From Rossellomorea aquimaris (GTDB lineage Bacteria; Bacillota; Bacilli; Bacillales; Bacillaceae_B), in contig NZ_VTEX01000001.1 in the NCBI RefSeq assembly GCF_008180865.1, positions 1,389,809 through 1,453,808 of the forward strand: 64,000 nucleotides of DNA, given 5' to 3'. Shown one piece after another: positions 1 through 64,000 of the stretch. Positions within the stretch are counted from its first letter, which is position 1. Each line of letters begins with the position of its first letter. The translations under genes and the position numbers were made by a program. The notes under the pieces were generated by a model. It did no database searches. It saw only the letters and a list, made by a program, of their open reading frames with translations, and was not told where the DNA came from.

Positions 1-124
1 GCTGGATGGTGAGGGGAACTGCTCCGCTTGCAGCTAGCGTTCGGCCGAGCCTCCACAGCTTAGCCGAACGGGGTCTCGGCACGCCCGTACTTCCGCAGGA
101 GTCTGCGCAGTTCCCCTCACCATC
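1..124. repeat. Dispersed palindromic repeat, family C, with extra hairpin
   Basis: The ends are inverted copies: ATGGTGAGGGGAACTGC near the left end and GCAGTTCCCCTCACCAT near the right. The interior carries GGGGTCTCGGCACGCCCGT and CCGCAGGAGTCT. A second copy at 59213-59297 has the same parts in the opposite orientation. This copy additionally contains about 40 bp that fold as a hairpin (GTTCGGC near 39 pairs with GCCGAAC near 65) and are missing from the other copy. No coding potential is seen. It is an intergenic mobile or structured repeat; its function is unknown. Confidence 0.75.
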
Positions 125-293
125 TTTAACAGAATTTTCATGACAGAGCTTCAAGGTGTGCAAGAACACAATGTAACTAGAAAAAATAATTCCTCTTCCT
201 AAAAAGGAAAATCAATTTCTACTTACCTTAAATGAGATTGTTTGATAAAATTCTTGTTTTTATTGTATTCCATTGAGGATACATGCTCAGAAA

Positions 294-545
294 GTTGATT
301 CTCGCTGCAGGATGCTCGACTCCTGTGGGAATAGCTGGACAGTACGAAAAGCGGAGGGGCTTTGCCCAGGGGCGACAAGCATAAGACGAGTCTGCCGGAA
401 AGGCGCTCTTTGCCTTTTTGGCAGACTTGGCTTATGACCTCGAGCCCCTAAGCCCCGTAGCTAGACAGGTGAGACCCCGGAGGCGCAGCCGAGGAGGCTC
501 ACCGCCAGCCCCGCGGAAAGCGAGCATCCTGGAGCGGAAATCAAC
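294..545. repeat. Composite intergenic repeat (outer element)
   Basis: Outer arms are inverted: GTTGATT and CAGGATGCTCG on the left match CGAGCATCCTG and AATCAAC on the right. The interior has CTCCTGTGGGAATAGCTGGA on the left and a GGTGAGACCCCGGAGGCGCA segment on the right. A 126-bp unit separates the two halves at AGCTGGAC (333-340) and AGCTAGAC (459-466). From general familiarity with Bacillaceae genomes, the outer element alone is a common dispersed repeat. No gene is present in it. Confidence 0.7.
333..466. repeat. Single 126-bp structured repeat unit
   Basis: The interval between AGCTGGAC at 333 and AGCTAGAC at 459 is exactly 126 bp, the same period as the array at 51411-51950. The unit folds as one long hairpin: GGGGCTT/AAGCCCC, AGGGGC/GCCCCT, CATAAG/CTTATG, GTCTGCC/GGCAGAC and AAAGGC/GCCTTT. 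The near-identical 8-9 bp boundaries resemble a target duplication or a recombination joint. Confidence 0.8.
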
Positions 546-615
546 TATTACTTTCTCCTCTACAATAGCAACAAACTATACGAAAAGAGCCTAAACAAAA
601 GAAAAGAGACGCTCT

Positions 616-642
616 ATACAAGGGTAGTTCTACCACTTGTAT
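616..642 (-). terminator. Terminator-like hairpin
   Basis: ATACAAG-GGTAG pairs with CTACC-CTTGTAT around a 2-nt loop. On the minus strand it follows the 57-codon gene at 671-844 and is followed by a moderately T-rich stretch. It could end the ypsC transcript, but the U-tract is weak. Confidence 0.4.
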
Positions 643-670
643 GGATGTCCCTAGTCTCCCGAGAATGCAC

Positions 671-844
671 TCAGTCGTATATTCTCTTTTTCCTTAACAA
701 TTCATATTGAAAAGCCTGATCAAGGTTTTTCGTCGCTTCATCCAAGCCGGCTTGAATGGCTGCTCCTTCTTCTCCTGAAATGGAAGAAATAGAGCTTTGT
801 AATGCCTGATAGATTTTGTGGTAATCGATGAAGGAATGGTCCAT
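671..844 (-). CDS. Small unknown protein, 57 aa
   Basis: Predicted from an ATG at 842-844 preceded by AGGAG at suitable spacing. The product is polar and helical (begins MDHSFIDYHKIYQ, ends KKRIYD) with no membrane segment, cysteine motif or signal peptide. It lies 94 bp downstream of ypsC on the same strand and may share its transcript, ending at the hairpin at 616-642. I do not recognise the family, and no function is assigned. Confidence 0.6.
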   Translation of the reverse strand: MDHSFIDYHKIYQALQSSISSISGEEGAAIQAGLDEATKNLDQAFQYELLRKKRIYD

Positions 845-938
845 CCTCTTTCACTCCTCTGAAAATGATAGAACTATTATACGCAGGAAGTGAAAGGGAT
901 ATTCTGAACTTCTTTTCTTTTTTTTGTACTTGAAATGA

Positions 939-2078
939 TTACCCTTTTCTCGGTGGACGCGGGCCAAAGTACTGGTAATAATCTGTTCGAATGAATCCGT
1001 TAAACAATTTACGTTTTTTCGTAGCTTGTTTACCGTAGCATTGTTCAAAGTTTTCATGGGAAGTCATCATGTAAACAGACCAAGTATCGAGCTTCTCGAA
1101 AGCTTTCCCCATTTCCTGGTACATTCTTTCTACTTCTTTTCTTTCTCCCAAACGTTCACCATAAGGAGGGTTTCCGACGATGATGCCATATTCCAGTTCT
1201 GAAGTGAAGTCTCTGACTTGCATTTGTTTAAATTTCACCAAGTCTCCAAGCCCCGCTTCCATTGCATTCTCTTTGGAAACTTCGATCATTCGGTGATCGA
1301 TGTCCGTACCCAGTATTTCAAGAGGCTGATCGTAGTTAGCCAAATCCTCTGCTTCCAAACGTGTTTTCTCCCAGACCTCAGCAGGCATCATTGGCCACTT
1401 CTCTGACAAAAACTCACGATTGAATCCTGGAGCAATATTTTGCCCGATCAAGGCCGCTTCAATCGGAATGGTTCCAGACCCGCAAAATGGATCTACAAAT
1501 GGACGGTCAGGGTTCCATGTCGTTAATTGGATAAGGGCAGCTGCCAGTGTTTCCTTTAAAGGAGCCTCACCTTGTCCGATTCGATAACCCCTCTTATGAA
1601 GACCTTGTCCACTCGTATCCAGGGTGATGCTTGCTACATCTTTATGGATCGCCACCTCGATTTTAAACAAGGGACCGGTTTCGTCAAGCCACGCTGTACG
1701 TTTGTATGCTGTACGTAAACGTTCAACGATTGCTTTTTTTACGATCGCCTGGCAATCAGGTACACTGTATAGCTTTGATTTGACCGATTTCCCCTGAACA
1801 GGAAATTCCGCGTCTACTGGAAGGAAGTTTTCCCATGGCAGTTTCTTTGTATTTTCAAATAGTTCATCAAAGGAGTACGCTTTAAAGTCTCCGACGAGAA
1901 TCTTTATCCTGTCAGCTGTTCTTAGCCACATATTGGCTCGCGCAATCGCTGTTTCATCTCCTTTGAAGATGACTTTTCCGTTATCCACCTGACATTCGTA
2001 GCCCAATTCTTTCACTTCTTTTGCAACAATCGCTTCTAAGCCCATCGCTGCCGTTGCAATTAATGTATATGTACTCAA
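939..2078 (-). CDS. ypsC: THUMP-domain RNA methyltransferase YpsC (RlmL/Trm11-like)
   Basis: Probable SAM-dependent N2-guanine methyltransferase acting on rRNA. An N-terminal THUMP RNA-binding region covers roughly residues 45-155. The Rossmann methyltransferase domain carries DPFCGSGT (about 196-203, SAM loop) and NPPYGER (about 303-309, the (N/D)PPY catalytic motif of amino-group N-methyltransferases). At 379 aa the length matches B. subtilis YpsC (about 385). I chose the TTG at 2076-2078 because GGGGTGA precedes it and the protein then starts LSTYTLIATAAMGLE; upstream in-frame codons run into the rnpB terminator. It is preceded by rnpB on the same strand. The exact target base is inferred from family, not seen. 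Confidence 0.9.
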   Translation of the reverse strand: MSTYTLIATAAMGLEAIVAKEVKELGYECQVDNGKVIFKGDETAIARANMWLRTADRIKILVGDFKAYSFDELFENTKKLPWENFLPVDAEFPVQGKSVKSKLYSVPDCQAIVKKAIVERLRTAYKRTAWLDETGPLFKIEVAIHKDVASITLDTSGQGLHKRGYRIGQGEAPLKETLAAALIQLTTWNPDRPFVDPFCGSGTIPIEAALIGQNIAPGFNREFLSEKWPMMPAEVWEKTRLEAEDLANYDQPLEILGTDIDHRMIEVSKENAMEAGLGDLVKFKQMQVRDFTSELEYGIIVGNPPYGERLGERKEVERMYQEMGKAFEKLDTWSVYMMTSHENFEQCYGKQATKKRKLFNGFIRTDYYQYFGPRPPRKG

Positions 2079-2137
2079 ATTCGTCACCCCGTTAATCATT
2101 ATCTTTATTTCAATAGTATGGTCTTGTTTCCTTAAAT

Positions 2138-2187
2138 ATAAAAAGGACTGATACAAAAGAGCAGTGTATTACCTGCATGTATCAGTC
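2138..2187 (-). terminator. Terminator of rnpB
   Basis: On the minus strand GACTGATACA and TGTATCAGTC form a 10-bp stem followed by CCTTTTTATATT. It lies just 3' of RNase P RNA and upstream of the ypsC start. Confidence 0.8.
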
Positions 2188-2221
2188 ACTTGCATTATTT
2201 AATCCATATTGCTCTTATCCC

Positions 2222-2623
2222 GTAATAGTGTTCTGTAAGCCATGTTTTGTTCCGTTGTACTACAAACGACTCTTCGTCTCGTACTCGGGTGGTAATCATC
2301 TATCTACAAAGGAAGCTCCTTTGTCCCTCTCTTCGTTCGTTTCCTCTGAGAGGATTCCCCTACCTAATTTTGGGTTTCTCGCTCGTGGGGTTTACCTCGT
2401 TCCACTCCTGCCATTTCTAACAGGACTTCGTCACTGTGGCACTTTCAAGGTAGTCACACCATATCCAAAGGACTTAGGTGTTTTCCCTGCCGTCAACTCA
2501 AAACTTGAGCTGCCCTAGCTTATGAATTGGCTAGGCACGAACACTACGTGCATCTCAGCACCGTGCGAGCATGGACTTTCCTCTACAACTTAACGTTGCA
2601 GCGATTACCCGAACACCATTAAG
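2222..2623 (-). ncRNA. rnpB: RNase P RNA, Bacillus (B) type
   Basis: The catalytic RNA of RNase P, which matures tRNA 5' ends. Recognised from conserved blocks on the minus strand: GTTCGGGTAATCGCTGC near the 5' end, then GAGGAAAGTCCATGCTCGCA, AAAGTGCCACAGTGACGAAG, GGGTAAACCCCACGAGCGAG, and at the 3' end GGAACAAAACATGGCTTACA. The end helix P1 is visible as AATGGTGTTC (5') with GAACACTATT (3'), 10 bp including one G-U pair, which sets the limits to within a few bases. A conserved place beside gpsB and ypsA as in B. subtilis. Confidence 0.97.
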
Positions 2624-2676
2624 GATCAGCAATAACTAATTATACTGTAGTTCTTCCGAGTATTCAACTGGAAATA

Positions 2677-2985
2677 TCAGTCATACAATTTGTTTCCAAA
2701 TACGTGTTTCTCTAAATTAGACAAGCGCTTAAGAATATCGAAATTCGTTGTGCCTGTCTGTTGAGCAGGAGCAGCGGAGCGTTGTTTACTTGCTCCCTCC
2801 ACTTGTTTCTTCAATCGCAGGTTCTCTTGTTGCAGATCTTCTATTTCTTGATGGAAGGTTTCATAATCTTTAATAATCAAATCTAAAAATTTATCTACGT
2901 CTTCTGGTTTATATCCCCGCATACCACTTTTAAATTCTTTTTCTAGGATATCCTTTGCGGTTAATTTCACTTTATCTGAGATCAT
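2677..2985 (-). CDS. gpsB: Cell division and wall-synthesis adaptor GpsB
   Basis: A DivIVA-like coiled-coil protein that links penicillin-binding proteins to the division and elongation machinery. The N-terminal domain has the membrane/PBP-binding pattern [11 protein letters not shown]...[13 protein letters not shown], followed by a coiled coil (about 30-65), a linker with SAAPAQ, and a C-terminal trimerisation helix ending [12 protein letters not shown]. At 102 aa it is normal for the family. The ATG at 2983-2985 is preceded by AGAGGTGA. Its client PBP1 (ponA) is also in this window. Confidence 0.97.
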
Positions 2986-3101
2986 TATATTCACCTCTAT
3001 ATTTATCACTATCATTTTTTCAAATAACCATCAGTTTGTCAATTATAATTGTTTTCGGGGCTATACAATTCCCGAAGTGTTAATGAGTGATAAAACATCC
3101 T

Positions 3102-3659
3102 CTACTCAATCTTCCACTGCTCTTCTTCGACGACCCATTGCAGATCATGGAAGGTGATCGCCCTTATTTCAAAGGAAGGATCAGTTTCTTTCTTCTTCTT
3201 TGCTTCTTGATAGAAGTACCTGGGTGAGCCTTCTTTTTCTTCATCATACAGTATCACTAACGCTTGGCTTTTTTGCAAGAATAACTGATTTTTATTTCGG
3301 AATTGCTGTGGACTCTTGTAAGGTTCTTTTGAGATTGACTCGACAAAATCAGCTTGAGAAAGAATGAGTTCATAGTACTCTTTATTCACGTCATTCCAAT
3401 TTTCTTCTTGGGAGAGAAAAGGAGTCAATATAGCCAGTTTAAGATCAGGATAATCTTCCTGAAGCTCAAATACCACTTCTGCTCCCCAAAGTTCAACCCC
3501 AAGTTGCCCACTAATGAGTACCCATTCTAAATCTTCATCCAAAAGGGAAACTAATTCTTTCTTTAAAGCCTGCTTTATGTAGTAAATTGCTTTGTCATCT
3601 TGCTTAAAAACTCCTAGTTCAAAGGATTTATATCCGGTTATGCACGCAACATTACTCAA
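3102..3659 (-). CDS. ypsA: YpsA, SLOG-superfamily protein
   Basis: About 185 aa, normal for YpsA (DUF1273), a SLOG/Rossmann-like family implicated in division and sugar-nucleotide-linked control in Firmicutes. Diagnostic segments are [10 protein letters not shown] at the N-terminus, [19 protein letters not shown] and LAILTPF; the family glycine and tryptophan positions are kept. The TTG at 3657-3659 is favoured because AAGGAG stands 8-9 bases upstream; another TTG two codons earlier is too close to it. It lies directly upstream of gpsB, the standard Bacillus order. Confidence 0.9.
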
Positions 3660-3839
3660 ATGCAAAACTCCTTCATTAAACTTTCAGGACAGACAATTTC
3701 TCTTTAAAGCTTAGTGTGTCCCAATCCTTTACACTCTATTGTAACATATTTTACGAATTACGAGGTCAAGATCCCATTCTATCATAATAAAAGTTCACCA
3801 TCATAAAGAAGAGATGACTCTAATAGTCATTAGTCACTT

Positions 3840-3870
3840 TTGCAGAGCGACACAGTGTGTCGCTCTGCAA
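3840..3870. terminator. Perfect hairpin 3' of cotD
   Basis: TTGCAGAGCGACACA and TGTCGCTCTGCAA form a long perfect stem around GTG. It lies immediately 3' of cotD (leftward) and 3' of nothing on the other strand. There is no clear U-tract on either side, so it may act as a terminator or as a 3' stabilising hairpin. Confidence 0.5.
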
Positions 3871-3919
3871 TTGAAACTAACCTCTTAGAGGCATCCCTCG
3901 GAAGTCTTCACTCAGAAAA

Positions 3920-4258
3920 TTATCGTCCCATACCATATGGTCCGAATGGTGGTCTTGGACGCGGTCCGGGTCCGAATCCTGGGCCAAACCCCGGTCCTCC
4001 TGGGCCTCCAGGGCCTTGAGGTCCTCCTGGTCCACCCGGTCCACCGCCACAGTTGAAATGTTGGTGTGAAACACTGTCTACTTGTGATTGTGTTTGTGGG
4101 AAATAATGTTTATGTTGATACATAACATTATTTACATTTGTCGTGTGAGTAGGGTGAATGTGTGGCACCTCATAGGTGTTGCATGACTGATTCACACAAC
4201 ATTTTGTCGGGTGCATGACTGCAGGAAGTACTTGATTAGGTCTTGGTCTTTTATACAT
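3920..4258 (-). CDS. cotD: CotD-family inner spore coat protein
   Basis: A 112-aa histidine- and cysteine-rich coat protein. The N-terminus MYKRPRPNQVLPAVMHPTKC, the paired His-Pro stretch (VPHIHPTHT) and a central NVMYQHKHYFPQT match CotD. The last 45 residues are a Gly-Pro rich tail (GGPGGPGGP, GFGPGFGPGPRPRPP) that is much more collagen-like than I expect for B. subtilis CotD. RBS GAAAGGAGAG precedes the ATG. Expected to be expressed in the mother cell under SigK; no promoter was assigned. Confidence 0.88.
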   Translation of the reverse strand: MYKRPRPNQVLPAVMHPTKCCVNQSCNTYEVPHIHPTHTTNVNNVMYQHKHYFPQTQSQVDSVSHQHFNCGGGPGGPGGPQGPGGPGGPGFGPGFGPGPRPRPPFGPYGMGR

Positions 4259-4365
4259 AGAAACGCTCTCCTTTCATCTCTTAGTTGTTACACTAATAGC
4301 CTATGAAACGAAGAGGATACATGTACTAATACAAATACCTATTTTTAGGAAAACATTTTGCAGAC

Positions 4366-4470
4366 TTACATAAAGCTATATAAACTTTCCGGATAATTGG
4401 TAAAAACAAAAGCCGTTAAACCAATGACGACAAAGAACAAAATTAAGATCGCTCGGTTCATTTTCATCAT
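4366..4470 (-). CDS. Small single-span membrane peptide, 34 aa
   Basis: Begins MMKMNRAILILFFVVIGLTA: a short basic N-terminus followed by one hydrophobic segment of about 20 residues, ending NYPESLYSFM. It lies alone between cotD and mrfB on the minus strand, with GATGGG as a weak RBS. Too short for family assignment; the start could also be the ATG at 4459-4461. Confidence 0.5.
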   Translation of the reverse strand: MMKMNRAILILFFVVIGLTAFVFTNYPESLYSFM

Positions 4471-4593
4471 CCCATCTAAATATTAAATATTTTCAACACA
4501 ATTAACTATTTTACATCTACTTTTGAAAATTCTCAATATAAAAATAAGGAGTTTGAACCACTTTTTTAGTATAATTTATAAAAATTTGTGAAT

Positions 4594-5877
4594 CTAGGAT
4601 GGATGGTTTGTATTCTTATTCAATTTTCTTGTTAACCGGCTCTTTCGATGATGAAGTTTCCCTATAAAGACCTCGTGCTTTTGACTGTTTGCTTCCTCAG
4701 TTTCAATCAGCAGTGATTCGAGTTGCTCACATTTTTCTAATGCTAACTGGAAATTCTTCGTTTTGTGCTCATACAATTTAGCCAGTTCCAACAGTGCGAC
4801 TTTTCTAATGGAAATAGGGGCTTCTTTCCACAATCGTTCCCATAACTCTATCGCCTTCCATTCTTCTTTGTCTTTCTTGTATTGAAGAGCGAGGAGGTGC
4901 ATCGCCTCATAATTTGTTCTGTCATCTTCTCTAATAATCTCTTGGTAACGTTCTTTTGCAATCTCTCTGTTACCTGTGTATTCAAGCCATCTCCCGACCT
5001 CGAAGCGCTCTTGGTCAGTGGCTTTTTTATGAGCATTCAATAGTTGAAACGTTAAATGCGTATAGAGAGTGATCAATGACAATATATCCAGCTCATTATG
5101 GGTCATAACTTTGAATATACCTTCAGGATCCTTACGCTCGATATAATCAAAATATATCATAGGGGCTAAATATCCTGGAACATCGTCCACTCTATTAAAT
5201 CCAAGGATCTTTCGCTCTACGTTTATTAATTTTACAGACTCTAACCTGTGCTTAAAGAGTCTTCTGGATCCGTGATAAAGGTCAAAATGCCCAAATGCGG
5301 GCAATTGGGGGACATGCTTTTTAATGAGTGTATGCCTTGTCTTAACTTGAGGCCAATCAAACGCTTTTCCGTTATATGTCACGAGTGTGTTATAATCCAC
5401 ATGGCTTAAAAAACTGTGATAGAGAGGTATTTCACTTCCCGGTTGAGGCAAAAAATGCTGGGTCACAATCACCTCTGTTTCTGTCACCCTCCCATGTCCC
5501 AATAAGAAGATTGTATTTCCAACCCCACCACCTAAACCGGTCGTTTCCGTATCAAAGAAAAACATTTGTTCATGAGTATGCCCTTTAGAAGACAAGGGAT
5601 GGACACCCGCAAAGTCCTGCCAAGCATCCACCGCGCTAATAAAATCTCTAAACGTGTAGTCCCCATGTTGATGATCGATTGGATATCGTTTCTCTCTCAC
5701 CAGACAGAAATCACCGTCAATATCGTACACAGTGGCACCATTTTGTTTCCATAAATCAAGAAATGGCAAGTCTGCCGATTCCTGCTCTAAAATGGGGGGC
5801 TGACTTTTCTTATCTTCAGCGTCTTCTTCTCTGATAAGATGTTTTTTCATTCTTGATAATTTATTTTTAAGTGACAT
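4594..5877 (-). CDS. mrfB: MrfB (YprB), DEDD-type 3'-5' exonuclease of mitomycin repair
   Basis: Partner of MrfA in a UvrABC-independent pathway that removes mitomycin C adducts in Bacillus (established for B. subtilis YprA/YprB). An RNase H-fold exonuclease domain spans about residues 100-275: FFFDTETTGLGGG (D109, E111), a central TYNGKAFDWPQ and HNELDILSL supply the acidic metal ligands. The C-terminal part (about 285-410) has TPR-like helical repeats. RBS GAAGGAGG is just upstream of the ATG, and the gene starts 18 bp after the end of mrfA, so the two are co-transcribed. 427 aa, full length. Confidence 0.93.
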   Translation of the reverse strand: MSLKNKLSRMKKHLIREEDAEDKKSQPPILEQESADLPFLDLWKQNGATVYDIDGDFCLVREKRYPIDHQHGDYTFRDFISAVDAWQDFAGVHPLSSKGHTHEQMFFFDTETTGLGGGVGNTIFLLGHGRVTETEVIVTQHFLPQPGSEIPLYHSFLSHVDYNTLVTYNGKAFDWPQVKTRHTLIKKHVPQLPAFGHFDLYHGSRRLFKHRLESVKLINVERKILGFNRVDDVPGYLAPMIYFDYIERKDPEGIFKVMTHNELDILSLITLYTHLTFQLLNAHKKATDQERFEVGRWLEYTGNREIAKERYQEIIREDDRTNYEAMHLLALQYKKDKEEWKAIELWERLWKEAPISIRKVALLELAKLYEHKTKNFQLALEKCEQLESLLIETEEANSQKHEVFIGKLHHRKSRLTRKLNKNTNHPS

Positions 5878-5895
5878 ATTGATTCCCTCCTTCTT

Positions 5896-8160
5896 TTATT
5901 GAAGGAAAAGATGAAGAAGCTTTAATGTATCCACTTTAGCTGTGTCCAGTGAATGATCAGTTCCAATACATGATGGACAACCAGTTTTACACGGACACCG
6001 CTCTATCATTGCAGATGTCTCAAGGAGTATTTTCTCCATCTGTTCATACACCTTTTCACTTAACCCGATCCCACCAGGGTACCGATCGTAGATAAAGATC
6101 GTAGGTTGTTCATTGTGTGCAGCTTTTATTTGTGGCACTACAAAAATATCACTGGGGTCGCACATCACAAATAAAGGAATAATCGATTTCAAGCTTTGTG
6201 CTGCCCCTATGAGGCCTTCTTCCAAACGCTCCTGACTTAATGAAGCAGCGTCTCTTAAAGAAATCCAGCTGGAACTCGTGTGGAGTTCTTCTTCAGGAAG
6301 ATGGATGGGTCCAGATCCAATATTTTCGTGGGTATCAAATTTAATTTTCTTGAAAATCGTTGCCATTGCTTGAACAGTTACATCCCCATAAGCTACGTCA
6401 TACCTTTCCCCCGTGCGAATCTTGTCTGTTTCGAGTACTCTTAATTGTACAGCCAGATTGGCATCAGTGAAATAATCCACGTCCACTTCCCATACATACG
6501 CTTTCTTTTCTTCCCAATCCAGTTCCTCTACTTGAAATTGAACTCCCTGGTGTAAATAAATCGCTTCATCATGCAATAAGGTCATAGCTGAAAAACGATC
6601 CATTTCCCCTATTACTTTCACGGCTGAGATGTCTGTTTGGTCAATAATAATGACATTTTCCTGTGAAGCTGAGCGAAGGCTGATGTTATGGGCAGGAAAC
6701 ACATCATTCATCCAATACCATTTTTCACCGTTCTTATGAACCACACGTTCTTCCACTAAAAATTCTAGAATATCATCAATATCGTGCCTGCCAAATTGTT
6801 CCCCTTCCTTAAAGGGGAGCTCATAGGCAGCGCACTTAATATGATCAATAAGAATAATCAAATTGTCAGGGTTGATTCTCGCCGTTTCTGGGGTTTGCTC
6901 AAAGAAGTAATCCGGATGCTCAATAATGAACTGATCTAATGGGCTTGAGCTTGCCACCATGATGACCAGAGATTCCCCATGCCTTCTGCCGGCTCTTCCA
7001 GCTTGCTGCCAGGCACTTGCGATCGTCCCGGGATAGCCCGTCATGATGCACACTTGTAATTGACCGATATCTACCCCTAATTCAAGGGCATTCGTACTGA
7101 CAACTCCGTAGATTTCACCAGATCGCAAGCCTTTTTCAATCTCCCGGCGTTGAGTCGGCAGATATCCTCCCCTGTACCCTCTGATTGATTTCGATCCTAA
7201 TTGACTCTTCACTAATTCTTGTAAGTAGGTAAGGATAATTTCCACCCTTACCCTGCTTCTGGCGAATATGATCGTTTGCACCTTATTCTTCAATAATTCA
7301 CCAGCAATTCTCCTGACCTCCAGGGTCGCACTCCTGCGTATATTCAACGGTTTGTTTACAATCGGGGGATTGTAGAAAACGAAATGCTTTTTGGCACTTG
7401 GTGCACCGTTATTATCTATTAAATTCATTTCATTTCCGGTTAAATGCTCTGCCAGTTCTTTCGGGTTTGCAATCGTTGCCGATGTACATATGAAAATGGG
7501 AGAAGCTCCATAAAACTCGCAAATCCGTTTCAATCTCCTGACCACATTGCTTACGTGGGAACCAAAAACCCCCCTATATATATGAAGTTCATCAATTATT
7601 ACGTATTTAAGATTCTCAAAAAGAGACACCCACTTTGTATGATGAGGAAGGATGGCTGAGTGGAGCATATCAGGATTCGTTATGACGATATGTCCAGCTT
7701 TCCTTACTTTTTGCCGGATATTGGCGGAGGTATCTCCATCATATGTATAGCTATTAATAGAAGCTTCAGCTTCTGAGATGATTTCGTTCAACTCACTTTT
7801 CTGATCTTGTGCGAGTGCTTTAGTTGGAAAAATATATAACGCCCGTGCATCCGGGTTGTCCATGATCGTTTGTAATACAGGAAGATTATAACAAAGAGTC
7901 TTTCCCGAGGCTGTAGGAGTTACTGCGGTAAAATTCTTTCCTTCCATTGCCAGCCGAAAAGCGGAATGTTGATGGGTATAAAGCTTTTCGATGCCTCTTT
8001 TTTGCAGCGCATTTATTATTTTATCATTTATCTCCAGTGGCATATCTACCAATTGAGCGGGTTTTTCATCTATGGTATGCCAGTGAACAATCTGTTTATT
8101 AAAATCATCTTCTCTTTTAAAATGTTCAATCAACTGTTGAAGATTGTTTTTCTTAAACAC
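5896..8160 (-). CDS. mrfA: MrfA (YprA), DEAH-box DNA helicase of mitomycin repair
   Basis: Superfamily 2 helicase with 3'-5' activity. Walker A TPTASGKT at about 81-88, a DELH box in YVIIDELHIYRG, motif III SATIAN, motif VI QQAGRAGRR, then the MZB/DUF1998-type C-terminal domain with four cysteines C-X-C-X3-C-X2-C at about 722-731 (family metal site). About 754 aa, near the 749 of B. subtilis YprA. I chose GTG at 8158-8160 since AGAGGTG is 7 bases upstream; a GTG three codons earlier overlaps that RBS. Same operon as mrfB. Confidence 0.93.
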   Translation of the reverse strand: MFKKNNLQQLIEHFKREDDFNKQIVHWHTIDEKPAQLVDMPLEINDKIINALQKRGIEKLYTHQHSAFRLAMEGKNFTAVTPTASGKTLCYNLPVLQTIMDNPDARALYIFPTKALAQDQKSELNEIISEAEASINSYTYDGDTSANIRQKVRKAGHIVITNPDMLHSAILPHHTKWVSLFENLKYVIIDELHIYRGVFGSHVSNVVRRLKRICEFYGASPIFICTSATIANPKELAEHLTGNEMNLIDNNGAPSAKKHFVFYNPPIVNKPLNIRRSATLEVRRIAGELLKNKVQTIIFARSRVRVEIILTYLQELVKSQLGSKSIRGYRGGYLPTQRREIEKGLRSGEIYGVVSTNALELGVDIGQLQVCIMTGYPGTIASAWQQAGRAGRRHGESLVIMVASSSPLDQFIIEHPDYFFEQTPETARINPDNLIILIDHIKCAAYELPFKEGEQFGRHDIDDILEFLVEERVVHKNGEKWYWMNDVFPAHNISLRSASQENVIIIDQTDISAVKVIGEMDRFSAMTLLHDEAIYLHQGVQFQVEELDWEEKKAYVWEVDVDYFTDANLAVQLRVLETDKIRTGERYDVAYGDVTVQAMATIFKKIKFDTHENIGSGPIHLPEEELHTSSSWISLRDAASLSQERLEEGLIGAAQSLKSIIPLFVMCDPSDIFVVPQIKAAHNEQPTIFIYDRYPGGIGLSEKVYEQMEKILLETSAMIERCPCKTGCPSCIGTDHSLDTAKVDTLKLLHLFLQ

Positions 8161-8313
8161 AGGTATCACCTCTTCTATTCATTTTACCGAATCTATGTTC
8201 GAAACTAAAGAAAAAAAACCAGGATATCTTTTCCTCAATTATTTAATAAGAATGTAGGGGAGTCTAAATCGATTTATATAGAGGTATAGGACAAATGCAC
8301 ATATTCAGCTAGC

Positions 8314-8333
8314 ATTCATACACTAGTATGAAT
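8314..8333. promoter_or_regulatory. Palindrome upstream of hsp20
   Basis: ATTCATAC-ACTA-GTATGAAT: perfect 8-bp arms around 4 bp, 26 bp upstream of the hsp20 start. It may be an operator or an mRNA 5' hairpin. It does not match the CIRCE or CtsR boxes. Confidence 0.45.
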
Positions 8334-8358
8334 ACTTTTGCGTGAAAGGAGCATACCC

Positions 8359-8802
8359 ATGTCGAACGAGAAGAAAGGTTTTGGTGACCTGATGCATTCC
8401 ATGAACGAGTTTTTTCATGAAAGACCTATGAAAGGAATGCTTCAAAGCATTGATGAATTTTTCACATCATCCTCTAACCCATTTGGTTCTTTCCCGGTTG
8501 AATTAACTGAAACAGACAATTATTATATCGTGACTGCACAACTTCCAGGTATTAAGAAAGACCAGATTCAACTTGATGTGTTCCCTCAATACATTACGAT
8601 TTCCGTAACCAATAAAGAAGAGTTTTCCGAGGAAAATGACCAAAATCAAATGATCAGAAGAAAGCAATCCATGAAAAAGAGCAGCAGGACAATCCCATTT
8701 CCAAGAGTGGTTAATGAAAAGAATGTGAAGGCATCTCATAAAGATGGATTACTGACTGTGAAGGTAGACAAAGAAACCGGTAAACGAATACCTATCGAAT
8801 AA
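8359..8802 (+). CDS. Small heat-shock protein, Hsp20/alpha-crystallin family
   Basis: A 147-aa ATP-independent holdase. The alpha-crystallin domain runs from about residue 45 to the end (FPVELTETDNYYIVTAQLPG, then HKDGLLTVKV), with the A-x-x-x-G-hinge L and V positions of the family. The N-terminal arm has aromatic residues (FGDLMHSMNEFFHE) for oligomerisation. The C-terminal IPIE is an I-x-I-type tail. ATG at 8359 with AAAGGAG 8 bases upstream. It is the only rightward gene in the left block and faces yppG. Confidence 0.9.
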   Translation: MSNEKKGFGDLMHSMNEFFHERPMKGMLQSIDEFFTSSSNPFGSFPVELTETDNYYIVTAQLPGIKKDQIQLDVFPQYITISVTNKEEFSEENDQNQMIRRKQSMKKSSRTIPFPRVVNEKNVKASHKDGLLTVKVDKETGKRIPIE

Positions 8803-8821
8803 GTTTCCTAATACAACTTTA

Positions 8822-8857
8822 AAAAAGGAGTTGCCAAATCGGCAGCTCCTTTATTTT
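8822..8857. terminator. Terminator of hsp20 and original terminator of yppG
   Basis: AAAGGAGTTGCC and GGCAGCTCCTTT flank a 5-nt loop, followed by TATTTT. It serves hsp20 in the + direction; before prophage entry it would also have been the convergent terminator of yppG. Confidence 0.8.
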
Positions 8858-8906
8858 AAAATTTAAATATCCCACCTAAGCCTTTTACAAGAGAAGAAAC
8901 TTGATT
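8856..8906 (-). pseudogene. yppG: Stranded 3' end of yppG
   Basis: Minus-strand codons from the att core read NQVSSLVKGLGGIFKF then TAA. The intact yppG at 49522-50013 ends NQVSSLVKGLGGFLKL. The nucleotide sequences beyond the 14-bp core differ while the protein is nearly the same, so this is the pre-integration 3' end displaced by the prophage. Confidence 0.92.
8893..8906. other. attL core
   Basis: GAAGAAACTTGATT, identical to 49559-49572. It lies in codons for NQVSS of yppG. Confidence 0.85.
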
Positions 8907-8994
8907 TTTATATACCCAATACAGTTCAATTAGTTTCGTATCAAGGTTTTATGGTTTTCTAGGTATACTTGTTATCCTCATAAAAATATAAGTG

Positions 8995-9024
8995 CGTGGT
9001 ATTTGTGTGGTCAATCTGTGGTAC
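8995..9024. promoter_or_regulatory. Integrase arm-type repeats at the left end
   Basis: Three 8-mers, CGTGGTAT (8995), TGTGGTCA (9006) and TGTGGTAC (9017), occur at exact 11-bp steps. The same motif occurs twice at 11-bp steps near attR (49477, 49488). One helical turn spacing and placement about 100 bp inside the core fit arm-binding sites of a two-domain tyrosine integrase. Confidence 0.6.
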
Positions 9025-9066
9025 ACAAAAAAGAAACCCCTTCTCAATGAGTTGGGGTCTTTCTTT
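9025..9066 (-). terminator. Terminator of the leftward accessory operon
   Basis: On the minus strand AAAGACCCCAACTC and GAGAAGGGGTTTC form a hairpin followed by TTTTTT. It overlaps the last codons of the gene at 9044-9295. Confidence 0.75.
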
Positions 9067-9295
9067 TCAAAAACGCATTAATCAACTTTCGATTTTTCCA
9101 TATAAACTCACGATCCATCTCCATTTCTCGTATATCCTCAAAGTGTTCATTCTTCCTGTGGTATGTGCAACTCCCATCCTCATACTGCATTAAGGTAATC
9201 CCGTCTAGTTTGATGTAGTGTTTCAGCCCATCCCATTCAGCGTAATCAGAAAAGTAAACTAAGAAGTGTGAAGCGTCAATTTTCTTCCTTATCAT
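9044..9295 (-). CDS. Unknown phage protein, 83 aa
   Basis: Begins MIRKKIDASHFLVYFSD and is rich in charged and aromatic residues (HFEDIREMEMDREFIWKNR). No membrane segment. The ATG at 9293-9295 overlaps the end of the M23 gene, so it is the last gene of the five-gene leftward cassette. GGAGG is about 12 bases upstream, a long spacing. Family not recognised. Confidence 0.65.
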   Translation of the reverse strand: MIRKKIDASHFLVYFSDYAEWDGLKHYIKLDGITLMQYEDGSCTYHRKNEHFEDIREMEMDREFIWKNRKLINAFLKRKTPTH

Positions 9296-9924
9296 AATAT
9301 CGCCAAACCTCCTAATATGAACGTGATGATTACACCCCATTTAGCGAACGAACGACTGAACATATTGCAAAGACCAAAGACGCCAAGACTAACCACTGCC
9401 AGGAGAGGAAATGCGCTAATGTAATCCGTAACAAAATGCTCGATACCACCACCAAGCGTTTTCTCATATAACCACCCCCATACAGTTGGATAATCGTTGT
9501 TCGCAACATTCCCGTTATACATAAACCGATCCCAGGCACTTCCTGTGTATTCTCCTACTTTGTCAGCTAGTGGAGTAGGGTCGATAAAGTGACCGTTCTC
9601 CTTTAGTCCAAAGTGTAGATGTGGGCCTGTGGAGAATCCTGTATCGCCCGATAAACCCAATGTTTGACCTTCTGCCACCTCATCCCCTTCCTTCACAAGA
9701 ATACGGCTCATATGCCCGTATATGCCCGTTGTACCATCACTGAATTTCACTAGTACCCCTTTCCCTATGTTATCTGCTCCATAATCCACTACCTTTTCCA
9801 CAACCCCATCAAAGACGCTGCGTAATGGTGTTCCCTCGTTTAATCCAAAGTCTATCCCTGTGTGACCATTTGGGTGGAGTTTATCTATATCTCCGTACCT
9901 TGATGTTATCCGTACTTTCATCAT
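9292..9924 (-). CDS. Membrane-anchored M23 (LytM-type) peptidase
   Basis: A zinc endopeptidase expected to cut peptidoglycan cross-links. The M23 domain fills residues 1-120: HTGIDF (H21, D25) and PHLHF (H102, H104) give the metal ligands and catalytic histidine; SGDTGFSTG precedes the latter. Unlike a secreted autolysin it starts directly with the catalytic domain and has no signal peptide. The C-terminus (about 168-210) holds two hydrophobic segments (FPLLAVVSLGVFGLCNMF and WGVIITFILGGLAIL). It follows the VirB2-like gene with a 1-base overlap. In conjugation systems such peptidases open the wall for a transfer channel; that role here is inference. Confidence 0.85.
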   Translation of the reverse strand: MMKVRITSRYGDIDKLHPNGHTGIDFGLNEGTPLRSVFDGVVEKVVDYGADNIGKGVLVKFSDGTTGIYGHMSRILVKEGDEVAEGQTLGLSGDTGFSTGPHLHFGLKENGHFIDPTPLADKVGEYTGSAWDRFMYNGNVANNDYPTVWGWLYEKTLGGGIEHFVTDYISAFPLLAVVSLGVFGLCNMFSRSFAKWGVIITFILGGLAIL

Positions 9925-10328
9925 TAGAACCCTTTCATAATATCAACTAGGATATTTAGTAGCATTGGCATGAGGTTCACCAGGATGACTCCTAATCCAG
10001 CGTTACTCATGAGGGTGAATCCTTTCTCCTTTTGGCTAATGAGAACCATAATGGCCCCGAATAAGACCACTATACTCGCTACTGGATAGGCTAAAGCTTG
10101 AATGAGGTTGGTAATAGGCTCGAAGGCAGTCAACATCTTGTCGTATATCTGATCTTTCGTCATGGCTACAACAGGTGTAGCTTCATACGTTGCAGCACTC
10201 GCTTTAATGGTGGTTATAGGGAATACGGCTAGTGGTAGGAATGTACCGAATTTAGCAACGTTCCAAGCGACTGACGGGGTTTCCTTGCGATTCATAAACT
10301 CTTTAATGCTCATGCGTTCTGTTTTCAT
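9924..10328 (-). CDS. VirB2/TrbC-like small membrane protein (pilin-like)
   Basis: 134 aa. A long basic N-terminal region is followed by a hydrophobic stretch (FGTFLPLAVFPITTI) and a signal-peptidase-like site KASA/ATYEA near residue 45. The remainder has two membrane segments (ALAYPVASIVVLFGAIMVLI and AGLGVILVNLMPMLLNILV) separated by a short basic loop SQKEKG. This layout of long leader plus two helices and basic loop is typical of VirB2/TrbC and Gram-positive conjugation counterparts. ATG at 10326-10328 with GGAGG 8 bases upstream. A holin-like function is an alternative. Confidence 0.6.
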   Translation of the reverse strand: MKTERMSIKEFMNRKETPSVAWNVAKFGTFLPLAVFPITTIKASAATYEATPVVAMTKDQIYDKMLTAFEPITNLIQALAYPVASIVVLFGAIMVLISQKEKGFTLMSNAGLGVILVNLMPMLLNILVDIMKGF

Positions 10329-10339
10329 GGGGTTTCCTC

Positions 10340-10924
10340 CTAGATGTAATCTTGTGCCAATGACACGTTCACGTTTAATCCCTGGCATAGTTCAAGCAAT
10401 TGTTTCTGTCTGTTGTGAGTTATCGTTATCCAATGGAATTGAAATTTCAACCCGGTCAATCTGACAATTTCACGATACTTTTCTATCTTCTTTCGGTTCT
10501 CGCTCATCTTTTGGGTGTGATCCACTTCGACTATATGGATGGTGTCTTTCTCTTCAAAGTGTGCATCTGCTACAATCTGAACATCCTTCACCTTTAATTT
10601 GATTTCGTTCTTCCAGGTGATGGGGCAACCCAATGAGATATACATGGAATTCCTCATAAGATAGTGGGTGATTTGTGGTGTTCGCCCTCTACATATTTTG
10701 GTTGCTCTCACACGCTCTCTACCGGCTTTGTTGAGGTAATACACGTTTTCTACATGCCTAAAGGATGAAACGTATTCAGACATATCCTTCATCACTCTAG
10801 TAGCGTTCCTATCGCTTCCTAGACGGTGGAGTTTTTGCAGCTGGCTTCTGCTCAAATAATCCAACTTCTTCAAGCTCAAGAGAATGTTTTCCTGTCTCTG
10901 TTCCTTCTTCATGATGTTGTGCAT
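10340..10924 (-). CDS. Replication-relaxation family protein
   Basis: 194 aa. N-terminal winged-helix region (ILLSLKKLDYLSRSQLQKLH, a DNA-binding look) and a conserved middle VENVYYLNKAGRERV...RGRTPQITHYLMRN, then a C-terminal nuclease-like core VQIVADAHF...HIVEVDHTQKM. This is the pattern I associate with Replic_Relax (PF13814) proteins of Bacillus plasmids and phages. The start at 10922-10924 has AAGGAG 7-8 bases upstream and lies inside the 3' end of the FtsK-like gene, overlapping by 116 bp in another frame. The biochemical role is unproven in the family. Confidence 0.7.
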   Translation of the reverse strand: MHNIMKKEQRQENILLSLKKLDYLSRSQLQKLHRLGSDRNATRVMKDMSEYVSSFRHVENVYYLNKAGRERVRATKICRGRTPQITHYLMRNSMYISLGCPITWKNEIKLKVKDVQIVADAHFEEKDTIHIVEVDHTQKMSENRKKIEKYREIVRLTGLKFQFHWITITHNRQKQLLELCQGLNVNVSLAQDYI

Positions 10925-12140
10925 TCTTACTCTCCTTTCTTGCTTGGAATCGTATATGTGGCTCTATGTTGTCTCTAATGGTCTTATCATCTATATAAGG
11001 TGTTTGCACCTCGATTAGTTTTAACTCCTTGTATAAGGCTCTCCCTTCGATTGGCGGTAGTGATTCAGCACCACTCTGATCTAATGCGACATTGGAGGCT
11101 ATTGCTGTATCGAGCACAAATGAAAGCCGCCCCATACACTGTCTCTTTATTTGAGACCTGACCACCTGCGCAGTTGGATATTGTGTCGCGAAAATTAATT
11201 TTAATCCACTTGCTCTACCCTTCCTTGCGATATCAGTTAGATACCCCTGACACACATCATCATCAGCTAGGTCAGCCCCTTCATCCACTATGACAAAGTG
11301 ACGTTTTTTAATCCCTGCATCCTTTACATTGGAAAATCCGTTTTGTTTTAGATAAGCATTCATGTTACTCATTTCATTAATCGCTTTTTCCAACGCTACC
11401 TTTGCTTCTTCTGGGGTTTCAGCGTACGATTTCACTTGTTTTAAATTCCGATAACGATTAAGTTCCAACCCATCTTTCAAGTCAATAAAAGTAAATGTGA
11501 CGTCATCAGGGTGATTTCCGACAAGAATATTAATCGTGCTATTTATCCAGTTTGATTTTCCATAACCAGAAGTTCCGGAAACGATGATATGATACACCTT
11601 TTCAAAATCAATGAGTATTCGTTTGCCCATGCGATTGATCCCCACTACTGCTTTCCACCCATTTATTTTTTTTGCAGTAGCGTCCTCGAAAGTATATTTA
11701 TCGGTTAATGGCTCGTTATAAACTCTGAACTTCAACATCCCATCGAATTCAATATCCACTTCCTTCTTTAATGTGCGTTTCTTTTCGATAATCGTTTTAA
11801 TCTGATTGAATATATCCGCTTGTAATTTGAGCTGCTTAAAATCCTTCAATGAAATATCCAGTATCGTCCCCTTGATGTTCAACCCATCCTGGAAGTTGTG
11901 AAGCTTCTCCTTGAATTGTTTGTAAGATAGTCCATGTGGCATCTGATAAACGTACTCACTCCACTCACGATTGCCACTTTTACGATGAATCCGAATTTCT
12001 TTACCGTCCTTAGAAACGAGTCCACAGTTCTTTGCGATTAACTGAATTTTTTTATGATCGCTGCCACCTTTGTTTTTCGCAAAATGACCAAAAGCAAAGA
12101 CACCCCCACCGATTAAAGTTGTTGTGATTTCAGCTAACAC
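10809..12140 (-). CDS. FtsK/SpoIIIE-type DNA translocase (TcpA-like coupling ATPase)
   Basis: 443 aa. A single hydrophobic N-terminal segment (TTLIGGGVFAFGHF) precedes a linker and a RecA-like motor: Walker A GTSGYGKS at about 189-196, Walker B FVIVDE at about 282-287, and the sensor region FATQYPTAQVVRSQIKRQC. It lacks the four-helix membrane domain and the gamma domain of chromosomal FtsK, like the coupling ATPases of small Gram-positive conjugative elements and the FtsK proteins of B. cereus-group phages. GTG at 12138-12140 chosen for its GAGG at 8 bases. First gene of the leftward cassette. Confidence 0.85.
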   Translation of the reverse strand: MLAEITTTLIGGGVFAFGHFAKNKGGSDHKKIQLIAKNCGLVSKDGKEIRIHRKSGNREWSEYVYQMPHGLSYKQFKEKLHNFQDGLNIKGTILDISLKDFKQLKLQADIFNQIKTIIEKKRTLKKEVDIEFDGMLKFRVYNEPLTDKYTFEDATAKKINGWKAVVGINRMGKRILIDFEKVYHIIVSGTSGYGKSNWINSTINILVGNHPDDVTFTFIDLKDGLELNRYRNLKQVKSYAETPEEAKVALEKAINEMSNMNAYLKQNGFSNVKDAGIKKRHFVIVDEGADLADDDVCQGYLTDIARKGRASGLKLIFATQYPTAQVVRSQIKRQCMGRLSFVLDTAIASNVALDQSGAESLPPIEGRALYKELKLIEVQTPYIDDKTIRDNIEPHIRFQARKESKNAQHHEEGTETGKHSLELEEVGLFEQKPAAKTPPSRKR

Positions 12141-12367
12141 AGACACCACCTCATTTTCTATATTACTTTAGTAATAACTCCCAACTAATAAGAAGGATTG
12201 GTACAGGGTTTGAATGTTGACCAGTGAACAAAAGAGTTATTCCTAATCAATTTCTGATGTAGACATTTCTTTGGTATGTTCTAAAACAATTTCCTTTCTG
12301 ATTGCTTCGGTATATTCCTACCATATGTCTGATATGCCCACGAATTACATTGTCCATATAAAAATAA
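12141..12367. other. Intergenic divergent control region
   Basis: AT-rich stretch between the FtsK-like gene (leftward) and the Xre gene (rightward). On the minus strand an unopened frame reads YTEAIRKEIVLEHTKEMS before a stop near 12252, with a stop and no start upstream; this may be a gene remnant. No hairpin of note. Confidence 0.35.
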
Positions 12368-12396
12368 TTGTATTTATTAATCATTAGTTGTATAAT
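12368..12396 (+). promoter_or_regulatory. SigA-type promoter of the Xre gene
   Basis: TTGTAT at 12368-12373 and TATAAT at 12391-12396 are separated by 17 bp, followed within 75 bp by the HTH gene start. Confidence 0.65.
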
Positions 12397-12468
12397 TAGT
12401 ATATAAAGGAATATTAAAGAGAGGTGTTGAATATAACTAGTAGCTTAGATATAAGGGAGTTAGCAGGA

Positions 12469-12678
12469 ATGAAACCACGCATTAAAGAATTGATCGTAGC
12501 AAGAGATTTGAAACAGAAGGATGTAGCGATGGAATTAGGGGTTACACCCCAACAATTAAGTAATTGGGTTAAAGGTGTGTCATATCCTAGAATGAAGCAA
12601 GCGTTTAAATTGGCTAAGTTTTTGGAATGCAAGGTGGATGATTTATATGTCGGGGATGTGAAAAATAATAGCGAATAA
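12469..12678 (+). CDS. Xre/Cro-type HTH regulator, 69 aa
   Basis: Almost the whole protein is one HTH_3 domain: IKELIVARDLKQKDVAMELG (helices 1-2), VTPQQLSNWVKG (recognition helix), then KLAKFLECKVDDLYV. I chose the ATG at 12469 because AAGGGAG stands about 9 bases upstream and the length is typical; a GTG at 12424 would add 15 residues. It is divergent from the FtsK cassette and may control it. Not the main immunity repressor, which is at 47771. Confidence 0.8.
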   Translation: MKPRIKELIVARDLKQKDVAMELGVTPQQLSNWVKGVSYPRMKQAFKLAKFLECKVDDLYVGDVKNNSE

Positions 12679-12778
12679 GGAAGATATTAAAGTTAAAAAT
12701 GAATTAATTAGAGAATTAAGAAAATCTATATTCACTTGTGATGAATGTGGACATAAAGCGCCTTAGAAGGAGTAAATC

Positions 12779-12976
12779 ATGATCTATACCATAGAACTAC
12801 AGACACGCATAGTGGGTATGGGAGTGACACAGTATAACCGGTTGTGTGAGCCATTGGATAAGAATATTCATAAGTGGATATATGAGGTAAGGAAAGAATA
12901 CGGGTATCGTGATATGGAGATTGTGAAGGTTACAGTGGATGGTGAGGATGTGACGGAACGAATAAGGAGGTCGTGA
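12779..12976 (+). CDS. Unknown phage protein, 65 aa
   Basis: Begins MIYTIELQTRIVGMGVTQYN; a compact alpha/beta-looking small protein ending DGEDVTERIRRS. AGAAGGAG is 8 bases upstream of the ATG. It is followed closely by the next rightward gene, forming a three-gene + strand unit with the Xre gene. No family recognised. Confidence 0.65.
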   Translation: MIYTIELQTRIVGMGVTQYNRLCEPLDKNIHKWIYEVRKEYGYRDMEIVKVTVDGEDVTERIRRS

Positions 12977-12978
12977 TT

Positions 12979-13179
12979 ATGGACAATGAAACTCTTAAAA
13001 AGTTTTCCTTGGAATTAAAAGATTTAATGAAAAAATATAACATGCAATCCATTAGAGCTGGAGGTGAAAATTTCATAATTCATTATGATAATGAAGATGA
13101 CAAAATAAACCTCATAGAAGGTAAATATAACTTTTATAAAGCGCAGTTAGCATTAATAAATGGTGGTAAAATTGATTAA
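12979..13179 (+). CDS. Unknown phage protein, 66 aa
   Basis: Starts MDNETLKKFSLELKDLMKKY; charged, no membrane segment. AAGGAGG is 8 bases upstream of the ATG at 12979; a GTG at 12973 lies too close to that RBS. Last gene of the short rightward unit, convergent with the endolysin gene. Confidence 0.65.
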   Translation: MDNETLKKFSLELKDLMKKYNMQSIRAGGENFIIHYDNEDDKINLIEGKYNFYKAQLALINGGKID

Positions 13180-13193
13180 CCTAAAGAACGAAT

Positions 13194-13226
13194 AAAAGCC
13201 CCCTACAATTAAGTAGAGGGCTATAT
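13194..13226. terminator. Bidirectional terminator between the rightward unit and endolysin
   Basis: AGCCCCCTACAATT and AAGTAGAGGGCT make an 11-12 bp hairpin with T-rich sequence on both sides (TATATTTATT on +, TTTTATTCG on -). Confidence 0.75.
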
Positions 13227-13229
13227 TTA

Positions 13230-14066
13230 TTATAGGGCTTTCTTAACCTCTGCATATGTGGCTAAACGATCAGGGCCGGCTAACAAAGTAACTTTATCAG
13301 CTTTGATACCGTCTTTATCGCCACCCACTACATACATGTGTTTGACTTTATCCTTACTTTCAGCAAATGTCCGTTTGTCTGGGTAGATAGGACAGTTGAT
13401 TTTCTTCGCTAATAGTTCGGCTGCTGGGTAGTCGTTAACGGAATTAATGATAATCGCATTCTCCACTATTTTCATTTCCTCTTTTGGTTTTTCTGCTGGT
13501 TTCGATTGCGTCTTAACAGGTTGATCTATTGAGTATAGGAACGCATTCCACTTTTGTTTGTCCTCTACAAACGGTTTAGGGCAATTCTTTCCGGTTACAT
13601 CGTAATGACGTACTACTCTATTTTTGGTATCTCTCAATTGTGGGTATTTATCTTGAAGATACTTAATCACTAAGCGAGTACGCTCCACTGTATCAGGATG
13701 TAATGATCCGTTTTTCTCGATACACATTTCTATTCCTATTGTAAGTAAATTTGCGTTACCACCTGGATAGTAAGAGGTCGAAGCTTTCAACGCTGATAAT
13801 TTCAATGTTTGGTCATTGGCATGGTAAGCAACTTCATTTAGAGGGATGATTTCAACTGCTTCATCCTTATCAACGAATATATGCGCCCCAGCATAACGGC
13901 CACCTCCACCATCTGAACCATCGAAGAATTTCTGGTGGTCTTCTGCGTTTGCATGAGGGTTTGCCGTATAGTGAACGACAATAGCTTGTACCTTAATTAA
14001 AGAGTCGCCTGATCGTGAGTATTTGTTTTTAATAACGTGGTCTTTGCGATAATTAAGTTTCACCAT
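13230..14066 (-). CDS. Endolysin: N-acetylmuramoyl-L-alanine amidase with CWB2-type tail
   Basis: 278 aa. The amidase_2 domain (about 1-185) shows IVVHYTANPHANAEDH (zinc histidine), IEMCIEKNG and VVRHYDVTGKNCPKPF (second His and Cys ligands). A linker with KTQSKPAEKPKEE leads to a C-terminal domain (about 210-278) that resembles a half cell-wall-binding repeat 2 (YPAAELLAKKIN, VVGGDKDGI). No signal peptide, so export depends on the holin whose stop overlaps its start. Final late gene of the lysis cassette. Confidence 0.93.
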   Translation of the reverse strand: MVKLNYRKDHVIKNKYSRSGDSLIKVQAIVVHYTANPHANAEDHQKFFDGSDGGGGRYAGAHIFVDKDEAVEIIPLNEVAYHANDQTLKLSALKASTSYYPGGNANLLTIGIEMCIEKNGSLHPDTVERTRLVIKYLQDKYPQLRDTKNRVVRHYDVTGKNCPKPFVEDKQKWNAFLYSIDQPVKTQSKPAEKPKEEMKIVENAIIINSVNDYPAAELLAKKINCPIYPDKRTFAESKDKVKHMYVVGGDKDGIKADKVTLLAGPDRLATYAEVKKAL

Positions 14067-14464
14067 TATTTATCATCCTTTCCAACTTTGTTCGGGTCAA
14101 AATACTTCGTCAGAAACTTCACGTCAATTCCTATACGGCTGAAATTCTCAATAATGCTGATACCTTCATATGCGACAATCAACCCTACTCCAAGCTTTAC
14201 AAGATACCCCTGTGACCCTACATAAGCATCCACGAAAACTAAAAAAGCTAACGCTACGAATAACGCTACCTTTCGGATTAATCCTATAAAGTTGATGGAA
14301 GAGTTTATCTTCCTTTCTGCTCCTGCTGCTAATAATCCCGTGATGATGTCAAACATGATAAAACCTATAGCTACATACCAGAAGTTCCCCACTACATTTG
14401 TTATATCGAATCCATAAATTAATAATTCTGATGGTTGTTTGTCCACGTTGTTTACTCCTATCAT
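14066..14464 (-). CDS. Phage holin (holin_4 / Cp-1 type)
   Basis: 132 aa with three or four hydrophobic segments: FWYVAIGFIMFDIITGLLAA, KVALFVALAFLVFVDAYVG and LGVGLIVAYEGISIIEN; the FDIITGL motif (D-I-x-T-G) and late E-x-x-SI-x-EN are characteristic of the toxin-secretion/phage-lysis holin family. Forms the membrane lesion that releases the endolysin. RBS GGGGGA upstream of ATG; stop overlaps the endolysin start. Confidence 0.9.
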   Translation of the reverse strand: MIGVNNVDKQPSELLIYGFDITNVVGNFWYVAIGFIMFDIITGLLAAGAERKINSSINFIGLIRKVALFVALAFLVFVDAYVGSQGYLVKLGVGLIVAYEGISIIENFSRIGIDVKFLTKYFDPNKVGKDDK

Positions 14465-14519
14465 TTTTTATTCCCCCTTTTATAATTAAAAAAGACACCT
14501 CGTATGGATGTCCGTCTGT

Positions 14520-14687
14520 TTATTTTTCTACTAGTTGACCGTTTTCCACTTTATAATCGGATGGTTCAATTGGTTCTGTTAAAAAGAAAAAGTGTTCATA
14601 TTGTTTATCTGGAATGATTCTAGGTCCAGCCACAAATAATGTGATGTTTCCTTGTTCGTCTGTATTGCAAAACACCAAGAATCCCAT
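14520..14687 (-). CDS. Small tail/lysis-region protein, 55 aa
   Basis: MGFLVFCNTDEQGNITLFVAG with the repeated YEHFFFLTEP motif. The ATG at 14685-14687 has GGAGGG 5-6 bases upstream and overlaps the 3' end of the tail-tip gene. Position between tail tip and holin matches the XkdX/YomR-like small proteins found there in Bacillus phages, but the sequence lacks the XkdX signature. Function unknown. Confidence 0.65.
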   Translation of the reverse strand: MGFLVFCNTDEQGNITLFVAGPRIIPDKQYEHFFFLTEPIEPSDYKVENGQLVEK

Positions 14688-14688
14688 G

Positions 14689-16521
14689 TTATCCCTCCAA
14701 ATATCTGTCAAACATCCTTGCACGCGCTTTAATGCCGCCTACTGTTGTGCGTAACTCTACGGCTAATTGTCTCCTAACTCCTGTAGGTACACCTAAATCC
14801 ACTTGTACGACACTTACTGTTGATTCGTCCACAGAGCTAGAACCACCATAGCCTAAATATTCACCTGAAACCATATCCTTGATACGGATAGAAGATGTTG
14901 CTGCTGCATCATCTACATTTGTGAAGAAAGAGAAAACCGCATACCTTGAAATGTGTTTCATGAAGAACACACCTAAAGTGGCATAAGTTGAACTTGTAGT
15001 CGTGAGCCAAAAACCTTCCTTGGTAATAGCACCTTCATAATATTCCGGGTAAGCCGTGTTGATAGAATGTTGCATATCTAAAATCCCATCATTGACCGCC
15101 TTGAATCCATCTGGACGTTCTAGTGTGAAGGCTCCTTGTGAAATGTAAAGACCCTCTTGATTGTATTTAGCGTATTTATTTGGATTATTAGCATCTATCG
15201 CCATCAATGCGTTTCCATCCCAATAAAAAAGACCATCTTCTCCGATGATCTGAATATTGTTTGTATGGATTTGACCAGCCGTTAAAACGTCTGTATTGAC
15301 TCCTAAATAAGTGATAGCCTGTCGGAACGTTTGACCTCCATCATCACTGATGCCCAATCCGGCAGAATTGAACAAGACTAATCGATTTGGATTGTCTGGG
15401 TCACGCGCAATTATGCCGCTCTCGAATTCAAGTTCGGTCTGCGCGTTTTGTAACGCTTCTGTAGCCCTTCTGACCGCTTCATCCATGACGTTGTATGGTA
15501 AAGGTTTAGAACCGTCTAAGATAGCATTAACTTGCTTCTGAGTCTTTGAGAAGCTTGCCATTTTATCAATGATGCTTTGCTTAAAATTCGCAAGGGTGAC
15601 AGACGTTTTCACCACTTCAAACTTTTCATTATATTCCTCGTCTATCTCCATGATACGGGCTTCTGTGTCGATGTTTAACGGCTCGTATATGAGAAAGATT
15701 CTATCCCCTTCATTCGGGACCTCATACGTGTACCCGGCTCTTCTTAAATCCACAATGTCTATGCCTATACTTAGATTCGGAATATCCTGTATCTCGCTCT
15801 TGAGTCGTTCTAACAGTCCTTCTGTTGTGGTGTATCGTTCATCCCTTACAGGTTTAGCGTCACGCACACCGAATATAGACACGTTGGGGCTTGTGTAATC
15901 CGTTTCTACACCCTCCGCACCAAACCCCTTAATGTAGGTCGAAAGGTTGCTTGTGTCCACTTCCTCGGAAAGAGACTTGACATTGTGATTGAATCGGAAT
16001 TGAACATCTGTATCTGATCCGATTTTCTCACGGAATGTTAGGTGTGTTCCGTCCCTTGTGTATTCTGCATTATATCGTTGCAACAGTGTCTGAAACAACG
16101 CTATACGGTTATCGTCACCAAAATTCTCGAATGGTTCAGCGTAGAAGGAATCGACTATGGAGAAAGTGATGTTTGTGCCGTTGAATACAAAATTTAAAGC
16201 TGCCGCAAACGTCATGCTACCTGTGTGTTTTTCGTATTGGTGTGAGTCGATAAGAGAAGCGAAGAAGTCATGTATTGCCACTACTTCTTTATACGATGCC
16301 TTCCCCTTTGTATTTCGCTTTATATTCTTAATCCGGTAGATGTCACCTTTATATTCGATTGTGGATTCTTCCATCACCATAGGATAGGAATATTCGTTTG
16401 TAGGCAAAGGAAAAAGGAGAAAGCGCAAGACTCTCTCCCCGTTCAGATTCCTATTACGGGCCAATCCTTTAAACCCGGTTAGAGGTTCAGATTCACCTTG
16501 TAAATTTGTAACGATTAGCAA
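14689..16521 (-). CDS. Tail tip / tail-associated protein (Tal, prophage endopeptidase tail family)
   Basis: 610 aa. The first 350 residues match the Tal/gp27-like hub: FNGTNITFSIVDSFYAEPFENFGDDNRIALFQ and the later STYIKGFGAEG and SVTLANFKQSI segments are typical of the Prophage_tail/PF06605 family. The C-terminal third (from about 380) is a receptor-binding-like region with DPDNPNRLVLFNSAGLGIS and an INTAYPEYYEG stretch. It closes the tail tube and contacts the host wall. Leftward late operon, upstream of the small protein and lysis genes. Confidence 0.85.
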   Translation of the reverse strand: MLIVTNLQGESEPLTGFKGLARNRNLNGERVLRFLLFPLPTNEYSYPMVMEESTIEYKGDIYRIKNIKRNTKGKASYKEVVAIHDFFASLIDSHQYEKHTGSMTFAAALNFVFNGTNITFSIVDSFYAEPFENFGDDNRIALFQTLLQRYNAEYTRDGTHLTFREKIGSDTDVQFRFNHNVKSLSEEVDTSNLSTYIKGFGAEGVETDYTSPNVSIFGVRDAKPVRDERYTTTEGLLERLKSEIQDIPNLSIGIDIVDLRRAGYTYEVPNEGDRIFLIYEPLNIDTEARIMEIDEEYNEKFEVVKTSVTLANFKQSIIDKMASFSKTQKQVNAILDGSKPLPYNVMDEAVRRATEALQNAQTELEFESGIIARDPDNPNRLVLFNSAGLGISDDGGQTFRQAITYLGVNTDVLTAGQIHTNNIQIIGEDGLFYWDGNALMAIDANNPNKYAKYNQEGLYISQGAFTLERPDGFKAVNDGILDMQHSINTAYPEYYEGAITKEGFWLTTTSSTYATLGVFFMKHISRYAVFSFFTNVDDAAATSSIRIKDMVSGEYLGYGGSSSVDESTVSVVQVDLGVPTGVRRQLAVELRTTVGGIKARARMFDRYLEG

Positions 16522-16560
16522 TGAATGACCTCCTTCCCTCTATTGCACAGTAGTGTCCGA

Positions 16561-17376
16561 TTATGCTTCACGTTCTTTATTTTCATTTGATTGTTCGATT
16601 ATCCCGAATAAGGTTTTTCTTAAATACTCTGGATAATACTTCAACACGTCATTGTGGTTTGAATAATTCTCTAAATCAACCTCTATCCTAACCCCTTTGT
16701 CCATTAAAGCTCTTTGTAGAGGTATAACATGTTCAGTGTAATGCATCTCACCTATACCACAATGTATCCTTATATCAGGAAACACTTCAGATTCTTTAAC
16801 GACTTCATATAATAGATCGTCTAAAAAGACCTTGTTTTGTTCCCTTACTCCACCGGAAATATATTGAGCTATATATGCATTAGCGATATTTTGCCTTATT
16901 AAATACGAACCCAGTTTTGTTTGTGGAGATGCGGAAATCACGTGTCCATAGTTATATTTAATTCCGTAATATAGTGAGGCATACCCACCCTTACTCGAAC
17001 CCATTGTGATGATATTTTCTTTAGGTATTTCATTTTCTTGTGCTATTTTATCAATTAACCCAGCGATAGATCGCTCTACTGCAAAATCCTTGTTCTCACC
17101 CAGATAATAGCACCCTATCATACCATGATCATCAAGAATAAAGAGTTGATTAACTTCTATATCCATTATGGTTCTCATGTAATTGTATCTAGGAGGAGTC
17201 CCTACTTTAGGAATCCCTGAAAAACCCACGGTAAGAAAATTGCTTTTTTCATTCTTTTTAAAAACATATTTAATTTCTTTTTCGCCGTAATAAATGGCTT
17301 CTTCTTTAATTTTTTTTGGTTTTTTTATAACTTCAATATTTTCACCTGTGTTAATTTCACCCGTTGCATTTGTCAT
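16561..17376 (-). CDS. Alpha/beta-hydrolase-like protein resembling XcbB/CpsF or Asp2
   Basis: 271 aa. A GxSxGG nucleophile elbow MGSSKGGYASLYYG (S128) sits in an alpha/beta-hydrolase context: preceding strand ENIITMG, oxyanion-like GFSGIPKVG near 51-59, a possible acid in IRIHCGIGEMHYTE and a late histidine in NYSNHNDV (about 241). The combination GSSKGG plus YYG and NHND recalls XcbB/CpsF capsule proteins and accessory-secretion Asp2. In the middle of the tail module it may act as a tail-linked esterase on wall glycans, or be lysogenic cargo. No signal peptide. Noticeably AT-rich. Confidence 0.55.
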   Translation of the reverse strand: MTNATGEINTGENIEVIKKPKKIKEEAIYYGEKEIKYVFKKNEKSNFLTVGFSGIPKVGTPPRYNYMRTIMDIEVNQLFILDDHGMIGCYYLGENKDFAVERSIAGLIDKIAQENEIPKENIITMGSSKGGYASLYYGIKYNYGHVISASPQTKLGSYLIRQNIANAYIAQYISGGVREQNKVFLDDLLYEVVKESEVFPDIRIHCGIGEMHYTEHVIPLQRALMDKGVRIEVDLENYSNHNDVLKYYPEYLRKTLFGIIEQSNENKEREA

Positions 17377-17461
17377 GAAAATTCCCCTTTTTCTCTTAGT
17401 TCAAGAAAATTTTAACATGACTAAATGTAAATTGTATAGAAAATTAAAAAAGAGCCTTAAA

Positions 17462-17797
17462 TTAAGACTCTCGAATCGTAGAAGCTTCCTCTAATAGTGA
17501 AGGAATTAGTTCATATTTGTTTTGTAAGAAAGCGCCATAGATTTCACTCATTTTTTCATAGTATTTTGCCTTGCTTTCAGTTTTTGTTCTGTTGATGAAT
17601 ACTGAAAGGTAGTATGACCAACGATTTGACCATTCATCGTAATCATTATCTTCAATAATTTTAAGAAGATTTTCTTCTATTTTTTCAGCATCACCAAAAA
17701 GAAAAATCACATCTTCCTCATTTTCTGAGTTTTTATCCCAAACTTCCCATTCGTGTCGATTTAATTCAGCTTTTTCTAAAACGTTAATGCTATTCAA
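17462..17797 (-). CDS. Unknown protein paired with the hydrolase, 111 aa
   Basis: Begins MNSINVLEKAELNRHEWEVWDKN; acidic, helical, with no cysteine or membrane segment. RBS AGGAGGGG precedes the start. It sits between the tailspike gene and the hydrolase gene, with 85-bp and 61-bp gaps unlike the tightly packed neighbours, suggesting the pair was acquired as a unit. Possibly a tailspike or hydrolase chaperone; not recognised. Confidence 0.6.
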   Translation of the reverse strand: MNSINVLEKAELNRHEWEVWDKNSENEEDVIFLFGDAEKIEENLLKIIEDNDYDEWSNRWSYYLSVFINRTKTESKAKYYEKMSEIYGAFLQNKYELIPSLLEEASTIRES

Positions 17798-17858
17798 ATA
17801 AACCCCCTCCTATTTATTTGAATTTTAACACAAACTTTTCCAAATTTCGACTGTTTTT

Positions 17859-19358
17859 TTAACTCCATATAATCCCTTGACTCCCTTGTATAGCATTAAA
17901 GGCAGTTACATTTGTATCACCTAATGCCGGTGAGCCTACACCATTTGTGGTAGAACAATCAAAAGCATTTAAAAACGATCCGCGAAGGATAGATAAGTCT
18001 TTATTGCCTGAATCTTTAACAGATGCGGAACGAAGATTAATAGATGATCCTTGTTCGCAATACACACCATGATTACCAGAGTTTGATATTGATGTACCGC
18101 TTGCATTAATGGTACCAACTCTGTTTGCTATTACATTGAATCCACCAAATCCTGTTACTGTCGCTTGGTCAATATCTAGGGTTGAAGCATTTTCGCACAA
18201 TACTCCATTAGATGTATTTCCAGCGTTCGCAGTAATAGAAGTTTTAATAGCGTGAACATTAGAAGCACCTTGCGAAATAAGTCCAATTTTACCCGTATTT
18301 TCGATTAATGAACTTTCTAAATACGCAATAGACCCTCCTGTAATTTGGACGCCATTATCTTGTGCTCCCGAGAAATTTCCGTTAGGTGCTGAAAAAATTG
18401 AACCGCGTTGCACTTTAACCGCTGTACCTAAGCTATTTTCAACATTAATGTTTAGACCATATACTCTTGACTGCCTACTAATGTGAATTGATAATGGTTC
18501 ATCTAAACTTTCTGCTCCTCCACCTCCAAAAAAGGCATTATCAACAAAAGCAGTTGAAACACGAGATACCCATAATGCTTGTATTCTCCCACCAGTAAAA
18601 ATCGAGCCCTCTGCCCATACTCTACTCGTTTTATTAACGTACAATCCTCTATCGTAGGTATTTTTAACACCTGCTCCTACGCTGACATAACCGTCAGATT
18701 GTTCATCTAACCAAACACCAGCACCACCTTTTAAATTAGCGTTGATTAAACAAGATAATTTCGGAGCGTTCGCTCTGTATGCCTCAAGAAAATTCCCAGT
18801 ATAATCATCTGAAACAAGTACCTCTGCATCTACAGAACTAATAATAAAATGACTATAATCTCCATTTTCAACCTTTAACCCTTTTGATGGTCGGTAACCG
18901 CTTTCCATTTGTAAAGCAATAGTTTTACCTTGTTTCGGCTTCCGTTCGCTTAAATTATCAATTGCTTCTTGTAAAGTGTCGAAATCTGAAGGGATATTAA
19001 CTGTAATATCATCAAATTGAACTTGCGCTTTTTCTACCAACTGCGTATCAACTTTATTCAAACGATCATTCAAAACAGGCTCCCCACCACGTGCTTGAAG
19101 AACCTCTGCGTCACTTGTACCACTTTCGATAACGATAGTGTTTAATTGTTGTTGGACATCATCAGAGGTTGCATTAGCTTGATTAGCCACTATTTCTGCA
19201 TTCTCTGATTGTGCTTTTGCTTCATCTGCTGTTTGTTTAGCACTAGATGAATCAGCCAATGATTTGTCTACATCGACTTCTATGTCGTCAACATTTGCGT
19301 TATAATCGTCTCGGAAATTCCTGTCTAGGTTTACACCTAATTTTCTATATCTCCCCAT
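17859..19358 (-). CDS. Tailspike with right-handed beta-helix
   Basis: 499 aa. N-terminal coiled-coil adaptor (about 1-110, rich in Ala/Gln/Asp: KQTADEAKAQSENAEIVANQ), then a pectate-lyase-like parallel beta-helix (about 120-499) recognisable from repeated short rungs ending in small residues (GVKNTYDRGLYVNKTSRVW, GVQITGGSIAYLESSL, HGVYCEQGSSINLRS). Expected to bind or cleave cell-surface polysaccharide. Catalytic residues could not be assigned from sequence alone. Follows Dit in the late operon. Confidence 0.82.
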   Translation of the reverse strand: MGRYRKLGVNLDRNFRDDYNANVDDIEVDVDKSLADSSSAKQTADEAKAQSENAEIVANQANATSDDVQQQLNTIVIESGTSDAEVLQARGGEPVLNDRLNKVDTQLVEKAQVQFDDITVNIPSDFDTLQEAIDNLSERKPKQGKTIALQMESGYRPSKGLKVENGDYSHFIISSVDAEVLVSDDYTGNFLEAYRANAPKLSCLINANLKGGAGVWLDEQSDGYVSVGAGVKNTYDRGLYVNKTSRVWAEGSIFTGGRIQALWVSRVSTAFVDNAFFGGGGAESLDEPLSIHISRQSRVYGLNINVENSLGTAVKVQRGSIFSAPNGNFSGAQDNGVQITGGSIAYLESSLIENTGKIGLISQGASNVHAIKTSITANAGNTSNGVLCENASTLDIDQATVTGFGGFNVIANRVGTINASGTSISNSGNHGVYCEQGSSINLRSASVKDSGNKDLSILRGSFLNAFDCSTTNGVGSPALGDTNVTAFNAIQGSQGIIWS

Positions 19359-19371
19359 GTTTCAACCTCCT

Positions 19372-20184
19372 TTAGATGTAATAGAAGCGGAAATCGAACG
19401 AGATTGTAAAAGTGTCCGTCGCTCCCGTAACTTCAAGTTCGTTCCATCCTGATGCAATGGTGATTAATTTTCTGTTGGTATCTCTGAAAATAGATAACCC
19501 ATTCTTAGTGGAACGAATGCCATCTAGTTTAATTGTGTCTAAGTCGTGTGTTGTGCCTGTGTAGCTCCACTCGTCACCTGTAGTGATGTTCTTTATTTTC
19601 AGGTTATTAGAAGCACCCATGAACTCAATAACAACAGGTGTGTGAACCTCTCTCGGATCAATCTTTTCATCCCCTGCGTTGTAGATGGAAAATAAAGAGG
19701 TTGTGTGCGTGTATTCCGGTTCTTCGACTGTTAACCCTTGACCTATCTGCCATAGTTCAGAATCGAATGTTAGAGGGTCTAGGGTGGTTCCTATGGAATG
19801 ACTGAATGGAGAGTAGGATTTAAACTGCACACCAAAGACTCCCGTGTTCGCTATTCGTTCAAGATCAATCGTTGACTCGGATTTTACTTTCCACCTTATC
19901 CCCGGCATTTCGCTAGGACGGACGTAATAAGGTTCTTTGCTTTGGAACAGTTTGAATAGTTCGTTTCTCATTAAAGGATAATCTGCGTAATCCATCGCTC
20001 TGGAAAAGAATGATGCGTTAATCATCCTTGATTTGTAACGAGAACCTAAATCAATTTCTCCTTCACCTACGACGTCAGAGTCCGTTTCCAAACTAGGGGA
20101 GTCAGGGCGAAAATAAAGCGTATCAATGCCCAATGATTTCAAGTCGTATAATGCACCGTCCACTCGTTCAATGATTAGATTCAT
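19372..20184 (-). CDS. Distal tail protein (Dit)
   Basis: 270 aa, Siphovirus tail component family (PF05709-like). Signature features are the N-terminal LIIERVDGALYDLKSLGI, the FFSRAMDYADYPLMRNELFKLF helix-strand, RPSEMPGIRWKVK and the C-terminal beta galectin-like half ending FDFRFYYI. Forms the hexameric ring that connects tail tube to tip. Its start overlaps the 3' end of the tape measure gene by 4 bases (ATGA). Confidence 0.88.
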   Translation of the reverse strand: MNLIIERVDGALYDLKSLGIDTLYFRPDSPSLETDSDVVGEGEIDLGSRYKSRMINASFFSRAMDYADYPLMRNELFKLFQSKEPYYVRPSEMPGIRWKVKSESTIDLERIANTGVFGVQFKSYSPFSHSIGTTLDPLTFDSELWQIGQGLTVEEPEYTHTTSLFSIYNAGDEKIDPREVHTPVVIEFMGASNNLKIKNITTGDEWSYTGTTHDLDTIKLDGIRSTKNGLSIFRDTNRKLITIASGWNELEVTGATDTFTISFDFRFYYI

Positions 20185-21830
20185 CCTTTCACACCCCCGA
20201 ACATTAGTTTAGTTTGGACATTCTGTTGTTGCTTGGACATAACCTCATCGTATAAGTCCCTGTCGATGTTGCCTTCTACTGTGATGTAGGTGTTATTCAC
20301 TTGTTGACTCCGTAACATATCTTTTGTTTCGTTTGCAGTACTAACTTTAGAACCTCTAGGTAATCTAACCAACTCCGGGCCACGTTCTCCCACCATGGCT
20401 AATCCTCCTGGTGCGTAGTTCGTGCCTGTGGCATAGCGTTGAACACCACCTAATCTTCCACTAGATGAAGTACGTCTTTCTTCAACTTCCACTGTCTTTT
20501 TTGATGCTGGTTTGTTGTTCCATGAAGTTAACCAGTCATAAGCCGTTTTGATTGCGCCTGTGACTTTCTCGAATACTTTAACAACTCCTTCAACAATGGT
20601 AATTACTGCATTGAATGCACCTTCAACAATACTTTGTATTTTCGGTAAATGTGGTTTAATCCAATTCCATAAAGCTTTAAGCACTGGGAGTAGCAAGTTT
20701 TCAAATATACCCCATGCGATTTTAACCACGTTGGATATAACTTTGAAAACACCCTCGACTATGCTTCGTATCTGCGGCATCTTACTTTGAATATACTCGT
20801 AAAACCTCGCTATGATCGGGAGTATATTGTCCTTAAAGAAAGCCCATACCATTCTCGCCACTTCAACTATTCTGTTGAATACAGTTGATATGGTTGCTTT
20901 GATTGTCGGCATATGACCTTGTACCCAAGAAAACAAACTCGCAAAGATAGGAAGTATATATGTCACAATGAAATTCCAAACCAACTTCATGACTTCAACT
21001 GCTTTTTCCATTACCGAAACAATGGTATCCCTTAATGAATTTAATTTCGGGGAATTATCCTCTATCCATTCCGTGATTTTACTCCTAATTTTCTCAACCC
21101 ACTCAAAAAGAATTAAAAAAACAGGCATTACTTTAATTCCTAAATCAGTTACCAATGCAGAAAAGGTGGTTTTCACTTCATTCCACTTCAACTTAAACGC
21201 ATCAGCTTTTGCTAAATTATCTTCACTGATTACATTTGCATTACCTTTCATTTTCTGTAATTCTTCATTTGTCATATTTAATACAGGAGCCAACTCTTCA
21301 CCTGTGGTTGATAACATAGCTGTTGCAATTGCGTTTCGTTCTGTCGCGTTCTCCATGCCTTGTAATCCACCGATAACATCATTGAATAATTGTTCTTGGG
21401 TTTTTAGTTTTCCGCTGGCATCTGTAACCGAAACACCTAGCTTATTAAACATTTCAGCATTTTCACCTATACCACTTTGAGCTTCCATTGCTCGTTCAGC
21501 AAGCATAGCCATATCACCAGATGCTTGTTCCATGGAAAAACCAAATTGTTTTGCTACGTGATCCCATTCTTGAAACCCTTTGGTAGACATACCTGTAACT
21601 TGTGAAAATTTATTAATCTCCGAAGTGGCTTCGAGTGTTTTGGATAACAACCCTGTCATAGCAGTCCCTGCAACCGCAGCAGCAGCTCCGATAGCAGCAC
21701 CAGCAACCCCTACACCTTTTGCCATTTTTCCTAATGTTCCACCTGTTTTCTTCGCTTTCCCTTCAACCTCTTCTAATCCTTCTTTCGCCTCTTTGTTATC
21801 TATAAATACAGATCCAAATAAACGGAACAA
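20181..21830 (-). CDS. Tail tape-measure protein
   Basis: 549 aa. N-terminal hydrophobic Gly/Ala-rich helix (GVGVAGAAIGAAAAVAGTAMTG, about 38-60), a TP901-type core (INKFSQVTGMSTKGFQEW...), then three near-repeats of about 60 residues, each with an IxxxIxxVFxxIxxVVxxxW pattern (about 280-420) between PTI/PQI/PKI. The C-terminus has GERGPELVRLPRGSKV, a common tape-measure tail motif. At 549 residues the predicted tail is rather short for siphoviruses. Start uncertain by a few codons. Confidence 0.88.
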   Translation of the reverse strand: MFRLFGSVFIDNKEAKEGLEEVEGKAKKTGGTLGKMAKGVGVAGAAIGAAAAVAGTAMTGLLSKTLEATSEINKFSQVTGMSTKGFQEWDHVAKQFGFSMEQASGDMAMLAERAMEAQSGIGENAEMFNKLGVSVTDASGKLKTQEQLFNDVIGGLQGMENATERNAIATAMLSTTGEELAPVLNMTNEELQKMKGNANVISEDNLAKADAFKLKWNEVKTTFSALVTDLGIKVMPVFLILFEWVEKIRSKITEWIEDNSPKLNSLRDTIVSVMEKAVEVMKLVWNFIVTYILPIFASLFSWVQGHMPTIKATISTVFNRIVEVARMVWAFFKDNILPIIARFYEYIQSKMPQIRSIVEGVFKVISNVVKIAWGIFENLLLPVLKALWNWIKPHLPKIQSIVEGAFNAVITIVEGVVKVFEKVTGAIKTAYDWLTSWNNKPASKKTVEVEERRTSSSGRLGGVQRYATGTNYAPGGLAMVGERGPELVRLPRGSKVSTANETKDMLRSQQVNNTYITVEGNIDRDLYDEVMSKQQQNVQTKLMFGGVKG

Positions 21831-21879
21831 TTCAATAAGTCCTCACCTACCTTCATAGGTACAAATAAAAAAGCACCCC

Positions 21880-22149
21880 CTATTTGGAGTGCTTCATGTT
21901 TTTCAATATATTTTCTGCATCTTGTATAACTTCTTCATCTGTTTTCTGTTTCTTAGGTGGTTTCTTTAATTCTTCGAGATACTTTGAATAAGGGATAAAG
22001 GTTTCTTCCTCCATATTTGGATAAACAGAAAGCCACTGTTCCCACACTCTACTTTCAGCAATGTTCTCTTTTGCTTTCGCTAATACCTCTGCTCCTGTCT
22101 CAATATCCAAACCCATAAAAAAAGACACATCAGAATAGCGATTCATCAC
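21880..22149 (-). CDS. Tail assembly chaperone, frameshift (GT-type) domain
   Basis: Residues MNRYSDVSFFMGLDIETGAEVL and a C-terminal YLEELKKPPKKQKTDEEV. The frame is open upstream through the preceding gene's 3' end, reading GLCYQIDEIDTLDLV from the slippery TTTTTTG at 22191-22197. It is therefore expressed mainly as a fusion of about 196 aa with the upstream chaperone. Independent initiation at GTG/ATG near 22146-22149 is possible but has no strong RBS. Confidence 0.8.
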   Translation of the reverse strand: MMNRYSDVSFFMGLDIETGAEVLAKAKENIAESRVWEQWLSVYPNMEEETFIPYSKYLEELKKPPKKQKTDEEVIQDAENILKNMKHSK

Positions 22150-22163
22150 TAAATCTAATGTAT

Positions 22164-22469
22164 CTATTTCATCAATTTGGTAACAGAGTCCAAAAAACCT
22201 TTTAGCCCTGGCATTTCTTTAAACTCTTGCAGCACTTTTGCAGATTCTTCAAAACTAAGTTTCTGGAAATCTTCTTTACTCATACCTTTTAGATCAGCAA
22301 GGAAAGCCGTCACTTCTTCTTCTGCATCCCCTAAGTTTTCAAAAAACTTAATAATGATTTCAGCCCCTAATGATTCTTGCGTGTGTTCCGCACTGAAATT
22401 AGGCTTAATCTGCATCTTCTTTAAAATACGACTCACTGTGAATACATCGGTAAATTTTAAGCTACGCAT
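22164..22469 (-). CDS. Tail assembly chaperone, zero-frame (G-type)
   Basis: 101 aa, helical and acidic (FTDVFTVSRILKKMQIKPNFS, EEEVTAFLADLKGMS). Position between major tail protein and tape measure, and the slippery site nine codons before its stop, identify it as the lambda gpG / SPP1 gp17.5 analogue. It coats the tape measure during tail assembly. Start abuts the tail tube gene by 4 bp. Confidence 0.82.
   Translation of the reverse strand: MRSLKFTDVFTVSRILKKMQIKPNFSAEHTQESLGAEIIIKFFENLGDAEEEVTAFLADLKGMSKEDFQKLSFEESAKVLQEFKEMPGLKGFLDSVTKLMK
22191..22197 (-). promoter_or_regulatory. -1 programmed frameshift site
   Basis: On the minus strand codons GGT TTT TTG contain the heptamer T TTT TTG. 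Slipping one base back joins the 101-aa frame to the 89-aa frame with no stop between. The location is where tail-chaperone frameshifts occur in siphoviruses. Confidence 0.8.
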
Positions 22470-22472
22470 TAA

Positions 22473-23051
22473 TTAAACCACCTCTTTGGGAAAGTAAATT
22501 GTATATGGAGGGGTTTCAATATCTGCACCGTCATAATGGCCCATGAATACCATAGGGACAATCGCTTCGTTATCATCCTCGGTTGTAATTGTCAGACCCT
22601 CTACAGAGATAGCGTTATGAATGACCACAACAATCGGTTTATCAGAACCCGTGATGCGCCCGACTAATGCAACGTTATCAAGGTAATCGTCAATATCAAT
22701 CTTTCCTTTACCTGTGATAATGTCATAGTTCGTATCTGTCGTATCTACATCAGAACCAGCGATTGCTAACGCTAAGTTATTAGCTGTTAACTCTTTCAGA
22801 TTCACTGTTAATTGAGGTTCTTCTGATACTAGGATGGTGTTACCCTTCGCACGACCTCGCACACCGTCTACCTCAATAGCACGTGTTTCCTGTGACAGAG
22901 CAAATTCGTTACCCCCACTTGTCGCTCCTAGTAGCTCTCCTGTGAAATCTCCTGTCACATCGTCAAATTCTAAGTTTTTATATACCGCCCCTGCATCAAT
23001 TAAATAACGTTCTGCGGTCTTAGCTGAATATCCGTTTGTTACTACTGCCAT
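22473..23051 (-). CDS. Major tail tube protein
   Basis: 192 aa, mostly beta. MAVVTNGYSAKTAERYLIDAGAVYKNLEF and the later VEGLTITTEDDNEAIVPMVFMGHYDGADIETPPYTIYFP match the phage tail-tube protein families of Bacillus siphoviruses (lambda gpV-like fold; established family). Highly expressed structural gene; its ATG has AAGGTAGTGAAG upstream. Followed by the tail chaperones. Confidence 0.85.
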   Translation of the reverse strand: MAVVTNGYSAKTAERYLIDAGAVYKNLEFDDVTGDFTGELLGATSGGNEFALSQETRAIEVDGVRGRAKGNTILVSEEPQLTVNLKELTANNLALAIAGSDVDTTDTNYDIITGKGKIDIDDYLDNVALVGRITGSDKPIVVVIHNAISVEGLTITTEDDNEAIVPMVFMGHYDGADIETPPYTIYFPKEVV

Positions 23052-23060
23052 GTAACTTCA

Positions 23061-23444
23061 CTACCTTTCATATGTTTTAACCTCGTAACGCAACTGAATA
23101 CGTCTAATATTTTCATCTGGATCGGGTAACTGTAACTGATTGAGTTTGCTAAAGATTAAGAGGTGATGTTCATTTAGGATTCGAGCCTTTTTCATAGCAT
23201 CGTTCACTTTACTAACTTCCTCGTAAAGCCTTTCTGTGTCCTCTAAAGACTGCCAAAAGGTTTTGTCATCCCACAGGTCTACCTCAATGATAAAGTCCTC
23301 TCTATCGCTCTCTGTGTTGTTTGAATTGGGTAACTTAAACACGATATACGGATAAACTGCATTTTGATTAGCTTGCGTGTCGTAAACGCTCCATGTGGTC
23401 GATTGTGAAATGATGGTGTATAAGGATTGGATAAGATTTTTCAT
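23061..23444 (-). CDS. Tail terminator / tail completion protein
   Basis: 127 aa. MKNLIQSLYTIISQSTTWSVYDTQANQNAVYPYIVFKLPNS, then DFIIEVDLWDDKTFW, resembles the DUF3168/tail-terminator (SPP1 gp17-like, lambda gpU-like) fold. Placed between HK97 gp10-like and tail tube genes, as expected. Overlaps its upstream neighbour by 4 bases. Confidence 0.75.
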   Translation of the reverse strand: MKNLIQSLYTIISQSTTWSVYDTQANQNAVYPYIVFKLPNSNNTESDREDFIIEVDLWDDKTFWQSLEDTERLYEEVSKVNDAMKKARILNEHHLLIFSKLNQLQLPDPDENIRRIQLRYEVKTYER

Positions 23445-23779
23445 AGTTTGAATAACCTTTCAGCGAGGGCTTTGATTTGTTCTTTGTTACCCTCTACCGC
23501 AGGAGTTAAATATGGTTGAGGTGACATTCGAGAAGTGCCTTTCTCAACAAATATCGAGTAATCCACGTTAGTTCCTATCTCCACACTACGTTTACCTTCG
23601 TTAACTTGGTGAGTTATACTCCCCCTCAAATTACCACCTACTCTACCATCATCATATTGACCAACAGGCGCTAACGACTTTGCTTGACCTTCTGCAAATT
23701 CCCCAATACCCAACAAAACACGTTTTTCAGCATCATTTAAGGCTTTGAACACATCTTTTTTATTCGATTTAAACTTCAT
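23441..23779 (-). CDS. HK97 gp10-like head-tail protein
   Basis: 112 aa. GQYDDGRVGGNLRGSITHQV and VDYSIFVEKGTSRMSPQPYLTPA are the diagnostic motifs of the HK97_gp10 family (PF04883). Involved in head-tail joining. The ATG at 23777-23779 has AAGGTG 8 bases upstream and overlaps the end of the preceding gene. Confidence 0.9.
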   Translation of the reverse strand: MKFKSNKKDVFKALNDAEKRVLLGIGEFAEGQAKSLAPVGQYDDGRVGGNLRGSITHQVNEGKRSVEIGTNVDYSIFVEKGTSRMSPQPYLTPAVEGNKEQIKALAERLFKL

Positions 23780-24074
23780 TATGTTCACCTTCATATTCAA
23801 TCATGATTTCCAAATGTCTGTTGAGGTTCATGGGATTGTCCACGTTTCGCACGTTAAACCGTTTACCATTAGCGATAACCCGGTCTTGTCGTTTTATATC
23901 AGCCACTTCACCGATTAAGATATGAGTGGAGTTTTCAGCGATTCTATCCGCTTCGACTATTTCGTTACCTGTTAATTGGTCAATGATCCCATCATATTCA
24001 AGGTGAAATACCCACTGATTAAACGAACCACCCATTCCGTTATCAACACTTGTATAACGCTCCACAATCACCAT
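23769..24074 (-). CDS. Head-tail adaptor / stopper (SPP1 gp16-like)
   Basis: 101 aa, beta-rich: MVIVERYTSVDNGMGGSFNQWVF, YDGIIDQLTGNEIVEADRIAENSTH, VIANGKRFNVRNVDNPMNLN. Pattern of the phage head-tail adaptor family (PF05521). Tight overlaps with both neighbours in the head-completion cluster. Confidence 0.82.
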   Translation of the reverse strand: MVIVERYTSVDNGMGGSFNQWVFHLEYDGIIDQLTGNEIVEADRIAENSTHILIGEVADIKRQDRVIANGKRFNVRNVDNPMNLNRHLEIMIEYEGEHNEV

Positions 24075-24355
24075 ATAAGCTTTCTCCTTAGTCCTTTTAA
24101 TACACTAGGAGGATAATCGGTTACAAAGCTTACAGAGTGCCTTGAAAGGCTTTCGGACGCATAGCCTGTTTTCACATTTAAATTGTACTCAATCATATTA
24201 ATGGCATTGATTTCGTATTCAAGTGGCAACTCAACCACATTACAGTAACTTTTGAGCCATTCCTCAACCTTTGGAATTAGACTTATTATTTGCTCGTCCT
24301 TTTGATCTGTCTTTATCCCCAGACTGTTTTTTACTTCTTTCAGAGTCGTTATCAT
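24068..24355 (-). CDS. Head-tail connector (gp6/gp15-like)
   Basis: 95 aa from the ATG at 24353-24355: MITTLKEVKNSLGIKTDQKDEQIISLIPKVEEWLKSYC, then a helix pair and a final SFVTDYPPSVLKGLRRKLIW. Resembles phage gp6-like head-tail connectors (PF05135). It overlaps out of frame with a 47-codon frame at 24264-24407. Confidence 0.78.
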   Translation of the reverse strand: MITTLKEVKNSLGIKTDQKDEQIISLIPKVEEWLKSYCNVVELPLEYEINAINMIEYNLNVKTGYASESLSRHSVSFVTDYPPSVLKGLRRKLIW

Positions 24356-24407
24356 TAGAACCACTCACTTTCTTAGGCTCTTGTTTTCTATGTCTGCGTA
24401 ATAGCAT
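24264..24407 (-). CDS. Possible small basic/Ser-rich protein, 47 aa
   Basis: MLLRRHRKQEPKKVSGSNDN, then Ser/Lys/Asn-rich to the end. GGATGAT lies before the ATG. It begins between the capsid and connector genes but two thirds of it overlaps the connector gene in a different frame. A small positively charged protein at this spot is known in some Bacillus phages; here it may also be non-coding. Confidence 0.4.
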   Translation of the reverse strand: MLLRRHRKQEPKKVSGSNDNDSERSKKQSGDKDRSKGRANNKSNSKG

Positions 24408-24453
24408 GTAATCATCCTTTCATAATAAAAAAAGAGGGCATTAAGCCCCCTTC

Positions 24454-25266
24454 TTATGCAGTAATTGTAATTTTAACCGCTTTAGAATCGTCCGCAAGGT
24501 GAACGCCATAATGCTCATCCGCAGTAATAACAGTTGTTTTATTTACGATGTCACGATCTGATTCGACCATTACACCACGTTTCATATAAATAGCAAGCGC
24601 CCCCTGTTTCACTAGGTAAGCTTCACCTTCAGCAAGTTTGTTAGAGCGTACTACTTGCGCCCCTAACACTTCACCAAATGTACCATTTTGAAGGATAGCG
24701 TCACCTAGTTCAGATGCTCTAGCCCATTGTCCGGCAGCATCTTCACGAAGCACCGCAGCATCTTTAGGATTCGCAATAAGAACCATTGAACCTAACTCTT
24801 CATCTCCGAATACCTGTTGTGCTGCATCCACAGTTGCTACATCTAATTTACCACCAGCAGCAGTCGCATAAGTCAATACTGCGCTTTGAAGCGCTGTAAG
24901 AGCATCGTTGTCCACTTTGTTAGCAATAGCTAAACCTAGTTGACGTTGTGCTTCCCCAATAGGATCACCATAACCAGAAAGAGCCGCTTCATCTGTGATT
25001 TCTACCCCTTTACCAGCCTTTTTGATGGAGAAGGTATCAGTAGATGTACTCATTTGGTCAAGTGGAATTGATTCCCCTTCTGCAATATCAGCAGCATCAC
25101 CGATATAGCCCCATTTTGGTACGGTTACTGTATCACCTGGACGTCCTGCAAGTTCATTGTTCACTCTCGCAAGTGGAGCAAATCGGATTAAGTTAGGAAG
25201 TTGAGCAGAGATCATATCTGCCATTACTTCGGGATTTACAAGATTGGATAATTGTGTTTGTGCCAT
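24454..25266 (-). CDS. Major capsid protein (N4-gp56 / HK97-fold)
   Basis: 270 aa. MAQTQLSNLVNPEVMADMIS, RPGDTVTVPKWGYIGDAADIAEGESIPL, KKAGKGVEITDEAALSGYGDPI and VDNDALTALQ are diagnostic of N4-gp56 family capsids. The C-terminal AYLVKQGALAIYMKRGVMVESDRDI is the usual P-domain strand. No long N-terminal delta domain; a separate scaffold is encoded just upstream. Confidence 0.93.
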   Translation of the reverse strand: MAQTQLSNLVNPEVMADMISAQLPNLIRFAPLARVNNELAGRPGDTVTVPKWGYIGDAADIAEGESIPLDQMSTSTDTFSIKKAGKGVEITDEAALSGYGDPIGEAQRQLGLAIANKVDNDALTALQSAVLTYATAAGGKLDVATVDAAQQVFGDEELGSMVLIANPKDAAVLREDAAGQWARASELGDAILQNGTFGEVLGAQVVRSNKLAEGEAYLVKQGALAIYMKRGVMVESDRDIVNKTTVITADEHYGVHLADDSKAVKITITA

Positions 25267-25279
25267 TTAGGTCACTCTC

Positions 25280-25885
25280 CTATTCAGATAATTGTTTGTA
25301 TTGTTCGGGATTCTCGTTATAGAGTTTGACTCTTTCTGAATATCCCATTTGATTAAATTGTTCTTTTGTCAATCCTGTTGGTGTTTCTTTACTATCATTC
25401 GGCTTGCGCCCTTTGAGGGAAGGTTCTTCCTTCTGCTCAAATAAATAACCATCAGACTCATGTAGGGCTTTTAGCTGCTCATCTAGCCCTAGCAACTTAT
25501 CACCATCAAGTTTAATGGCTTCACTGTTCAACAATGCTTTAACGGCTTTCGGATTCTTCGCTTTGGCAGATGCAAGGGCTTCACTCAGTTTGAAGTCAAA
25601 CGCTTGTTTATCAAGTTTCTCTTGATAGTCTTGGGCTGTTTGCTTATTTGCTTCTTGAAGGTCTGCAATTTGTTTCTGCAAATCTTCGTTACCATCTGCC
25701 TTTTTGCTCAAATCCTTTAATTGTTTGTCACGATCATTGAGCTGACCTTGTAACTCTTTGATTTCTTCTATCTTGTCATTCAATCGGCTACGAGGTACTT
25801 TCTCTTTGTCCGCTTCATCAATCGCCTTTAAAACATCATCAACAGTTTTTTCGCCGTTGGCTAATTGTTCGAGTAATTCTTTCAT
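25280..25885 (-). CDS. Scaffold protein (GP20/DUF4355-type)
   Basis: 201 aa with a long coiled coil (about 30-110: LNDKIEEIKELQGQLNDRDKQLKDL) and a C-terminal part LSEALASAKAKNPKAVKALLNSEAI ... LKGRKPNDSKETPTGLTKEQFNQMGYSERVKLYNENPEQY typical of phage minor structural GP20. Guides procapsid assembly and binds capsid via the C-terminus. 13 bp upstream of the capsid gene. Confidence 0.88.
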   Translation of the reverse strand: MKELLEQLANGEKTVDDVLKAIDEADKEKVPRSRLNDKIEEIKELQGQLNDRDKQLKDLSKKADGNEDLQKQIADLQEANKQTAQDYQEKLDKQAFDFKLSEALASAKAKNPKAVKALLNSEAIKLDGDKLLGLDEQLKALHESDGYLFEQKEEPSLKGRKPNDSKETPTGLTKEQFNQMGYSERVKLYNENPEQYKQLSE

Positions 25886-26007
25886 GGTACATCCTCCTAT
25901 TTCGCATTAACGTAGTACGCACGATAGGTTTACCTTTTGTTCTTTAACGTCTGCATAAGGTAAAAAAGACGATAAAAAAGCCACCTCATATGAAGTGACT
26001 TGGTAAT

Positions 26008-26205
26008 CTATTTAGTTTGATTCATTAATTTAACCTGTCGTTCCATTCGTTTTTCTGCTTTCTTCTCATGTACTACGAATACCGCGTGTATTGCGCCTGG
26101 TATCCAGAAGAATAATGTTAATACTAGATTGATAAAGCCTTGAATTGGCTTTCCTGACAAGAACACCGCTACAGGTGGTAATAAAATAGCTAATAAGTAC
26201 ATCAT
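26008..26205 (-). CDS. YqaE/Pmp3-like small membrane protein
   Basis: 65 aa with two membrane segments: MYLLAILLPPVAVFLSG and FINLVLTLFFWIPGAIHAVFVV. LLAILLPPxAVFL plus the WIPGxIHAxFVV end is the Pmp3 (UPF0057) signature. It has AAGGAG upstream and its own spacing (over 100 bp from scaffold). Pmp3 proteins are host-type stress/membrane potential proteins and are unusual among head genes. Confidence 0.75.
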   Translation of the reverse strand: MMYLLAILLPPVAVFLSGKPIQGFINLVLTLFFWIPGAIHAVFVVHEKKAEKRMERQVKLMNQTK

Positions 26206-26278
26206 AATGATTCCACTCCTTAATAGGTTATACTGGTTACTTCTATACTACACCATATATTTCCTCTTTAGAAGTGAT

Positions 26279-26446
26279 CTATTTCGACAGAAACTTTTTA
26301 ATGTCATAATCTCTACCTAATATTTTTTGAAGCTCAAAGCGTATAAAGTCCTTTGTGTGACTATTTGTATTCGGATGGTTGTAGACATCCCTCACCATCA
26401 TTAAACACTTTCTCGGCAACCCTACGTCAGATAAATCTATCTTCAA
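26279..26446 (-). CDS. Unknown phage protein, 55 aa
   Basis: Starts at TTG 26444-26446 with GGGGGTGGG upstream: KIDLSDVGLPRKCLMMVRDV, ending KILGRDYDIKKFLSK. Soluble, basic. Between MuF and Pmp3-like genes. Not recognised. Confidence 0.55.
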   Translation of the reverse strand: MKIDLSDVGLPRKCLMMVRDVYNHPNTNSHTKDFIRFELQKILGRDYDIKKFLSK

Positions 26447-26501
26447 GCGCCCACCCCCTTTTTACAAGAGTATGCGCTATTGCTTGTTTTGTAAACGTGG
26501 C

Positions 26502-27398
26502 TTATTTCGACACATTGTTTTTCCATTCGGAATAGGTTTTGTATTCTGTGACACCTTCACCTTTTACACGTCTTCTATTCGGTTCGAATCCTTCTACAAT
26601 ACTTACCATCGTGCAACGGCAGTTTATAGTATTCTCCGGGCTTGAGAAGTTACCAGGTGCATCCCCGGAATCACCATCTATTTCAAAATTTTCATCAAGA
26701 TCAATCGTCACACCATCTAAATCCCCATGAGAATCACGTGTTTTTTTATCCAGTGTAGCCATCCATCGTTTTTTTATATTAACCCCTGCATCTGACGCTT
26801 CTTGCATAGAATCAATTTTTGCTCTGTTCCTAACTCTATTCGTTTCCGTCTGTACAATGCGTGTAGCTTTGAACGCACCCACTCCGAAACGTTCCTTTAC
26901 CTTTTTAGCCGTCTGTCCATAAGATTTCCCTTGTATTAGCCCCTGGGTGATTTCTTCCCTCAATTGACGAGCGAGAACTAATTGCCCCTCTTTGTGACGG
27001 TTGATGAACCCCACTCTGTCTAAAGGGTTTTCAATGGCCTGTAAGATAGCTTTCTTATTCATAAGCGCATATCCTAGTGAAGCCTTCACCTCATTCTCCA
27101 ATAGAAAGGCAGTACGTAAGAATGATTCTTCGTAATGTCCTGCAATTCCATTTTGGAGGGTTTTAGCATTCTTCTTGGTTAGTTCGCTTATCTCTTTTGA
27201 TATGGACGCTTCAAGGGCAGCCAAACGATTGTATTTATTCGCTGCGTTAAAGTCTCCGTCTGTCTTTTCGTATAATTCCGCTAACTTCCCACGTATTTCT
27301 TTCAATGAACGCTGATAATTCGCTATGAGTTCCTTCTCGACACCCCGGACATGACGATCTAACGCTTTATCCTGTTGGAGTTGTTTCTTCTGGTTCAT
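26502..27398 (-). CDS. MuF-like minor head protein (SPP1 gp7-type)
   Basis: 298 aa. N-terminal helical region, then the MuF domain: RVGFINRHKEGQLVLARQLREEITQGLIQG, GVGAFKATRIVQTETNRVRNRAKIDS, RWMATLDKKTRDSHGDLDG and NTINCRCTMVSI. These match the phage_Mu_F family, which associates with the portal and is packaged. ATG at 27396-27398 chosen for its GAGG; the gene overlaps the portal 3' end by 32 bp. No toxin extension is present. Confidence 0.9.
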   Translation of the reverse strand: MNQKKQLQQDKALDRHVRGVEKELIANYQRSLKEIRGKLAELYEKTDGDFNAANKYNRLAALEASISKEISELTKKNAKTLQNGIAGHYEESFLRTAFLLENEVKASLGYALMNKKAILQAIENPLDRVGFINRHKEGQLVLARQLREEITQGLIQGKSYGQTAKKVKERFGVGAFKATRIVQTETNRVRNRAKIDSMQEASDAGVNIKKRWMATLDKKTRDSHGDLDGVTIDLDENFEIDGDSGDAPGNFSSPENTINCRCTMVSIVEGFEPNRRRVKGEGVTEYKTYSEWKNNVSK

Positions 27399-28797
27399 CG
27401 TCATCATCCTCAAATTTAATTATGGATGCGTTCTGTTCTTCCATACGGGCTTTTTCTTGTTCCAGGTCTTGAACCCAAGGGTGATTGGCCATAATGGTTT
27501 CATCACTGATAACCCCTTTGGATTTCTGCGCAATGTCTGCCTGTTCCAATTCATTCACCATGACATTGTACTGGAATACCATATCTACACTCTTATAGTC
27601 ATAGATTCCCTGATTGCTAATCTCTAAGTATTCAGCTAGGTACCACAATAACTTTTGAATGGATGGACGTATCTTTCTTTCGGTTGTCTGTGCCTTTAAG
27701 TCCAATAACGAGTACAAGAACTTCAACGCAATCCCTGACGGAGAATTCCCAAACTTATCTGTATTCGTATCTACGCCCATACCGAATGTGAAGATGTTAT
27801 CCTCTAATCGGTTTAAATGAGCGTCTATAGAGGTCATAGGGACTTCTGCTTGCTTTGTATCAAGTCCACCTTCTTCTGATACCTTCAACGCTTTATAATA
27901 CTTTAGATTGCGTCTGAACTCACTCAAGTCTGTACCTTCATATCCTTTCAAGATGTACACTAACTCTTGCATCTCATCAAATGAGTTTTGGTTATCACTC
28001 ACACGATTGTCATAGGAGTCAATTAAACTTTTGTAATAGGATAGGTCGCTACGTTGTTCCTCGTTGTTCTTAAAAGGAATGAAAGGCACTTCCCCCCACC
28101 CATAACCTTTATATCCTTCCGATTCTGTACCATATTGGAAATGATCCCTTGGATTCACTTCTTCATACGAATCTAGGACGTACTCACCGTTTAATTTGAT
28201 GTAGTAGGTCACTCGCTTATCATCCCACCACTCAGCCTTGGTTGTTTCTTCGCCATTTAACGTTATCGGGTAATGACGGATACCATACTGTTGCACCTTC
28301 TGCTTACTTCCTTCATAGATAGGAATGTACTGTTCGGCTGGTACGACAATATAATCAAAGTTTCCATCTTCATCAATGTAAGGGTGTAACCACTCTATCC
28401 CTTTATTGGATGCCCCTTTGATTAATTCGTTTATCACATCGTCAAACCGTTCCCCAAAGTGTTCGTTAATCTGTTCAAGAAACGCATCGTCCTCTGTAGA
28501 GAAGTTAATCGGATTCCCCACCAAATAAGATGTTTTCTGATCCACTAAGATTTTATGGAATCCATGAGCCACCTTGTTATTGGGTTTATCCAAGTCCTCC
28601 ACTTGCACACCATCCACAACAGCGTACTGTCGCCTTTGTGTGATGTCTCCCTCGTTATTGTAGTACCTTACCCCTTCACGCATCTTTAACGTGTCGTGAG
28701 CTTCTATATAAGCCCTGATTATCTTTTCATTGGTGACATTCGAGTTATCAATCACCATTTGATTTAACTCATCACTGTGTGTTCTATCGAAAAACAT
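27367..28797 (-). CDS. Portal protein (SPP1 gp6-type)
   Basis: 476 aa. Phage_prot_Gp6 family: VAHGFHKILVDQKTSYLVGNPI, NEHFGERFDDVINELIKGASNKGIEWLHPYID, VPFIPFKNNEEQRSDLSYYKSLIDSYDNRVSDNQN and the C-terminal helix pair before the acidic tail FEDDDDEPEE. Forms the dodecameric DNA gate on the head. Follows large terminase by 9 bp. Confidence 0.93.
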   Translation of the reverse strand: MFFDRTHSDELNQMVIDNSNVTNEKIIRAYIEAHDTLKMREGVRYYNNEGDITQRRQYAVVDGVQVEDLDKPNNKVAHGFHKILVDQKTSYLVGNPINFSTEDDAFLEQINEHFGERFDDVINELIKGASNKGIEWLHPYIDEDGNFDYIVVPAEQYIPIYEGSKQKVQQYGIRHYPITLNGEETTKAEWWDDKRVTYYIKLNGEYVLDSYEEVNPRDHFQYGTESEGYKGYGWGEVPFIPFKNNEEQRSDLSYYKSLIDSYDNRVSDNQNSFDEMQELVYILKGYEGTDLSEFRRNLKYYKALKVSEEGGLDTKQAEVPMTSIDAHLNRLEDNIFTFGMGVDTNTDKFGNSPSGIALKFLYSLLDLKAQTTERKIRPSIQKLLWYLAEYLEISNQGIYDYKSVDMVFQYNVMVNELEQADIAQKSKGVISDETIMANHPWVQDLEQEKARMEEQNASIIKFEDDDDEPEETTPTG

Positions 28798-28806
28798 CTA
28801 CTCACC

Positions 28807-30060
28807 TCATTTCAAAAAGCTGATTGCTGATTGTTTCATATCGTTCTCTAGTGCGTAACGGCACTGATCTATGGCGTGATTATCCTTATCCTCTAATTTC
28901 GGTTTAGGATTACCGTCTTTATCTGTCTGATAGTCAATGTTTTCAAACTCTCTTGCGGTGTTCGGTGTGCGTTTCGGGTCGATTATGATTTCTTCCAGGT
29001 CATCGAGCCATTTCTCACCATACTCAACACTGCCTGGGCCTTTCTTCGCTCCCTTAATCCGAATGCCATATGTTTTCATCTCTGCAATACTTTTCGGCTC
29101 TGCTGAATCAGCAATACTCATAACATCGTGATACTGTTTATCGAGCATCCATTCAGCTAGTTCTCTATTGCTTATCTTCACACCGTAATATTCATCCATT
29201 GCATATAGACGTTTTCTTGTCTTGTCATAATGCCACCTGCCGAATGATACCGGGTCAACACCATATCCCCAGTCAATTCCTTGTCTGATGTTGTCGAACT
29301 GTTTATATTCCTCATCCGTTATTTCTCTAAATGTCAGATTGTCAAACGGCACAACACCCGAACCGATAGCATGACCAAGATACTCCCATCTGTAACGCAA
29401 TCCATTACGTTTCTTAGCTGCTTCTGCTTCTTCAATGAACTGTTGAGCGATAAATGGATTATCTAAATAAGTGGAATGGTGGACAATTGTGTTATCAGCA
29501 ACAAACTGCGTTTCGTACTTCTTATTCACCCATGATTGTTTTCTTTTTGGTGGGTTATATGAGTAAAAGAATTTATAAAAAAGACCATCGCCCAATTCTC
29601 CACGTAATAAGGAGTTGGTGATAGTCGTAACTTCATCTTCTGTTTTGAACTCCGCTAATTCTTCCAGCCACGCAATCGCAAAGGGAAAGTTTGCACTCTT
29701 CAAGGATTTAATCCTCTCTGGTTCTTGTGCGCCCCTAAACACCATGTAATTCCCTCTGGGGATGTATGTTATTCTCATGGGGGTTTTATTAATCTTAAAC
29801 AGATGTGATACCCCTTGTTCACTTATGGCCCATTTCATTTGCTCATATATGGATAATTCAATCGTGTTATCTATCTTTCTTATTCCTACCGCATTTACCG
29901 GATACCTCATGAGCAATTGGACGATGATATGAGCGATTACTGATGATTTACCAGAACCACGACCACCCTTGCATACAATGTTTAGTACCTTCGGGTTTAA
30001 CGCAGCTCTCCATACAATAAAGAATATCGCAAATATAAACTGTGATAGTTTAGCTTTCAT
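28807..30060 (-). CDS. Terminase large subunit
   Basis: 417 aa. ATPase domain with GGRGSGKS (about 32-39) and AIAWLEELAEF (Walker B plus catalytic Glu); nuclease domain with QGIDWGYGVDPVSFG, SIADSAEPKSIAEM and a late DNHAIDQCRYALE, the three acidic clusters of the Terminase_3/PBSX type. Drives DNA packaging and cuts concatemers. ATG at 30058-30060 (AGGTGACGAGG upstream) overlaps the small terminase end. PBSX/SPP1-like lengths suggest headful (pac) packaging, an inference. Confidence 0.94.
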   Translation of the reverse strand: MKAKLSQFIFAIFFIVWRAALNPKVLNIVCKGGRGSGKSSVIAHIIVQLLMRYPVNAVGIRKIDNTIELSIYEQMKWAISEQGVSHLFKINKTPMRITYIPRGNYMVFRGAQEPERIKSLKSANFPFAIAWLEELAEFKTEDEVTTITNSLLRGELGDGLFYKFFYSYNPPKRKQSWVNKKYETQFVADNTIVHHSTYLDNPFIAQQFIEEAEAAKKRNGLRYRWEYLGHAIGSGVVPFDNLTFREITDEEYKQFDNIRQGIDWGYGVDPVSFGRWHYDKTRKRLYAMDEYYGVKISNRELAEWMLDKQYHDVMSIADSAEPKSIAEMKTYGIRIKGAKKGPGSVEYGEKWLDDLEEIIIDPKRTPNTAREFENIDYQTDKDGNPKPKLEDKDNHAIDQCRYALENDMKQSAISFLK

Positions 30061-30475
30061 CCTCGTCACCTATATCATCCACGAACGTCACACCTACATT
30101 AGCTTCTAATTGTTGTTTATCCGTAAATAAGGCATATCGTTTACCGATTAGTTCAGCAGCTTTCGTCCTATCTTTTAGTGAAGGTTCTTTGTCGGCCATC
30201 TCCCAGTAATCCTTCATGGTGATAGGCACTTGTTCTGTAACCTCACCCCTTAACACTTGCGTAAGGAATGATAATACTTCATCTTGCGAAGCTATCCTCT
30301 CAGCATCTTTCCTAGCCATCTGTTCTTCGATGTATTTTTTAATGCTCACATTCGCAACTAACTTATGAGCGTTACCTCTTGCGTATCTTTCACTATATCC
30401 AGCCTTAATAGCAGCCTGTTCAATTACTCCCAATTCTATATAGTAATCAGCAAAACGTTTTTGTCTTTCATCCAT
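30050..30475 (-). CDS. Terminase small subunit
   Basis: 141 aa, Terminase_2 family. MDERQKRFADYYIELGVIEQAAIKAGYSERYARGNAHKLVANVSIKKYIE contains the helix-turn-helix that binds the packaging site. Oligomerisation region follows (VLSFLTQVLRGEV...). The acidic C-terminus overlaps the large subunit start. Confidence 0.93.
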   Translation of the reverse strand: MDERQKRFADYYIELGVIEQAAIKAGYSERYARGNAHKLVANVSIKKYIEEQMARKDAERIASQDEVLSFLTQVLRGEVTEQVPITMKDYWEMADKEPSLKDRTKAAELIGKRYALFTDKQQLEANVGVTFVDDIGDEDES

Positions 30476-30527
30476 TACTTCATCTCACTCCCTCCTAACA
30501 TAGATTGAAACTTGGCTTATTTCGACA

Positions 30528-31286
30528 CTATCTTATCCACTCAATTTCAATATTACGTTTCTTCCTAACCCCACTAAGCTTTATAACCGCCTGACTAGGG
30601 AATGACTCTTCATAACTAAATTTCTGTGCATAGGATTCTGTATCTACTAATGTATTCCCACATAAGAACCATCGTTTGTATTCCTTTAGTTGGTTGTTAT
30701 ACGGATCAATGTGATATTCCTTAAACGGTTTAGCGTATTCCTTATGCCAGTGACCACAATACATAATGTCAGCCGTTGAACGCTTCATTTTCTTTAGGTT
30801 TCGTTCTGCTGCTGCTATCGTTGCCCCTCCACCCGTACCATGGAACATTTCGATACTGTAGAAGTTTTTATTGATGCTATATCCTACCACTCCACGATAC
30901 TTTAAGTATTTATCTTCTATCCCCAACCGTTCACAGAATAGAAGCATTAAGTCTAGGTCTGCTTCTTCCTCTGATCTCCAGTCGTGATTTCCTAATGTCA
31001 CCCCATCTATAAGGCTTGCATAAGGCTTTAATACTTCAATCGCATAATTGAGTTGTTCGTGAGCCGTCATACTCTGGTCTTTGTGATTACCCTTACTGTG
31101 TTTATTGATGTTATGAAATAAATCTCCATTGAGCAAGATGCGTGTGTTCTCTCTATTCAAGTTTATAAACTCAATACATTTATTTAATAACTCATGGTTG
31201 ATAGCGTGGCTACCTATGTGCCAATCATTAAAGCAGAGTATATTCCATTCTTTCTTTCGTTCTAATTTCGTCTTTATAAACTTCAA
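30528..31286 (-). CDS. Calcineurin-like metallophosphoesterase
   Basis: 252 aa. All metal-binding motifs are present: FNDWHIGSH, NGDLFH, TLGNHDWRSE, EMFHGTGGG and CGHWHKE. Resembles phage-borne SbcD/Mre11-like or 3',5'-phosphoesterases, with no partner ATPase nearby. It is the gene just upstream of small terminase and may process DNA ends or nucleotides. The substrate is not inferable. Confidence 0.85.
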   Translation of the reverse strand: MKFIKTKLERKKEWNILCFNDWHIGSHAINHELLNKCIEFINLNRENTRILLNGDLFHNINKHSKGNHKDQSMTAHEQLNYAIEVLKPYASLIDGVTLGNHDWRSEEEADLDLMLLFCERLGIEDKYLKYRGVVGYSINKNFYSIEMFHGTGGGATIAAAERNLKKMKRSTADIMYCGHWHKEYAKPFKEYHIDPYNNQLKEYKRWFLCGNTLVDTESYAQKFSYEESFPSQAVIKLSGVRKKRNIEIEWIR

Positions 31287-31293
31287 TAGAGGT

Positions 31294-31455
31294 TCACCTT
31301 CTATCCCTCACGCATTTTGGTAATAGGCATAATACTTTTTCGTTACTTACAAACGTGCCGTATACACACCCTTTACATGGATGTTTCTTCGGCTCTATCC
31401 TCTTATACACGATCGGCTTATTCTGTCGTACTAACTTTTCATATCCCCCATACAT
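31294..31455 (-). CDS. Small cysteine-rich protein, 53 aa
   Basis: MYGGYEKLVRQNKPIVYKRI followed by CKGC...CLLPKC, a likely zinc site. GGGAGG precedes the ATG at 31453-31455. Lies 8 bp upstream of the metallophosphoesterase and is probably co-transcribed. Confidence 0.6.
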   Translation of the reverse strand: MYGGYEKLVRQNKPIVYKRIEPKKHPCKGCVYGTFVSNEKVLCLLPKCVRDRR

Positions 31456-31629
31456 GTGAATCCTCCCTTTGTTTTCTCTCTCTATGAAAGATACCTTGAT
31501 ACCCTTTATACAAAGAGAAAGAGAACCCTCAGGCAGTCCTAGTGATTCTCTGTTTCGTTTATATAAGACATTGATGGCTTGCACGTCACGACCAATCACA
31601 GTTTATTGGACTGTTGTGTATATCTTTAA

Positions 31630-31702
31630 CAGGCGGGGCAGGAATCGAACCTGCTACAGACGGTTTTGGAGACCGACTCGCTACCTTAGAACATGCACAC
31701 CT
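31630..31702 (-). tRNA. Phage tRNA-Trp (anticodon CCA), somewhat degenerate
   Basis: On the minus strand AGGTGTG pairs with CCCGCCT (one mismatch, one G-U); anticodon stem CGGT/ACCG with loop CTCCAAA giving anticodon CCA; T-arm GCAGG-TTCGATT-CCTGC is perfect. The D-arm (GTTC/GAGT) is weak and there is an extra base before it. No CCA is encoded. Most like tRNA-Trp; functionality is uncertain. It stands alone upstream of the late operon. Confidence 0.75.
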
Positions 31703-31706
31703 ATAA

Positions 31707-31741
31707 AAAGAAAAGACCCTAGTCGCTATCTAGAGTCTTGA
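31707..31741 (-). terminator. Terminator upstream of the tRNA
   Basis: On the minus strand AAGACTCTAG and CTAGGGTCTT form a stem followed by TTCTTTTTAT. It ends transcription from the 32-33 kb genes before the tRNA and late genes. Confidence 0.7.
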
Positions 31742-31921
31742 ATAAGAGGGTAAATAACCTTTCATTGATTATTTAGACCGACGAAGGACTACGTGAGCCA
31801 CTGCGGAACGTTTTTTTAGATATTATACATCAAAGATAAACTTGTTATAGTACCATTGTATAACGGATTTCTTGGAAAATCCTGTCCTTTTTAGTGCGAA
31901 ATAGTGCCAAAGTATTACGAT
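31742..31921 (-). promoter_or_regulatory. Probable leader/late promoter region
   Basis: No gene. On the minus strand TGATGTATAATATC contains a TATAAT hexamer near 31826-31831 with a TTTATC-like upstream element, and AAAAAAACG follows. This fits a promoter reading toward tRNA and late genes, though the terminator at 31707 intervenes. Confidence 0.35.
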
Positions 31922-32185
31922 TTACTGTTTATTTAATTCGCTAAGTGCTTTTAAACTTTCTTTTGATTGTTCAATGAAATAATCCCGATGATGCTCAATT
32001 AAATTAAAATATCTTTCTTTCCATGTATCAATCTCCTTTGCGTGGTTGATGATTATTTCCTCTTGTTGTTTTATTTTCAGGCCCCTTTCTGCAATTCCTT
32101 CGATGAGTTTAACATAATCTTCCGGCAAGACAACATAACCTTCAGAACACATATTTGTTCTTCCTTTAATTTCCGCAATATTCAT
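31922..32185 (-). CDS. Unknown helical phage protein, 87 aa
   Basis: MNIAEIKGRTNMCSEGYVVL, then a long helix (KIKQQEEIIINHAKEIDTWKERY) with coiled-coil periodicity. GGGGAAGT upstream. No family assigned. It lies between the ArpU-like regulator and the tRNA. Confidence 0.6.
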   Translation of the reverse strand: MNIAEIKGRTNMCSEGYVVLPEDYVKLIEGIAERGLKIKQQEEIIINHAKEIDTWKERYFNLIEHHRDYFIEQSKESLKALSELNKQ

Positions 32186-32200
32186 TTTAACTTCCCCTTT

Positions 32201-32392
32201 TCATCGTATTGTTCGTTTATACGTAAGTAACACAATAACTTCTCTCCAGTACTCCTTTGATTCTTTTTTAAAATTCGTTTCGACACCGTTCCCTGAGTAT
32301 TCATACCACTTTGCGAATAAGTGAAATGGATAAAACGGAAAGCAAAATATTAAACACATTAGCTTAATACAAAGCATCTTCAAGCTTACCAC
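32201..32392 (-). CDS. Small membrane protein, up to 63 aa
   Basis: Hydrophobic N-terminus (MLCIKLMCLIFCFPFYPFHLFA) then a basic tail. Start may be MLCIKL a few codons in. Overlap-free, weak RBS. Function unknown. Confidence 0.45.
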   Translation of the reverse strand: MVSLKMLCIKLMCLIFCFPFYPFHLFAKWYEYSGNGVETNFKKESKEYWREVIVLLTYKRTIR

Positions 32393-32409
32393 CCCTTCAA
32401 AACATTTTA

Positions 32410-32832
32410 CTACACCAATCCCATTCCCTCTGCCACCACTGCAATCATTTCCTTCTTCAATCGGTAATACGTCCTGTGTGGTATTCCCAGGTTCAAGAAT
32501 ACATCTGTATCATACATCCCTAACATGTATCGTTGCTCCCATATCTTCTGCTGATCCGGTTTCAGTGAATCAAATATCAGGTCTAGCTTCTTCTTCGTAA
32601 GTATATATTCCTCTAGTTGTATCTCATTCATGGCTAGTTCCTCTGTCTGACTGTGGAACTGGTTTCCCCTTTGCGATTCACTTGCGTCATAGTTGACGGT
32701 CATCTTGTTTGTTTTGAGCTGCCTTGATTCTATAATGGCATCCAGCATACGGTAACGGCTCATAAGTTTTTGAGCTTTTCTTTTGGCTTCTTTCGGGATG
32801 CTCGTATCAATGAATTGTAGTTGATCTATCAT
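32410..32832 (-). CDS. ArpU-type phage transcriptional regulator
   Basis: 140 aa. A central helical region and a C-terminal sigma-70 region 4-like HTH: LIFDSLKPDQQKIWEQRYMLGMYDTDVFLNLGIPHRTYYRLKKEMI. ArpU/RinA-type proteins at this position activate late genes. ATG at 32830-32832 has GGGGGAGAG upstream; a longer frame to 32865 would run into the preceding small gene. Confidence 0.75.
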   Translation of the reverse strand: MIDQLQFIDTSIPKEAKRKAQKLMSRYRMLDAIIESRQLKTNKMTVNYDASESQRGNQFHSQTEELAMNEIQLEEYILTKKKLDLIFDSLKPDQQKIWEQRYMLGMYDTDVFLNLGIPHRTYYRLKKEMIAVVAEGMGLV

Positions 32833-32900
32833 CTTCTCTCCCCCAATATAAATCCGACTAGGCATACAAAAGCTAGAAACATAATTACAGTGTTAATCAT
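32829..32900 (-). CDS. Short membrane peptide, 23 aa
   Basis: MINTVIMFLAFVCLVGFILG then ERR; one membrane span. AAGGAGGAT lies upstream and its stop overlaps the ArpU-like start, suggesting translational coupling. Confidence 0.5.
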   Translation of the reverse strand: MINTVIMFLAFVCLVGFILGERR

Positions 32901-32913
32901 TCATTCATCCTCC

Positions 32914-33069
32914 TTACAGTAGGAAAAATACCATGACTGTCATCGAAACAGTAAATATGAATGTATACGCATGTTGGTTTTGGGCTTTCTTGTCACTTTC
33001 TGCAATCGCCCCCATTGCGAACAGTATTAAAATATAATTAGAACCACCTTTAATGTAGTAACCATTCAA
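32914..33069 (-). CDS. Small two-span membrane protein, 51 aa
   Basis: Start TTG at 33067-33069 overlapping the previous stop (AGTTGA). Hydrophobic IKGGSNYILILFAMGAIAES and TFIFTVSMTVMVFFLL segments flank a short polar loop. The start codon is uncertain. Confidence 0.45.
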   Translation of the reverse strand: MNGYYIKGGSNYILILFAMGAIAESDKKAQNQHAYTFIFTVSMTVMVFFLL

Positions 33070-33566
33070 CTTCCCCCTTCTTTATCAATAGCCTTGATCA
33101 TATCCTTCATGGTGAGCATAGCCCCTGCGTAGCTGGTAGCGATTCCTTTCCATGTAACGTAATGGCCTTCATATATGCCTGATATCTCTTGGTTGATGCC
33201 CTCTTGGACCTTACTTCGATAATTGGAGTCATTCACCGTCACTTTGTTTGTCTCACGTTCGTATATATAAAACTGTCCACGTTCTGTACTCGCTTTACCA
33301 TAGTAATATTGATACTGACTTTTAAAGTACCCTGCAAGCTTCCACGCTTCCCTCTCTGCCTTGTTGTAGTAGTATTGGAGTTTGCTAATTTTAAAGGGTG
33401 TTAGCGCGTCTATATCCTCTTCATACTTATTGATGAATGTGAGCATTTGGTTGTGTTTCCGGATGACGTCCCGGATTGTGTCCGGGATATCGTCCTTCAC
33501 CTCTTTCCGTAGAGCTTCTATATCAACTGGTTGCTCTCGGAATATATCCTCTGTTGGTTGAGTCAT
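33066..33566 (-). CDS. Unknown phage protein, 166 aa
   Basis: Soluble, aromatic/charged: KHNQMLTFINKYEEDIDALTPFKISKLQYYYNKAEREAWKL and a YYYGKAS stretch. No recognisable catalytic motif. In the middle operon between the membrane genes and the ArpU-like regulator. The charged helical character suggests a structural or DNA-associated role, unproven. Confidence 0.65.
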   Translation of the reverse strand: MTQPTEDIFREQPVDIEALRKEVKDDIPDTIRDVIRKHNQMLTFINKYEEDIDALTPFKISKLQYYYNKAEREAWKLAGYFKSQYQYYYGKASTERGQFYIYERETNKVTVNDSNYRSKVQEGINQEISGIYEGHYVTWKGIATSYAGAMLTMKDMIKAIDKEGGS

Positions 33567-33578
33567 TTACTCACCCCT

Positions 33579-33767
33579 TTATTCCGGTCTTTTATTCTTT
33601 TCTGAATACTTCTTGTACAAGAATTCCACGAAACTTTTCTTTAACTTCAACTCGTCAACAATTTTATCGAATAGCCAATCCCAGAGAAATATCATGCCTG
33701 TTAGCAAAACCATACACCCCAAAATTAAGGTTAAATAAACTGATATTAAAACTAACCAATCAAACAT
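33579..33767 (-). CDS. Membrane protein, 62 aa
   Basis: MFDWLVLISVYLTLILGCMVLLTGMIFLWDWLFDKIV: one long or two closely spaced spans followed by a basic helix (KLKKSFVEFLYKKYSEKNKRPE). Overlaps the preceding nuclease gene by 8 bp. Confidence 0.6.
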   Translation of the reverse strand: MFDWLVLISVYLTLILGCMVLLTGMIFLWDWLFDKIVDELKLKKSFVEFLYKKYSEKNKRPE

Positions 33768-34191
33768 ACTTCCATCCCCCTTTATGCTTCTTCACGACCA
33801 ATAACTCAAACCCTTGTGTATACTCGAACATTTTGCGTACCAGGGGAAAGCGTTCATTCGCCCACCCCTTTACATCAATCACTTCCACTTTTCCGTTATC
33901 GTATGTGACTTTGAAGTCTGCTTTATATGTCCAAGGTTGCTTGCTTCTATATCCCTCTCCGTTACATGCCTTGCATTTAATCATATTGCCTGTTTTGGGT
34001 GACTTAACTCTCCCCTTGATACAACGTCTACATTCAAACTGAAACGATTCTACGAGCGTGTAGTGAGGTTGTAGGGCTATGTCTGATATATCATCACGAC
34101 TTTTAAGATATTCATAGTATTGGCCTTCACTGGTTGAGTCGAATTCATGACCGTCAATGATTACTTTTACACTGTTTATTTTCTTACCCAT
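33760..34191 (-). CDS. DUF1064-type PD-(D/E)XK nuclease with zinc-finger insert
   Basis: 143 aa. The DUF1064 core reads EFDSTSEGQYYEYLKSR (E23), TYKADFKVTYDNGKVEVIDVKGW (D92, D106, K108), i.e. a PD-(D/E)XK-like active site. Between the two halves sits an inserted segment CRRC...CKACNGEG (C54, C57, C73, C76) that looks like a zinc knuckle or DnaJ-type finger and is not part of the usual family core. Predicted phage endonuclease, possibly recombination-related. Confidence 0.78.
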   Translation of the reverse strand: MGKKINSVKVIIDGHEFDSTSEGQYYEYLKSRDDISDIALQPHYTLVESFQFECRRCIKGRVKSPKTGNMIKCKACNGEGYRSKQPWTYKADFKVTYDNGKVEVIDVKGWANERFPLVRKMFEYTQGFELLVVKKHKGGWKYV

Positions 34192-34385
34192 TACATCAAC
34201 CCCAATCCACTTGCTATATACTGACCAAATTCGTATATTCCAATTATCAAAGGTATGACCATAGCTATCAAAATCCCTACCATTACCTCGCCACCAGTTT
34301 CAAGGCCGAATGCCATACCGACTAACAAGCCCATTACGGAAATAACAAGTAATCCGATTACGAAACACCCAATGACTACGATCAT
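34191..34385 (-). CDS. Two-span membrane protein, 64 aa
   Basis: MIVVIGCFVIGLLVISVMGLLVGMAFG and GILIAMVIPLIIGIYEFGQYI; glycine-rich. Start overlaps the next gene's stop (ATGA). Unknown role. Confidence 0.6.
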   Translation of the reverse strand: MIVVIGCFVIGLLVISVMGLLVGMAFGLETGGEVMVGILIAMVIPLIIGIYEFGQYIASGLGLM

Positions 34386-34513
34386 CCCTTCACCAACATT
34401 TCTTCATACATCTTTTCAATGGATTCATCTTTCATACTGTCAAAGTAGGAGCGATTGTATCCTGTGGCAGCGACTAACCATTCAATGAGGTTGTTTCTTT
34501 CCTCTTTGGTCAT
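34382..34513 (-). CDS. Small BH0509-like protein, 43 aa
   Basis: MTKEERNNLIEWLVAATGYN then RSYFDSMKDESIEKMYEEML. This compact all-helical pattern (I-E-W-L-V-x-x-T-G-x-N/S, then L/MY-E) is common in Bacillus phages. Stop overlaps the membrane gene start; start is 1 base from the dUTPase stop. Confidence 0.65.
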   Translation of the reverse strand: MTKEERNNLIEWLVAATGYNRSYFDSMKDESIEKMYEEMLVKG

Positions 34514-34995
34514 TAATATCCCTCCGTCTGTCTAGCATGATTTTTTTCGTTCTTCTTCACGTACGCAATCTGTATATCCTCTTCACTGAATCCAAGTTGA
34601 TCGCCAATCGCTAAGTAATACCGGAACATCCTCGCCCATTCACCGCATGAGTTTAATCCCGATTGAAAAAGGTCATTGAATAACTCCCCAAGCGACTTGT
34701 GTTGTTTATCGAATCGTGAAGCTTTTACTTCTTTAACGAACCTATCCCATCCTCTTTCGATTGCTATTGATAAAAGGAAGTGGATGCCGTCACAAAATTC
34801 TTCTAAGACTACTTCTCTCTCATCCGATGATTTGTTACTCCAAAATTTAAAGAATCGGTTACTGTTCGCTAACTCACCCAACTCCACCTTAAATGCGATT
34901 ATTTTCAGTTCCAAGACATCATCTGGAATCTCGTGATCTTTCTTTATCCGGTCATCTAAACATCGTTGTATCTCATAATATGGTAATAGGTTCAT
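34513..34995 (-). CDS. All-alpha dimeric dUTPase
   Basis: 160 aa, MazG/dUTPase_2 superfamily. IIAFKVELGELANSNRFFKFWSNKSSDEREVVLEEFCDGIHFLLSIAIERG carries the E-x2-E and E-x2-D metal-binding motifs. Hydrolyses dUTP to dUMP to keep uracil out of phage DNA. Operon neighbours are SSB and nucleases, consistent with replication function. Confidence 0.9.
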   Translation of the reverse strand: MNLLPYYEIQRCLDDRIKKDHEIPDDVLELKIIAFKVELGELANSNRFFKFWSNKSSDEREVVLEEFCDGIHFLLSIAIERGWDRFVKEVKASRFDKQHKSLGELFNDLFQSGLNSCGEWARMFRYYLAIGDQLGFSEEDIQIAYVKKNEKNHARQTEGY

Positions 34996-35246
34996 GATCC
35001 ACTTCTCCTTTTCAACCCGTATTCATTTATTTTGTTCTGCACCATGTATTGCTCTATCCCAAGTTCCACTGCTATAGATAGGAGAGAGTGCCCTCTCCCA
35101 TATAGCAAGATTAAATCAGGTATCATATCATCCGACCATTGATTGATTTGAAGCTCTCTTGCCGCTGCGTATTTATCGTTTAAGTCGCAATCCTCATGCA
35201 AGGCAATTTGTAGTAGTTGACGTTTGGAAGCTATATCCCATTTCAT
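34992..35246 (-). CDS. Small HTH-like phage protein, 84 aa
   Basis: MKWDIASKRQLLQIALHEDC, then PDLILLYGRGHSLLSIAVELGIEQYMVQNKINEYGLKRR, with a C-terminal helix-turn-helix look (SLLSIAVELG-IEQYMVQNKINEYG). Overlaps the dUTPase start by 4 bases. DNA-binding is inferred only. Confidence 0.65.
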   Translation of the reverse strand: MKWDIASKRQLLQIALHEDCDLNDKYAAARELQINQWSDDMIPDLILLYGRGHSLLSIAVELGIEQYMVQNKINEYGLKRRSGS

Positions 35247-35271
35247 GTGTTCACCTCATTACTTTAGTGCG

Positions 35272-35715
35272 TTAAAAGGGTAAATCATCCGAGTCAATGT
35301 CAATTGGCACATTGTCATTGGTGAATGGATCATCATTTAGTTTGTTGTTATTTTGACTGCTTGATTGATTTGTAGATTGATTGTTTTCGTTCCACTTCTT
35401 GACCGTGATAAATTGCACTCTTTCAGCATTCACACTCCAAAAGTATTCTCGTCTACCGTCTTTATCTCTGCTGCTCGTTCTAATCGCACCCGGCACACCT
35501 GCCGTATCTCCTTTTTGAAGTGTATTCGCAACGTTTTCCGCTGCGTTACCTCCCCAAAACTCTACCGGGATAAAGTCAGCATCTATTTCACCTTGCTTAT
35601 TCTTAAATGACCTCGATACCGCTAAAGTAAATTTCACTACAGGCTTACCGTCTGGTGTATAAGTTAGTGATGGATCATTCGTTAATCGTCCTACCCAAGT
35701 TCCGTTGTTAATCAT
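35272..35715 (-). CDS. ssb: Single-stranded DNA-binding protein
   Basis: 147 aa. OB-fold: NNGTWVGRLTNDPSLTYTPDGKPVVKFTLAVSR, DFIPVEFWGGNAAENVANTLQKGDTAGVPG and REYFWSVNAERVQF. A Gln/Asn-rich linker leads to the acidic DSDDLPF tip that recruits partner proteins. Phage-encoded and separate from the host ssb. Confidence 0.95.
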   Translation of the reverse strand: MINNGTWVGRLTNDPSLTYTPDGKPVVKFTLAVSRSFKNKQGEIDADFIPVEFWGGNAAENVANTLQKGDTAGVPGAIRTSSRDKDGRREYFWSVNAERVQFITVKKWNENNQSTNQSSSQNNNKLNDDPFTNDNVPIDIDSDDLPF

Positions 35716-35795
35716 AGTTAATTCCTCCTAAGAATATATGTTCCTCTTGTCCATTTTTAGATTTGACTGTAATGTTAACATGTGACTTTCTATGC

Positions 35796-35915
35796 TTATT
35801 TTCTGATGAATACAAGATAGTCATATTTCCGGGGCTTACATTCGTATACGATCACCTTCTGTAAGGTGTCCCCATCTACTGTTTTAATGGTCTTTTGTTT
35901 CACCCAACGCTTCAC
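35796..35915 (-). CDS. Small basic protein, 39 aa
   Basis: Starts at GTG 35913-35915 with GGAGGG 5 bases upstream; reads VKRWVKQKTIKTVDGDTLQK then VIVYECKPRKYDYLVFIRK. The good RBS and tight position between SSB and the coiled-coil gene support it. Unknown function. Confidence 0.55.
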   Translation of the reverse strand: MKRWVKQKTIKTVDGDTLQKVIVYECKPRKYDYLVFIRK

Positions 35916-35918
35916 GTT

Positions 35919-36131
35919 TCACCCTCCATTCTTTTGAGTTCCACGTTTGCCGTTCTTGAAGTGCTGCTTCTCTTTCTTTTTCTTTTTGTTGATTACCCTG
36001 GTGAGTTCTTTAATTTTCCGATTCTTATTGCTTAACTGTTGTTTCAGATGCTTATTCTCTTCTGCTAACCGTTGATTGATTTCCTCGTAATGTTCCGATG
36101 TTTCAACGAATACTCGCTCCACTTCATCCAT
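35919..36131 (-). CDS. Coiled-coil protein, 70 aa
   Basis: HYEEINQRLAEENKHLKQQLSNKNRKIKEL is a leucine-zipper-like coiled coil, followed by a Lys-rich tail (KKKKEKQHFKNGKRG). A DNA- or partner-binding accessory is likely, but the family is unknown. Confidence 0.6.
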   Translation of the reverse strand: MDEVERVFVETSEHYEEINQRLAEENKHLKQQLSNKNRKIKELTRVINKKKKKEKQHFKNGKRGTQKNGG

Positions 36132-36142
36132 ATGAACACCCC

Positions 36143-36475
36143 TTATAGGTAATCTCCGTTTTCATCTAGGTTCTTCTCAACCCATTCTTCAAACCACTTA
36201 CGAACCGATTTCAAAGCATGTGCTTCTCTATGGCAGTTGATACAAATGGATACACCGTTTCGTTTTACTCCTTGGCCCATCTGTGACTTATAGAAAACAT
36301 GGTGCGGTATTTTCTCTAAATAGTATGATCCGCACCGTACACACTGGTAATTGTCACGTTCGCATATTTCTTTGATGGTCTTGGATGAGAACTTTCCTCT
36401 GTCCTTCTGTTTAGGTGTGCGTCTGTTGTGGTTTGTCTGTTGACTCTTTGAGTATGGATTATATTCACCTAGCAA
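36143..36475 (-). CDS. HNH endonuclease
   Basis: 110 aa. Zinc-containing HNH: CERDNYQCVRCGS (C-x2-C), HHVFYKSQ, VSICINCHREAHA (C-x2-C-H-x3-H). Stand-alone phage HNH of the HNH_5/McrA type, often a replication- or packaging-linked nickase. Overlapping no neighbour. Confidence 0.88.
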   Translation of the reverse strand: MLGEYNPYSKSQQTNHNRRTPKQKDRGKFSSKTIKEICERDNYQCVRCGSYYLEKIPHHVFYKSQMGQGVKRNGVSICINCHREAHALKSVRKWFEEWVEKNLDENGDYL

Positions 36476-36479
36476 ACTA

Positions 36480-36875
36480 TCACCCCTTAATTAATTCATC
36501 GAATATCTCATCTGCCTTCTTTGCAGCTTCCGTGTGTTCGATTGCTTCCACTTGACTCCACCACATGAAGAAGCATTCATCCTTGTAATACCACTTCACT
36601 AATCTCTTTTCTATTGTTTTGAAGTAAGCCCCGTGTTCTTCCCATTTCTCGGTGAGGTGTTTATATTCGAGTGCTGCATTGTATTGTCTTTGCTTTAACT
36701 CGTTTCTCGCTCTGTTGTATTTCTCTTCTGACTTAATGAGCTTATCTAACTTATTAAGTCTATCTTCTCTAAATGGAGCGTCCAGGTTCTCAAGAAGATA
36801 ATCCCTAAATTGAATTGTTTCTCCTGGTGTTAGTTCACTAGCTATATACTTACCTTGGAGTATTTTGGGATCCAT
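36480..36875 (-). CDS. Unknown helical phage protein, 131 aa
   Basis: MDPKILQGKYIASELTPGETIQFRDYLLEN; charged helices with tryptophans (EKWEEHGAYFKTIEKRLVKWYYKDECFFMWWSQVEA). Good RBS (GGAGAAGGTGG). No recognisable motif. Confidence 0.6.
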   Translation of the reverse strand: MDPKILQGKYIASELTPGETIQFRDYLLENLDAPFREDRLNKLDKLIKSEEKYNRARNELKQRQYNAALEYKHLTEKWEEHGAYFKTIEKRLVKWYYKDECFFMWWSQVEAIEHTEAAKKADEIFDELIKG

Positions 36876-37194
36876 CCACCTTCTCCTTCATATACAGAAC
36901 CATCAAAGGCCGTAAATGTTCTAACTCTTTCCCCTGGCTTACCACTTCTTCCCTTGCCTGTCTTAACTCTTCTCGCTTATTTTCGAGTTCAGCGTCAAGG
37001 TGAGTTAACTTCGATAGAGTGTTAAGGTAATTTCGTTCTTCTTTTTCCAATAACCATTTTCCCTTGTCAATCAACGCTTGTTTATCTTCGTTCTGTTCTT
37101 GTAAATCCTTGATAGCCATTTCCCTTACCTCTAATTCACGTTTTAACCGTTCGTTTTCTTTTTTGGTGTAAACTAACCTTTCAGCAACCTTCAT
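36850..37194 (-). CDS. Coiled-coil phage protein, 114 aa
   Basis: A nearly continuous coiled coil (KKENERLKRELEVREMAIKDLQEQ ... ELENKREELRQAREEV). ATG at 37192-37194 with GAGGGTG. Overlaps the following gene by 26 bases. Function unknown. Confidence 0.62.
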   Translation of the reverse strand: MKVAERLVYTKKENERLKRELEVREMAIKDLQEQNEDKQALIDKGKWLLEKEERNYLNTLSKLTHLDAELENKREELRQAREEVVSQGKELEHLRPLMVLYMKEKVDGSQNTPR

Positions 37195-37199
37195 CCTCT

Positions 37200-37481
37200 T
37201 CACCCTCTCATTAATTCCTCAAACCAATCTTTATCCCCGCTATCCAGCGACAGGTTGATTAATACTTGTATATCTTCTGGGTATACTTTCGTTTCAAGTG
37301 GTTTCAGTAAGTCTACTAACACCGCATCCTCTTTCACTTCCTTGTAGTGATGCTTCACCCCGTCCTCGCCCTCTCTATATACCTTGACGATTCTGTAATA
37401 GCGTTCGTTTGTTGTATCTACGATGAAGGCGTATGCTTTGTACTTGAAGTATTGGATATATACATAGTCACCTTCTTGCAT
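37200..37481 (-). CDS. Small beta-rich protein, 93 aa
   Basis: MQEGDYVYIQYFKYKAYAFIV, TTNERYYRIVKVYREGED; SH3/KOW-like beta pattern, with an acidic C-terminus. ATG at 37479-37481 has GGGGTG upstream. The next gene (37503) has a similar beta-barrel start. Confidence 0.6.
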   Translation of the reverse strand: MQEGDYVYIQYFKYKAYAFIVDTTNERYYRIVKVYREGEDGVKHHYKEVKEDAVLVDLLKPLETKVYPEDIQVLINLSLDSGDKDWFEELMRG

Positions 37482-37502
37482 GTTAGACACCCCTTAACCT
37501 TT

Positions 37503-37745
37503 TTATTGAATTACTTCCAACCGTTTATCTTGAATACCCATACTGCATATTTTTCCGCCTTTTTTAGATTCCAAGAAAACACAAACGTAATCATTTCCCA
37601 ACGGACGTTCTTCCCAGTAAGATACTCGCAATGTATTGCCCACTTTCAACCAATTATGTTTTACCAATGGAGCCTTTACGATTTTCACTATGTCGCCAGA
37701 TTTAATTTCAGTTCCATTTACATCAAATGCTTTCACACTTCTCAC
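37503..37745 (-). CDS. SH3-like small protein, 80 aa
   Basis: FDVNGTEIKSGDIVKIVKAPLVKHNWLKVGNTLRVSYW resembles SH3/KOW-like barrels. Starts at GTG within the end of the 52-aa gene upstream (overlap 23 bp). Unknown role. Confidence 0.58.
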   Translation of the reverse strand: MRSVKAFDVNGTEIKSGDIVKIVKAPLVKHNWLKVGNTLRVSYWEERPLGNDYVCVFLESKKGGKICSMGIQDKRLEVIQ

Positions 37746-37881
37746 CTCTCCGTTTCAGATAATCTGCCTTCATCTTCACATGTTCATCCCATGACGGCTT
37801 CTGATTATACTTCTTCGCCAAATCACTGTTCGCTATCTTCTCGTACCATTCTTTTGTCATGATTTGCTTTTTATTTTCCAT
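37723..37881 (-). CDS. Small charged protein, 52 aa
   Basis: MENKKQIMTKEWYEKIANSD then LAKKYNQKPSWDEHVKMKADYLKRR. GGAAG precedes the ATG. It overlaps both neighbours by 11-23 bp, which fits a compressed phage operon. A second start (MTKEWYEK) is seven codons in. Confidence 0.55.
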   Translation of the reverse strand: MENKKQIMTKEWYEKIANSDLAKKYNQKPSWDEHVKMKADYLKRRGEKCESI

Positions 37882-38113
37882 AGTGTTCTTCCACTTCCTT
37901 AATCAATGAATCTCTCATGCCTCGGATATCCGAAATGATTTTACCTTGTATTTCGTCCAATTTTTGGTCGGTTGATATAAGCTTTAATCCGTACTCTTCA
38001 ATCAACTTACTCCGTATCATTTTCAATTGATTTTCTGAAGCTGGTTCATATTCTTCATCCATTCCATAGAGCAAGGCATCAAATGCTAAAAGTAAAATTA
38101 ATTCATCCTTCAT
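37871..38113 (-). CDS. Unknown phage protein, 80 aa
   Basis: MKDELILLLAFDALLYGMDE, acidic, helical, with DQKLDEIQGKIISDIRGMRDSL. ATG overlaps the zinc-ribbon gene stop (ATGA). No family recognised. Confidence 0.6.
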   Translation of the reverse strand: MKDELILLLAFDALLYGMDEEYEPASENQLKMIRSKLIEEYGLKLISTDQKLDEIQGKIISDIRGMRDSLIKEVEEHYGK

Positions 38114-38259
38114 TGTGAATCCCCCTTTTTAAAGTTCCTTTGTAAGTCTTTACACCATTGGCATAGCCCGCTATATTTACCTGTTTTTTCCGCTTTCTTG
38201 ACAAGATGTTCTTCTATTTGACCGTCGCAACTAAAGCAATAGTAAGCTTCCTTGCTCAT
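38110..38259 (-). CDS. Small zinc-ribbon protein, 49 aa
   Basis: MSKEAYYCFSCDGQIEEHLV, then GLCQWCKDLQRNFKKG: two C-x2-C pairs make a zinc ribbon. GGGGAAGAA upstream; TGA overlaps next ATG. Likely nucleic-acid or protein binding. Confidence 0.6.
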   Translation of the reverse strand: MSKEAYYCFSCDGQIEEHLVKKAEKTGKYSGLCQWCKDLQRNFKKGDSQ

Positions 38260-38300
38260 TTCTTCCCCTCCACCAAATGTTGTCTTACCGCCTGTACCGT

Positions 38301-38477
38301 TTACTGGTATTCAGCTTTATATTGCTCAACCTTTGTGAGTAATTCGTTTTGGATGTCTATGATGCGTTCGTGATGGAGATTAACCTTACGTCCAAGGGCT
38401 TTGCTGATTCTTTCCTCTGTCGTGAATCGGTAGCTTTCTGGAATATCCTCGAAGTTCATGTTAATTTGCTTTGACAT
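38301..38477 (-). CDS. Small phage protein, 58 aa
   Basis: MSKQINMNFEDIPESYRFTT; mixed charge. Start chosen at 38475-38477, GGAGG 10 bases upstream; it begins inside the tail of the HNH gene. Unknown. Confidence 0.55.
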   Translation of the reverse strand: MSKQINMNFEDIPESYRFTTEERISKALGRKVNLHHERIIDIQNELLTKVEQYKAEYQ

Positions 38478-39003
38478 GTTTCCAATTCCTCCCATTCCTA
38501 ATGTTGGAAATGATATATGTTTTTATATTGAATATTTCTGATATTTCTTTGTTAGACTTACCTCTCGAAATGAGAATCTTAATTTCTTTTACTCGACTTT
38601 CTGTTAATTTCGAATTATGATGTTTTTCCCCTTTAGCACCCACGAATGTATTCAATCCCAATTTATGTGCGTGTCTTATATTTTCGGATCTGGTTAACCA
38701 TTCAAGATTATCAACAGAATTATTCATTTTGTTTCCGTCAATGTGGTTTACATCACCTTTATTTTCGGGGTTAGGGATAAAAGCATTCGCAACAAGTCTA
38801 TGAACGGTCAGTGATTTTTGTTTTCCGTCTTTGTTCAACATTGTGAATTTATATCCATGATTTCCGATGTATAATTTTCTCAACTTACTTTTAATCCTTC
38901 TCCCATGGGTAGTTACTCTTTCCACACCCCTTATATCACCTGAACTACTAACCTCATAAAAACCTTCATATCCTCCGACGGGTTTCCAAACCAGATTTCT
39001 CAT
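38461..39003 (-). CDS. NUMOD4/HNH homing-type endonuclease
   Basis: 180 aa. NUMOD4 start (WKPVGGYEGFYEVSSSGDIRG), HNH_3 core (VHRLVANAFIPNPENKGDVNHIDGNKMNNSVDNLEWLT) and a C-terminal DNA-recognition helix-turn-helix (KLTESRVKEIKILISRGKSNKEISEIF). This layout is that of I-HmuI-like free-standing homing nucleases. It sits between replication genes with an ATGA overlap to the gene before it and is AT-rich, consistent with insertion as a selfish gene. Confidence 0.88.
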   Translation of the reverse strand: MRNLVWKPVGGYEGFYEVSSSGDIRGVERVTTHGRRIKSKLRKLYIGNHGYKFTMLNKDGKQKSLTVHRLVANAFIPNPENKGDVNHIDGNKMNNSVDNLEWLTRSENIRHAHKLGLNTFVGAKGEKHHNSKLTESRVKEIKILISRGKSNKEISEIFNIKTYIISNIRNGRNWKHVKAN

Positions 39004-39464
39004 ACGATTTCCTCCCGTTTTCTGTAGTGGTGGTACATTCCTAACTTCCGAACGTTTCCTAATTGACTGGATAATGTTTTAGGTGTCCTCCCTAACGCTA
39101 GAGCAACCTTATTTAAGCCGTCTAAGTCGTGCCAGGTACAAAGGTATTGGATTTCCTCTACCGTCCATTCTTCGCCCTGTCTGTCGTGATATATAGGGTG
39201 GTAGTTCATACGACTTGCCTTGTCATGCGTTACACCCTCTTTTAACTCCAATTCCTCCATGATTCTATGCTGCCGTTTAACGTGTAGGGCCATGACGATT
39301 ATTTCTTCTTCCGGTCTGTTGAAGTGATCCACTAACTCATGTAAGGGTGTATCTTCGTATAGTCTGATAAACTCCCTCTCATTCTCTATCGTCCACTCAT
39401 GATTCAAGTCACCCAATGCAGTAGTCGTACTCTTTATTCGGCTTGTATCCGTACTCTTTCTCAT
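39000..39464 (-). CDS. HTH/SANT-like phage protein, about 154 aa
   Basis: Two homologous tryptophan-containing modules: HEWTIENEREFIRLYEDTPLHELVDHFNRPEEE and EEWTVEEIQYLCTWHDLDGLNKVALALGRTPKTLSSQLG, each resembling a Myb/SANT-like DNA-binding unit. The C-terminus overlaps the HNH start. Several in-frame starts exist inside the upstream gene (ATG at 39462-39464, GTG/ATG further up, or TTG nearer 39412); the choice is uncertain. Confidence 0.65.
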   Translation of the reverse strand: MRKSTDTSRIKSTTTALGDLNHEWTIENEREFIRLYEDTPLHELVDHFNRPEEEIIVMALHVKRQHRIMEELELKEGVTHDKASRMNYHPIYHDRQGEEWTVEEIQYLCTWHDLDGLNKVALALGRTPKTLSSQLGNVRKLGMYHHYRKREEIV

Positions 39465-39618
39465 AAGCCTGTTCAAACCTTTCACAGAATTTCTTGTATT
39501 CCTGTTCTTTTGCTTGTCTTACTGTCATAGACTGTTTACAGGAGCAAGGGATAATGTGCGTTACCCCTGCTTCATGTGTGTAGTAGCGACCTTGATTGGA
39601 ACATTTAGGACAGGTCAT
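39409..39618 (-). CDS. Zinc-finger small protein, 69 aa
   Basis: MTCPKCSNQGRYYTHEAG...IIPCSCKQSM: C-x2-C and C-x-C pairs, then a charged helix. A typical small accessory in DnaC-adjacent phage operons. TGA overlaps with the next gene start (ATGA). Confidence 0.65.
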   Translation of the reverse strand: MTCPKCSNQGRYYTHEAGVTHIIPCSCKQSMTVRQAKEQEYKKFCERFEQAYEKEYGYKPNKEYDYCIG

Positions 39619-39791
39619 AGTCTATATTCTGCCTTGGGCCAAAATTCAGAACATGAATGGAATGAGTTTGTATATCTACCTAACTTTTGGCTCGCATGAC
39701 CACACGTTCCTGTATTGATTATTTTTCTAGTCCAATAAAGGCAATTTCTGCATTGTATTGCCGTTCCTTCTTTTGTCATGAAATGACCCAT
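39615..39791 (-). CDS. Small cysteine-rich protein, 58 aa
   Basis: MGHFMTKEGTAIQCRNCLYW, then TGTCGHASQKLG and SCSEFWPKAEYRL. ATG at 39789-39791 has GGAGG at 7 bases. Four or five cysteines suggest a metal site. Confidence 0.6.
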   Translation of the reverse strand: MGHFMTKEGTAIQCRNCLYWTRKIINTGTCGHASQKLGRYTNSFHSCSEFWPKAEYRL

Positions 39792-39802
39792 CTTCATTCC
39801 TC

Positions 39803-40606
39803 CTAGAAATCTTGTAACCTCATATCCTCGCCTTCAACTACTACTACCTTTGTACCTTTTCTCATACGCGAGATAATCCTTGAACCATTCTTTCCATACA
39901 TAGCGATTAATTCCTTCGATGAGCAGTTTGTCGTGATGATCTTCGGCTTTCCGTTTCGATTGGAGAACATTTTGAATAGTACCTCTCCCACAAACGATTC
40001 ACCGTTTTCAGACTGTTTGATATACTCTGCTCCCAAATCATCGAATATGACCATATCTGCTTTACTGACTGCGTTGTATAACTCTTCTGTGGATTCCCCT
40101 GTCTTAAATGTGTTCTTAATCTTATCCATTAGGCTGGGTACGTCTATGAAGATGCAGCTCTTTCCGTTTTCCATGAGCCTGTCCATAATGGCTTTTGATA
40201 AGTGGCTTTTCCCTATGCCGTATGTTCCTTTGAATAGGAGTGAGTTCCATTCATCCAACGTATCAAAGTTGTTAGCGTACCAGACAGCCTTTTTAAGCGC
40301 TTCTTTCTGCGTAGGGTGTTTAGGTATGTAAGTCTTGAATGTAGCACCCTCTAGGTCATATGGGACGTTTGAGTAACGTATATGAAGTCGTTCATGGTCT
40401 TTAGGTTTATTCTGCTCTACATAGTCTGTGTGTTCTTTCGATAGTTTCAGATTTTCACAGTTGATACACTCGCTTACTTCACCTTTTGCCGTTTGTATGA
40501 TCTGTACTGTTGCCTGGCAATGTTCACAGGTTCGTTCTCCGATTATCTGAAACTTAGAAGATGTTATCGTATGGAGTTGGTTCTTTATGCTTTCCAGTTT
40601 GACCAC
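39803..40606 (-). CDS. DnaC/IstB-like helicase loader
   Basis: 267 aa. An N-terminal zinc site CEHCQATV...CINC, then an AAA+ module: Walker A FKGTYGIGKSHL, Walker B MVIFDDLGAEY, sensor ITTNCSSKEL, Arg finger SRMRKGTKVVVV. Loads DnaB/DnaC-type replicative helicase onto the phage origin together with the initiator it overlaps (53 bp). No phage helicase is encoded, so it should recruit the host enzyme (inference). Confidence 0.92.
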   Translation of the reverse strand: MVKLESIKNQLHTITSSKFQIIGERTCEHCQATVQIIQTAKGEVSECINCENLKLSKEHTDYVEQNKPKDHERLHIRYSNVPYDLEGATFKTYIPKHPTQKEALKKAVWYANNFDTLDEWNSLLFKGTYGIGKSHLSKAIMDRLMENGKSCIFIDVPSLMDKIKNTFKTGESTEELYNAVSKADMVIFDDLGAEYIKQSENGESFVGEVLFKMFSNRNGKPKIITTNCSSKELIAMYGKNGSRIISRMRKGTKVVVVEGEDMRLQDF

Positions 40607-41228
40607 TTCCTTTAGGCTTGTGTTCGTTGTCTAAGGCTTGAACATCAGACAATGTTTTAGCACCTTTACCATGCCAATCCTTCAATATGGCTTTTGTATA
40701 TCCCCAATTACGCTTATTACGTTCTAAGGAGATTTTCAATGCTTCAATGATAATGTCCTCATTTCCGTTAAAGTCATCAACCCAAGCTGATATGTCTTGC
40801 ATAAGGTGAGAAGATAACATTCCGAAATTCTGTTCATAAAATTGGAAGGCATTAGTAGTAGTAGTTATATTAAATGTATTATTAAAAGATGTATTATTAT
40901 CTATAACCTTTTCTTCCATAGGGGTATTAACGTTTTCTTCCATACCCCCTAGAACAATTCGTAAGTACCTATAGAGAATTTCTTTACTACCCTCTTTGTA
41001 AACAAGTTCTGATGTGATATATCCTTTTGAAATGAGTTGATTAATCCATGTTGATACTGATTTCTTACTGACTTTGTATAAATCCGAAAAGTAACCGTTA
41101 CCCGCCCAGCAATAACCTCTTTCGTTACATAGGGCGGTGATCTCTCCGTAAAGTAGTTTAGCGTTTGGTGTTAGGTCTTTGTCATAACGCACATTTGCTG
41201 GTATAATTGCGTAGTAGCTTTTTTGCAT
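40554..41228 (-). CDS. DnaD-like replication initiator
   Basis: 224 aa. N-terminal HTH_36 winged helix (LTPNAKLLYGEITALCNERGYCWAGNGYFSDLYKVSKKSVSTWINQLISKGYI) and C-terminal DnaB_2/DnaD domain (FYEQNFGMLSSHLMQDISAWVDDF ... WGYTKAILKDW). Between them is an AT-rich coding stretch rich in Asn/Thr codons at about 40855-40920, a possible origin as in other DnaD-type phages. Starts the replication operon. Confidence 0.9.
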   Translation of the reverse strand: MQKSYYAIIPANVRYDKDLTPNAKLLYGEITALCNERGYCWAGNGYFSDLYKVSKKSVSTWINQLISKGYITSELVYKEGSKEILYRYLRIVLGGMEENVNTPMEEKVIDNNTSFNNTFNITTTTNAFQFYEQNFGMLSSHLMQDISAWVDDFNGNEDIIIEALKISLERNKRNWGYTKAILKDWHGKGAKTLSDVQALDNEHKPKGSGQTGKHKEPTPYDNIF

Positions 41229-41315
41229 TTATTTCACCTCGTTGGTATAACTTGTCCGTAATCTGATATACTGATATTAAGTCGTTTTATTTGAGCCTTT
41301 ATGACGTTGCAGCGT

Positions 41316-42038
41316 CTAGGCTTCCTTTTCTTCCAAAAACTTATTGATGAAATATATCTGCCCCTTACCTGTGACTTTAGGTGTCTTGGTGACTCTGACT
41401 GATCCGTCAGGGTTATTTATTTGCCGTTTTTTAATCTCGAACCATTCATTTTCCATACTGTATTGAGTAGGCAGATTGTACGTTTCACCGTTGCGTTTAA
41501 TGAGATAACCGTTATCCCTCAACCAATCAAACAAGCGATTCTGTCCAATGCTGATACCGTTTTGTTTAAGCAACTTTGCCAATTCCCCGACTAGAATAGA
41601 AGTATTAGAGGTTTCAAGTGCTTCTGCAAACAATACTTTAGGCTTGTTCAACTCCAATTTAGATTTCATTTCAGCAATCTGTTTATCTGCATATTCCAAT
41701 GCTCGCTTCATAACCATTTCTGGACTGTTCCACATTTTTTCAAGGTGGAGGAAATACTGTCTTGCTTGTTTTCCTTTATCGGTTCGTTGAATCATCGCAA
41801 TCTCTTTTGACATATCTAGTTTGAGATGATGGTCATCAACCATCTTATATCCGCCATTTGCAACTGCTCTTTTTTGAGCGATTGTAATGAAGTCAATATT
41901 TTCTTCAAAACCATAATTCAGCATTCTTGGAAACCAATCTTTATATGCAGTTTTCACTCCCAAAAACTCATGCAATTCTCTCCCACTTACAATAATTTCA
42001 CCTTGTTCATTATGATTAGTTGTGATTAATTCATTCAT
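41316..42038 (-). CDS. Phage antirepressor (AntA/AntB-type with KilAC domain)
   Basis: 240 aa. AntA/BRO-N-like N-terminus (NHNEQGEIIVSGRELHEFLGVKTAYKDWFPRMLNYGFEENIDF), then KilAC C-terminus (FAEALETSNTSILVGELAKLLKQNGISIGQNRLFDWLRDNGYLIKR). Such proteins bind and disable repressors. Next to the divergent HTH pair at 42281-42863, suggesting that pair is its target. Confidence 0.92.
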   Translation of the reverse strand: MNELITTNHNEQGEIIVSGRELHEFLGVKTAYKDWFPRMLNYGFEENIDFITIAQKRAVANGGYKMVDDHHLKLDMSKEIAMIQRTDKGKQARQYFLHLEKMWNSPEMVMKRALEYADKQIAEMKSKLELNKPKVLFAEALETSNTSILVGELAKLLKQNGISIGQNRLFDWLRDNGYLIKRNGETYNLPTQYSMENEWFEIKKRQINNPDGSVRVTKTPKVTGKGQIYFINKFLEEKEA

Positions 42039-42280
42039 TAAACCACCTCCAAGTTAATATCTCTGAATGAAACCCTAGCACCTAACAAAACTTCAACAAC
42101 CGGGCAATCGTGAGAAGCAGCTTCAAGTTCTGCCCTTTGGTTTGCTTTATCTAACGATTTATACTCACCTAGGAATATTTGATTCAATCCGTCTACTTTA
42201 GACTCAACAAGAACACCTTGTCCGTATACTTTATATAAATTATTTTTCGTTTCATAAACTGTAATTAAGCTATATAACAT
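42038..42280 (-). CDS. Unknown phage protein, 80 aa
   Basis: MLYSLITVYETKNNLYKVYG; beta-rich with a hydrophobic beginning. Located between the leftward HTH gene and the antirepressor with 0-1 base gaps, so co-transcribed. No family known. Confidence 0.65.
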   Translation of the reverse strand: MLYSLITVYETKNNLYKVYGQGVLVESKVDGLNQIFLGEYKSLDKANQRAELEAASHDCPVVEVLLGARVSFRDINLEVV

Positions 42281-42502
42281 TTATTGTTCCTCCTTATTTT
42301 CTAATACGAGCAATTCGCTGATTTCACAATCCAATACCTCACAAAGTGTTGCTAACGCTTCAACATCTATTCGTTTGTTCTTTTTGTTGTAAGCCTTCGA
42401 GATTGACTTACGTGAAAGCCCAGAGAGTTTATGTAGTTGCTCGATCGTCTTGATGTTTCTCTTGGCCATAATCTCATGAAGCTTGATTTCTACCGTTTGC
42501 AT
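42281..42502 (-). CDS. HTH_26-type regulator (leftward of second switch)
   Basis: 73 aa. IKLHEIMAKRNIKTIEQLHKLSGLSRKSISKAYNKKNKRIDVEALATLCEVLDCEISELLVLE is a compact Cro/C1 HTH (HTH_26). It is a homologue of the divergent 42648-42863 gene (SGLSRKSISK vs TGLSRKSISK). AAGGAGG is 8 bases before the ATG at 42500-42502. Heads the operon with the antirepressor. Confidence 0.85.
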   Translation of the reverse strand: MQTVEIKLHEIMAKRNIKTIEQLHKLSGLSRKSISKAYNKKNKRIDVEALATLCEVLDCEISELLVLENKEEQ

Positions 42503-42647
42503 GTGTCTGACCTCCTTTCTAATTAATATTATACCACCCATCGGTAGTCTTGTACACCCCATAGGTTGTATTTTCCACTAAAAATTTTTGTTACAATGGT
42601 ATATAATGAATACATAGTGAGTACAATAGGTAGTGAGGTGGGACAAG
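42503..42647. promoter_or_regulatory. Divergent operator/promoter of the second switch
   Basis: On the minus strand TATAAT (in GGTATAATATT) lies about 25 bases before the leftward HTH RBS, with TGTACA 17 bp upstream as a -35. On the plus strand TATAAT in GTATATAATG reads toward the rightward HTH. Related sequences GATGGGTGG, TATGGGGTG and TAGTGAGGTGGG in the gap may be operator repeats. Confidence 0.55.
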
Positions 42648-42863
42648 ATGATAGTACGAAACAACCTAAGGGTCATGATGGCTAAACAAAAAATGAATAT
42701 CCAGGACGTTTCAGATGCCACAGGATTGAGTAGAAAATCAATTTCCAAGCTATACCATGAGGAATCCATTCAGATAACATTTGACGTTATAGGAAGGCTG
42801 TGCGACTTATTTAAGTGTGAGCCGGGTGATCTACTTTACCTGGAAGAACAGAGAGAGGACTAA
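42648..42863 (+). CDS. HTH_26-type regulator (rightward of second switch)
   Basis: 71 aa. VRNNLRVMMAKQKMNIQDVSDATGLSRKSISKLYHEESIQITFDVIGRLCDLFKCEPGDLLYLEE. ATG at 42648 preceded by AGGTGGG. The only + strand gene in this region; its divergent partner is a paralogue. Could be a repressor of the antirepressor-replication operon. Confidence 0.85.
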   Translation: MIVRNNLRVMMAKQKMNIQDVSDATGLSRKSISKLYHEESIQITFDVIGRLCDLFKCEPGDLLYLEEQRED

Positions 42864-42872
42864 CATCCTCTC

Positions 42873-43070
42873 TTATAAATCAACCTCGTCATTGAGCGCA
42901 CATGGGTCATTTTCAGCTAATAATGTTCCATCTTTATCCCAATATTGAGTAACCTCTCTTAATACGGTATCAACTCCATTACCTCTTATAGATACCGTCT
43001 GAATAACTTCGACTGTTTTTACACTTCTTGGTGTTTCTGGTTCAACTGGTTTTCTTCCCATTTCATTCAT
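42873..43070 (-). CDS. Small phage protein, 65 aa
   Basis: MNEMGRKPVEPETPRSVKTV, then a beta segment VIQTVSIRGNGVDTVLREVTQYWDKDGTLLAEND. The HTH gene at 42648 ends convergently 10 bp away. RBS GAGAGGATGA. Unknown. Confidence 0.6.
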   Translation of the reverse strand: MNEMGRKPVEPETPRSVKTVEVIQTVSIRGNGVDTVLREVTQYWDKDGTLLAENDPCALNDEVDL

Positions 43071-43131
43071 CCTCTCTTTGTCGGTATATGGTCGAACTAC
43101 GTCACAATTCTAAATGGTCAAAGCTTGCCAT

Positions 43132-43389
43132 TTATTCCATTACGCTACAAGGAATAATTCCGTCAGAAGTCATTGTACCTTCAAAAAACAATCGGCAATT
43201 TTCAATTGTTGTATCCTCGTTAAAGGCCTTTAATCTAATGGCATTACCTATTTTCAAAGTTTTTCTCCGGTTTTCCATAGAAATACAACTATTTTTGATA
43301 AGAATTTCATAGTTAGGACTTTTTGATTTATTAGCATTCACTTTCATTCCCATTGGTAACACTAATACTTGATTCTTATAAGTTTTCAT
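43132..43389 (-). CDS. Small phage protein, 85 aa
   Basis: MKTYKNQVLVLPMGMKVNAN; beta-rich, two cysteines (NSCIS, ENCRLF), ends IIPCSVME. ATG preceded by GGAGGTAAAC. Not recognised. Confidence 0.6.
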   Translation of the reverse strand: MKTYKNQVLVLPMGMKVNANKSKSPNYEILIKNSCISMENRRKTLKIGNAIRLKAFNEDTTIENCRLFFEGTMTSDGIIPCSVME

Positions 43390-43435
43390 TTGTTTACCTC
43401 CGTTTTCTTATTGTGTATTTTGAGTCAAAACTCCA

Positions 43436-43924
43436 TTAACTACTCTTACTCTCCAATTCCTTCACTCTATTACGGTAGTAATCTACCAAATGCGTTCCCA
43501 CAGGCAATGTACACGCTTCTTCCATCGTCCACCCTTGTTTACTTACCCGACTCTGAAATGTTCGGATAGGGATTTCGTTTTTCTCCACTTCTTCATACAC
43601 CCATGCCGGGTATTTACGTTGACGATCACGATTCTGTTTGGCGATTTCTTCCCGGGTCATAGCTGGGGTAGTCGCTGCCTTCTCTTCGTCCCATCCGTAC
43701 CGTAAACAGTTATCGTAGGTCAATACGTCTACAATGCCTAACTCCTTGCATTTGGCTCTCCAAGGTGACTTAGAGTGTCGTCTGACTGGACGTGTCATGG
43801 CTTCATCTTTGTTCCAGTAGTGGACGTAGAAACGAGCGTATAAGGTTTTCTTGTCAATTCCTCGACTTTCAGCTAATTCATAATCTTCCTTCGTTAATTC
43901 GTGTTCCTTTGCAATCATTATCAT
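43436..43924 (-). CDS. Unknown phage protein, 162 aa
   Basis: Contains two near-repeats of a helical unit: YELAESRGIDKKTLYARFYVHYWNKDEAMTRP and WVYEEVEKNEIPIRTFQSRVSKQGWTMEEACTLP (with a third, shorter LTYDNCLRYGWDEEKAATTP). The spacing suggests HTH-like DNA-binding repeats. GGAAGGAATGG before the start. Probably a DNA-associated early protein. Confidence 0.65.
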   Translation of the reverse strand: MIMIAKEHELTKEDYELAESRGIDKKTLYARFYVHYWNKDEAMTRPVRRHSKSPWRAKCKELGIVDVLTYDNCLRYGWDEEKAATTPAMTREEIAKQNRDRQRKYPAWVYEEVEKNEIPIRTFQSRVSKQGWTMEEACTLPVGTHLVDYYRNRVKELESKSS

Positions 43925-44160
43925 CCATTCCTTCCCATTAACACTTTAGATTTCTCTTTGCGAACTGTACACTGATATTTCGCCATGACATACCCATCAA
44001 ACTTGCGACCATGTGGATCATATAAGCGTCCAGCACTGTTTAAATTGGTGATGTCCTTTACTAACTCCCGTCCATCGTCTAATTTGGCTTGTAGGGACTT
44101 CTCGACTTCCTCACGCTTAGCTGACGAAATGTTGTGTGTGAAATATTGTTTTAGTTCCAT
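43921..44160 (-). CDS. Small phage protein, 79 aa
   Basis: MELKQYFTHNISSAKREEVE, then DLNSAGRLYDPHGRKFDGYVMAKYQCTVRK. Overlaps both neighbours. No match recalled. Confidence 0.6.
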   Translation of the reverse strand: MELKQYFTHNISSAKREEVEKSLQAKLDDGRELVKDITNLNSAGRLYDPHGRKFDGYVMAKYQCTVRKEKSKVLMGRNG

Positions 44161-44375
44161 ACTTTTTCCCTCACTTTTTCGATTAATCCAGGATTATATT
44201 TCACATAGCCGTTTACCACTTTGATGTTATGGCCCTCACTGTGTAGTTGCTTTATGTAGAGTTCTATGAGGTAAAGTGAGTTGTGGTTGCCTAATTGTTT
44301 TTGTAAATCCTCTAATTTGATAACGAGTGTGATCTTTGCGACAGATAAAATTCGTTGTTTAGTTGGTGCGTTCAT
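44151..44375 (-). CDS. Small HTH-like protein, 74 aa
   Basis: MNAPTKQRILSVAKITLVIK, winged-helix-like pattern LEDLQKQLGNHNSLYLIELYIKQLHSEGHNIKVVNGYVKYNPG. Start overlaps the 3' end of the SinI-like gene by 17 bp. Likely DNA-binding (inference). Confidence 0.62.
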   Translation of the reverse strand: MNAPTKQRILSVAKITLVIKLEDLQKQLGNHNSLYLIELYIKQLHSEGHNIKVVNGYVKYNPGLIEKVREKVWN

Positions 44376-44463
44376 TTGATTTCTCCTTAATGAATTTCAA
44401 TATTTCTTCCGGCTTAATTCCGATTGATAACGCTTCCTTTACAAGTGCTTTCCATTCGTTCAT
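44359..44463 (-). CDS. SinI-like antirepressor peptide, 34 aa
   Basis: MNEWKALVKEALSIGIKPEE continues ILKFIKEK. The pattern EW-x2-L-x2-EA-x4-I-x-PEEI-x-K is the SIN domain of B. subtilis SinI, which dismantles SinR tetramers to trigger biofilm genes. RBS GGGGGAATTGAA; start overlaps the preceding gene stop (ATGA). No SinR-like protein is encoded next to it. The target may be host SinR or a phage repressor. Confidence 0.72.
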   Translation of the reverse strand: MNEWKALVKEALSIGIKPEEILKFIKEKSNERTN

Positions 44464-44594
44464 TTCAATTCCCCCGTTTCAATCTCAAAGAATGTACAGA
44501 TCATACGCTTCACACGACTAGGAGATACTTTGTAAGCTGCGACTACAATTACACCTAGAATAGACATCAGAATTAGTAAGAATGGGATTCCCAT
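44460..44594 (-). CDS. Single-span membrane peptide, 44 aa
   Basis: MGIPFLLILMSILGVIVVAA then YKVSPSRVKRMICTFFEIETGELK. GGAGG precedes the ATG. Overlaps the SinI-like start by 4 bases, so translation is coupled. Confidence 0.58.
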   Translation of the reverse strand: MGIPFLLILMSILGVIVVAAYKVSPSRVKRMICTFFEIETGELK

Positions 44595-44613
44595 ATATAA
44601 ACCTCCAAAGGGG

Positions 44614-44697
44614 CTAGTGTTTCGCCCCGGTTATTTGTTTTAAAAACTCCACTGTCTCTTCAAGGGTTTGGATGTACTCTTCTGTGGTTTTATGCAC
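44614..44697 (-). CDS. Possible short peptide, 27 aa
   Basis: GTG start at 44695-44697: VHKTTEEYIQTLEETVEFLK then QITGAKH. GGGTGG lies upstream and the start overlaps the Erf stop. A marginal call; helical coiled-coil-like. Confidence 0.35.
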   Translation of the reverse strand: MHKTTEEYIQTLEETVEFLKQITGAKH

Positions 44698-45364
44698 TTT
44701 TGCCACCCTGGAGTATCTCTATGGCTTTAGATGCTTCGCCTACGCTCCAACTTTCGATTTCCTTAGTAGTGCCTATCTTCTGCTTTAAGTTGTTATATAG
44801 GGCATCGTATGACCACTGATCGTTAATCTTTTTCTTTAGTAAGGAGTTAACAAGGTTGAGTTGCTTCTCACTCGCTTGTTTACCACCGCCACCACTGTAA
44901 TTTTTCTTATTGGCGCTTTTACCACTCGTATCTTTCGCATCTGGATCATCACCGTCTGTAGGGATTCCAAAGAATTTAAGAAGGAAGTAACGTTCCGAGT
45001 AAGTCAATCCACTACCGAACGCCTTTGAAATGTCATCCTGTTGGCCGAATGTAGGGAAAGGGATCTCGATTGTTTCCTCTGGGTTTTCAGCATTCACCCA
45101 TACATAATTCATTTCAGCCGTTACAATAAAATCTGTTTTGTCATTGCCTTTTTTGTCCTTATAATCAAAGGTTGAGTACGATTGATTTAACACTTTCGGC
45201 ATAAGAAGGATTTGTAGTTCATCCATCTTCGCTTGAATCTTTCTTAACACTTGCGTACCACTTACATATGAGTAACCGTAACTGTCACTATCCTTTGTGA
45301 AAGCTCCAATATTCTTCCTTACTTCAACTAACTTCTGGTAAATGTTTAACTTAGGCTCAGTCAT
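44690..45364 (-). CDS. Erf-family ssDNA annealing recombinase
   Basis: 224 aa. IYQKLVEVRKNIGAFTKDSDSYGYSYVSGTQVLRKI, then YVWVNAENPEETIEIPFPTFGQQDDISKAFGSGLTYSERYFLLKFFGIPTDGDDPDA are Erf/Sak-type motifs. Acts with phage SSB to anneal strands. The ATG at 45362-45364 has GGAGG 9 bases upstream. No partner exonuclease is recognised beside it. Confidence 0.92.
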   Translation of the reverse strand: MTEPKLNIYQKLVEVRKNIGAFTKDSDSYGYSYVSGTQVLRKIQAKMDELQILLMPKVLNQSYSTFDYKDKKGNDKTDFIVTAEMNYVWVNAENPEETIEIPFPTFGQQDDISKAFGSGLTYSERYFLLKFFGIPTDGDDPDAKDTSGKSANKKNYSGGGGKQASEKQLNLVNSLLKKKINDQWSYDALYNNLKQKIGTTKEIESWSVGEASKAIEILQGGKSA

Positions 45365-45482
45365 GGTTAATTTCCTCCGTTTCCGTAATCTCGTCATTCT
45401 CAATCATCATGTAATACACTTGGTCGGGGATCGGCTGGAAATTGGAGTAACAGGATTTGCCGTTTACGATGTATATTTTCAT
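45357..45482 (-). CDS. Small phage protein, 41 aa
   Basis: MKIYIVNGKSCYSNFQPIPD then QVYYMMIENDEITETEE. RBS AGGAGG; overlaps Erf start by 8 bases. Unknown function. Confidence 0.55.
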   Translation of the reverse strand: MKIYIVNGKSCYSNFQPIPDQVYYMMIENDEITETEEINHD

Positions 45483-45730
45483 TGGGATTCCTCCTTTAAT
45501 CTGTGTTGAGATTTAAGATTAGGAATCACTTCTCTTACTTCGTAATAAGAAAGCAAACTTTCTAAGTTGAAATCATAAGCTTCCATACTTCCAAATTTGA
45601 CGTTTACAAGGATGTATTTAACTACTTCAAAAGAATCAAAAACATTTTCAATTAAGTCGAATCCTTCTGCCGATAATAAAAGGTAAGTCCCTTTATCTGT
45701 CACGATTATGTCACCTGGATAGATTTCCAT
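45479..45730 (-). CDS. Small phage protein, 83 aa
   Basis: MEIYPGDIIVTDKGTYLLLS, acidic beta-rich with a YxNVKFGSMEAYDF middle. RBS GGAGG upstream. Its end overlaps the 41-aa gene (ATGA-type). Confidence 0.6.
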   Translation of the reverse strand: MEIYPGDIIVTDKGTYLLLSAEGFDLIENVFDSFEVVKYILVNVKFGSMEAYDFNLESLLSYYEVREVIPNLKSQHRLKEESQ

Positions 45731-45797
45731 TTGTACGACCTCCGATATTTGGTTTATAATGTCCGTAGAATGTTTTCCAGAGGGCTTTACCTGGCAG

Positions 45798-45995
45798 TTA
45801 GCCCTCTACCTTCCTTAATACTTGCTCATAATCCATAATGAGAAACTCCTGATGTTCGATTTGTTCGAGCATGTTCTCTGCTGCTTCTAAATGTAGTTTG
45901 TGCTTTTCTTTCATATCTTCACGCTGACGTTTTAACACTCGCAATTCCTTCTTCATCAAGTCCAACGCTGATTTGTCTTGAAATTTCGATGCCAC
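45798..45995 (-). CDS. Coiled-coil protein, 65 aa
   Basis: ALDLMKKELRVLKRQREDMKEKHKLHLEAAENMLEQIEHQEFLIMDYEQVL; nearly all helix. Start overlaps the end of the preceding gene by 77 bp in another frame. Unknown. Confidence 0.58.
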   Translation of the reverse strand: MASKFQDKSALDLMKKELRVLKRQREDMKEKHKLHLEAAENMLEQIEHQEFLIMDYEQVLRKVEG

Positions 45996-46206
45996 TTAAA
46001 TCGCCCTCCCACTCAATTTTTGTGTCCTCGAAAATGTAATAACTATTTAAGAAGTAATGAACCTCTTTCTCGATAACGTGTTCAGATGGTTCATAAGATT
46101 GGAAGTATGTGTACAGTTCATCATCGGATAGGATTCTGTTTTCGCTTTCAAACACTTCTTGAATACGGTTCTGGATCATTTCAGCTAATTCGTTCATGCT
46201 GCTCAC
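45919..46206 (-). CDS. Unknown phage protein, 95 aa
   Basis: MSSMNELAEMIQNRIQEVFE; acidic. Its C-terminal 25 codons overlap the coiled-coil gene. Start may be MNELAEM three codons in. No family known. Confidence 0.58.
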   Translation of the reverse strand: MSSMNELAEMIQNRIQEVFESENRILSDDELYTYFQSYEPSEHVIEKEVHYFLNSYYIFEDTKIEWEGDLSGIEISRQISVGLDEEGIASVKTSA

Positions 46207-46363
46207 CTTCCTTAAGAAGTGTTTGTAAGTCGTGGTTGGTGTCCCAAGCTATCTCTAAACCGTCATCAGTATGATATGAGATGAAGTTCAGCTCACCTTT
46301 GTAAAACTGTAATCCATTGACTAAGTAATATTGACCGTTCAACTTGATAAAAGGTGCTTTCAT
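46181..46363 (-). CDS. Small beta-rich protein, 60 aa
   Basis: MKAPFIKLNGQYYLVNGLQF then YKGELNFISYHTDDGLEIAWDTNHDL. ATG at 46361-46363 with GGAGG 7 bases upstream. Unknown. Confidence 0.6.
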   Translation of the reverse strand: MKAPFIKLNGQYYLVNGLQFYKGELNFISYHTDDGLEIAWDTNHDLQTLLKEGEQHERIS

Positions 46364-46404
46364 TTCGTTTCCTCCTTTATTGAAGTGTATGGTCGAAATG
46401 TTCA

Positions 46405-46644
46405 CTAATACTCTCCGTCATCAATTTCAATATCTTCAATGATTATTTGTTCTGACATTCTTTCTAATTTGTTTGTAATTTGGATTAAATCATCAGTTAA
46501 ATGGAATAACCTCTTAACACCTAAGTCTTGTTTTAATTGGCTGTACTTGTGTTTTGGAATTTCAAGTGCAAACGTCTTTTTCACAATGACGTATTCCATA
46601 CAATCCCCATCTTCACAACCTGCTTGATAACATTTAGGACACAT
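46405..46644 (-). CDS. Small zinc-binding-like protein, 79 aa
   Basis: MCPKCYQAGCEDGDCMEYVI begins with four closely spaced cysteines, followed by helices with LKQDLGVKRLFHLTDDLIQITNKLE. AAGGAG is 8 bases from the ATG at 46642-46644. Unknown. Confidence 0.6.
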   Translation of the reverse strand: MCPKCYQAGCEDGDCMEYVIVKKTFALEIPKHKYSQLKQDLGVKRLFHLTDDLIQITNKLERMSEQIIIEDIEIDDGEY

Positions 46645-46675
46645 TTTCATTTCTCCTTTGCTTCACATTTTGAGT

Positions 46676-46738
46676 CTACGACGCACTCTTATTTTTCTTC
46701 TCCGCTTCGATCATGCGTGGTAAAGCGTGTTTCTTCAT
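46676..46738 (-). CDS. Possible 20-aa peptide
   Basis: MKKHALPRMIEAEKKNKSAS; start overlaps the HNH stop. Marginal, supported only by position and packing. Confidence 0.3.
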   Translation of the reverse strand: MKKHALPRMIEAEKKNKSAS

Positions 46739-47145
46739 GAAATAACTTTGTTCATTTCGTAAAATAAAATCCGTTTTGCTTGTTCTTCATTAATAATTCC
46801 TTGTTTCACATATTCGCTTGTGCTTTCTTTCATCATTTCAACGAATGCTATTGTCACCCTGGAGTTAATGTCCGCTGACTTCATCATTGAGCGATATACA
46901 TATTCGTTTCGGTTCTCAATGAAATCCATATTGGATTCAACACCATCTTCTGGTGCGAGTCTGTGACACTCTTTACACAAGGCGATTAAATTACTCATTG
47001 TTGATTTACCGCCATATACAACAGCCTTCATGTGATGTACTTCTAACTCTTTATCTGAACCGCAAGCTCGACAATTATATTCGTCTCTTCCTAAGACCTT
47101 GACCCTAAGACGACTACCTTCTTTTCTCACCTCTGTTTTGTTCAT
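46735..47145 (-). CDS. HNH endonuclease
   Basis: 136 aa. RVKVLGRDEYNCRACGSDKELEVHHMKAVVYGGKSTMSNLIALCKECHRLA has the C-x2-C...HH...N...C-x2-CH pattern of HNH nucleases. C-terminal helices carry hydrophobic and acidic patches. Adjacent to the excisionase-like gene in the early operon. Role unknown; may be a restriction-type or DNA-processing enzyme. Confidence 0.88.
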   Translation of the reverse strand: MNKTEVRKEGSRLRVKVLGRDEYNCRACGSDKELEVHHMKAVVYGGKSTMSNLIALCKECHRLAPEDGVESNMDFIENRNEYVYRSMMKSADINSRVTIAFVEMMKESTSEYVKQGIINEEQAKRILFYEMNKVIS

Positions 47146-47349
47146 TTATGAAATCTCTCTTTCAGCCTTACAATCCAACCATTCAAAGAAGTCATCACGA
47201 TTAACGCGCTTTAACTTTCCTCCAAGTCTTACAATCGGGAATCCTTTTTCCTCCATGATTTCGTATGATTTGCGTTTACCGACACCTAATATTTCTTGAA
47301 TATCCTTCGCCGTTAGAACTAGTGGGTAATCTTCTTTACGTTTTGCCAT
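47146..47349 (-). CDS. Excisionase-like HTH_17 protein
   Basis: 67 aa. PLVLTAKDIQEILGVGKRKSYEIMEEKGFPIVRLGGKLKRVNRDDFFEWL is the MerR/Xis-type winged helix (HTH_17). Candidate recombination directionality factor for the integrase. ATG at 47347-47349 has GGAGG. Lies 20 bp downstream of an operator palindrome. Confidence 0.82.
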   Translation of the reverse strand: MAKRKEDYPLVLTAKDIQEILGVGKRKSYEIMEEKGFPIVRLGGKLKRVNRDDFFEWLDCKAEREIS

Positions 47350-47368
47350 TTCCATTCCTCCTAATTTA

Positions 47369-47385
47369 GTTACCTATAGGTCAAC
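47369..47385. promoter_or_regulatory. Repressor operator (O3)
   Basis: GTTACCTATAGGTCAAC contains the perfect 10-bp palindrome ACCTATAGGT shared with 47595-47611. It lies between the Cro-like gene end and the excisionase start. Confidence 0.7.
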
Positions 47386-47572
47386 ATTCGTCTGAAAATA
47401 AACGCTCGACTGTTGTATCTAAAGCCTGAGCAATTCGAATCGCCAACATTACATTTACTTTTTTCTTTTCGTTTTCGCTTTTGTTCAAGTGAGACCTGGT
47501 AAGTTTAAGCATTTCCGCCAGTTGCTTTTGAGTTAATTGTAATTCTTTACGGCGTTCCGCTATTCTGTTCAA
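47381..47572 (-). CDS. Cro-like HTH regulator
   Basis: 63 aa. MNRIAERRKELQLTQKQLAEMLKLTRSHLNKSENEKKKVNVMLAIRIAQALDTTVERLFSDE: an almost pure HTH_3. First gene of the leftward early operon, divergent from the repressor, the position of Cro. AAAGGAGG upstream. Confidence 0.88.
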   Translation of the reverse strand: MNRIAERRKELQLTQKQLAEMLKLTRSHLNKSENEKKKVNVMLAIRIAQALDTTVERLFSDEC

Positions 47573-47594
47573 GTTATAACCTCCTTTTCCAATA

Positions 47595-47655
47595 TTGTTT
47601 ACCTATAGGTCACTTTATATAACTTATTATTGCATATAGTTCCCCTGAGGTCAAC
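47595..47655 (-). promoter_or_regulatory. Leftward early promoter with two operators
   Basis: On the minus strand TTGACC and AATAAT are 17 bp apart. Operator GTTTACCTATAGGTCAC (47595-47611) lies just downstream of the start point and GTTCCCCTGAGGTCAAC (47639-47655) covers the -35. Binding to either should block the early operon. Confidence 0.7.
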
Positions 47656-47729
47656 TAGTTTCTATAAAGTTTTTTCAGAAACTTTTGGTTGTTGAAGAAT
47701 CTTACATTTAAACGCATAATAATAGTTGT

Positions 47730-47746
47730 GTTTCCCTTTGGGGAAC
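47730..47746 (+). promoter_or_regulatory. Operator upstream of the repressor
   Basis: GTTTCCCTTTGGGGAAC: a palindrome related to the other 17-mers, 24 bp before the repressor start. A possible autoregulatory site; a partial element TTTCATATAGG follows. Confidence 0.6.
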
Positions 47747-47770
47747 ATTTCATATAGGTAGGTGAAAACA

Positions 47771-48097
47771 ATGGAACTTATTGAACAAGTGGGTAGAAGG
47801 ATTCAAGAGATCAGGAAGATTAGGGGGATGAGTCAAGATGAACTTGGAGATAAACTAGGAGTTACCAGAAGTTTCATTTCCAAATTAGAGAACGGAAAGA
47901 AAAAAATTAGTTTAGAACATGTAGAGAATATCGCTAAAATTTTACACATTGAACCGACAGACTTATTAGTAGATAAGACAGAGTTGATCAAAAATTATGA
48001 TGATTTAGTAATATTAAGAGAAAAATTTACCAAAGAAGAAATAGAAAATATGGTTAGATACTCCAAAATGCTTATAGAACTTGATAAAAATGAGTAA
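47771..48097 (+). CDS. Immunity repressor, Cro/CI-type HTH
   Basis: 108 aa. IRKIRGMSQDELGDKLGVTRSFISKLENGKKKISLEHVENIAKILHIEPTDLLVDK is HTH_3; the C-terminal helices (KNYDDLVILREKFTKEEIENMVRYSKML) likely dimerise. It lacks an S24 autoproteolysis domain and no ImmA-type protease is next to it, so induction is probably not LexA-like. ATG at 47771 with AGGTG 6 bases before it. Confidence 0.87.
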   Translation: MELIEQVGRRIQEIRKIRGMSQDELGDKLGVTRSFISKLENGKKKISLEHVENIAKILHIEPTDLLVDKTELIKNYDDLVILREKFTKEEIENMVRYSKMLIELDKNE

Positions 48098-48131
48098 ACA
48101 AGGTGAATAAAGCCTTATAAAAGTCGCTTTT

Positions 48132-48147
48132 TGTCGAAATAAGCCAC
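48132..48147 (+). promoter_or_regulatory. Spo0A-box-like repeated motif
   Basis: TGTCGAAATAAGCCAC. TGTCGAA is the 0A-box core. The same 14-16 bases recur in reverse orientation at 26497-26512 and 30514-30528. This copy lies between the repressor and integrase genes. Confidence 0.45.
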
Positions 48148-48254
48148 TATGAAATAGCTCCCCTTTATGGAAAACTTGTACTATAATGGGTATAACAATT
48201 AGAACAGGTGTTCGTTTTTTGTCGGTATTTCTTTTTAAAGGGGAGTCAACAACT

Positions 48255-48392
48255 ATGAGGAAAATAATGCTAGTACCAGAATTACCAAAAACCTTCATCT
48301 ACCTTACTGAAACTCATGAAATTAGAGGGACAGGCGAGACAATAGATAAGAAGGTGATGGATAGTGAAAGGTTACATTCGAAAAAGAGGTAA
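48255..48392 (+). CDS. Small protein upstream of integrase, 45 aa
   Basis: MRKIMLVPELPKTFIYLTET then HEIRGTGETIDKKVMDSERL. GGGGAGT upstream. Overlaps the integrase start by 29 bp. Possibly a translational coupler or regulator; unknown. Confidence 0.5.
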   Translation: MRKIMLVPELPKTFIYLTETHEIRGTGETIDKKVMDSERLHSKKR

Positions 48393-49506
48393 GGTTTATT
48401 CATTTACAGTAGATATAGGAAAGGACCCGATAACTGGCAAGAGAAAACAGAAGACCAGATCAGGTTTTAAGACTAAAAAAGAAGCACAGGCAGCACTGGC
48501 AGAATTAATAAACAAGGTAGAAAAAGGAGAAAGCGTAGATTTCCGTAAAACGTTATTCAAAGAATTTGCGATTGAATACTTTGAAAAAAATTACGTGAAT
48601 AAGATAAAAGCATCTTCTTACGACCGTTTGACTTATGTATTGCATAAACAAATATTGCCTTATTTCAAAGATGTATCCATTACGGAATTAGATCAGTTTG
48701 TCATTCACGACTTTTACAATGTTAAATTAAAAGAAGGTTACTCAACCAATTACATTATGAGAATGCACGAGATTATCCGAATGTTGTTGAGGGTGGCTAA
48801 AAAATGGGAGCTAATAAAAAAAGATGTAGCATCCATGATAGAACCACCAAAAAACAAACGCAAAGAGATGAAAATTTGGTCAATAGAACAAGTTAATGAA
48901 TTCCTTAATTTTTGTTCTCACTCCCGTTACCACCCCATATTCTTCCTTGCTGCTTATACAGGTATGAGAAAAGGCGAGATGTTGGCTTTAACGTGGGAAG
49001 ATATAGACTTCGACCAAAATGTCATTGATGTCAATAAAACTCTCTACAAGTTAACTGACGGATATCTGGTGGACGTCCCGAAAAGTTCTTCTTCGATAAG
49101 GAGTATTTATTTCGATGAAGAAATCGAAAGGGTGTTAAAGAAGCAGAGGTTAAGGCAAAAAGAAGAAAAATTGAAGAATAGTCGCGTATACGATGATAAA
49201 AACTTAGTGTTCGCACAAGAAGACGGTAGGTTCGTACCGCCCTCAGCAGCGAACGTTGTCCTTAATAACTTCATAAGGCAGTCTGGTTTACCTAAGATAC
49301 GTTTTCATGATCTAAGGCACACTCACGCTACTATCTTACTACAAATGGGTGTCAATCCGAAAGTGGTAAGCGAAAGATTAGGTCACTCATCAATCCAGAT
49401 CACCTTAGATGTATACTCTCACGTTACAAAAGAAATTAAACAAGATATATCTAAGGATTTCTCAAATATGATGAAAAGTGGTCAGAATGTGGTCAGCGTA
49501 GACTAG
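48364..49506 (+). CDS. int: Tyrosine-recombinase integrase
   Basis: 380 aa. N-terminal arm-binding AP2-like domain (KGYIRKRGKVYSFTVDIGKDPITGKRKQKTRSGFKTKKEAQAAL), core-binding SAM-like domain (60-160), catalytic domain with R202 (TGMRKGE), H315-x-x-R318 (HDLRHTHAT), H341 (RLGHSS) and Y351 (DVYSHV). A Tn916/phage-type two-arm integrase that recombines the 14-bp yppG core. GTG start with AAAGG upstream. Its last codons contain two arm-type repeats. Confidence 0.95.
   Translation: MKGYIRKRGKVYSFTVDIGKDPITGKRKQKTRSGFKTKKEAQAALAELINKVEKGESVDFRKTLFKEFAIEYFEKNYVNKIKASSYDRLTYVLHKQILPYFKDVSITELDQFVIHDFYNVKLKEGYSTNYIMRMHEIIRMLLRVAKKWELIKKDVASMIEPPKNKRKEMKIWSIEQVNEFLNFCSHSRYHPIFFLAAYTGMRKGEMLALTWEDIDFDQNVIDVNKTLYKLTDGYLVDVPKSSSSIRSIYFDEEIERVLKKQRLRQKEEKLKNSRVYDDKNLVFAQEDGRFVPPSAANVVLNNFIRQSGLPKIRFHDLRHTHATILLQMGVNPKVVSERLGHSSIQITLDVYSHVTKEIKQDISKDFSNMMKSGQNVVSVD
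49477..49495. promoter_or_regulatory. Integrase arm-type repeats at the right end
   Basis: AGTGGTCA (49477) and TGTGGTCA (49488), 11 bp apart, inside the 3' end of int and about 65-80 bp from the attR core. Same motif and spacing as near attL. Confidence 0.6.
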
Positions 49507-49521
49507 TAGGGGCTTCAAACC

Positions 49522-50013
49522 CTATAGTTTAAGGAATCCTCCCAATCCTTTAACTAATGAAGAAACTTGATTAATTGCCCCCATCATTTGTCCTGTTGTA
49601 TTCATCATTTTATTAAAATCCAAAGATCCATCCTGTGACTTGAATGAATTCATGATTGAACTTACTCCCCCTGACGAAGGTTTAGCCATGAACGAGGCTT
49701 TCGGATATGGATTAGCATAAGCCTGCTGCTCCATTGCTTTCTTTTGGTACGGATTGTATTCTTTCTGCTGTAGAGGATTTTCAAAATATGGATTCATTTG
49801 ATGCTGGTTCATCTGTTGATATTGGTTCATATGAAACCCAGGTGCCGGATATTGGGCTTCTGGTTGAGGATAATAATTAGGTTGGTAAGATCCATATTCT
49901 GGAGGTCGCATACCCTGTCCTTGATAGTTCATCACTGGTCCCATATACGTTGATTGCGAATGATAACTTGGATGGTAGTTACGCATCTGTCTAGAATGAA
50001 GTGAAGAATTCAT
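49522..50013 (-). CDS. yppG: YppG-like protein, completed by phage sequence
   Basis: 163 aa, Pro/Tyr/Gln/Met-rich N-terminus (YHPSYHSQSTYMGPVMNYQGQ..., NQHQMNPYFENP) and a helical end (FMAKPSSGGVSSIMNSFKSQDGSLDFNKMMNTTGQMMGAINQVSSLVKGLGGFLKL). Low complexity resembles spore coat-associated YppG. The last 15 codons (from the att core) are supplied by the phage, coding for nearly the same residues as the displaced host end at 8856-8906. RBS AAGGGGGC. Confidence 0.85.
   Translation of the reverse strand: MNSSLHSRQMRNYHPSYHSQSTYMGPVMNYQGQGMRPPEYGSYQPNYYPQPEAQYPAPGFHMNQYQQMNQHQMNPYFENPLQQKEYNPYQKKAMEQQAYANPYPKASFMAKPSSGGVSSIMNSFKSQDGSLDFNKMMNTTGQMMGAINQVSSLVKGLGGFLKL
49559..49572. other. attR core
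   Basis: GAAGAAACTTGATT inside yppG, identical to 8893-8906. Confidence 0.85.
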
Positions 50014-50214
50014 ACTTAGCCCCCTTACTTAATAATGGTTACTATACTTTATGTTTTAACTGGATAAATGGTGAAAAGACCCATAAAGATATTTCGACAA
50101 ACACAAGAAGAATGTCGGAAGTTACACTATTCTTACAACTTAAAGAAAGGGTTTTCTATGATAGGATAAATGTAGATGCGACGCAATGAAATATAAGTAT
50201 TGGGAGGAATCAAG

Positions 50215-50397
50215 ATGAACCTGAGTGAACTGCTGAAGAGATACGAAAGTAGTAAACATTATCAAGCAACGGATCAACAAGAACTTCTTACAATGGCCAA
50301 AAAACTTTATATTTCTAATGAGATTTCATTGCATCATTATAAAGAGCTGTCGAAGCAAATCAATACAATAGAAGAAAAAGCAATTTCAACTCCATAA
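50215..50397 (+). CDS. yppF: YppF-like protein
   Basis: 60 aa, helical: MNLSELLKRYESSKHYQATD then QQELLTMAKKLYISNEISLHHYKELSKQI. Corresponds in position and length to B. subtilis YppF. GGGAGG precedes the ATG at 50215. Function unknown in the family. Confidence 0.75.
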   Translation: MNLSELLKRYESSKHYQATDQQELLTMAKKLYISNEISLHHYKELSKQINTIEEKAISTP

Positions 50398-50401
50398 TGT
50401 A

Positions 50402-50434
50402 AAGAGGCTGCCGATCGGCAGCCTCTTATTTTTC
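50402..50434. terminator. Bidirectional terminator yppF/yppE
   Basis: AAGAGGCTGCC and GGCAGCCTCTT form a perfect stem around GATC, followed by ATTTTT on the + strand; the minus strand also has a T-run after it. Confidence 0.85.
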
Positions 50435-50782
50435 ATTCAATTCATCCAACTGGGTTTGCAGTACATATGAGACAGATTGATAATGACTGATAAACCGATT
50501 GTAACTGGACTCTGGAAAGAAACAGTGAACAGATAGCATTTCAATATTATCGAATGTGTTTATTATTTGAGGGAAATGTAGGTGTTTTGGCCTTTGTTCC
50601 TTGATCCAAATCAAGGACAGTTCTTTCCACGCATCATTCTCCCCTTTTACTTTATCGGCAAAAGGTTTTACTTCTGTGTAAAAGTCTCCTTTTTCACCTG
50701 ATTCACGTCTGCCTTTATATTCTTTCATCATCTGCTCAACAAGGATGATCAATTCTCCCGTTACTTGCTTCAATTGTTTCAA
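50426..50782 (-). CDS. yppE: YppE family four-helix protein
   Basis: 118 aa, DUF1798. GELIILVEQMMKEYKGRRESGEKGDFYTEVKPFADKV, then WIKEQRPKHLHFPQIINTFDNIEMLSVHCFFPESSYNRFISHYQSVSYVL match the all-helical YppE. No catalytic motif. Convergent with yppF. Confidence 0.85.
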   Translation of the reverse strand: MKQLKQVTGELIILVEQMMKEYKGRRESGEKGDFYTEVKPFADKVKGENDAWKELSLIWIKEQRPKHLHFPQIINTFDNIEMLSVHCFFPESSYNRFISHYQSVSYVLQTQLDELNEK

Positions 50783-50851
50783 AAAAAGCCCTCCGTAAAA
50801 ATGTTGACAAAAATAAAAAGTAGCACAAGGCTACTTTCTTATAAATTCAGT

Positions 50852-51106
50852 TTAAGACGTCTTATAGGATAATTCAAGTTTTTGTAAGACAAAGGACTTT
50901 TCTCTATTTTTCATAAGAACAGTTTTAGATTCCGCTTTTCTCTCCACTGAGCTCAACTTACTGTCGATTTTCTGTATCTTGTTCGTTAACGAATTCATTC
51001 CTTCTTGTTCTTCAACTGAGATTCGATCATGCAGACTTTGTTCTAATTGATTCAAACTTTCTTCAATTTCAGCTAATTTTAACATAATATCTTGTTTTGG
51101 AAGCAT
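50852..51106 (-). CDS. YppD-like coiled-coil protein
   Basis: 84 aa. MLPKQDIMLKLAEIEESLNQ then a continuous coiled coil to the Lys-rich end. ATG at 51104-51106 with GGGAGG. Assigned as YppD-like only by place between yppE and sspM. Confidence 0.55.
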   Translation of the reverse strand: MLPKQDIMLKLAEIEESLNQLEQSLHDRISVEEQEGMNSLTNKIQKIDSKLSSVERKAESKTVLMKNREKSFVLQKLELSYKTS

Positions 51107-51299
51107 TGTGAATCCTCCCACCTTTTTTTTGGATTAATACTGCAATTCTCTCTTTATAACCCGTTCCCTTCCCCCCTGACAAAACTAGAAGCGTTTCGCC
51201 AAAGAAAGTGTTAAAAGGACATTCCGTTAATTTTGTTTCGACACCTACTGAATAAAAGAAGTGGAAACTAGAAAATAATATAAGTGGAGGTGTTACCCA

Positions 51300-51410
51300 A
51301 TGAAAAATCAGAAAAACAAACAAAACAAACAGCAAGCAACAAATTCAGCCCAAACCAAAGCCTCAAAAGGCAACCCTAAACTAGAAGGCGAAAACCGTCC
51401 ATCGACATAA
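51300..51410 (+). CDS. sspM: Minor small acid-soluble spore protein SspM
   Basis: 36 aa: MKNQKNKQNKQQATNSAQTK then ASKGNPKLEGENRPST. The ending (G-x-NRPST) and Lys/Gln-rich start match B. subtilis SspM, also encoded between yppE and yppC. Expected to be forespore-specific (SigG). ATG at 51300 preceded by GTGGAGGTG. The stop codon is the last base before the repeat array. Confidence 0.85.
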   Translation: MKNQKNKQNKQQATNSAQTKASKGNPKLEGENRPST

Positions 51411-51950
51411 GAAAGCGGAGGCGGCTCGTTCAGACCCGACAAGCATAAGGCGAACCACCCGGAAAGGCGCTCTTTGCCTTTTTGGGTGGTTTGACTTATG
51501 ACCTCGAGGGTCTAGCCGCTGTAGCTGGACTAATAAGATAGCGGAAGGGCTTTGCCCAGAGGCGACAAGCATAAGGCGAGAACAACGGAAAGGCGCTCTT
51601 TGCCTTTGTGGTGTTCTTGACTTATGACCTCGAGCCTCTAAGCCCTGTAGCTGGACTAATAAGAAAGCGGAGGCGGCTCGTTCAGACCCGACAAGCATAA
51701 GGCGAACCACCCGGAAAGGCGCTCTTTGCCTTTTTGGGTGGTTTGACTTATGACCTCGAGGGTCTAGCCGCCGTAGCTGGACTAATAAGATAGCGGAAGG
51801 GCTTTGCCCAGAGGCGACAAGCATAAGGCGAGAACAACGGAAATGCGCTCTTTGCCTTTGTGGTGTTCTTGACTTATGACCTCGAGCCTCTAAGCCCTGT
51901 AGCTGGACTAATAAGAAAGCGAGGGGCGGCTCGTTCAGACCCGTCAAGCA
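51411..51950. repeat. Tandem array of 126-bp structured units (A-B-A-B-partial A)
   Basis: Unit starts are 51411, 51537, 51663, 51789 and 51915, exactly 126 bp apart. Odd units (A) and even units (B) differ; A1 and A2 differ at about one base, as do B1 and B2, so the 252-bp dimer duplicated recently. Units start AAAGCGG or ATAGCGG and end GTAGCTGGACTAATAAG. Each folds as a long hairpin with constant CATAAG/CTTATG and AAAGGC/GCCTTT stems; the other stems differ between A, B and the copy at 333-466 but remain paired. The fifth unit is truncated after about 36 bp. Confidence 0.92.
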
Positions 51951-51974
51951 TGACAAGAAGAGACCAACACCACT

Positions 51975-53006
51975 TTAGAGTGTTGGTCTCTTCTTCTTTC
52001 TCTTCCAGATCTTTTTTAAACCCTCTTTTACATTCGCCAACTTCTCAAGCTGCCTTTGCTTATGAAAAAACCACTTTGTTAATTCGATTCCATGAGGGAG
52101 TCCCTGCTCTTTGTACCAATCTTTATTTATTTTCTTTTTAATCGACCAGTCCGAATGAGACTCCCAATGATGTGGAACTACGTCATAAGCTTGATGGAGC
52201 ATTGGCGTATTCGTTTTGGGGAATCCCTTACAATACTGTTCGTAGTCTCTTCTGGATCCTGTATGCTCTACTTGTAAAGCAAAGTACAAAAAGGAGGAAT
52301 GATAATCCGGATGAAATAAAATCGTAAATAATTCATTTCCTAAAAGAATTCTGTTTTCTATTTTTCTGAAGCCATGGACACTCGCACCTAAAAGTTCCCC
52401 CGTTAATGTCGGAAATAAAACGGAGCTGAAATGAAGATGATCTTCAATATAGAATAGAGATGAACCAAACACCCTCTTCTTATATACCTCATGTTCAATG
52501 ACTGGTTCTTGAATGAGGTGCTGCTCATTTATTATAAGAGAATGGACTAATCTGAAATCATCCCTCTCCTCCCAGTGACGATTCCACTCTTCTTCCATGA
52601 AGCTTGAAATATGAAATTCTTTAAACAAATGAAACATTTTCTTCTTATACCTCGTCGAATAATGATAGAGAAGGAGTTGAGGAAAGGCATCCTGAAAAAT
52701 GCTCCAGTTCGCTCTTTCATACGTTTTGAATAGATCATCACGGGTAGCCGGATGTAAAAGGCGAGTAAAGATATCACCTTTAAGATCAGTCATATTCCAG
52801 CCGGCATTTCTTGATACCATCGAAGCCAGGAAAGACCATTTTATTTCAGGATGAAGAAGGTAAAATTTTTGATAAGCCATCGTTCTTGATATATTATCTT
52901 GATTATGCAGATTCACTAGATGGTTGATTTCATTAATCCACTCATTTGTACGTTTAGGTTCAGGTATATAGGGTAAAAAGCGATAAGTATTGCTCATTTC
53001 ATCCAT
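51975..53006 (-). CDS. yppC: YppC family protein (DUF2515)
   Basis: 343 aa. NTYRFLPYIPEPKRTNEWINEINHLVNLHNQDNISRTMAYQKFYLLHPEIKWSFLASMVSRNAGWNMTDL and later LFPTLTGELLGASVHGF are YppC/DUF2515 hallmarks. Unknown function. ATG at 53004-53006 has AAGG/GGGGGAT upstream; a longer frame is possible. Divergent from recU. Confidence 0.85.
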   Translation of the reverse strand: MDEMSNTYRFLPYIPEPKRTNEWINEINHLVNLHNQDNISRTMAYQKFYLLHPEIKWSFLASMVSRNAGWNMTDLKGDIFTRLLHPATRDDLFKTYERANWSIFQDAFPQLLLYHYSTRYKKKMFHLFKEFHISSFMEEEWNRHWEERDDFRLVHSLIINEQHLIQEPVIEHEVYKKRVFGSSLFYIEDHLHFSSVLFPTLTGELLGASVHGFRKIENRILLGNELFTILFHPDYHSSFLYFALQVEHTGSRRDYEQYCKGFPKTNTPMLHQAYDVVPHHWESHSDWSIKKKINKDWYKEQGLPHGIELTKWFFHKQRQLEKLANVKEGLKKIWKRKKKRPTL

Positions 53007-53121
53007 CCTTATTATCCCCCTCTCTCCTATAGCCATAGATTGAGGAGATTTGTAAACAATTATTCACACAATATGGAGTGGTTTCTGTTATGATATAGAT
53101 TAGTCTGCGAGGTGATTTACC

Positions 53122-53730
53122 ATGAAATTCCATTATCCTAATGGGAAGAAATATGTGGAAGCGTCATTACCCTCAAAAAAAGTTAAGGCAAAACCGAAAC
53201 AACTATCTTATAGCAACAGAGGTATGACCCTTGAAGAAGACATTAATGAAACGAACCAATATTATTTAACGTTTCATAAAGCGGTCATTCACAAAAAACC
53301 GACTCCCGTTCAAATAGTGGATGTCCATTATCCATCAAGAAGTGCCGCGGTCATTAAGGAAGCATACTTTAAGCAGCCCTCCACGACGGATTATAATGGT
53401 GTATACAATGGAAGATATATCGACTTTGAAGCGAAAGAAACAAAGAATAAAACGTCCTTTCCACTTCAAAATTTTCACGAGCATCAAATCCAGCATATGG
53501 AAAACGTCCATAATCAAGACGGTATTACCTTTGTACTAGTAAGGTTTTCTGCTTCCGAAGAAGTGTTCTTACTTCCTTACAAATCTCTAAGGATTTATTG
53601 GGACCGCATGATAAATGGAGGAAGAAAATCAATCAAAAGGGAAGAACTAGAGGAAAAAGGGGTCATTATTCCTTTAGGACTGCATCCAAGGGTGGATTAT
53701 TTAAAAATAGTCCATCAGTTATATTTTTAG
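53122..53730 (+). CDS. recU: Holliday-junction resolvase RecU
   Basis: 202 aa. [19 protein letters not shown] and the PD-(D/E)XK site D90, D101-x-E103-x-K105 ([18 protein letters not shown]), followed by [28 protein letters not shown]. Resolves recombination junctions and also modulates RecA. Typical Firmicutes pairing with ponA 103 bp downstream. An extended -10 (TGTTATGAT) is near 53090. Confidence 0.96.
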
Positions 53731-53833
53731 TTTATGAAAAATGAGTTAATCTATAATTTATCTCATTATCAGTAGTATATTTTAAATCTTAGACAATACT
53801 AAAAACACTGAAGATTGAAAGTGAGGAAACAAT

Positions 53834-56557
53834 ATGGCTGGTCAATATAAGTCAAGGGAAGAAAAGCGTCTGGCCCAACAAAAGTCGAAATCCACAAAGA
53901 GCAAGAAGAAAGGCTCTTTGGTTAAACGCGTCATTATATCATTATTTATCATCGGTATTATCGGGATGCTTGCTGGTGCTGGGTTATTTGCTTATTATGC
54001 TTCCAGTGCACCTAAGCTAGATGAAAAATTACTCAAAGATCCGATTGCATCAGAAATTTATGATATGAACGGGGAATTGATCACGACCGTTGGTAAAGAA
54101 AAACGGGAATACGCAAACTTCGATGACATCCCTAAGATCATGCAGGACGCGGTCCTTGCAACAGAGGACAACCGATTCTATAAGCATAACGGAATCGACT
54201 TGATTCGATTAGGTGGCGCTGTCATTGCCAATGTGACAGGTGGATTCGGTTCAGAAGGTGCCTCGACGATTACCCAGCAAGTGATCAAGGGATCTTTTTT
54301 AAGCCCTGAAAAAACGTTAAAAAGAAAAGCACAAGAAGCATGGCTTGCTCTTAAGCTTGAGCAGGAATATACAAAAGAAGAAATCTTTGAAATGTATTTC
54401 AATAAAGTGTATATGTCCGCCGGGATTAACGGAATGGCTACTGCTGCAGACTATTATTACGGTAAAGACATTAAAGACATTGAGCTTCATGAAGCAGCCC
54501 TGATTGCGGGATTGCCTCAAAGTCCAAACAATTACAACCCTTTTAAATACCCAGAAAAGGCGGAAAAGCGCCGAAATATCGTTCTTTCCTTAATGGAACA
54601 GCACGGTAAAATCACTGAAGAAGAAAAAAAGGAAGCACAGGCCATCCCGATCACTGAAGGATTGGTATCAGCTGAAGAAGTCGAAAAGAAAAACGGAAAC
54701 AAATATCCCGCGTTTGTAGATGCGGTTATTGATGAAGTACAAAAAATGGGTGACTATAACCTGTTTTCAGATGGTTTAAAGGTATATACTACCGTTGATC
54801 CGGATGCTCAAAAACGATTGGAAGAAATCTTAGCAGGTGAAAATACGAGCTTCAGTTATCCAGAGAGTCCTGAAGAGCCAATGCAGGCCGGGGTAACCCT
54901 TATGGATACGAAAACTGGTGAAATCAGGGCGATTGGCGGCGGAAGAGAACAGGATCCAAACGTTCAGCGTGGATTTAATTTTGCAATCGATACTAAACGT
55001 CAACCCGGATCAACAATTAAGCCATTAATTGACTACGCTCCTGCCATTGAGCATTTAAAATGGTCTACGTATCATATTTTAAAAGATGAGCCTTATAAAT
55101 ATTCAGACGGAACGGAACTCAATAACTATGACGGTCAATTCAAGGGACCCATCACGATACGCGAAGGTCTGTGGGATTCCCGGAATATTACTGCCCTAAA
55201 AGCGTTTCAGGAAGTCGGTCCAGAGAAAGCAGAGGAATTTGTGAATGGCCTCGGATTAAAGTTCGATCATTATTATGAATCTGCTTCAATCGGTGGTGTT
55301 TCACCCGGGGTAAACTCCGTTCAGATGGCCGGGGCTTATGCCGCATTTGGTAATGAAGGTATTTACAACAAGCCCCATACGGTTACAAAAGTGGTATTGC
55401 GCGATGGTGAAACAGAGATTAAGAATGACAATAAACCAAAGCCTGCAATGAAGGAATATACAGCTTATATGATTTCTGATATGCTGCAGAGCGTCATCGA
55501 CCATCCAAGAGGAACAGGCCTCTATGCCAAGGTGCCAGGATTACCGATGGCCGGGAAATCAGGTACCACGAACTATACTCAAGAAGAACGGGAGAAATAC
55601 GGAATTGCTAAAACAGGCGCTCCTGATTCATGGTTTGTAGGCTATACCACAAACTACACAGCCGCGGTTTGGACTGGATATAAGACTCGATCCATTCCAC
55701 TATCCCCTACGGATAGAAGGGTGTCCCAATACATCGTCAGTGACCTGATGAGCTATGTTCACGAAGGCGTTGACACACCAGATTTTAACAAACCGGACAG
55801 CGTGGTTGAATCCAAGGTTGAATTAGGAAGCAATCCTGCTAGACTGCCAAGTGAATACACTCCAGATGACAGAGTGATTACTGAACTATTCGTCCGGGGA
55901 ACTGAACCTTCCAAGGTTTCAAAAGAATTCGACAAGATTGATGCACCTTCAAATCTGAAAGGAAAATTCAATAAGAAGGATCAAACCATCACTCTTGCCT
56001 GGGACTATGGCAAAGAGAAGGACGTTCAGTTTGAAGTGGCGGTTTCGATTAATGGTGAAGCAAAACAAGTATTAACGACCACTGATAAGAAAGGATTAAA
56101 TGTCGAGAACATTCAATCCCAAGGAACGTTCACCTTCGAGGTTGTAGCAATATCCGGAGATCAGCGCAGTAATGCTGCAACGGTCAATGTTGATGTAAAG
56201 GCCACTGATGGTGAAGATGAAGAAAACCAAGATGAAAACAACGATGAAAATCAAGATAACAATGGTAATGGTAACAACAATGGAAATAACAATGGTAATG
56301 GTAACGGTCAAGGAAATGGGAATGAAGATGATTCAGGCAATGATGGTGAAGACACTGGTGGCGATGATGGCACTACCCCTCCACCTGAAGGAGATGGGAC
56401 TGGTGAGGGAGGTACAGATGACGGCGGCACCGGGGATGGCACTGGAACCGGAGATGGAGGAACTGGTGACGGCACTGGCGAAGGCTCAGGAACCGGAGAT
56501 GGCGCCACGAATGGTTCACCTGCTACCCAATCAGACCCCCGAAGAGAACAAGAATAA
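53834..56557 (+). CDS. ponA: Penicillin-binding protein 1 (class A bifunctional)
   Basis: 907 aa. Basic cytosolic tail, one membrane helix (about 33-55), GT51 transglycosylase (E111 in ATEDNRFYKHNG; GASTITQQ), transpeptidase with S393-x-x-K (PGSTIKPL), SRN (449-451) and K575-SGT. A fibronectin-type-III-like domain follows (about 715-795), then a 100-residue Asn/Asp/Gly-rich tail. GpsB partner encoded at 2677. Strong terminator after. Confidence 0.96.
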   Translation: MAGQYKSREEKRLAQQKSKSTKSKKKGSLVKRVIISLFIIGIIGMLAGAGLFAYYASSAPKLDEKLLKDPIASEIYDMNGELITTVGKEKREYANFDDIPKIMQDAVLATEDNRFYKHNGIDLIRLGGAVIANVTGGFGSEGASTITQQVIKGSFLSPEKTLKRKAQEAWLALKLEQEYTKEEIFEMYFNKVYMSAGINGMATAADYYYGKDIKDIELHEAALIAGLPQSPNNYNPFKYPEKAEKRRNIVLSLMEQHGKITEEEKKEAQAIPITEGLVSAEEVEKKNGNKYPAFVDAVIDEVQKMGDYNLFSDGLKVYTTVDPDAQKRLEEILAGENTSFSYPESPEEPMQAGVTLMDTKTGEIRAIGGGREQDPNVQRGFNFAIDTKRQPGSTIKPLIDYAPAIEHLKWSTYHILKDEPYKYSDGTELNNYDGQFKGPITIREGLWDSRNITALKAFQEVGPEKAEEFVNGLGLKFDHYYESASIGGVSPGVNSVQMAGAYAAFGNEGIYNKPHTVTKVVLRDGETEIKNDNKPKPAMKEYTAYMISDMLQSVIDHPRGTGLYAKVPGLPMAGKSGTTNYTQEEREKYGIAKTGAPDSWFVGYTTNYTAAVWTGYKTRSIPLSPTDRRVSQYIVSDLMSYVHEGVDTPDFNKPDSVVESKVELGSNPARLPSEYTPDDRVITELFVRGTEPSKVSKEFDKIDAPSNLKGKFNKKDQTITLAWDYGKEKDVQFEVAVSINGEAKQVLTTTDKKGLNVENIQSQGTFTFEVVAISGDQRSNAATVNVDVKATDGEDEENQDENNDENQDNNGNGNNNGNNNGNGNGQGNGNEDDSGNDGEDTGGDDGTTPPPEGDGTGEGGTDDGGTGDGTGTGDGGTGDGTGEGSGTGDGATNGSPATQSDPRREQE

Positions 56558-56560
56558 GAT

Positions 56561-56602
56561 AAAAAGGCAACGAGAAAATGTTCTCGTTGCCTTTTTATTT
56601 TT
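56561..56602. terminator. ponA/ypoC bidirectional terminator
   Basis: GGCAACGAGAA and TTCTCGTTGCC with T-runs on both sides (TTTTTATTTTT on +). Confidence 0.92.
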
Positions 56603-57107
56603 CTCCAGCTCGCTTTAAAGCCAGAGATTTAGCATATTGTTTATGTTGTTCCTCGAATAGCTGAGATAACTGTATGAATGAATGGAAAAGGGTTGGATAG
56701 TTCCTGATAAATGACATTCTCTCCCCTGCGTTGACGGGTTTGATTGAAAGGTTATCAATAGTAGTATCAGAATTTAATATTACCGGCATTGAATTACTCC
56801 AGTATAAAAGCATATAGACTTGCGCAATACTCTTTTTCATTAGGGGCAATGTATCCTTAGAACGTTTTTTAAATAACGTTTTAAGATATTCCTCCCCCTC
56901 TCTCCAGCTGTTAAGTATGAAACCTATGAAAAATTCATGATCCTCCCAGGGAAGCGAACCTGCAACCTCGTCATTATAATAGAGAATTTCATAAGCGAAA
57001 AATGGGTCATCGGGTATGATATGAGAATCATCCACACTAACTTTTGACTCAGGAAAGAAAAAAGGGTCATTTAGTTGTAATGGAATACTCAAAGTCAGTT
57101 CTTTCAT
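56595..57107 (-). CDS. ypoC: YpoC family protein
   Basis: 170 aa, begins MKELTLSIPLQLNDPFFFPE. The FIGFILNSWREGEEYLKTLFKKRSKDTLPLMKKSIAQVYMLLYWSNSMPV segment is YpoC-like. ATG at 57105-57107 overlaps the nth stop (ATGA), so translation is coupled. Function unknown. Confidence 0.85.
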   Translation of the reverse strand: MKELTLSIPLQLNDPFFFPESKVSVDDSHIIPDDPFFAYEILYYNDEVAGSLPWEDHEFFIGFILNSWREGEEYLKTLFKKRSKDTLPLMKKSIAQVYMLLYWSNSMPVILNSDTTIDNLSIKPVNAGERMSFIRNYPTLFHSFIQLSQLFEEQHKQYAKSLALKRAGEK

Positions 57108-57760
57108 ATGGTACCTTTTTTCTTTAGTCTCTTCTGACCTTCTCTGCATAAATCGACCAGCGGGCATACATCACATTGGGGTGATTGGGCTTTACAATGG
57201 TACCTTCCAAAGAAAATCAACCGGTGATGAGTTTCGGACCATTCTTCTTTAGGAATTTTTTTCATTAACGTTTTCTCTACTTCCAATACGTTATCTTTCC
57301 ATCGGCAAATCCCTAACCTCTTACTTACACGTTCGACATGGGTATCTACTGCAAGAGCCGGCACTCCAAATGCTACCGATACTACTACATTTGCTGTTTT
57401 CCTTCCTACGCCAGGCAGCTTCACTAATTCTTCATGACTTTCAGGAACATTTCCCCCATGTTCAGTCAGGATGATCTCACATAGTTTGCGAATGTTTTTC
57501 GCTTTGTTTCGGTACAACCCGATGGAGCGTATATCCTGTTGAAGTTCTTCCAATGAAACATTCAGATAATCTTCAGGTTGCTTATATTTTTCGAATAGGC
57601 CTTTAGTGACTTTATTCACGAGGGCGTCAGTACATTGAGCAGATAGAAGGACCGCAATGACAAGCTCAAAAGGATTTTCATGACGCAGCTCACAGTGAGC
57701 GTCTGGAAACATTTCTCTCATTTCATCTAAGCAAATTTGTATTTGTTTTTTATTTAACAT
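57104..57760 (-). CDS. nth: Endonuclease III
   Basis: 218 aa, DNA glycosylase/AP lyase for oxidised pyrimidines. HhH motif LPGVGRKTA with catalytic K121 and D139 (VDTHVERV). Four cysteines for the 4Fe-4S cluster at 189, 196, 199 and 205 (C-x6-C-x2-C-x5-C). ATG at 57758-57760 with GGAGG upstream. Operon with dnaD upstream and ypoC downstream. Confidence 0.97.
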   Translation of the reverse strand: MLNKKQIQICLDEMREMFPDAHCELRHENPFELVIAVLLSAQCTDALVNKVTKGLFEKYKQPEDYLNVSLEELQQDIRSIGLYRNKAKNIRKLCEIILTEHGGNVPESHEELVKLPGVGRKTANVVVSVAFGVPALAVDTHVERVSKRLGICRWKDNVLEVEKTLMKKIPKEEWSETHHRLIFFGRYHCKAQSPQCDVCPLVDLCREGQKRLKKKGTI

Positions 57761-57860
57761 GTATCCTAATACCTCCATCTTGTCTTAAGAATCAACTAAG
57801 GTTATTCACAATAAAATAGACCAACCCTCAAGCATTTGAGAGTCAGCCCCTTTTATCGTC

Positions 57861-58571
57861 CTATTGCTCAAGCCAATTATAAAATGGTACTGATTTTCGT
57901 TTAGGTGAAGCAGCAGCATCACTTGAAGCTGCGGGGTTTTGATGAGAACGGAAGCGCTGGCTTTGGTTACGAGCATCTTCAATGGTCTTCACACCGTTTT
58001 TCTTCCATTCAAATAGAATCCGATCGATATATCTAAAATTCAGCTTGCCGGATATGACGGCTTCTCTTAATGCTGCTTTAATAATAATAGCATTATGATC
58101 ATCCTGATCCAACCACATGGCCAGGGTTTCACATTCTAATGGAGATAGGGGACGGCCAAATTCCTGTTCGAAAGTCGTGTAAATGTCCGCTTCTTCTTCC
58201 ATTGATTTCTCCATCTGCTTCATTTTAGAATCCTGTATAACGAACTCAGCCATCTTTTCCCATAAAGGATTGAGAGAATACTTTTCAAACAGGATCCCAT
58301 CAGGGGAAGACCCCTCTTCGATCGATAGAAACTGTTGTTGCATTAATTTTCTTAAAATAGATGAACAGTATTCAGTAGAAATACTCATAGGTTCTGAAAG
58401 CTCTTCTGGTGTAGGGAAATAGTTTCCCTTTTCCAGATGACCATAAATTTGTAATAACAGAACAAACTCTGACTCATTTAAACCCAGGGTATTGTAATTT
58501 GATAATAATAATTGCGGAATGTTAAGTGTCCCCTCTTCGATCCAGGACACCATTAATCGTTTATAATCCAT
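57861..58571 (-). CDS. dnaD: Primosomal protein DnaD
   Basis: 236 aa. DnaD winged helix (IPQLLLSNYNTLGLNESEFVLLLQIYGHLEKGNYFPTPEEL) and DnaB_2 domain (EFGRPLSPLECETLAMWLDQDDH, RYIDRILFEWKKNGVKT), ends VPFYNWLEQ as in B. subtilis. Acts with DnaB in restart. ATG at 58569-58571 with GAGGTG. A weak hairpin follows before nth. Confidence 0.96.
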   Translation of the reverse strand: MDYKRLMVSWIEEGTLNIPQLLLSNYNTLGLNESEFVLLLQIYGHLEKGNYFPTPEELSEPMSISTEYCSSILRKLMQQQFLSIEEGSSPDGILFEKYSLNPLWEKMAEFVIQDSKMKQMEKSMEEEADIYTTFEQEFGRPLSPLECETLAMWLDQDDHNAIIIKAALREAVISGKLNFRYIDRILFEWKKNGVKTIEDARNQSQRFRSHQNPAASSDAAASPKRKSVPFYNWLEQ

Positions 58572-58689
58572 ATTCGGCACACCTCACTCACTAGTATATC
58601 ATGGTTCAGTATATGTGGACATGGTTATGAATTAGAAGAAAGATGGAAATAAGAAAAACTTCCTTGGTCCTTTTTTTGGATCAATGGTA

Positions 58690-58838
58690 GTGGAAAAACA
58701 AGGACCGTTCCTTTCCGCTTCAGGCACAAGATTCCCCGGGGAGGAAGTCAAGCCTCCTCGGGCTTTGCCCTGCGGGGTCTCGACCTTTCCTCTATTTCCC
58801 GCAGGAGTCAAGTGCCTTCCGCTACAATCCACTCTGTG
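58690..58838. repeat. Dispersed repeat, family D
   Basis: GC-rich interval with inverted ends AGGCAC/GTGCCT, a CCCCGGGGAGGAAG and TCCTCGGGCTTTGCCCTGCG core, and TTTCCCGCAGGAGTCAAGTG. It resembles common Bacillaceae intergenic repeats. No gene. Confidence 0.65.
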
Positions 58839-59212
58839 CTTCTACATTCTACTTAAACTAATTATGGAAAGACAAACACAAAAAAGTTCAGATTTAGTTA
58901 GTATTATCGATGCGCACTATATCTAAACTTCCGCTTGTGTTATCCATGAAGAAAATTAGGATGAATCAATCGGACCTAGCGCAAATTCACGCCTGATTTG
59001 AATTCCACCAAAAAGCACGCATAAATGTTGTACAAAAATCCTCTATAAACAAAGAAGAAGGCTTTGGAACAGTCGCTGTGATTGTTAAGAAAAGAAAGAA
59101 GTGGCTTAAGAGAATAATCTTATTTGTTGATTCTCTTATTTTTCAATAAAATACGATTGCTAAATTTTTTATCTTTGACACCTTTTGGCTCTGTCACGAA
59201 AAATCTATTAAA
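58839..59212. other. Non-coding gap with no clear feature
   Basis: AT-rich between repeat families D and C. Open frames are short with no convincing RBS. A possible remnant sequence was not identified. Confidence 0.4.
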
Positions 59213-59297
59213 GATGGTGAGGGGAACTGCGTAGACTCCTGCGGAAAAACGGGCGTGCCGAGACCCCGGAAGCGAAGCAGTTCTCCTCACCATCTAG
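59213..59297. repeat. Dispersed repeat, family C, compact copy
   Basis: ATGGTGAGGGGAACTGC opposite GCAGTTCTCCTCACCAT with the core CTCCTGCGGAAAAACGGGCG and CCGAGACCCC. Inverted with respect to copy 1-124 and without its extra hairpin. Confidence 0.8.
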
Positions 59298-59347
59298 CAC
59301 TCACTGTCTGACAGAACCCGGGCAGAGCTTATCTTTAAAAAACCATC

Positions 59348-59402
59348 TTAGCGAAGGAAAAGAACCGGCCGGATTGCTTTTTAAGCAAACCAGGCGGTTC
59401 CT
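59348..59402 (-). terminator. asnS terminator
   Basis: On the minus strand GGAACCGCCTGG-TTTGCTT and AGCAATCCGGCCGGTTC form an imperfect stem followed by TTTTCC. Confidence 0.7.
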
Positions 59403-59413
59403 TGATGTTTGTA

Positions 59414-60706
59414 TTATGGATATAAACGGTTTAATAGACGTGGGAATGGGATGGTTTCCCTTACGTGTTCTACTCCGCTGATCCAAGCCACTGTTCTTTC
59501 AAGTCCAAGACCGAACCCTGAATGAGGAACGGATCCATATTCTCTTAGTTCCAAGTACCACTTGTATGCATCCGTAGCAAGTTCGTGCTCTTCAATGCGA
59601 CGTTTCATAAGTTCCGCATCGTGGATACGCTCTGAGCCACCGATAATCTCTCCATATCCTTCCGGTGCGATCAGGTCGGCACATAGTACGACATCATCAC
59701 GGTCTGGATCAGGTTGCATATAGAAAGGTTTCAACGAAGTCGGGTAATGCGTGATAAATACCGGCTTATCGTAACTTTCAGCTATGGCAGTTTCATGTGG
59801 AGCTCCGAAATCGTCTCCCCACTCGATATCATCAAACCCTTTTTCATGCAATAACTTAAGTGCATCATCATAAGTGATGCGCGGGAAAGGAGCTTTGATC
59901 TGCTCTAATTTAGATGTATCTCTTCCTAATCGGTCTAATTCAAGCTTGCAGTTTTCCAGAACCGATTGAACGATATAAGAAACATATTGCTCCTGCACTT
60001 CCAGATTATCTTTAAAATCATAGAATGCCATTTCAGGCTCGATCATCCAGAATTCGATTAAATGACGACGGGTTTTCGATTTCTCGGCTCTGAAAGTCGG
60101 TCCGAAAGAGAATACTTTCCCTAACGCCATGGCTGCTGCTTCCATGTACAGCTGACCACTCTGAGAAAGATAGGCATCTTCTTCGAAATATTTAGTGGCA
60201 AATAACTCGGTCGTTCCTTCCGGAGCACTGCCGGTCAGGATTGGGGGATCTACCTTTACAAATCCTTCTTGATTAAAGAACTCATATGTTGCACGAATGA
60301 TTTCGTTACGTACTTTCATCACGGCATGCTGTTTCCGGGAACGTAGCCATAGGTGACGATGATCCATCAGGAATTCTGTTCCATGTTCCTTAGGTGTAAT
60401 TGGATAATCCACTGCTTCATGAATTACCTCTACGCTTTTCACTTGCAGTTCATAACCAAAAGGTGAACGGGAATCTTCTGAAACCGTTCCTGTAACATAT
60501 AGAGATGTTTCTTGAGTTAATGATTTTGCTTTTTGAAAGATTTCTTCTTCCACTTCACTTTTTACGACAACCCCTTGAATGAATCCAGTTCCGTCACGAA
60601 GCTGAAGAAAGGCAATTTTTCCACTTGAACGTTTGTTGGCAAGCCAAGCACCAATGGTTACTTCTTCTCCAACAAACTTACTTACTTGAGATATAGTAGT
60701 TTTCAC
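59414..60706 (-). CDS. asnS: Asparaginyl-tRNA synthetase
   Basis: 430 aa class IIb synthetase. OB-fold anticodon domain ([32 protein letters not shown]), motif 2 [25 protein letters not shown] and motif 3 [23 protein letters not shown] upstream of the ATG. No T-box leader is visible in the 150-bp gap after aspB. Common order dnaD-asnS-aspB. Confidence 0.97.
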
Positions 60707-60852
60707 GATTTTTTCCCTCCAAAAAAACTTAAGACGCTTATGTATCGTTATTTATTATACATTTACCGTTATCCCGCCGCAATAGATACAGCAAAACGAG
60801 ATGATTTTAAGGAAAAAGCAGACCGAAACGAACACGGTCTGCAAACCTTGTA

Positions 60853-62043
60853 TTATTTACTCTTCCTAACAACAAATTCGTGCATTCTCTCAATTGCTTT
60901 TTCGAGTGCATCAAGACTTGTGGCATAAGAAAGACGGATATTATTGTCCGACCCGAAACCAGAACCAGGAATAACCGCTACCTTTGCCTCTTCCAGCAGA
61001 GCTTTTGTAAATTCGTCGACACTGTTATAGCCTGTTTTCTTGGCAGCTTCTGACACATTCGGGAATAGATAGAAAGCACCTTGAGGCTTCAAACAATGAA
61101 ACCCTGGAATACTGTTCAATTTATCAAAAACAATGTTTAAGCGCTCTTCAAACGCTTGTCTCATTTCCTCTACAGGGTGTTGATCTCCTAAATAGGCAGC
61201 AACCGTCCCATATTGTGAAGTTGTCGTTGGGTTAGAGGTTGAATGACTGGCAAGGTTGGTCATTGCTTTAATGATTGTCTCGTTCCCTGCCGCATATCCA
61301 ATTCTCCATCCCGTCATGGAATGAGATTTTGACACCCCGTTAATCACGATGGTTTGCTCTTTAAGTTCTGGAGACAATTCAGCAATAGACGTGTGGGAAT
61401 TCCCGTCGTATACAAGCTTTTCATAAATCTCGTCTGAAACGATCAGAATATCGTTCTCTAAGCATACTTCTCCAATCGCTTGTAACTCTTCGTGGGTGTA
61501 TAACATTCCTGTAGGGTTACTAGGTGTGTTAAGAATGACTGCTTTCGTTTTGGGAGTTATCGTCTCTTTTAACTGCTGGGGAGTAACTTTGTACTCGTTC
61601 TGTTCTTTCCCTTCAACGATAACGGGAATTCCACCGGCAAGCTTTACTTGTTCAGGATAGCTGACCCAGTATGGTGTAGGAATGATCACTTCATCATTTT
61701 CGTTTAAAAGAACTTGAAACAATGTATAAAGGGCATGCTTTGCTCCACTTGTCACGATGATCTCAGATGGTTTATACGTAAGTTTCTGATCTGTTTCAAA
61801 CTTATGGATGATTGCTTCTTTTAATTTGGCCATACCACCAGATGGAGTATATTTTGTGTGACCCTCAGTCATGGACGCATACGCAGCATTGATGATATGT
61901 TCAGGTGTATTAAAGTCAGGTTCACCAGCACCTAAACCGATGACATCAATACCCTGTGACTTCATTTCCTTTGCCTTTGCAGTGATCGCTAAAGTCGTTG
62001 ATGGTGTTAAAGCACTTACTCTGTCAGCTAACGTAAATTTCAT
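60853..62043 (-). CDS. aspB: Aspartate aminotransferase (class I)
   Basis: 396 aa PLP enzyme: GAGEPDFNTPEHI, TPSGG, PNPTG-type NTPSNPTGM, SDEIYEKLVYDG and the PLP lysine K239 in NGVSKSHSMTGWRIGY. Interconverts aspartate and 2-oxoglutarate with oxaloacetate and glutamate. GGGGGAA upstream. Confidence 0.96.
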   Translation of the reverse strand: MKFTLADRVSALTPSTTLAITAKAKEMKSQGIDVIGLGAGEPDFNTPEHIINAAYASMTEGHTKYTPSGGMAKLKEAIIHKFETDQKLTYKPSEIIVTSGAKHALYTLFQVLLNENDEVIIPTPYWVSYPEQVKLAGGIPVIVEGKEQNEYKVTPQQLKETITPKTKAVILNTPSNPTGMLYTHEELQAIGEVCLENDILIVSDEIYEKLVYDGNSHTSIAELSPELKEQTIVINGVSKSHSMTGWRIGYAAGNETIIKAMTNLASHSTSNPTTTSQYGTVAAYLGDQHPVEEMRQAFEERLNIVFDKLNSIPGFHCLKPQGAFYLFPNVSEAAKKTGYNSVDEFTKALLEEAKVAVIPGSGFGSDNNIRLSYATSLDALEKAIERMHEFVVRKSK

Positions 62044-62066
62044 GGACGTATTCCCCCTAGAGTTGA

Positions 62067-62543
62067 TTATAAATTTTCAATTTTCTTCCACCATTCTCCA
62101 TTAGAAAACAGCAGGTAAAAATAATTTAAATTGTCTTGTTGATCTAAATAGGTAATTTCCCATACAGGCCCGACAGATTCATATCCTAAACGTACCGATA
62201 ATAATTCTTTCGGTTGCTTTTCATCATTTAGTTTATTGATTGCCTGTTCTTTTGAAATACCATCTGCCCATTTTTTCTCAATTATTTTCCCTTTTTTATT
62301 GGGTACCCAAGCCACGAGCTTCTCGTTTTGATCATCCTTACCTGTCACCACAACATATGACTTAGAGCCGTTATAGAAGCTTGTGTTATCAACTTCCACG
62401 ATAGCCGTTTCAGCTTTCACTCTATTTAGAGCCTTCTCTGCCTGATTATTCAATGGGTTCCGGGAAACTTGATAAAGTACCACCGAAGCCGTTATCCCAA
62501 GGACGATGAACAATAGTGCGGTAATCGTTATCCATTTTTTCAT
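62067..62543 (-). CDS. ypmB: YpmB membrane-anchored protein
   Basis: 158 aa. N-terminal membrane helix (WITITALLFIVLGITASVVLY), then DUF5590/PepSY-like repeats: KALNRVKAETAIVEVDNTSFYNGSKSYVVVTGKD and KEQAINKLNDEKQPKELLSVRLGYESVGPVWEITYLD. Extracytoplasmic function unknown. ATG at 62541-62543. Confidence 0.9.
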   Translation of the reverse strand: MKKWITITALLFIVLGITASVVLYQVSRNPLNNQAEKALNRVKAETAIVEVDNTSFYNGSKSYVVVTGKDDQNEKLVAWVPNKKGKIIEKKWADGISKEQAINKLNDEKQPKELLSVRLGYESVGPVWEITYLDQQDNLNYFYLLFSNGEWWKKIENL

Positions 62544-62555
62544 TACAATCACTCT

Positions 62556-62726
62556 TTATGTACGATATATTGTTAATACTGCTTGATTCTGATCTTCCGG
62601 ATCTAAGGCTAAACCAAACATATAATCATCTTTTTTTAAAGTTCTATTTAATGTATCTACCACTTTATATAAATTATCCGTATACTCGATACGAACGGTG
62701 GAAAGAATTTCAATTCGGCTCTCCAT
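62556..62726 (-). CDS. ypmA: YpmA
   Basis: 56 aa. MESRIEILSTVRIEYTDNLY then KVVDTLNRTLKKDDYMFGLALDPEDQNQAVLTIYRT, very like B. subtilis YpmA. AGGAGG upstream. Precedes ypmB. Confidence 0.92.
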   Translation of the reverse strand: MESRIEILSTVRIEYTDNLYKVVDTLNRTLKKDDYMFGLALDPEDQNQAVLTIYRT

Positions 62727-62837
62727 GGTGTTCCTCCTTTTACCCGCTTACATAAGATATTCCTCTATGAAAACCATTTTTTTCTACTCATGACGTCACT
62801 GCTATCCGTCACACTATGAGTAAGAAACGCTACCCAC

Positions 62838-62846
62838 ATTATAACA
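62838..62846 (-). promoter_or_regulatory. Extended -10 promoter for ypmA
   Basis: Minus strand TGTTATAAT (TG-n-TATAAT). No good -35. About 100 bp upstream of ypmA. Confidence 0.5.
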
Positions 62847-62908
62847 ACATTAATGGCTATTATGGTAGAGCGTATCCGAAAAAACTATATTCTAATCCAC
62901 ACTCCGTT

Positions 62909-62932
62909 CAGGCTGACAGCGTTGTCAGCCTG
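62909..62932. terminator. Hairpin 3' of the MBL-fold gene
   Basis: CAGGCTGACA and TGTCAGCCTG with a 4-nt loop. T-rich only on the + side. Like the hairpin near cotD, it lacks a U-tract in the direction of the gene. Confidence 0.5.
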
Positions 62933-62946
62933 ACTTTCTTTCAGCA

Positions 62947-63798
62947 TTAGTGTGTTCCGCCCTCTTCTTTAAACACTCCATCTTCTTGATCAAAGGTAAG
63001 CACTTCGTAATTTCGCTTATTAAATTTGATGGCAATCAATCCATGTTGCCCGGTTAAATACAGATCAATCCACGCCTCGTTGATGGCTTCGAGCATTTCA
63101 CCATTAAGAAGCCTTTCCTTAGAGCGATAAAGTAAAGCCGTCTGAGGATCGATATGCTTCAGGAGACTATGGGACATACTTTCCGATTTAGAGTGAAGAG
63201 GTACTTTGACAATATTGACGTTCTTTAGGGGTTTTGTAAGTAAAACCTCTTCAGAATGCGATGATTGTGAGCTCAGCCACAAAAAGCGATGATGGAAGAA
63301 AGTTATGGAAAAGTCCAGTCCTTCACCCTTCTCATTGCCTTCATGCATCACATTTAATGCTAACTCCTTTGAAAGCGGGTATGACTGATCTTCTGTAATC
63401 GTGTGTATCGTAAAGGAACCTTTTTTCTGTATTGCTTCAGCCAAGGATTTACCCGTTATTATTTCTTTTATGGAGTACTTCTTATCAAGTTCAGTAATCA
63501 TATCCTCATGTACTTCTCTTTTTTCAGTGAGGATGATTCCCTCAATGTTGTCAATATGCATTTGATTCAAATAATAATATAATTGTTTACATTCCTGAAG
63601 GGGTCCTGTATTAATTAAATAATTTTTCCCCGAAGCTAAATGAAGAATTGCTACCTCCCCTTTTAAAACAGGAAGAAAACTAATCGCATACTCTTCATGG
63701 GATACGTGTAAATCCACCTGAGGCACTTTCATACCATTGGCATTTGAAATGACAAGGAAAAAAGTCAGCATTACCGAAAAGATCACTCTCATTTTCAA
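62947..63798 (-). CDS. Degenerate metallo-beta-lactamase-fold lipoprotein/secreted protein
   Basis: 283 aa with signal peptide (MRVIFSVMLTFFLVISNANG). The ComEC/Rec2-like beta-lactamase pattern is visible (FLPVLKGEVAILHLASGKNYLINTG, IEGIILTEKREVHEDMITEL, FSITFFHHRFLWLSSQ) but the H-x-H-x-D-H metal motif is replaced by EKREVHEDM and the later histidines are not conserved, so catalytic activity is doubtful. Located between ypmA and dinG, where B. subtilis has ypmT. Confidence 0.65.
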   Translation of the reverse strand: MKMRVIFSVMLTFFLVISNANGMKVPQVDLHVSHEEYAISFLPVLKGEVAILHLASGKNYLINTGPLQECKQLYYYLNQMHIDNIEGIILTEKREVHEDMITELDKKYSIKEIITGKSLAEAIQKKGSFTIHTITEDQSYPLSKELALNVMHEGNEKGEGLDFSITFFHHRFLWLSSQSSHSEEVLLTKPLKNVNIVKVPLHSKSESMSHSLLKHIDPQTALLYRSKERLLNGEMLEAINEAWIDLYLTGQHGLIAIKFNKRNYEVLTFDQEDGVFKEEGGTH

Positions 63799-63866
63799 TC
63801 CTCCAGTTTCACATCTACCCTTTAGGTTGTGTTAAAGAGTAAAATTTATCACTGAAGTTTAATCTC

Positions 63867-64000
63867 TTAGAGCCAATCTTCAATCCATGAAACCAAATCA
63901 AATAAATCGCCTTCTTTTACTTCCATTGAAGGAATGGACTGCAAGAAAGCCTTACCGTACCTTGTCGTCATCACTCTGCGGTCATATACAATCACGATTC
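63867..64000 (-). CDS. dinG: DinG-family helicase, C-terminal fragment at window edge
   Basis: Partial: last 43 codons, IVIVYDRRVMTTRYGKAFLQ then SIPSMEVKEGDLFDLVSWIEDWL. The DRR-x5-YG motif is motif VI of the DinG/XPD helicases. Same position as dinG in B. subtilis. The rest lies beyond 64000. Confidence 0.85.
   Translation of the reverse strand, partial: IVIVYDRRVMTTRYGKAFLQSIPSMEVKEGDLFDLVSWIEDWL

What the first reader, a model, noticed from the sequence alone, without database searches (positions are those of the whole stretch)
51411..51950. Tandem 126-bp units with compensatory stem changes: a candidate structured RNA or mobile hairpin family
Seen: four exact-period units plus a truncated fifth, alternating A/B types, and a single unit at 333-466. 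Three stems change sequence but stay paired across types: outer GCGGCT/AGCCGC (A), AGGGCTT/AAGCCCT (B), GGGGCTT/AAGCCCC (single); second AGACCC/GGGTCT, AGAGGC/GCCTCT, AGGGGC/GCCCCT; inner ACCACCC/GGGTGGT, GAACA/TGTTC, GTCTGCC/GGCAGAC. The loop-proximal AAAGGC/GCCTTT and CATAAG/CTTATG stems are invariant. Compensation argues for selection on folding, or for invasion by hairpin DNA. The near-identity of A1/A2 and B1/B2 shows a recent 252-bp duplication.
Basis: seen in the sequence. Interest (0 to 1): 0.75.

Follow-up and report, generated by a model that had tools for sequence, protein, structure and literature searches.

The report
Mobile hairpin arrays at gene ends
The tandem hairpins are real and belong to a very large, apparently unnamed family of about 118-nt structured, mobile repeats found in most sampled genera of one order of Bacilli, which sit between the end of a gene and its transcription terminator and change copy number from species to species.

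Summary
Confirmed. Window 51412-51951 holds four 118-nt units (A-B-A-B, 126-nt spacing) plus a truncated fifth; a single unit lies at 348-465. The own genome (a Rossellomorea-group genome) gives at least 101 matches. A covariance model finds the family in 35/36 genomes of the genus, 208/299 of the order (78 of 116 genera) and, outside that order, almost only in one further family of the class. Rfam has nothing like it.

The fold is under strong constraint: 28 of 41 pairs show two-sided changes among 50 own-genome units, and 38 of 41 in distant genomes. Wobbles fit one strand only (184 G.U against 8 A.C).

Position is the surprise. Arrays begin 1-7 nt after the stop codon of the same-strand gene (13/17 own; 33/48 pooled; about 11% expected) and point at an intrinsic terminator (right flank 31/39, left 3/39). 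Sister species show empty or differently filled orthologous sites. Linkers between units copy the sequence just left of the array.

Best reading: a non-autonomous mobile hairpin (REP/MITE-like in behaviour) that inserts beside terminator hairpins and forms head-to-tail arrays. The mobilising enzyme was not found; RAYT genes and group II reverse transcriptases are not linked. RNA-level function is untested.

The parts
51300..51410 (+). small host ORF (36 aa, ...GENRPST*); its TAA stop codon (51408-51410) ends 1 nt before the first unit
   Evidence: sequence; same flank kept in about 25 sister genomes
51412..51529 (+). unit A1 (118 nt hairpin)
   Evidence: cmsearch 135.0 bits
51530..51537 (+). 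8-nt linker CTAATAAG, resembles the left flank ACATAAG; the same linker recurs at 51656-51663, 51782-51789 and 51908-51915
   Evidence: sequence; linker-flank test
51538..51655 (+). unit B1
   Evidence: cmsearch 122.9 bits
51664..51781 (+). unit A2
   Evidence: cmsearch 137.7 bits
51790..51907 (+). unit B2
   Evidence: cmsearch 115.5 bits
51916..51951 (+). truncated fifth unit (5' part only)
   Evidence: sequence; TRF
51956..52000 (.). bidirectional intrinsic terminator (AAGAAGAGACCAACACC...GGTGTTGGTCTCTTCTT) that the array points at
   Evidence: terminator scoring, sequence
348..465 (+). single unit, nested in another dispersed repeat
   Evidence: cmsearch 134.9 bits; intact copies of the host repeat

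Best explanation
The units are copies of one non-autonomous mobile element of about 118 nt whose + strand folds into a single long hairpin with conserved internal loops (shown: covariation and one-strand wobbles). It inserts beside the hairpin of an intrinsic terminator, pointing at it. In practice it lands either between a gene's 3' end and its terminator, sense to that gene, or between the terminator of one gene and the start region of the next, antisense to both (position and orientation shown; that the terminator itself is recognised is inferred). Because the right end plus linker rebuilds a junction like the one at the left, later copies stack head to tail (linker resembling the flank is shown; the route is inferred). 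Arrays then gain and lose units (shown between sister species), probably by recombination or slippage between direct repeats (inferred). A trans-acting enzyme that recognises the folded single strand is assumed and was not identified. In the sense position the array would be transcribed as part of the mRNA 3' UTR, where it may affect translation or mRNA decay as reported for E. coli REPs near stop codons (inferred, untested).
For: Structure: 28/41 pairs with two-sided changes in 50 own units, covariation 0.382 vs 0.126 shuffled, 0/500; 38/41 in 93 distant units. One strand: G.U 184 vs A.C 8, 223 vs 38 in distant units. Spread. Position: 13/17 own same-strand genes end 1-7 nt before the array (P 7e-10), f49 8/11 and other genera 6/8, one array right behind a tRNA-Gln gene. 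Terminator on the right 31/39, on the left 3/39, random intergenic 58/150. Empty or differently filled orthologous sites at the window locus and at ten or so other loci. Linker against flank: 249/366 vs 164.7 +/- 7.9, 0/5000. Nested insertion in another repeat with intact copies elsewhere.
Against: No transposase or other partner found: RAYT-like genes exist but no unit lies within about 1.5 kb of them, the unit-free G014 has them too, and some unit-rich genomes have no detectable Y1 gene. Many sites are shared between species, so transposition may be rare now. Terminators are expected near gene ends anyway, and the detector is a home-made heuristic. The common truncated unit at the right end is not explained. 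The extra genus sites were weaker for the stop-codon rule (3/8).
Confidence: 0.62

Rival explanations
1. Mainly a cis-acting 3'-UTR RNA regulator: host selection keeps the hairpins next to stop codons because they tune translation, protect mRNA or control its decay; mobility is minor.
For: Sense orientation 1-7 nt after stop codons, fold of the sense strand, conserved loops, and the reported effect of REPs within 15 nt of stop codons in E. coli (PMC12306157).
Against: About 17 of 39 own sites are antisense between minus-strand genes, one array follows a tRNA gene, one sits inside another repeat, and copy number at one site varies from 0 to 6 between close species.
Confidence: 0.15
2. An IS200/IS605- or RAYT-type (HUH) derivative: a Y1 transposase acts on single-stranded unit DNA and inserts it behind a target that resembles the element's own right end, without a net target duplication.
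For: Linker resembles the left flank; the nested copy stands behind TAGCTGGACAG, a mimic of its own right end; one strand only carries the fold; RAYT-like genes are present.
Against: No unit near any RAYT gene checked; RAYT genes also in unit-free G014; unit-rich genomes without detectable Y1 genes; no clear replication-strand bias (40:26).
Confidence: 0.3
3. Retroposition of a minus-strand RNA that ends in CCGCUUUU, with template jumping to give arrays and 5' truncation of the last unit.
For: Left end precise, right end often truncated; head-to-tail arrays of unlike units.
Against: The minus strand is the one that does not fit the wobbles; group II RT absent from seven unit-rich genomes; linkers copy the local flank, not a donor.
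Confidence: 0.08
4. Purely local tandem repeats made by replication slippage at hairpins; no transposition.
For: Sites are often shared between species with changing copy number; A-B-A-B duplication.
Against: At least 101 matches over about 40 clusters of one genome and 66 arrays in another, clean empty sites, insertion into another repeat, strand-specific G.U bias.
Confidence: 0.07

Closest known systems
REP / BIME elements and RAYT transposases (GTAG- and CGTC-tagged palindromes, PMC3733652; REPs near stop codons, PMC12306157)
   Same: Dispersed hairpin repeats with high copy number outside genes; many close behind stop codons (260 of 496 E. coli REPs within 15 nt by one count); found in clusters.
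   Different: REPs are 20-40 bp, often in alternating orientation and often next to a RAYT gene; these units are 118 nt with conserved internal loops, strictly head to tail, and not next to RAYT genes.
bcr1 and Bhal-1 stem-loop repeats of Bacillus (PMC2267715)
   Same: Dispersed structured repeats of Bacillus-group genomes; bcr1 (147-167 bp) is described as having mobile element traits (title of its original paper).
Group IIC introns (from general knowledge)
   Same: Insert beside intrinsic terminators.
   Different: They have a ribozyme and usually an encoded reverse transcriptase; here neither is present, and group II RT is absent from many carriers.
IS200/IS605 elements and their non-autonomous derivatives (from general knowledge)
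   Same: One folded strand matters; insertion behind a target that resembles a sequence at the element's end, without target duplication.
   Different: The target is locus-specific here rather than one fixed tetranucleotide; no partner transposase linked.

Membership tests
REP (repetitive extragenic palindrome) | 20-40 bp palindrome (PMC3733652) | tested here: not met
   Unit is 118 nt.
REP (repetitive extragenic palindrome) | GTAG or CGTC tag at the foot of the hairpin | tested here: inconclusive
   GTAG occurs near the 3' foot in a minority of units; GGAG is commoner.
REP (repetitive extragenic palindrome) | linked RAYT gene | tested here: not met
   No unit in any of 24 loci around Y1/RAYT genes.
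REP (repetitive extragenic palindrome) | frequent position close behind stop codons | tested here: met
   13/17 own, 8/11 f49, 6/8 other genera.
MITE of a DDE transposon | terminal inverted repeats | tested here: inconclusive
   The outer stem makes the ends imperfect inverted repeats, but the whole unit is one palindrome.
MITE of a DDE transposon | target duplication of fixed length | tested here: inconclusive
   Linker copies the last bases of the left flank, but linkers are 5-10 nt and the right end is often truncated.
MITE of a DDE transposon | autonomous partner with the same ends | not tested
   No search for a full-length partner with these ends beyond the Y1 and group II RT scans.
IS200/IS605 derivative | insertion without target duplication behind a target-like sequence | tested here: inconclusive
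   Fits the nested copy and site L037; other sites are less clear.
IS200/IS605 derivative | dependence on a Y1 (HUH) transposase | tested here: inconclusive
   Y1/RAYT genes present in most carriers but not all, and in unit-free G014.
Group IIC intron / derivative | group II reverse transcriptase in the carriers | tested here: not met
   Absent from seven unit-rich Rossellomorea genomes.
Known Rfam families | match to a covariance model | tested here: not met
   None at gathering; only chance-level hits at E <= 10.
bcr1 | sequence identity with bcr1 | not tested
   bcr1 sequence not at hand; it is reported as specific to the B. cereus group (title of its original paper).

The most novel reading that the evidence does not exclude
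A large, undescribed class of mobile elements that finds intrinsic terminators through a folded single strand (RNA or DNA), stacks copies in head-to-tail arrays because each copy rebuilds the target, and so decorates the 3' UTRs of dozens of genes per genome with one to several conserved hairpins: a genome-wide, fast-changing layer of 3'-UTR structure across Bacilli.
Probability: 0.3. Interest if true: 0.82.

Novelty: new variant of a known kind. Interest (0 to 1): 0.62.

Why it matters
A family with up to about a hundred or more copies per genome in at least 78 genera, with very clear pairing covariation, is absent from Rfam. It sits in the 3' UTR of many genes, so it can affect expression data, gene annotation and genome assembly. 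Its variable occupancy of orthologous sites offers natural experiments on what a 3'-UTR hairpin does, and makes the question of how bacterial REP-like repeats find gene ends testable.

Tried and rejected
Rfam search at gathering and at E <= 10: nothing meaningful. Literature search by sequence and by key words: no paper on this family found; many journals are not in the library. RAYT partner: not linked and apparently not required for retention. Group II RT partner: absent from many carriers. Phage vehicle: no match in phages or viral contigs; one plasmid-type replicon, Cytobacillus spongiae 690 kb. Replication-strand bias: weak, not significant. My first genome contigs pattern was one base too long and found nothing; corrected. 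Retroposition was considered and judged unlikely because the folded strand and the truncated end disagree. The idea that the stop codon itself is the target was weakened by an array placed right behind a tRNA-Gln gene, which favours the gene end or terminator.

Full report
What is in the window. Four 118-nt units lie at 51412-51529, 51538-51655, 51664-51781 and 51790-51907, joined by 8-nt linkers (CTAATAAG), followed by the first 36 nt of a fifth unit (51916-51951) and then a bidirectional terminator. The order is A-B-A-B: the 252-nt period has 98% matches. A fifth full unit is alone at 348-465.

Extent of the family. A model (R1) built from 50 own units finds 33 to more than 100 units in 35 of 36 genomes of the genus. 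In the order, 208 of 299 genomes and 78 of 116 genera have it; there the count per genome is capped at 12. Outside the order, matches are almost confined to one further family, f49. The complete genome G007 has 112 units in 66 arrays: 41 single, 25 with 2-5 units. One genus member, G014, has none although its neighbours in a gene tree do, which suggests loss.

Fold. The unit forms one long hairpin with internal loops. In the sequence-based alignment of 50 units, 95.7% of cells pair, 28 of 41 pairs have changes on both sides, and the covariation score is 0.382 against 0.126 in shuffles (0/500 on all measures); sliding partners destroys it. In 93 units from distant genomes 38 of 41 pairs have two-sided changes; that alignment was fitted to the model and so leans towards it. 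Sequences are related copies, so counts are not independent events. Loops are conserved in sequence: GACAAG/ACCTCGA and the apical YTCTT. Some units have wholly replaced stems (L034, L022, L012) that still pair. Wobbles are almost all G.U on the + strand: 184 against 8 A.C, 223 against 38 in distant units. So one strand, as RNA or as single-stranded DNA, is what selection sees.

Where the units sit. With a simple ORF caller, 17 of 39 distinct own sites have a same-strand gene on the left; in 13 the array starts 1-7 nt after its stop codon (P = 7e-10 against the 11% expected for <=10 nt). The ORF caller gave 156 nt for a fourteenth site, but that array in fact starts a few nucleotides after a tRNA-Gln gene. 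The rule holds in f49 (8/11) and in other genera of the order (6/8); the extra genus sites were weaker (3/8). No array lies antisense close behind a stop codon, apart from two zero distances that I take as ORF artefacts. The other large group (17/39) lies antisense between two minus-strand genes, on the far side of a terminator. In both groups the array points at an intrinsic terminator: one is found within 160 nt on the right in 31/39 sites, on the left in 3/39, and in 58/150 random intergenic stretches. The detector is my own heuristic, and gene ends are expected to have terminators, so the orientation rule is firmer than the claim that the terminator is the target.

Mobility. At the window site sister genomes carry 0 to 5 units: five plus a partial in L168, one plus a partial in L165 and L166, only the partial in L164 and L167, and no trace in L174, L175, L176, L182, L183 and L185. 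At other sites clean empty versions exist in species of about 93% identity: GTGGTAAACG|AAAAGAGGCTGCC for L020 (L201, L202), TTTTAAAACC|ATAAAAAACAGG for L037 (L219, L220), GACTAAAAC|AAAAAGAGAAAAGG for L017 (L197, L198); further sites are L015, L011, L016 and L039. In these cases insertion falls just before the A-tract of the terminator. The linker between units repeats the last bases of the left flank of the same locus: 249 of 366 matches against 164.7 +/- 7.9 in shuffles. The single unit at 348 interrupts another repeat whose intact copies read GGGAATAGCTGGACAG|GTGAGACC (L014, L043, L158); the unit stands behind TAGCTGGACAG, which resembles its own right end, with a usual 8-nt linker. L090 shows another case in a different genome, and L241 (unit followed by the same host sequence) may be a third.

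How it may work. I favour insertion beside terminator hairpins by an enzyme that reads the folded strand, followed by stacking because the new right end resembles the old junction, and by local gain and loss of units. The enzyme is not known. RAYT-like HUH genes are present but unlinked, occur in G014 without units, and no Y1 gene was detected in some unit-rich genomes. Group II reverse transcriptases are missing from seven unit-rich Rossellomorea genomes. Strand bias relative to replication is weak (40:26, P = 0.11).

What it might do. Sense arrays would be transcribed at the 3' end of the mRNA. For E. coli, REPs within 15 nt of a stop codon are reported to stall ribosomes, 260 of 496 by one count (PMC12306157). 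That parallel is a lead, not a test.

Comparison. It works like a REP or MITE but fails REP length and RAYT linkage. It is not in Rfam. Bhal-1 and bcr1 (PMC2267715) could not be compared by sequence. I file it as a new variant of the known kind 'dispersed mobile hairpin repeat'.

In two other genera (G147, G220) each unit is single and followed by a conserved AT-rich arm of about 58 nt that often holds a TTATCCACA-like sequence and ends against a terminator A-tract. This may be the fuller form of the element and deserves a closer look.

Noticed in passing
L292-L307, right of the units: In genera of G147 and G220 each unit is followed by a conserved AT-rich arm of about 58 nt with a DnaA-box-like TTATCCACA and TATAATTTCCTTAACAA, ending at a terminator A-tract.
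   Followed up: partly
window 304-540; L014, L043, L063, L158, L090: A second dispersed repeat (GGATGCTCGACTCCTGCGGG...CCCCGCGGAAAGCGAGCATCCTG), twice the host of a unit.
   Followed up: partly
window 5-124: A palindromic element with long inverted ends (GATGGTGAGGGGAACTG...CAGTTCCCCTCACCATC), MITE-like.
   Followed up: no
window 51381-51956 (-): A 191-aa ORF over the array is a by-product of the 126-nt (42-codon) period.
   Followed up: no
L035 2454-2525 and L122 5717-5788: An array begins a few nucleotides behind a tRNA-Gln gene in two species.
   Followed up: yes
L253, L262, L263, L266: One RAYT-like gene lies next to a gene that looks like hpf (ribosome hibernation factor) in several Rossellomorea genomes.
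   Followed up: no
G045, G090, G153 (genus g11): Several genomes of one genus have a single high-scoring unit, perhaps a conserved domesticated copy.
   Followed up: partly
window 47762-49506: A Cro/C1-type regulator and a tyrosine integrase lie about 2 kb left of the array, probably the end of a prophage or similar element.
   Followed up: no
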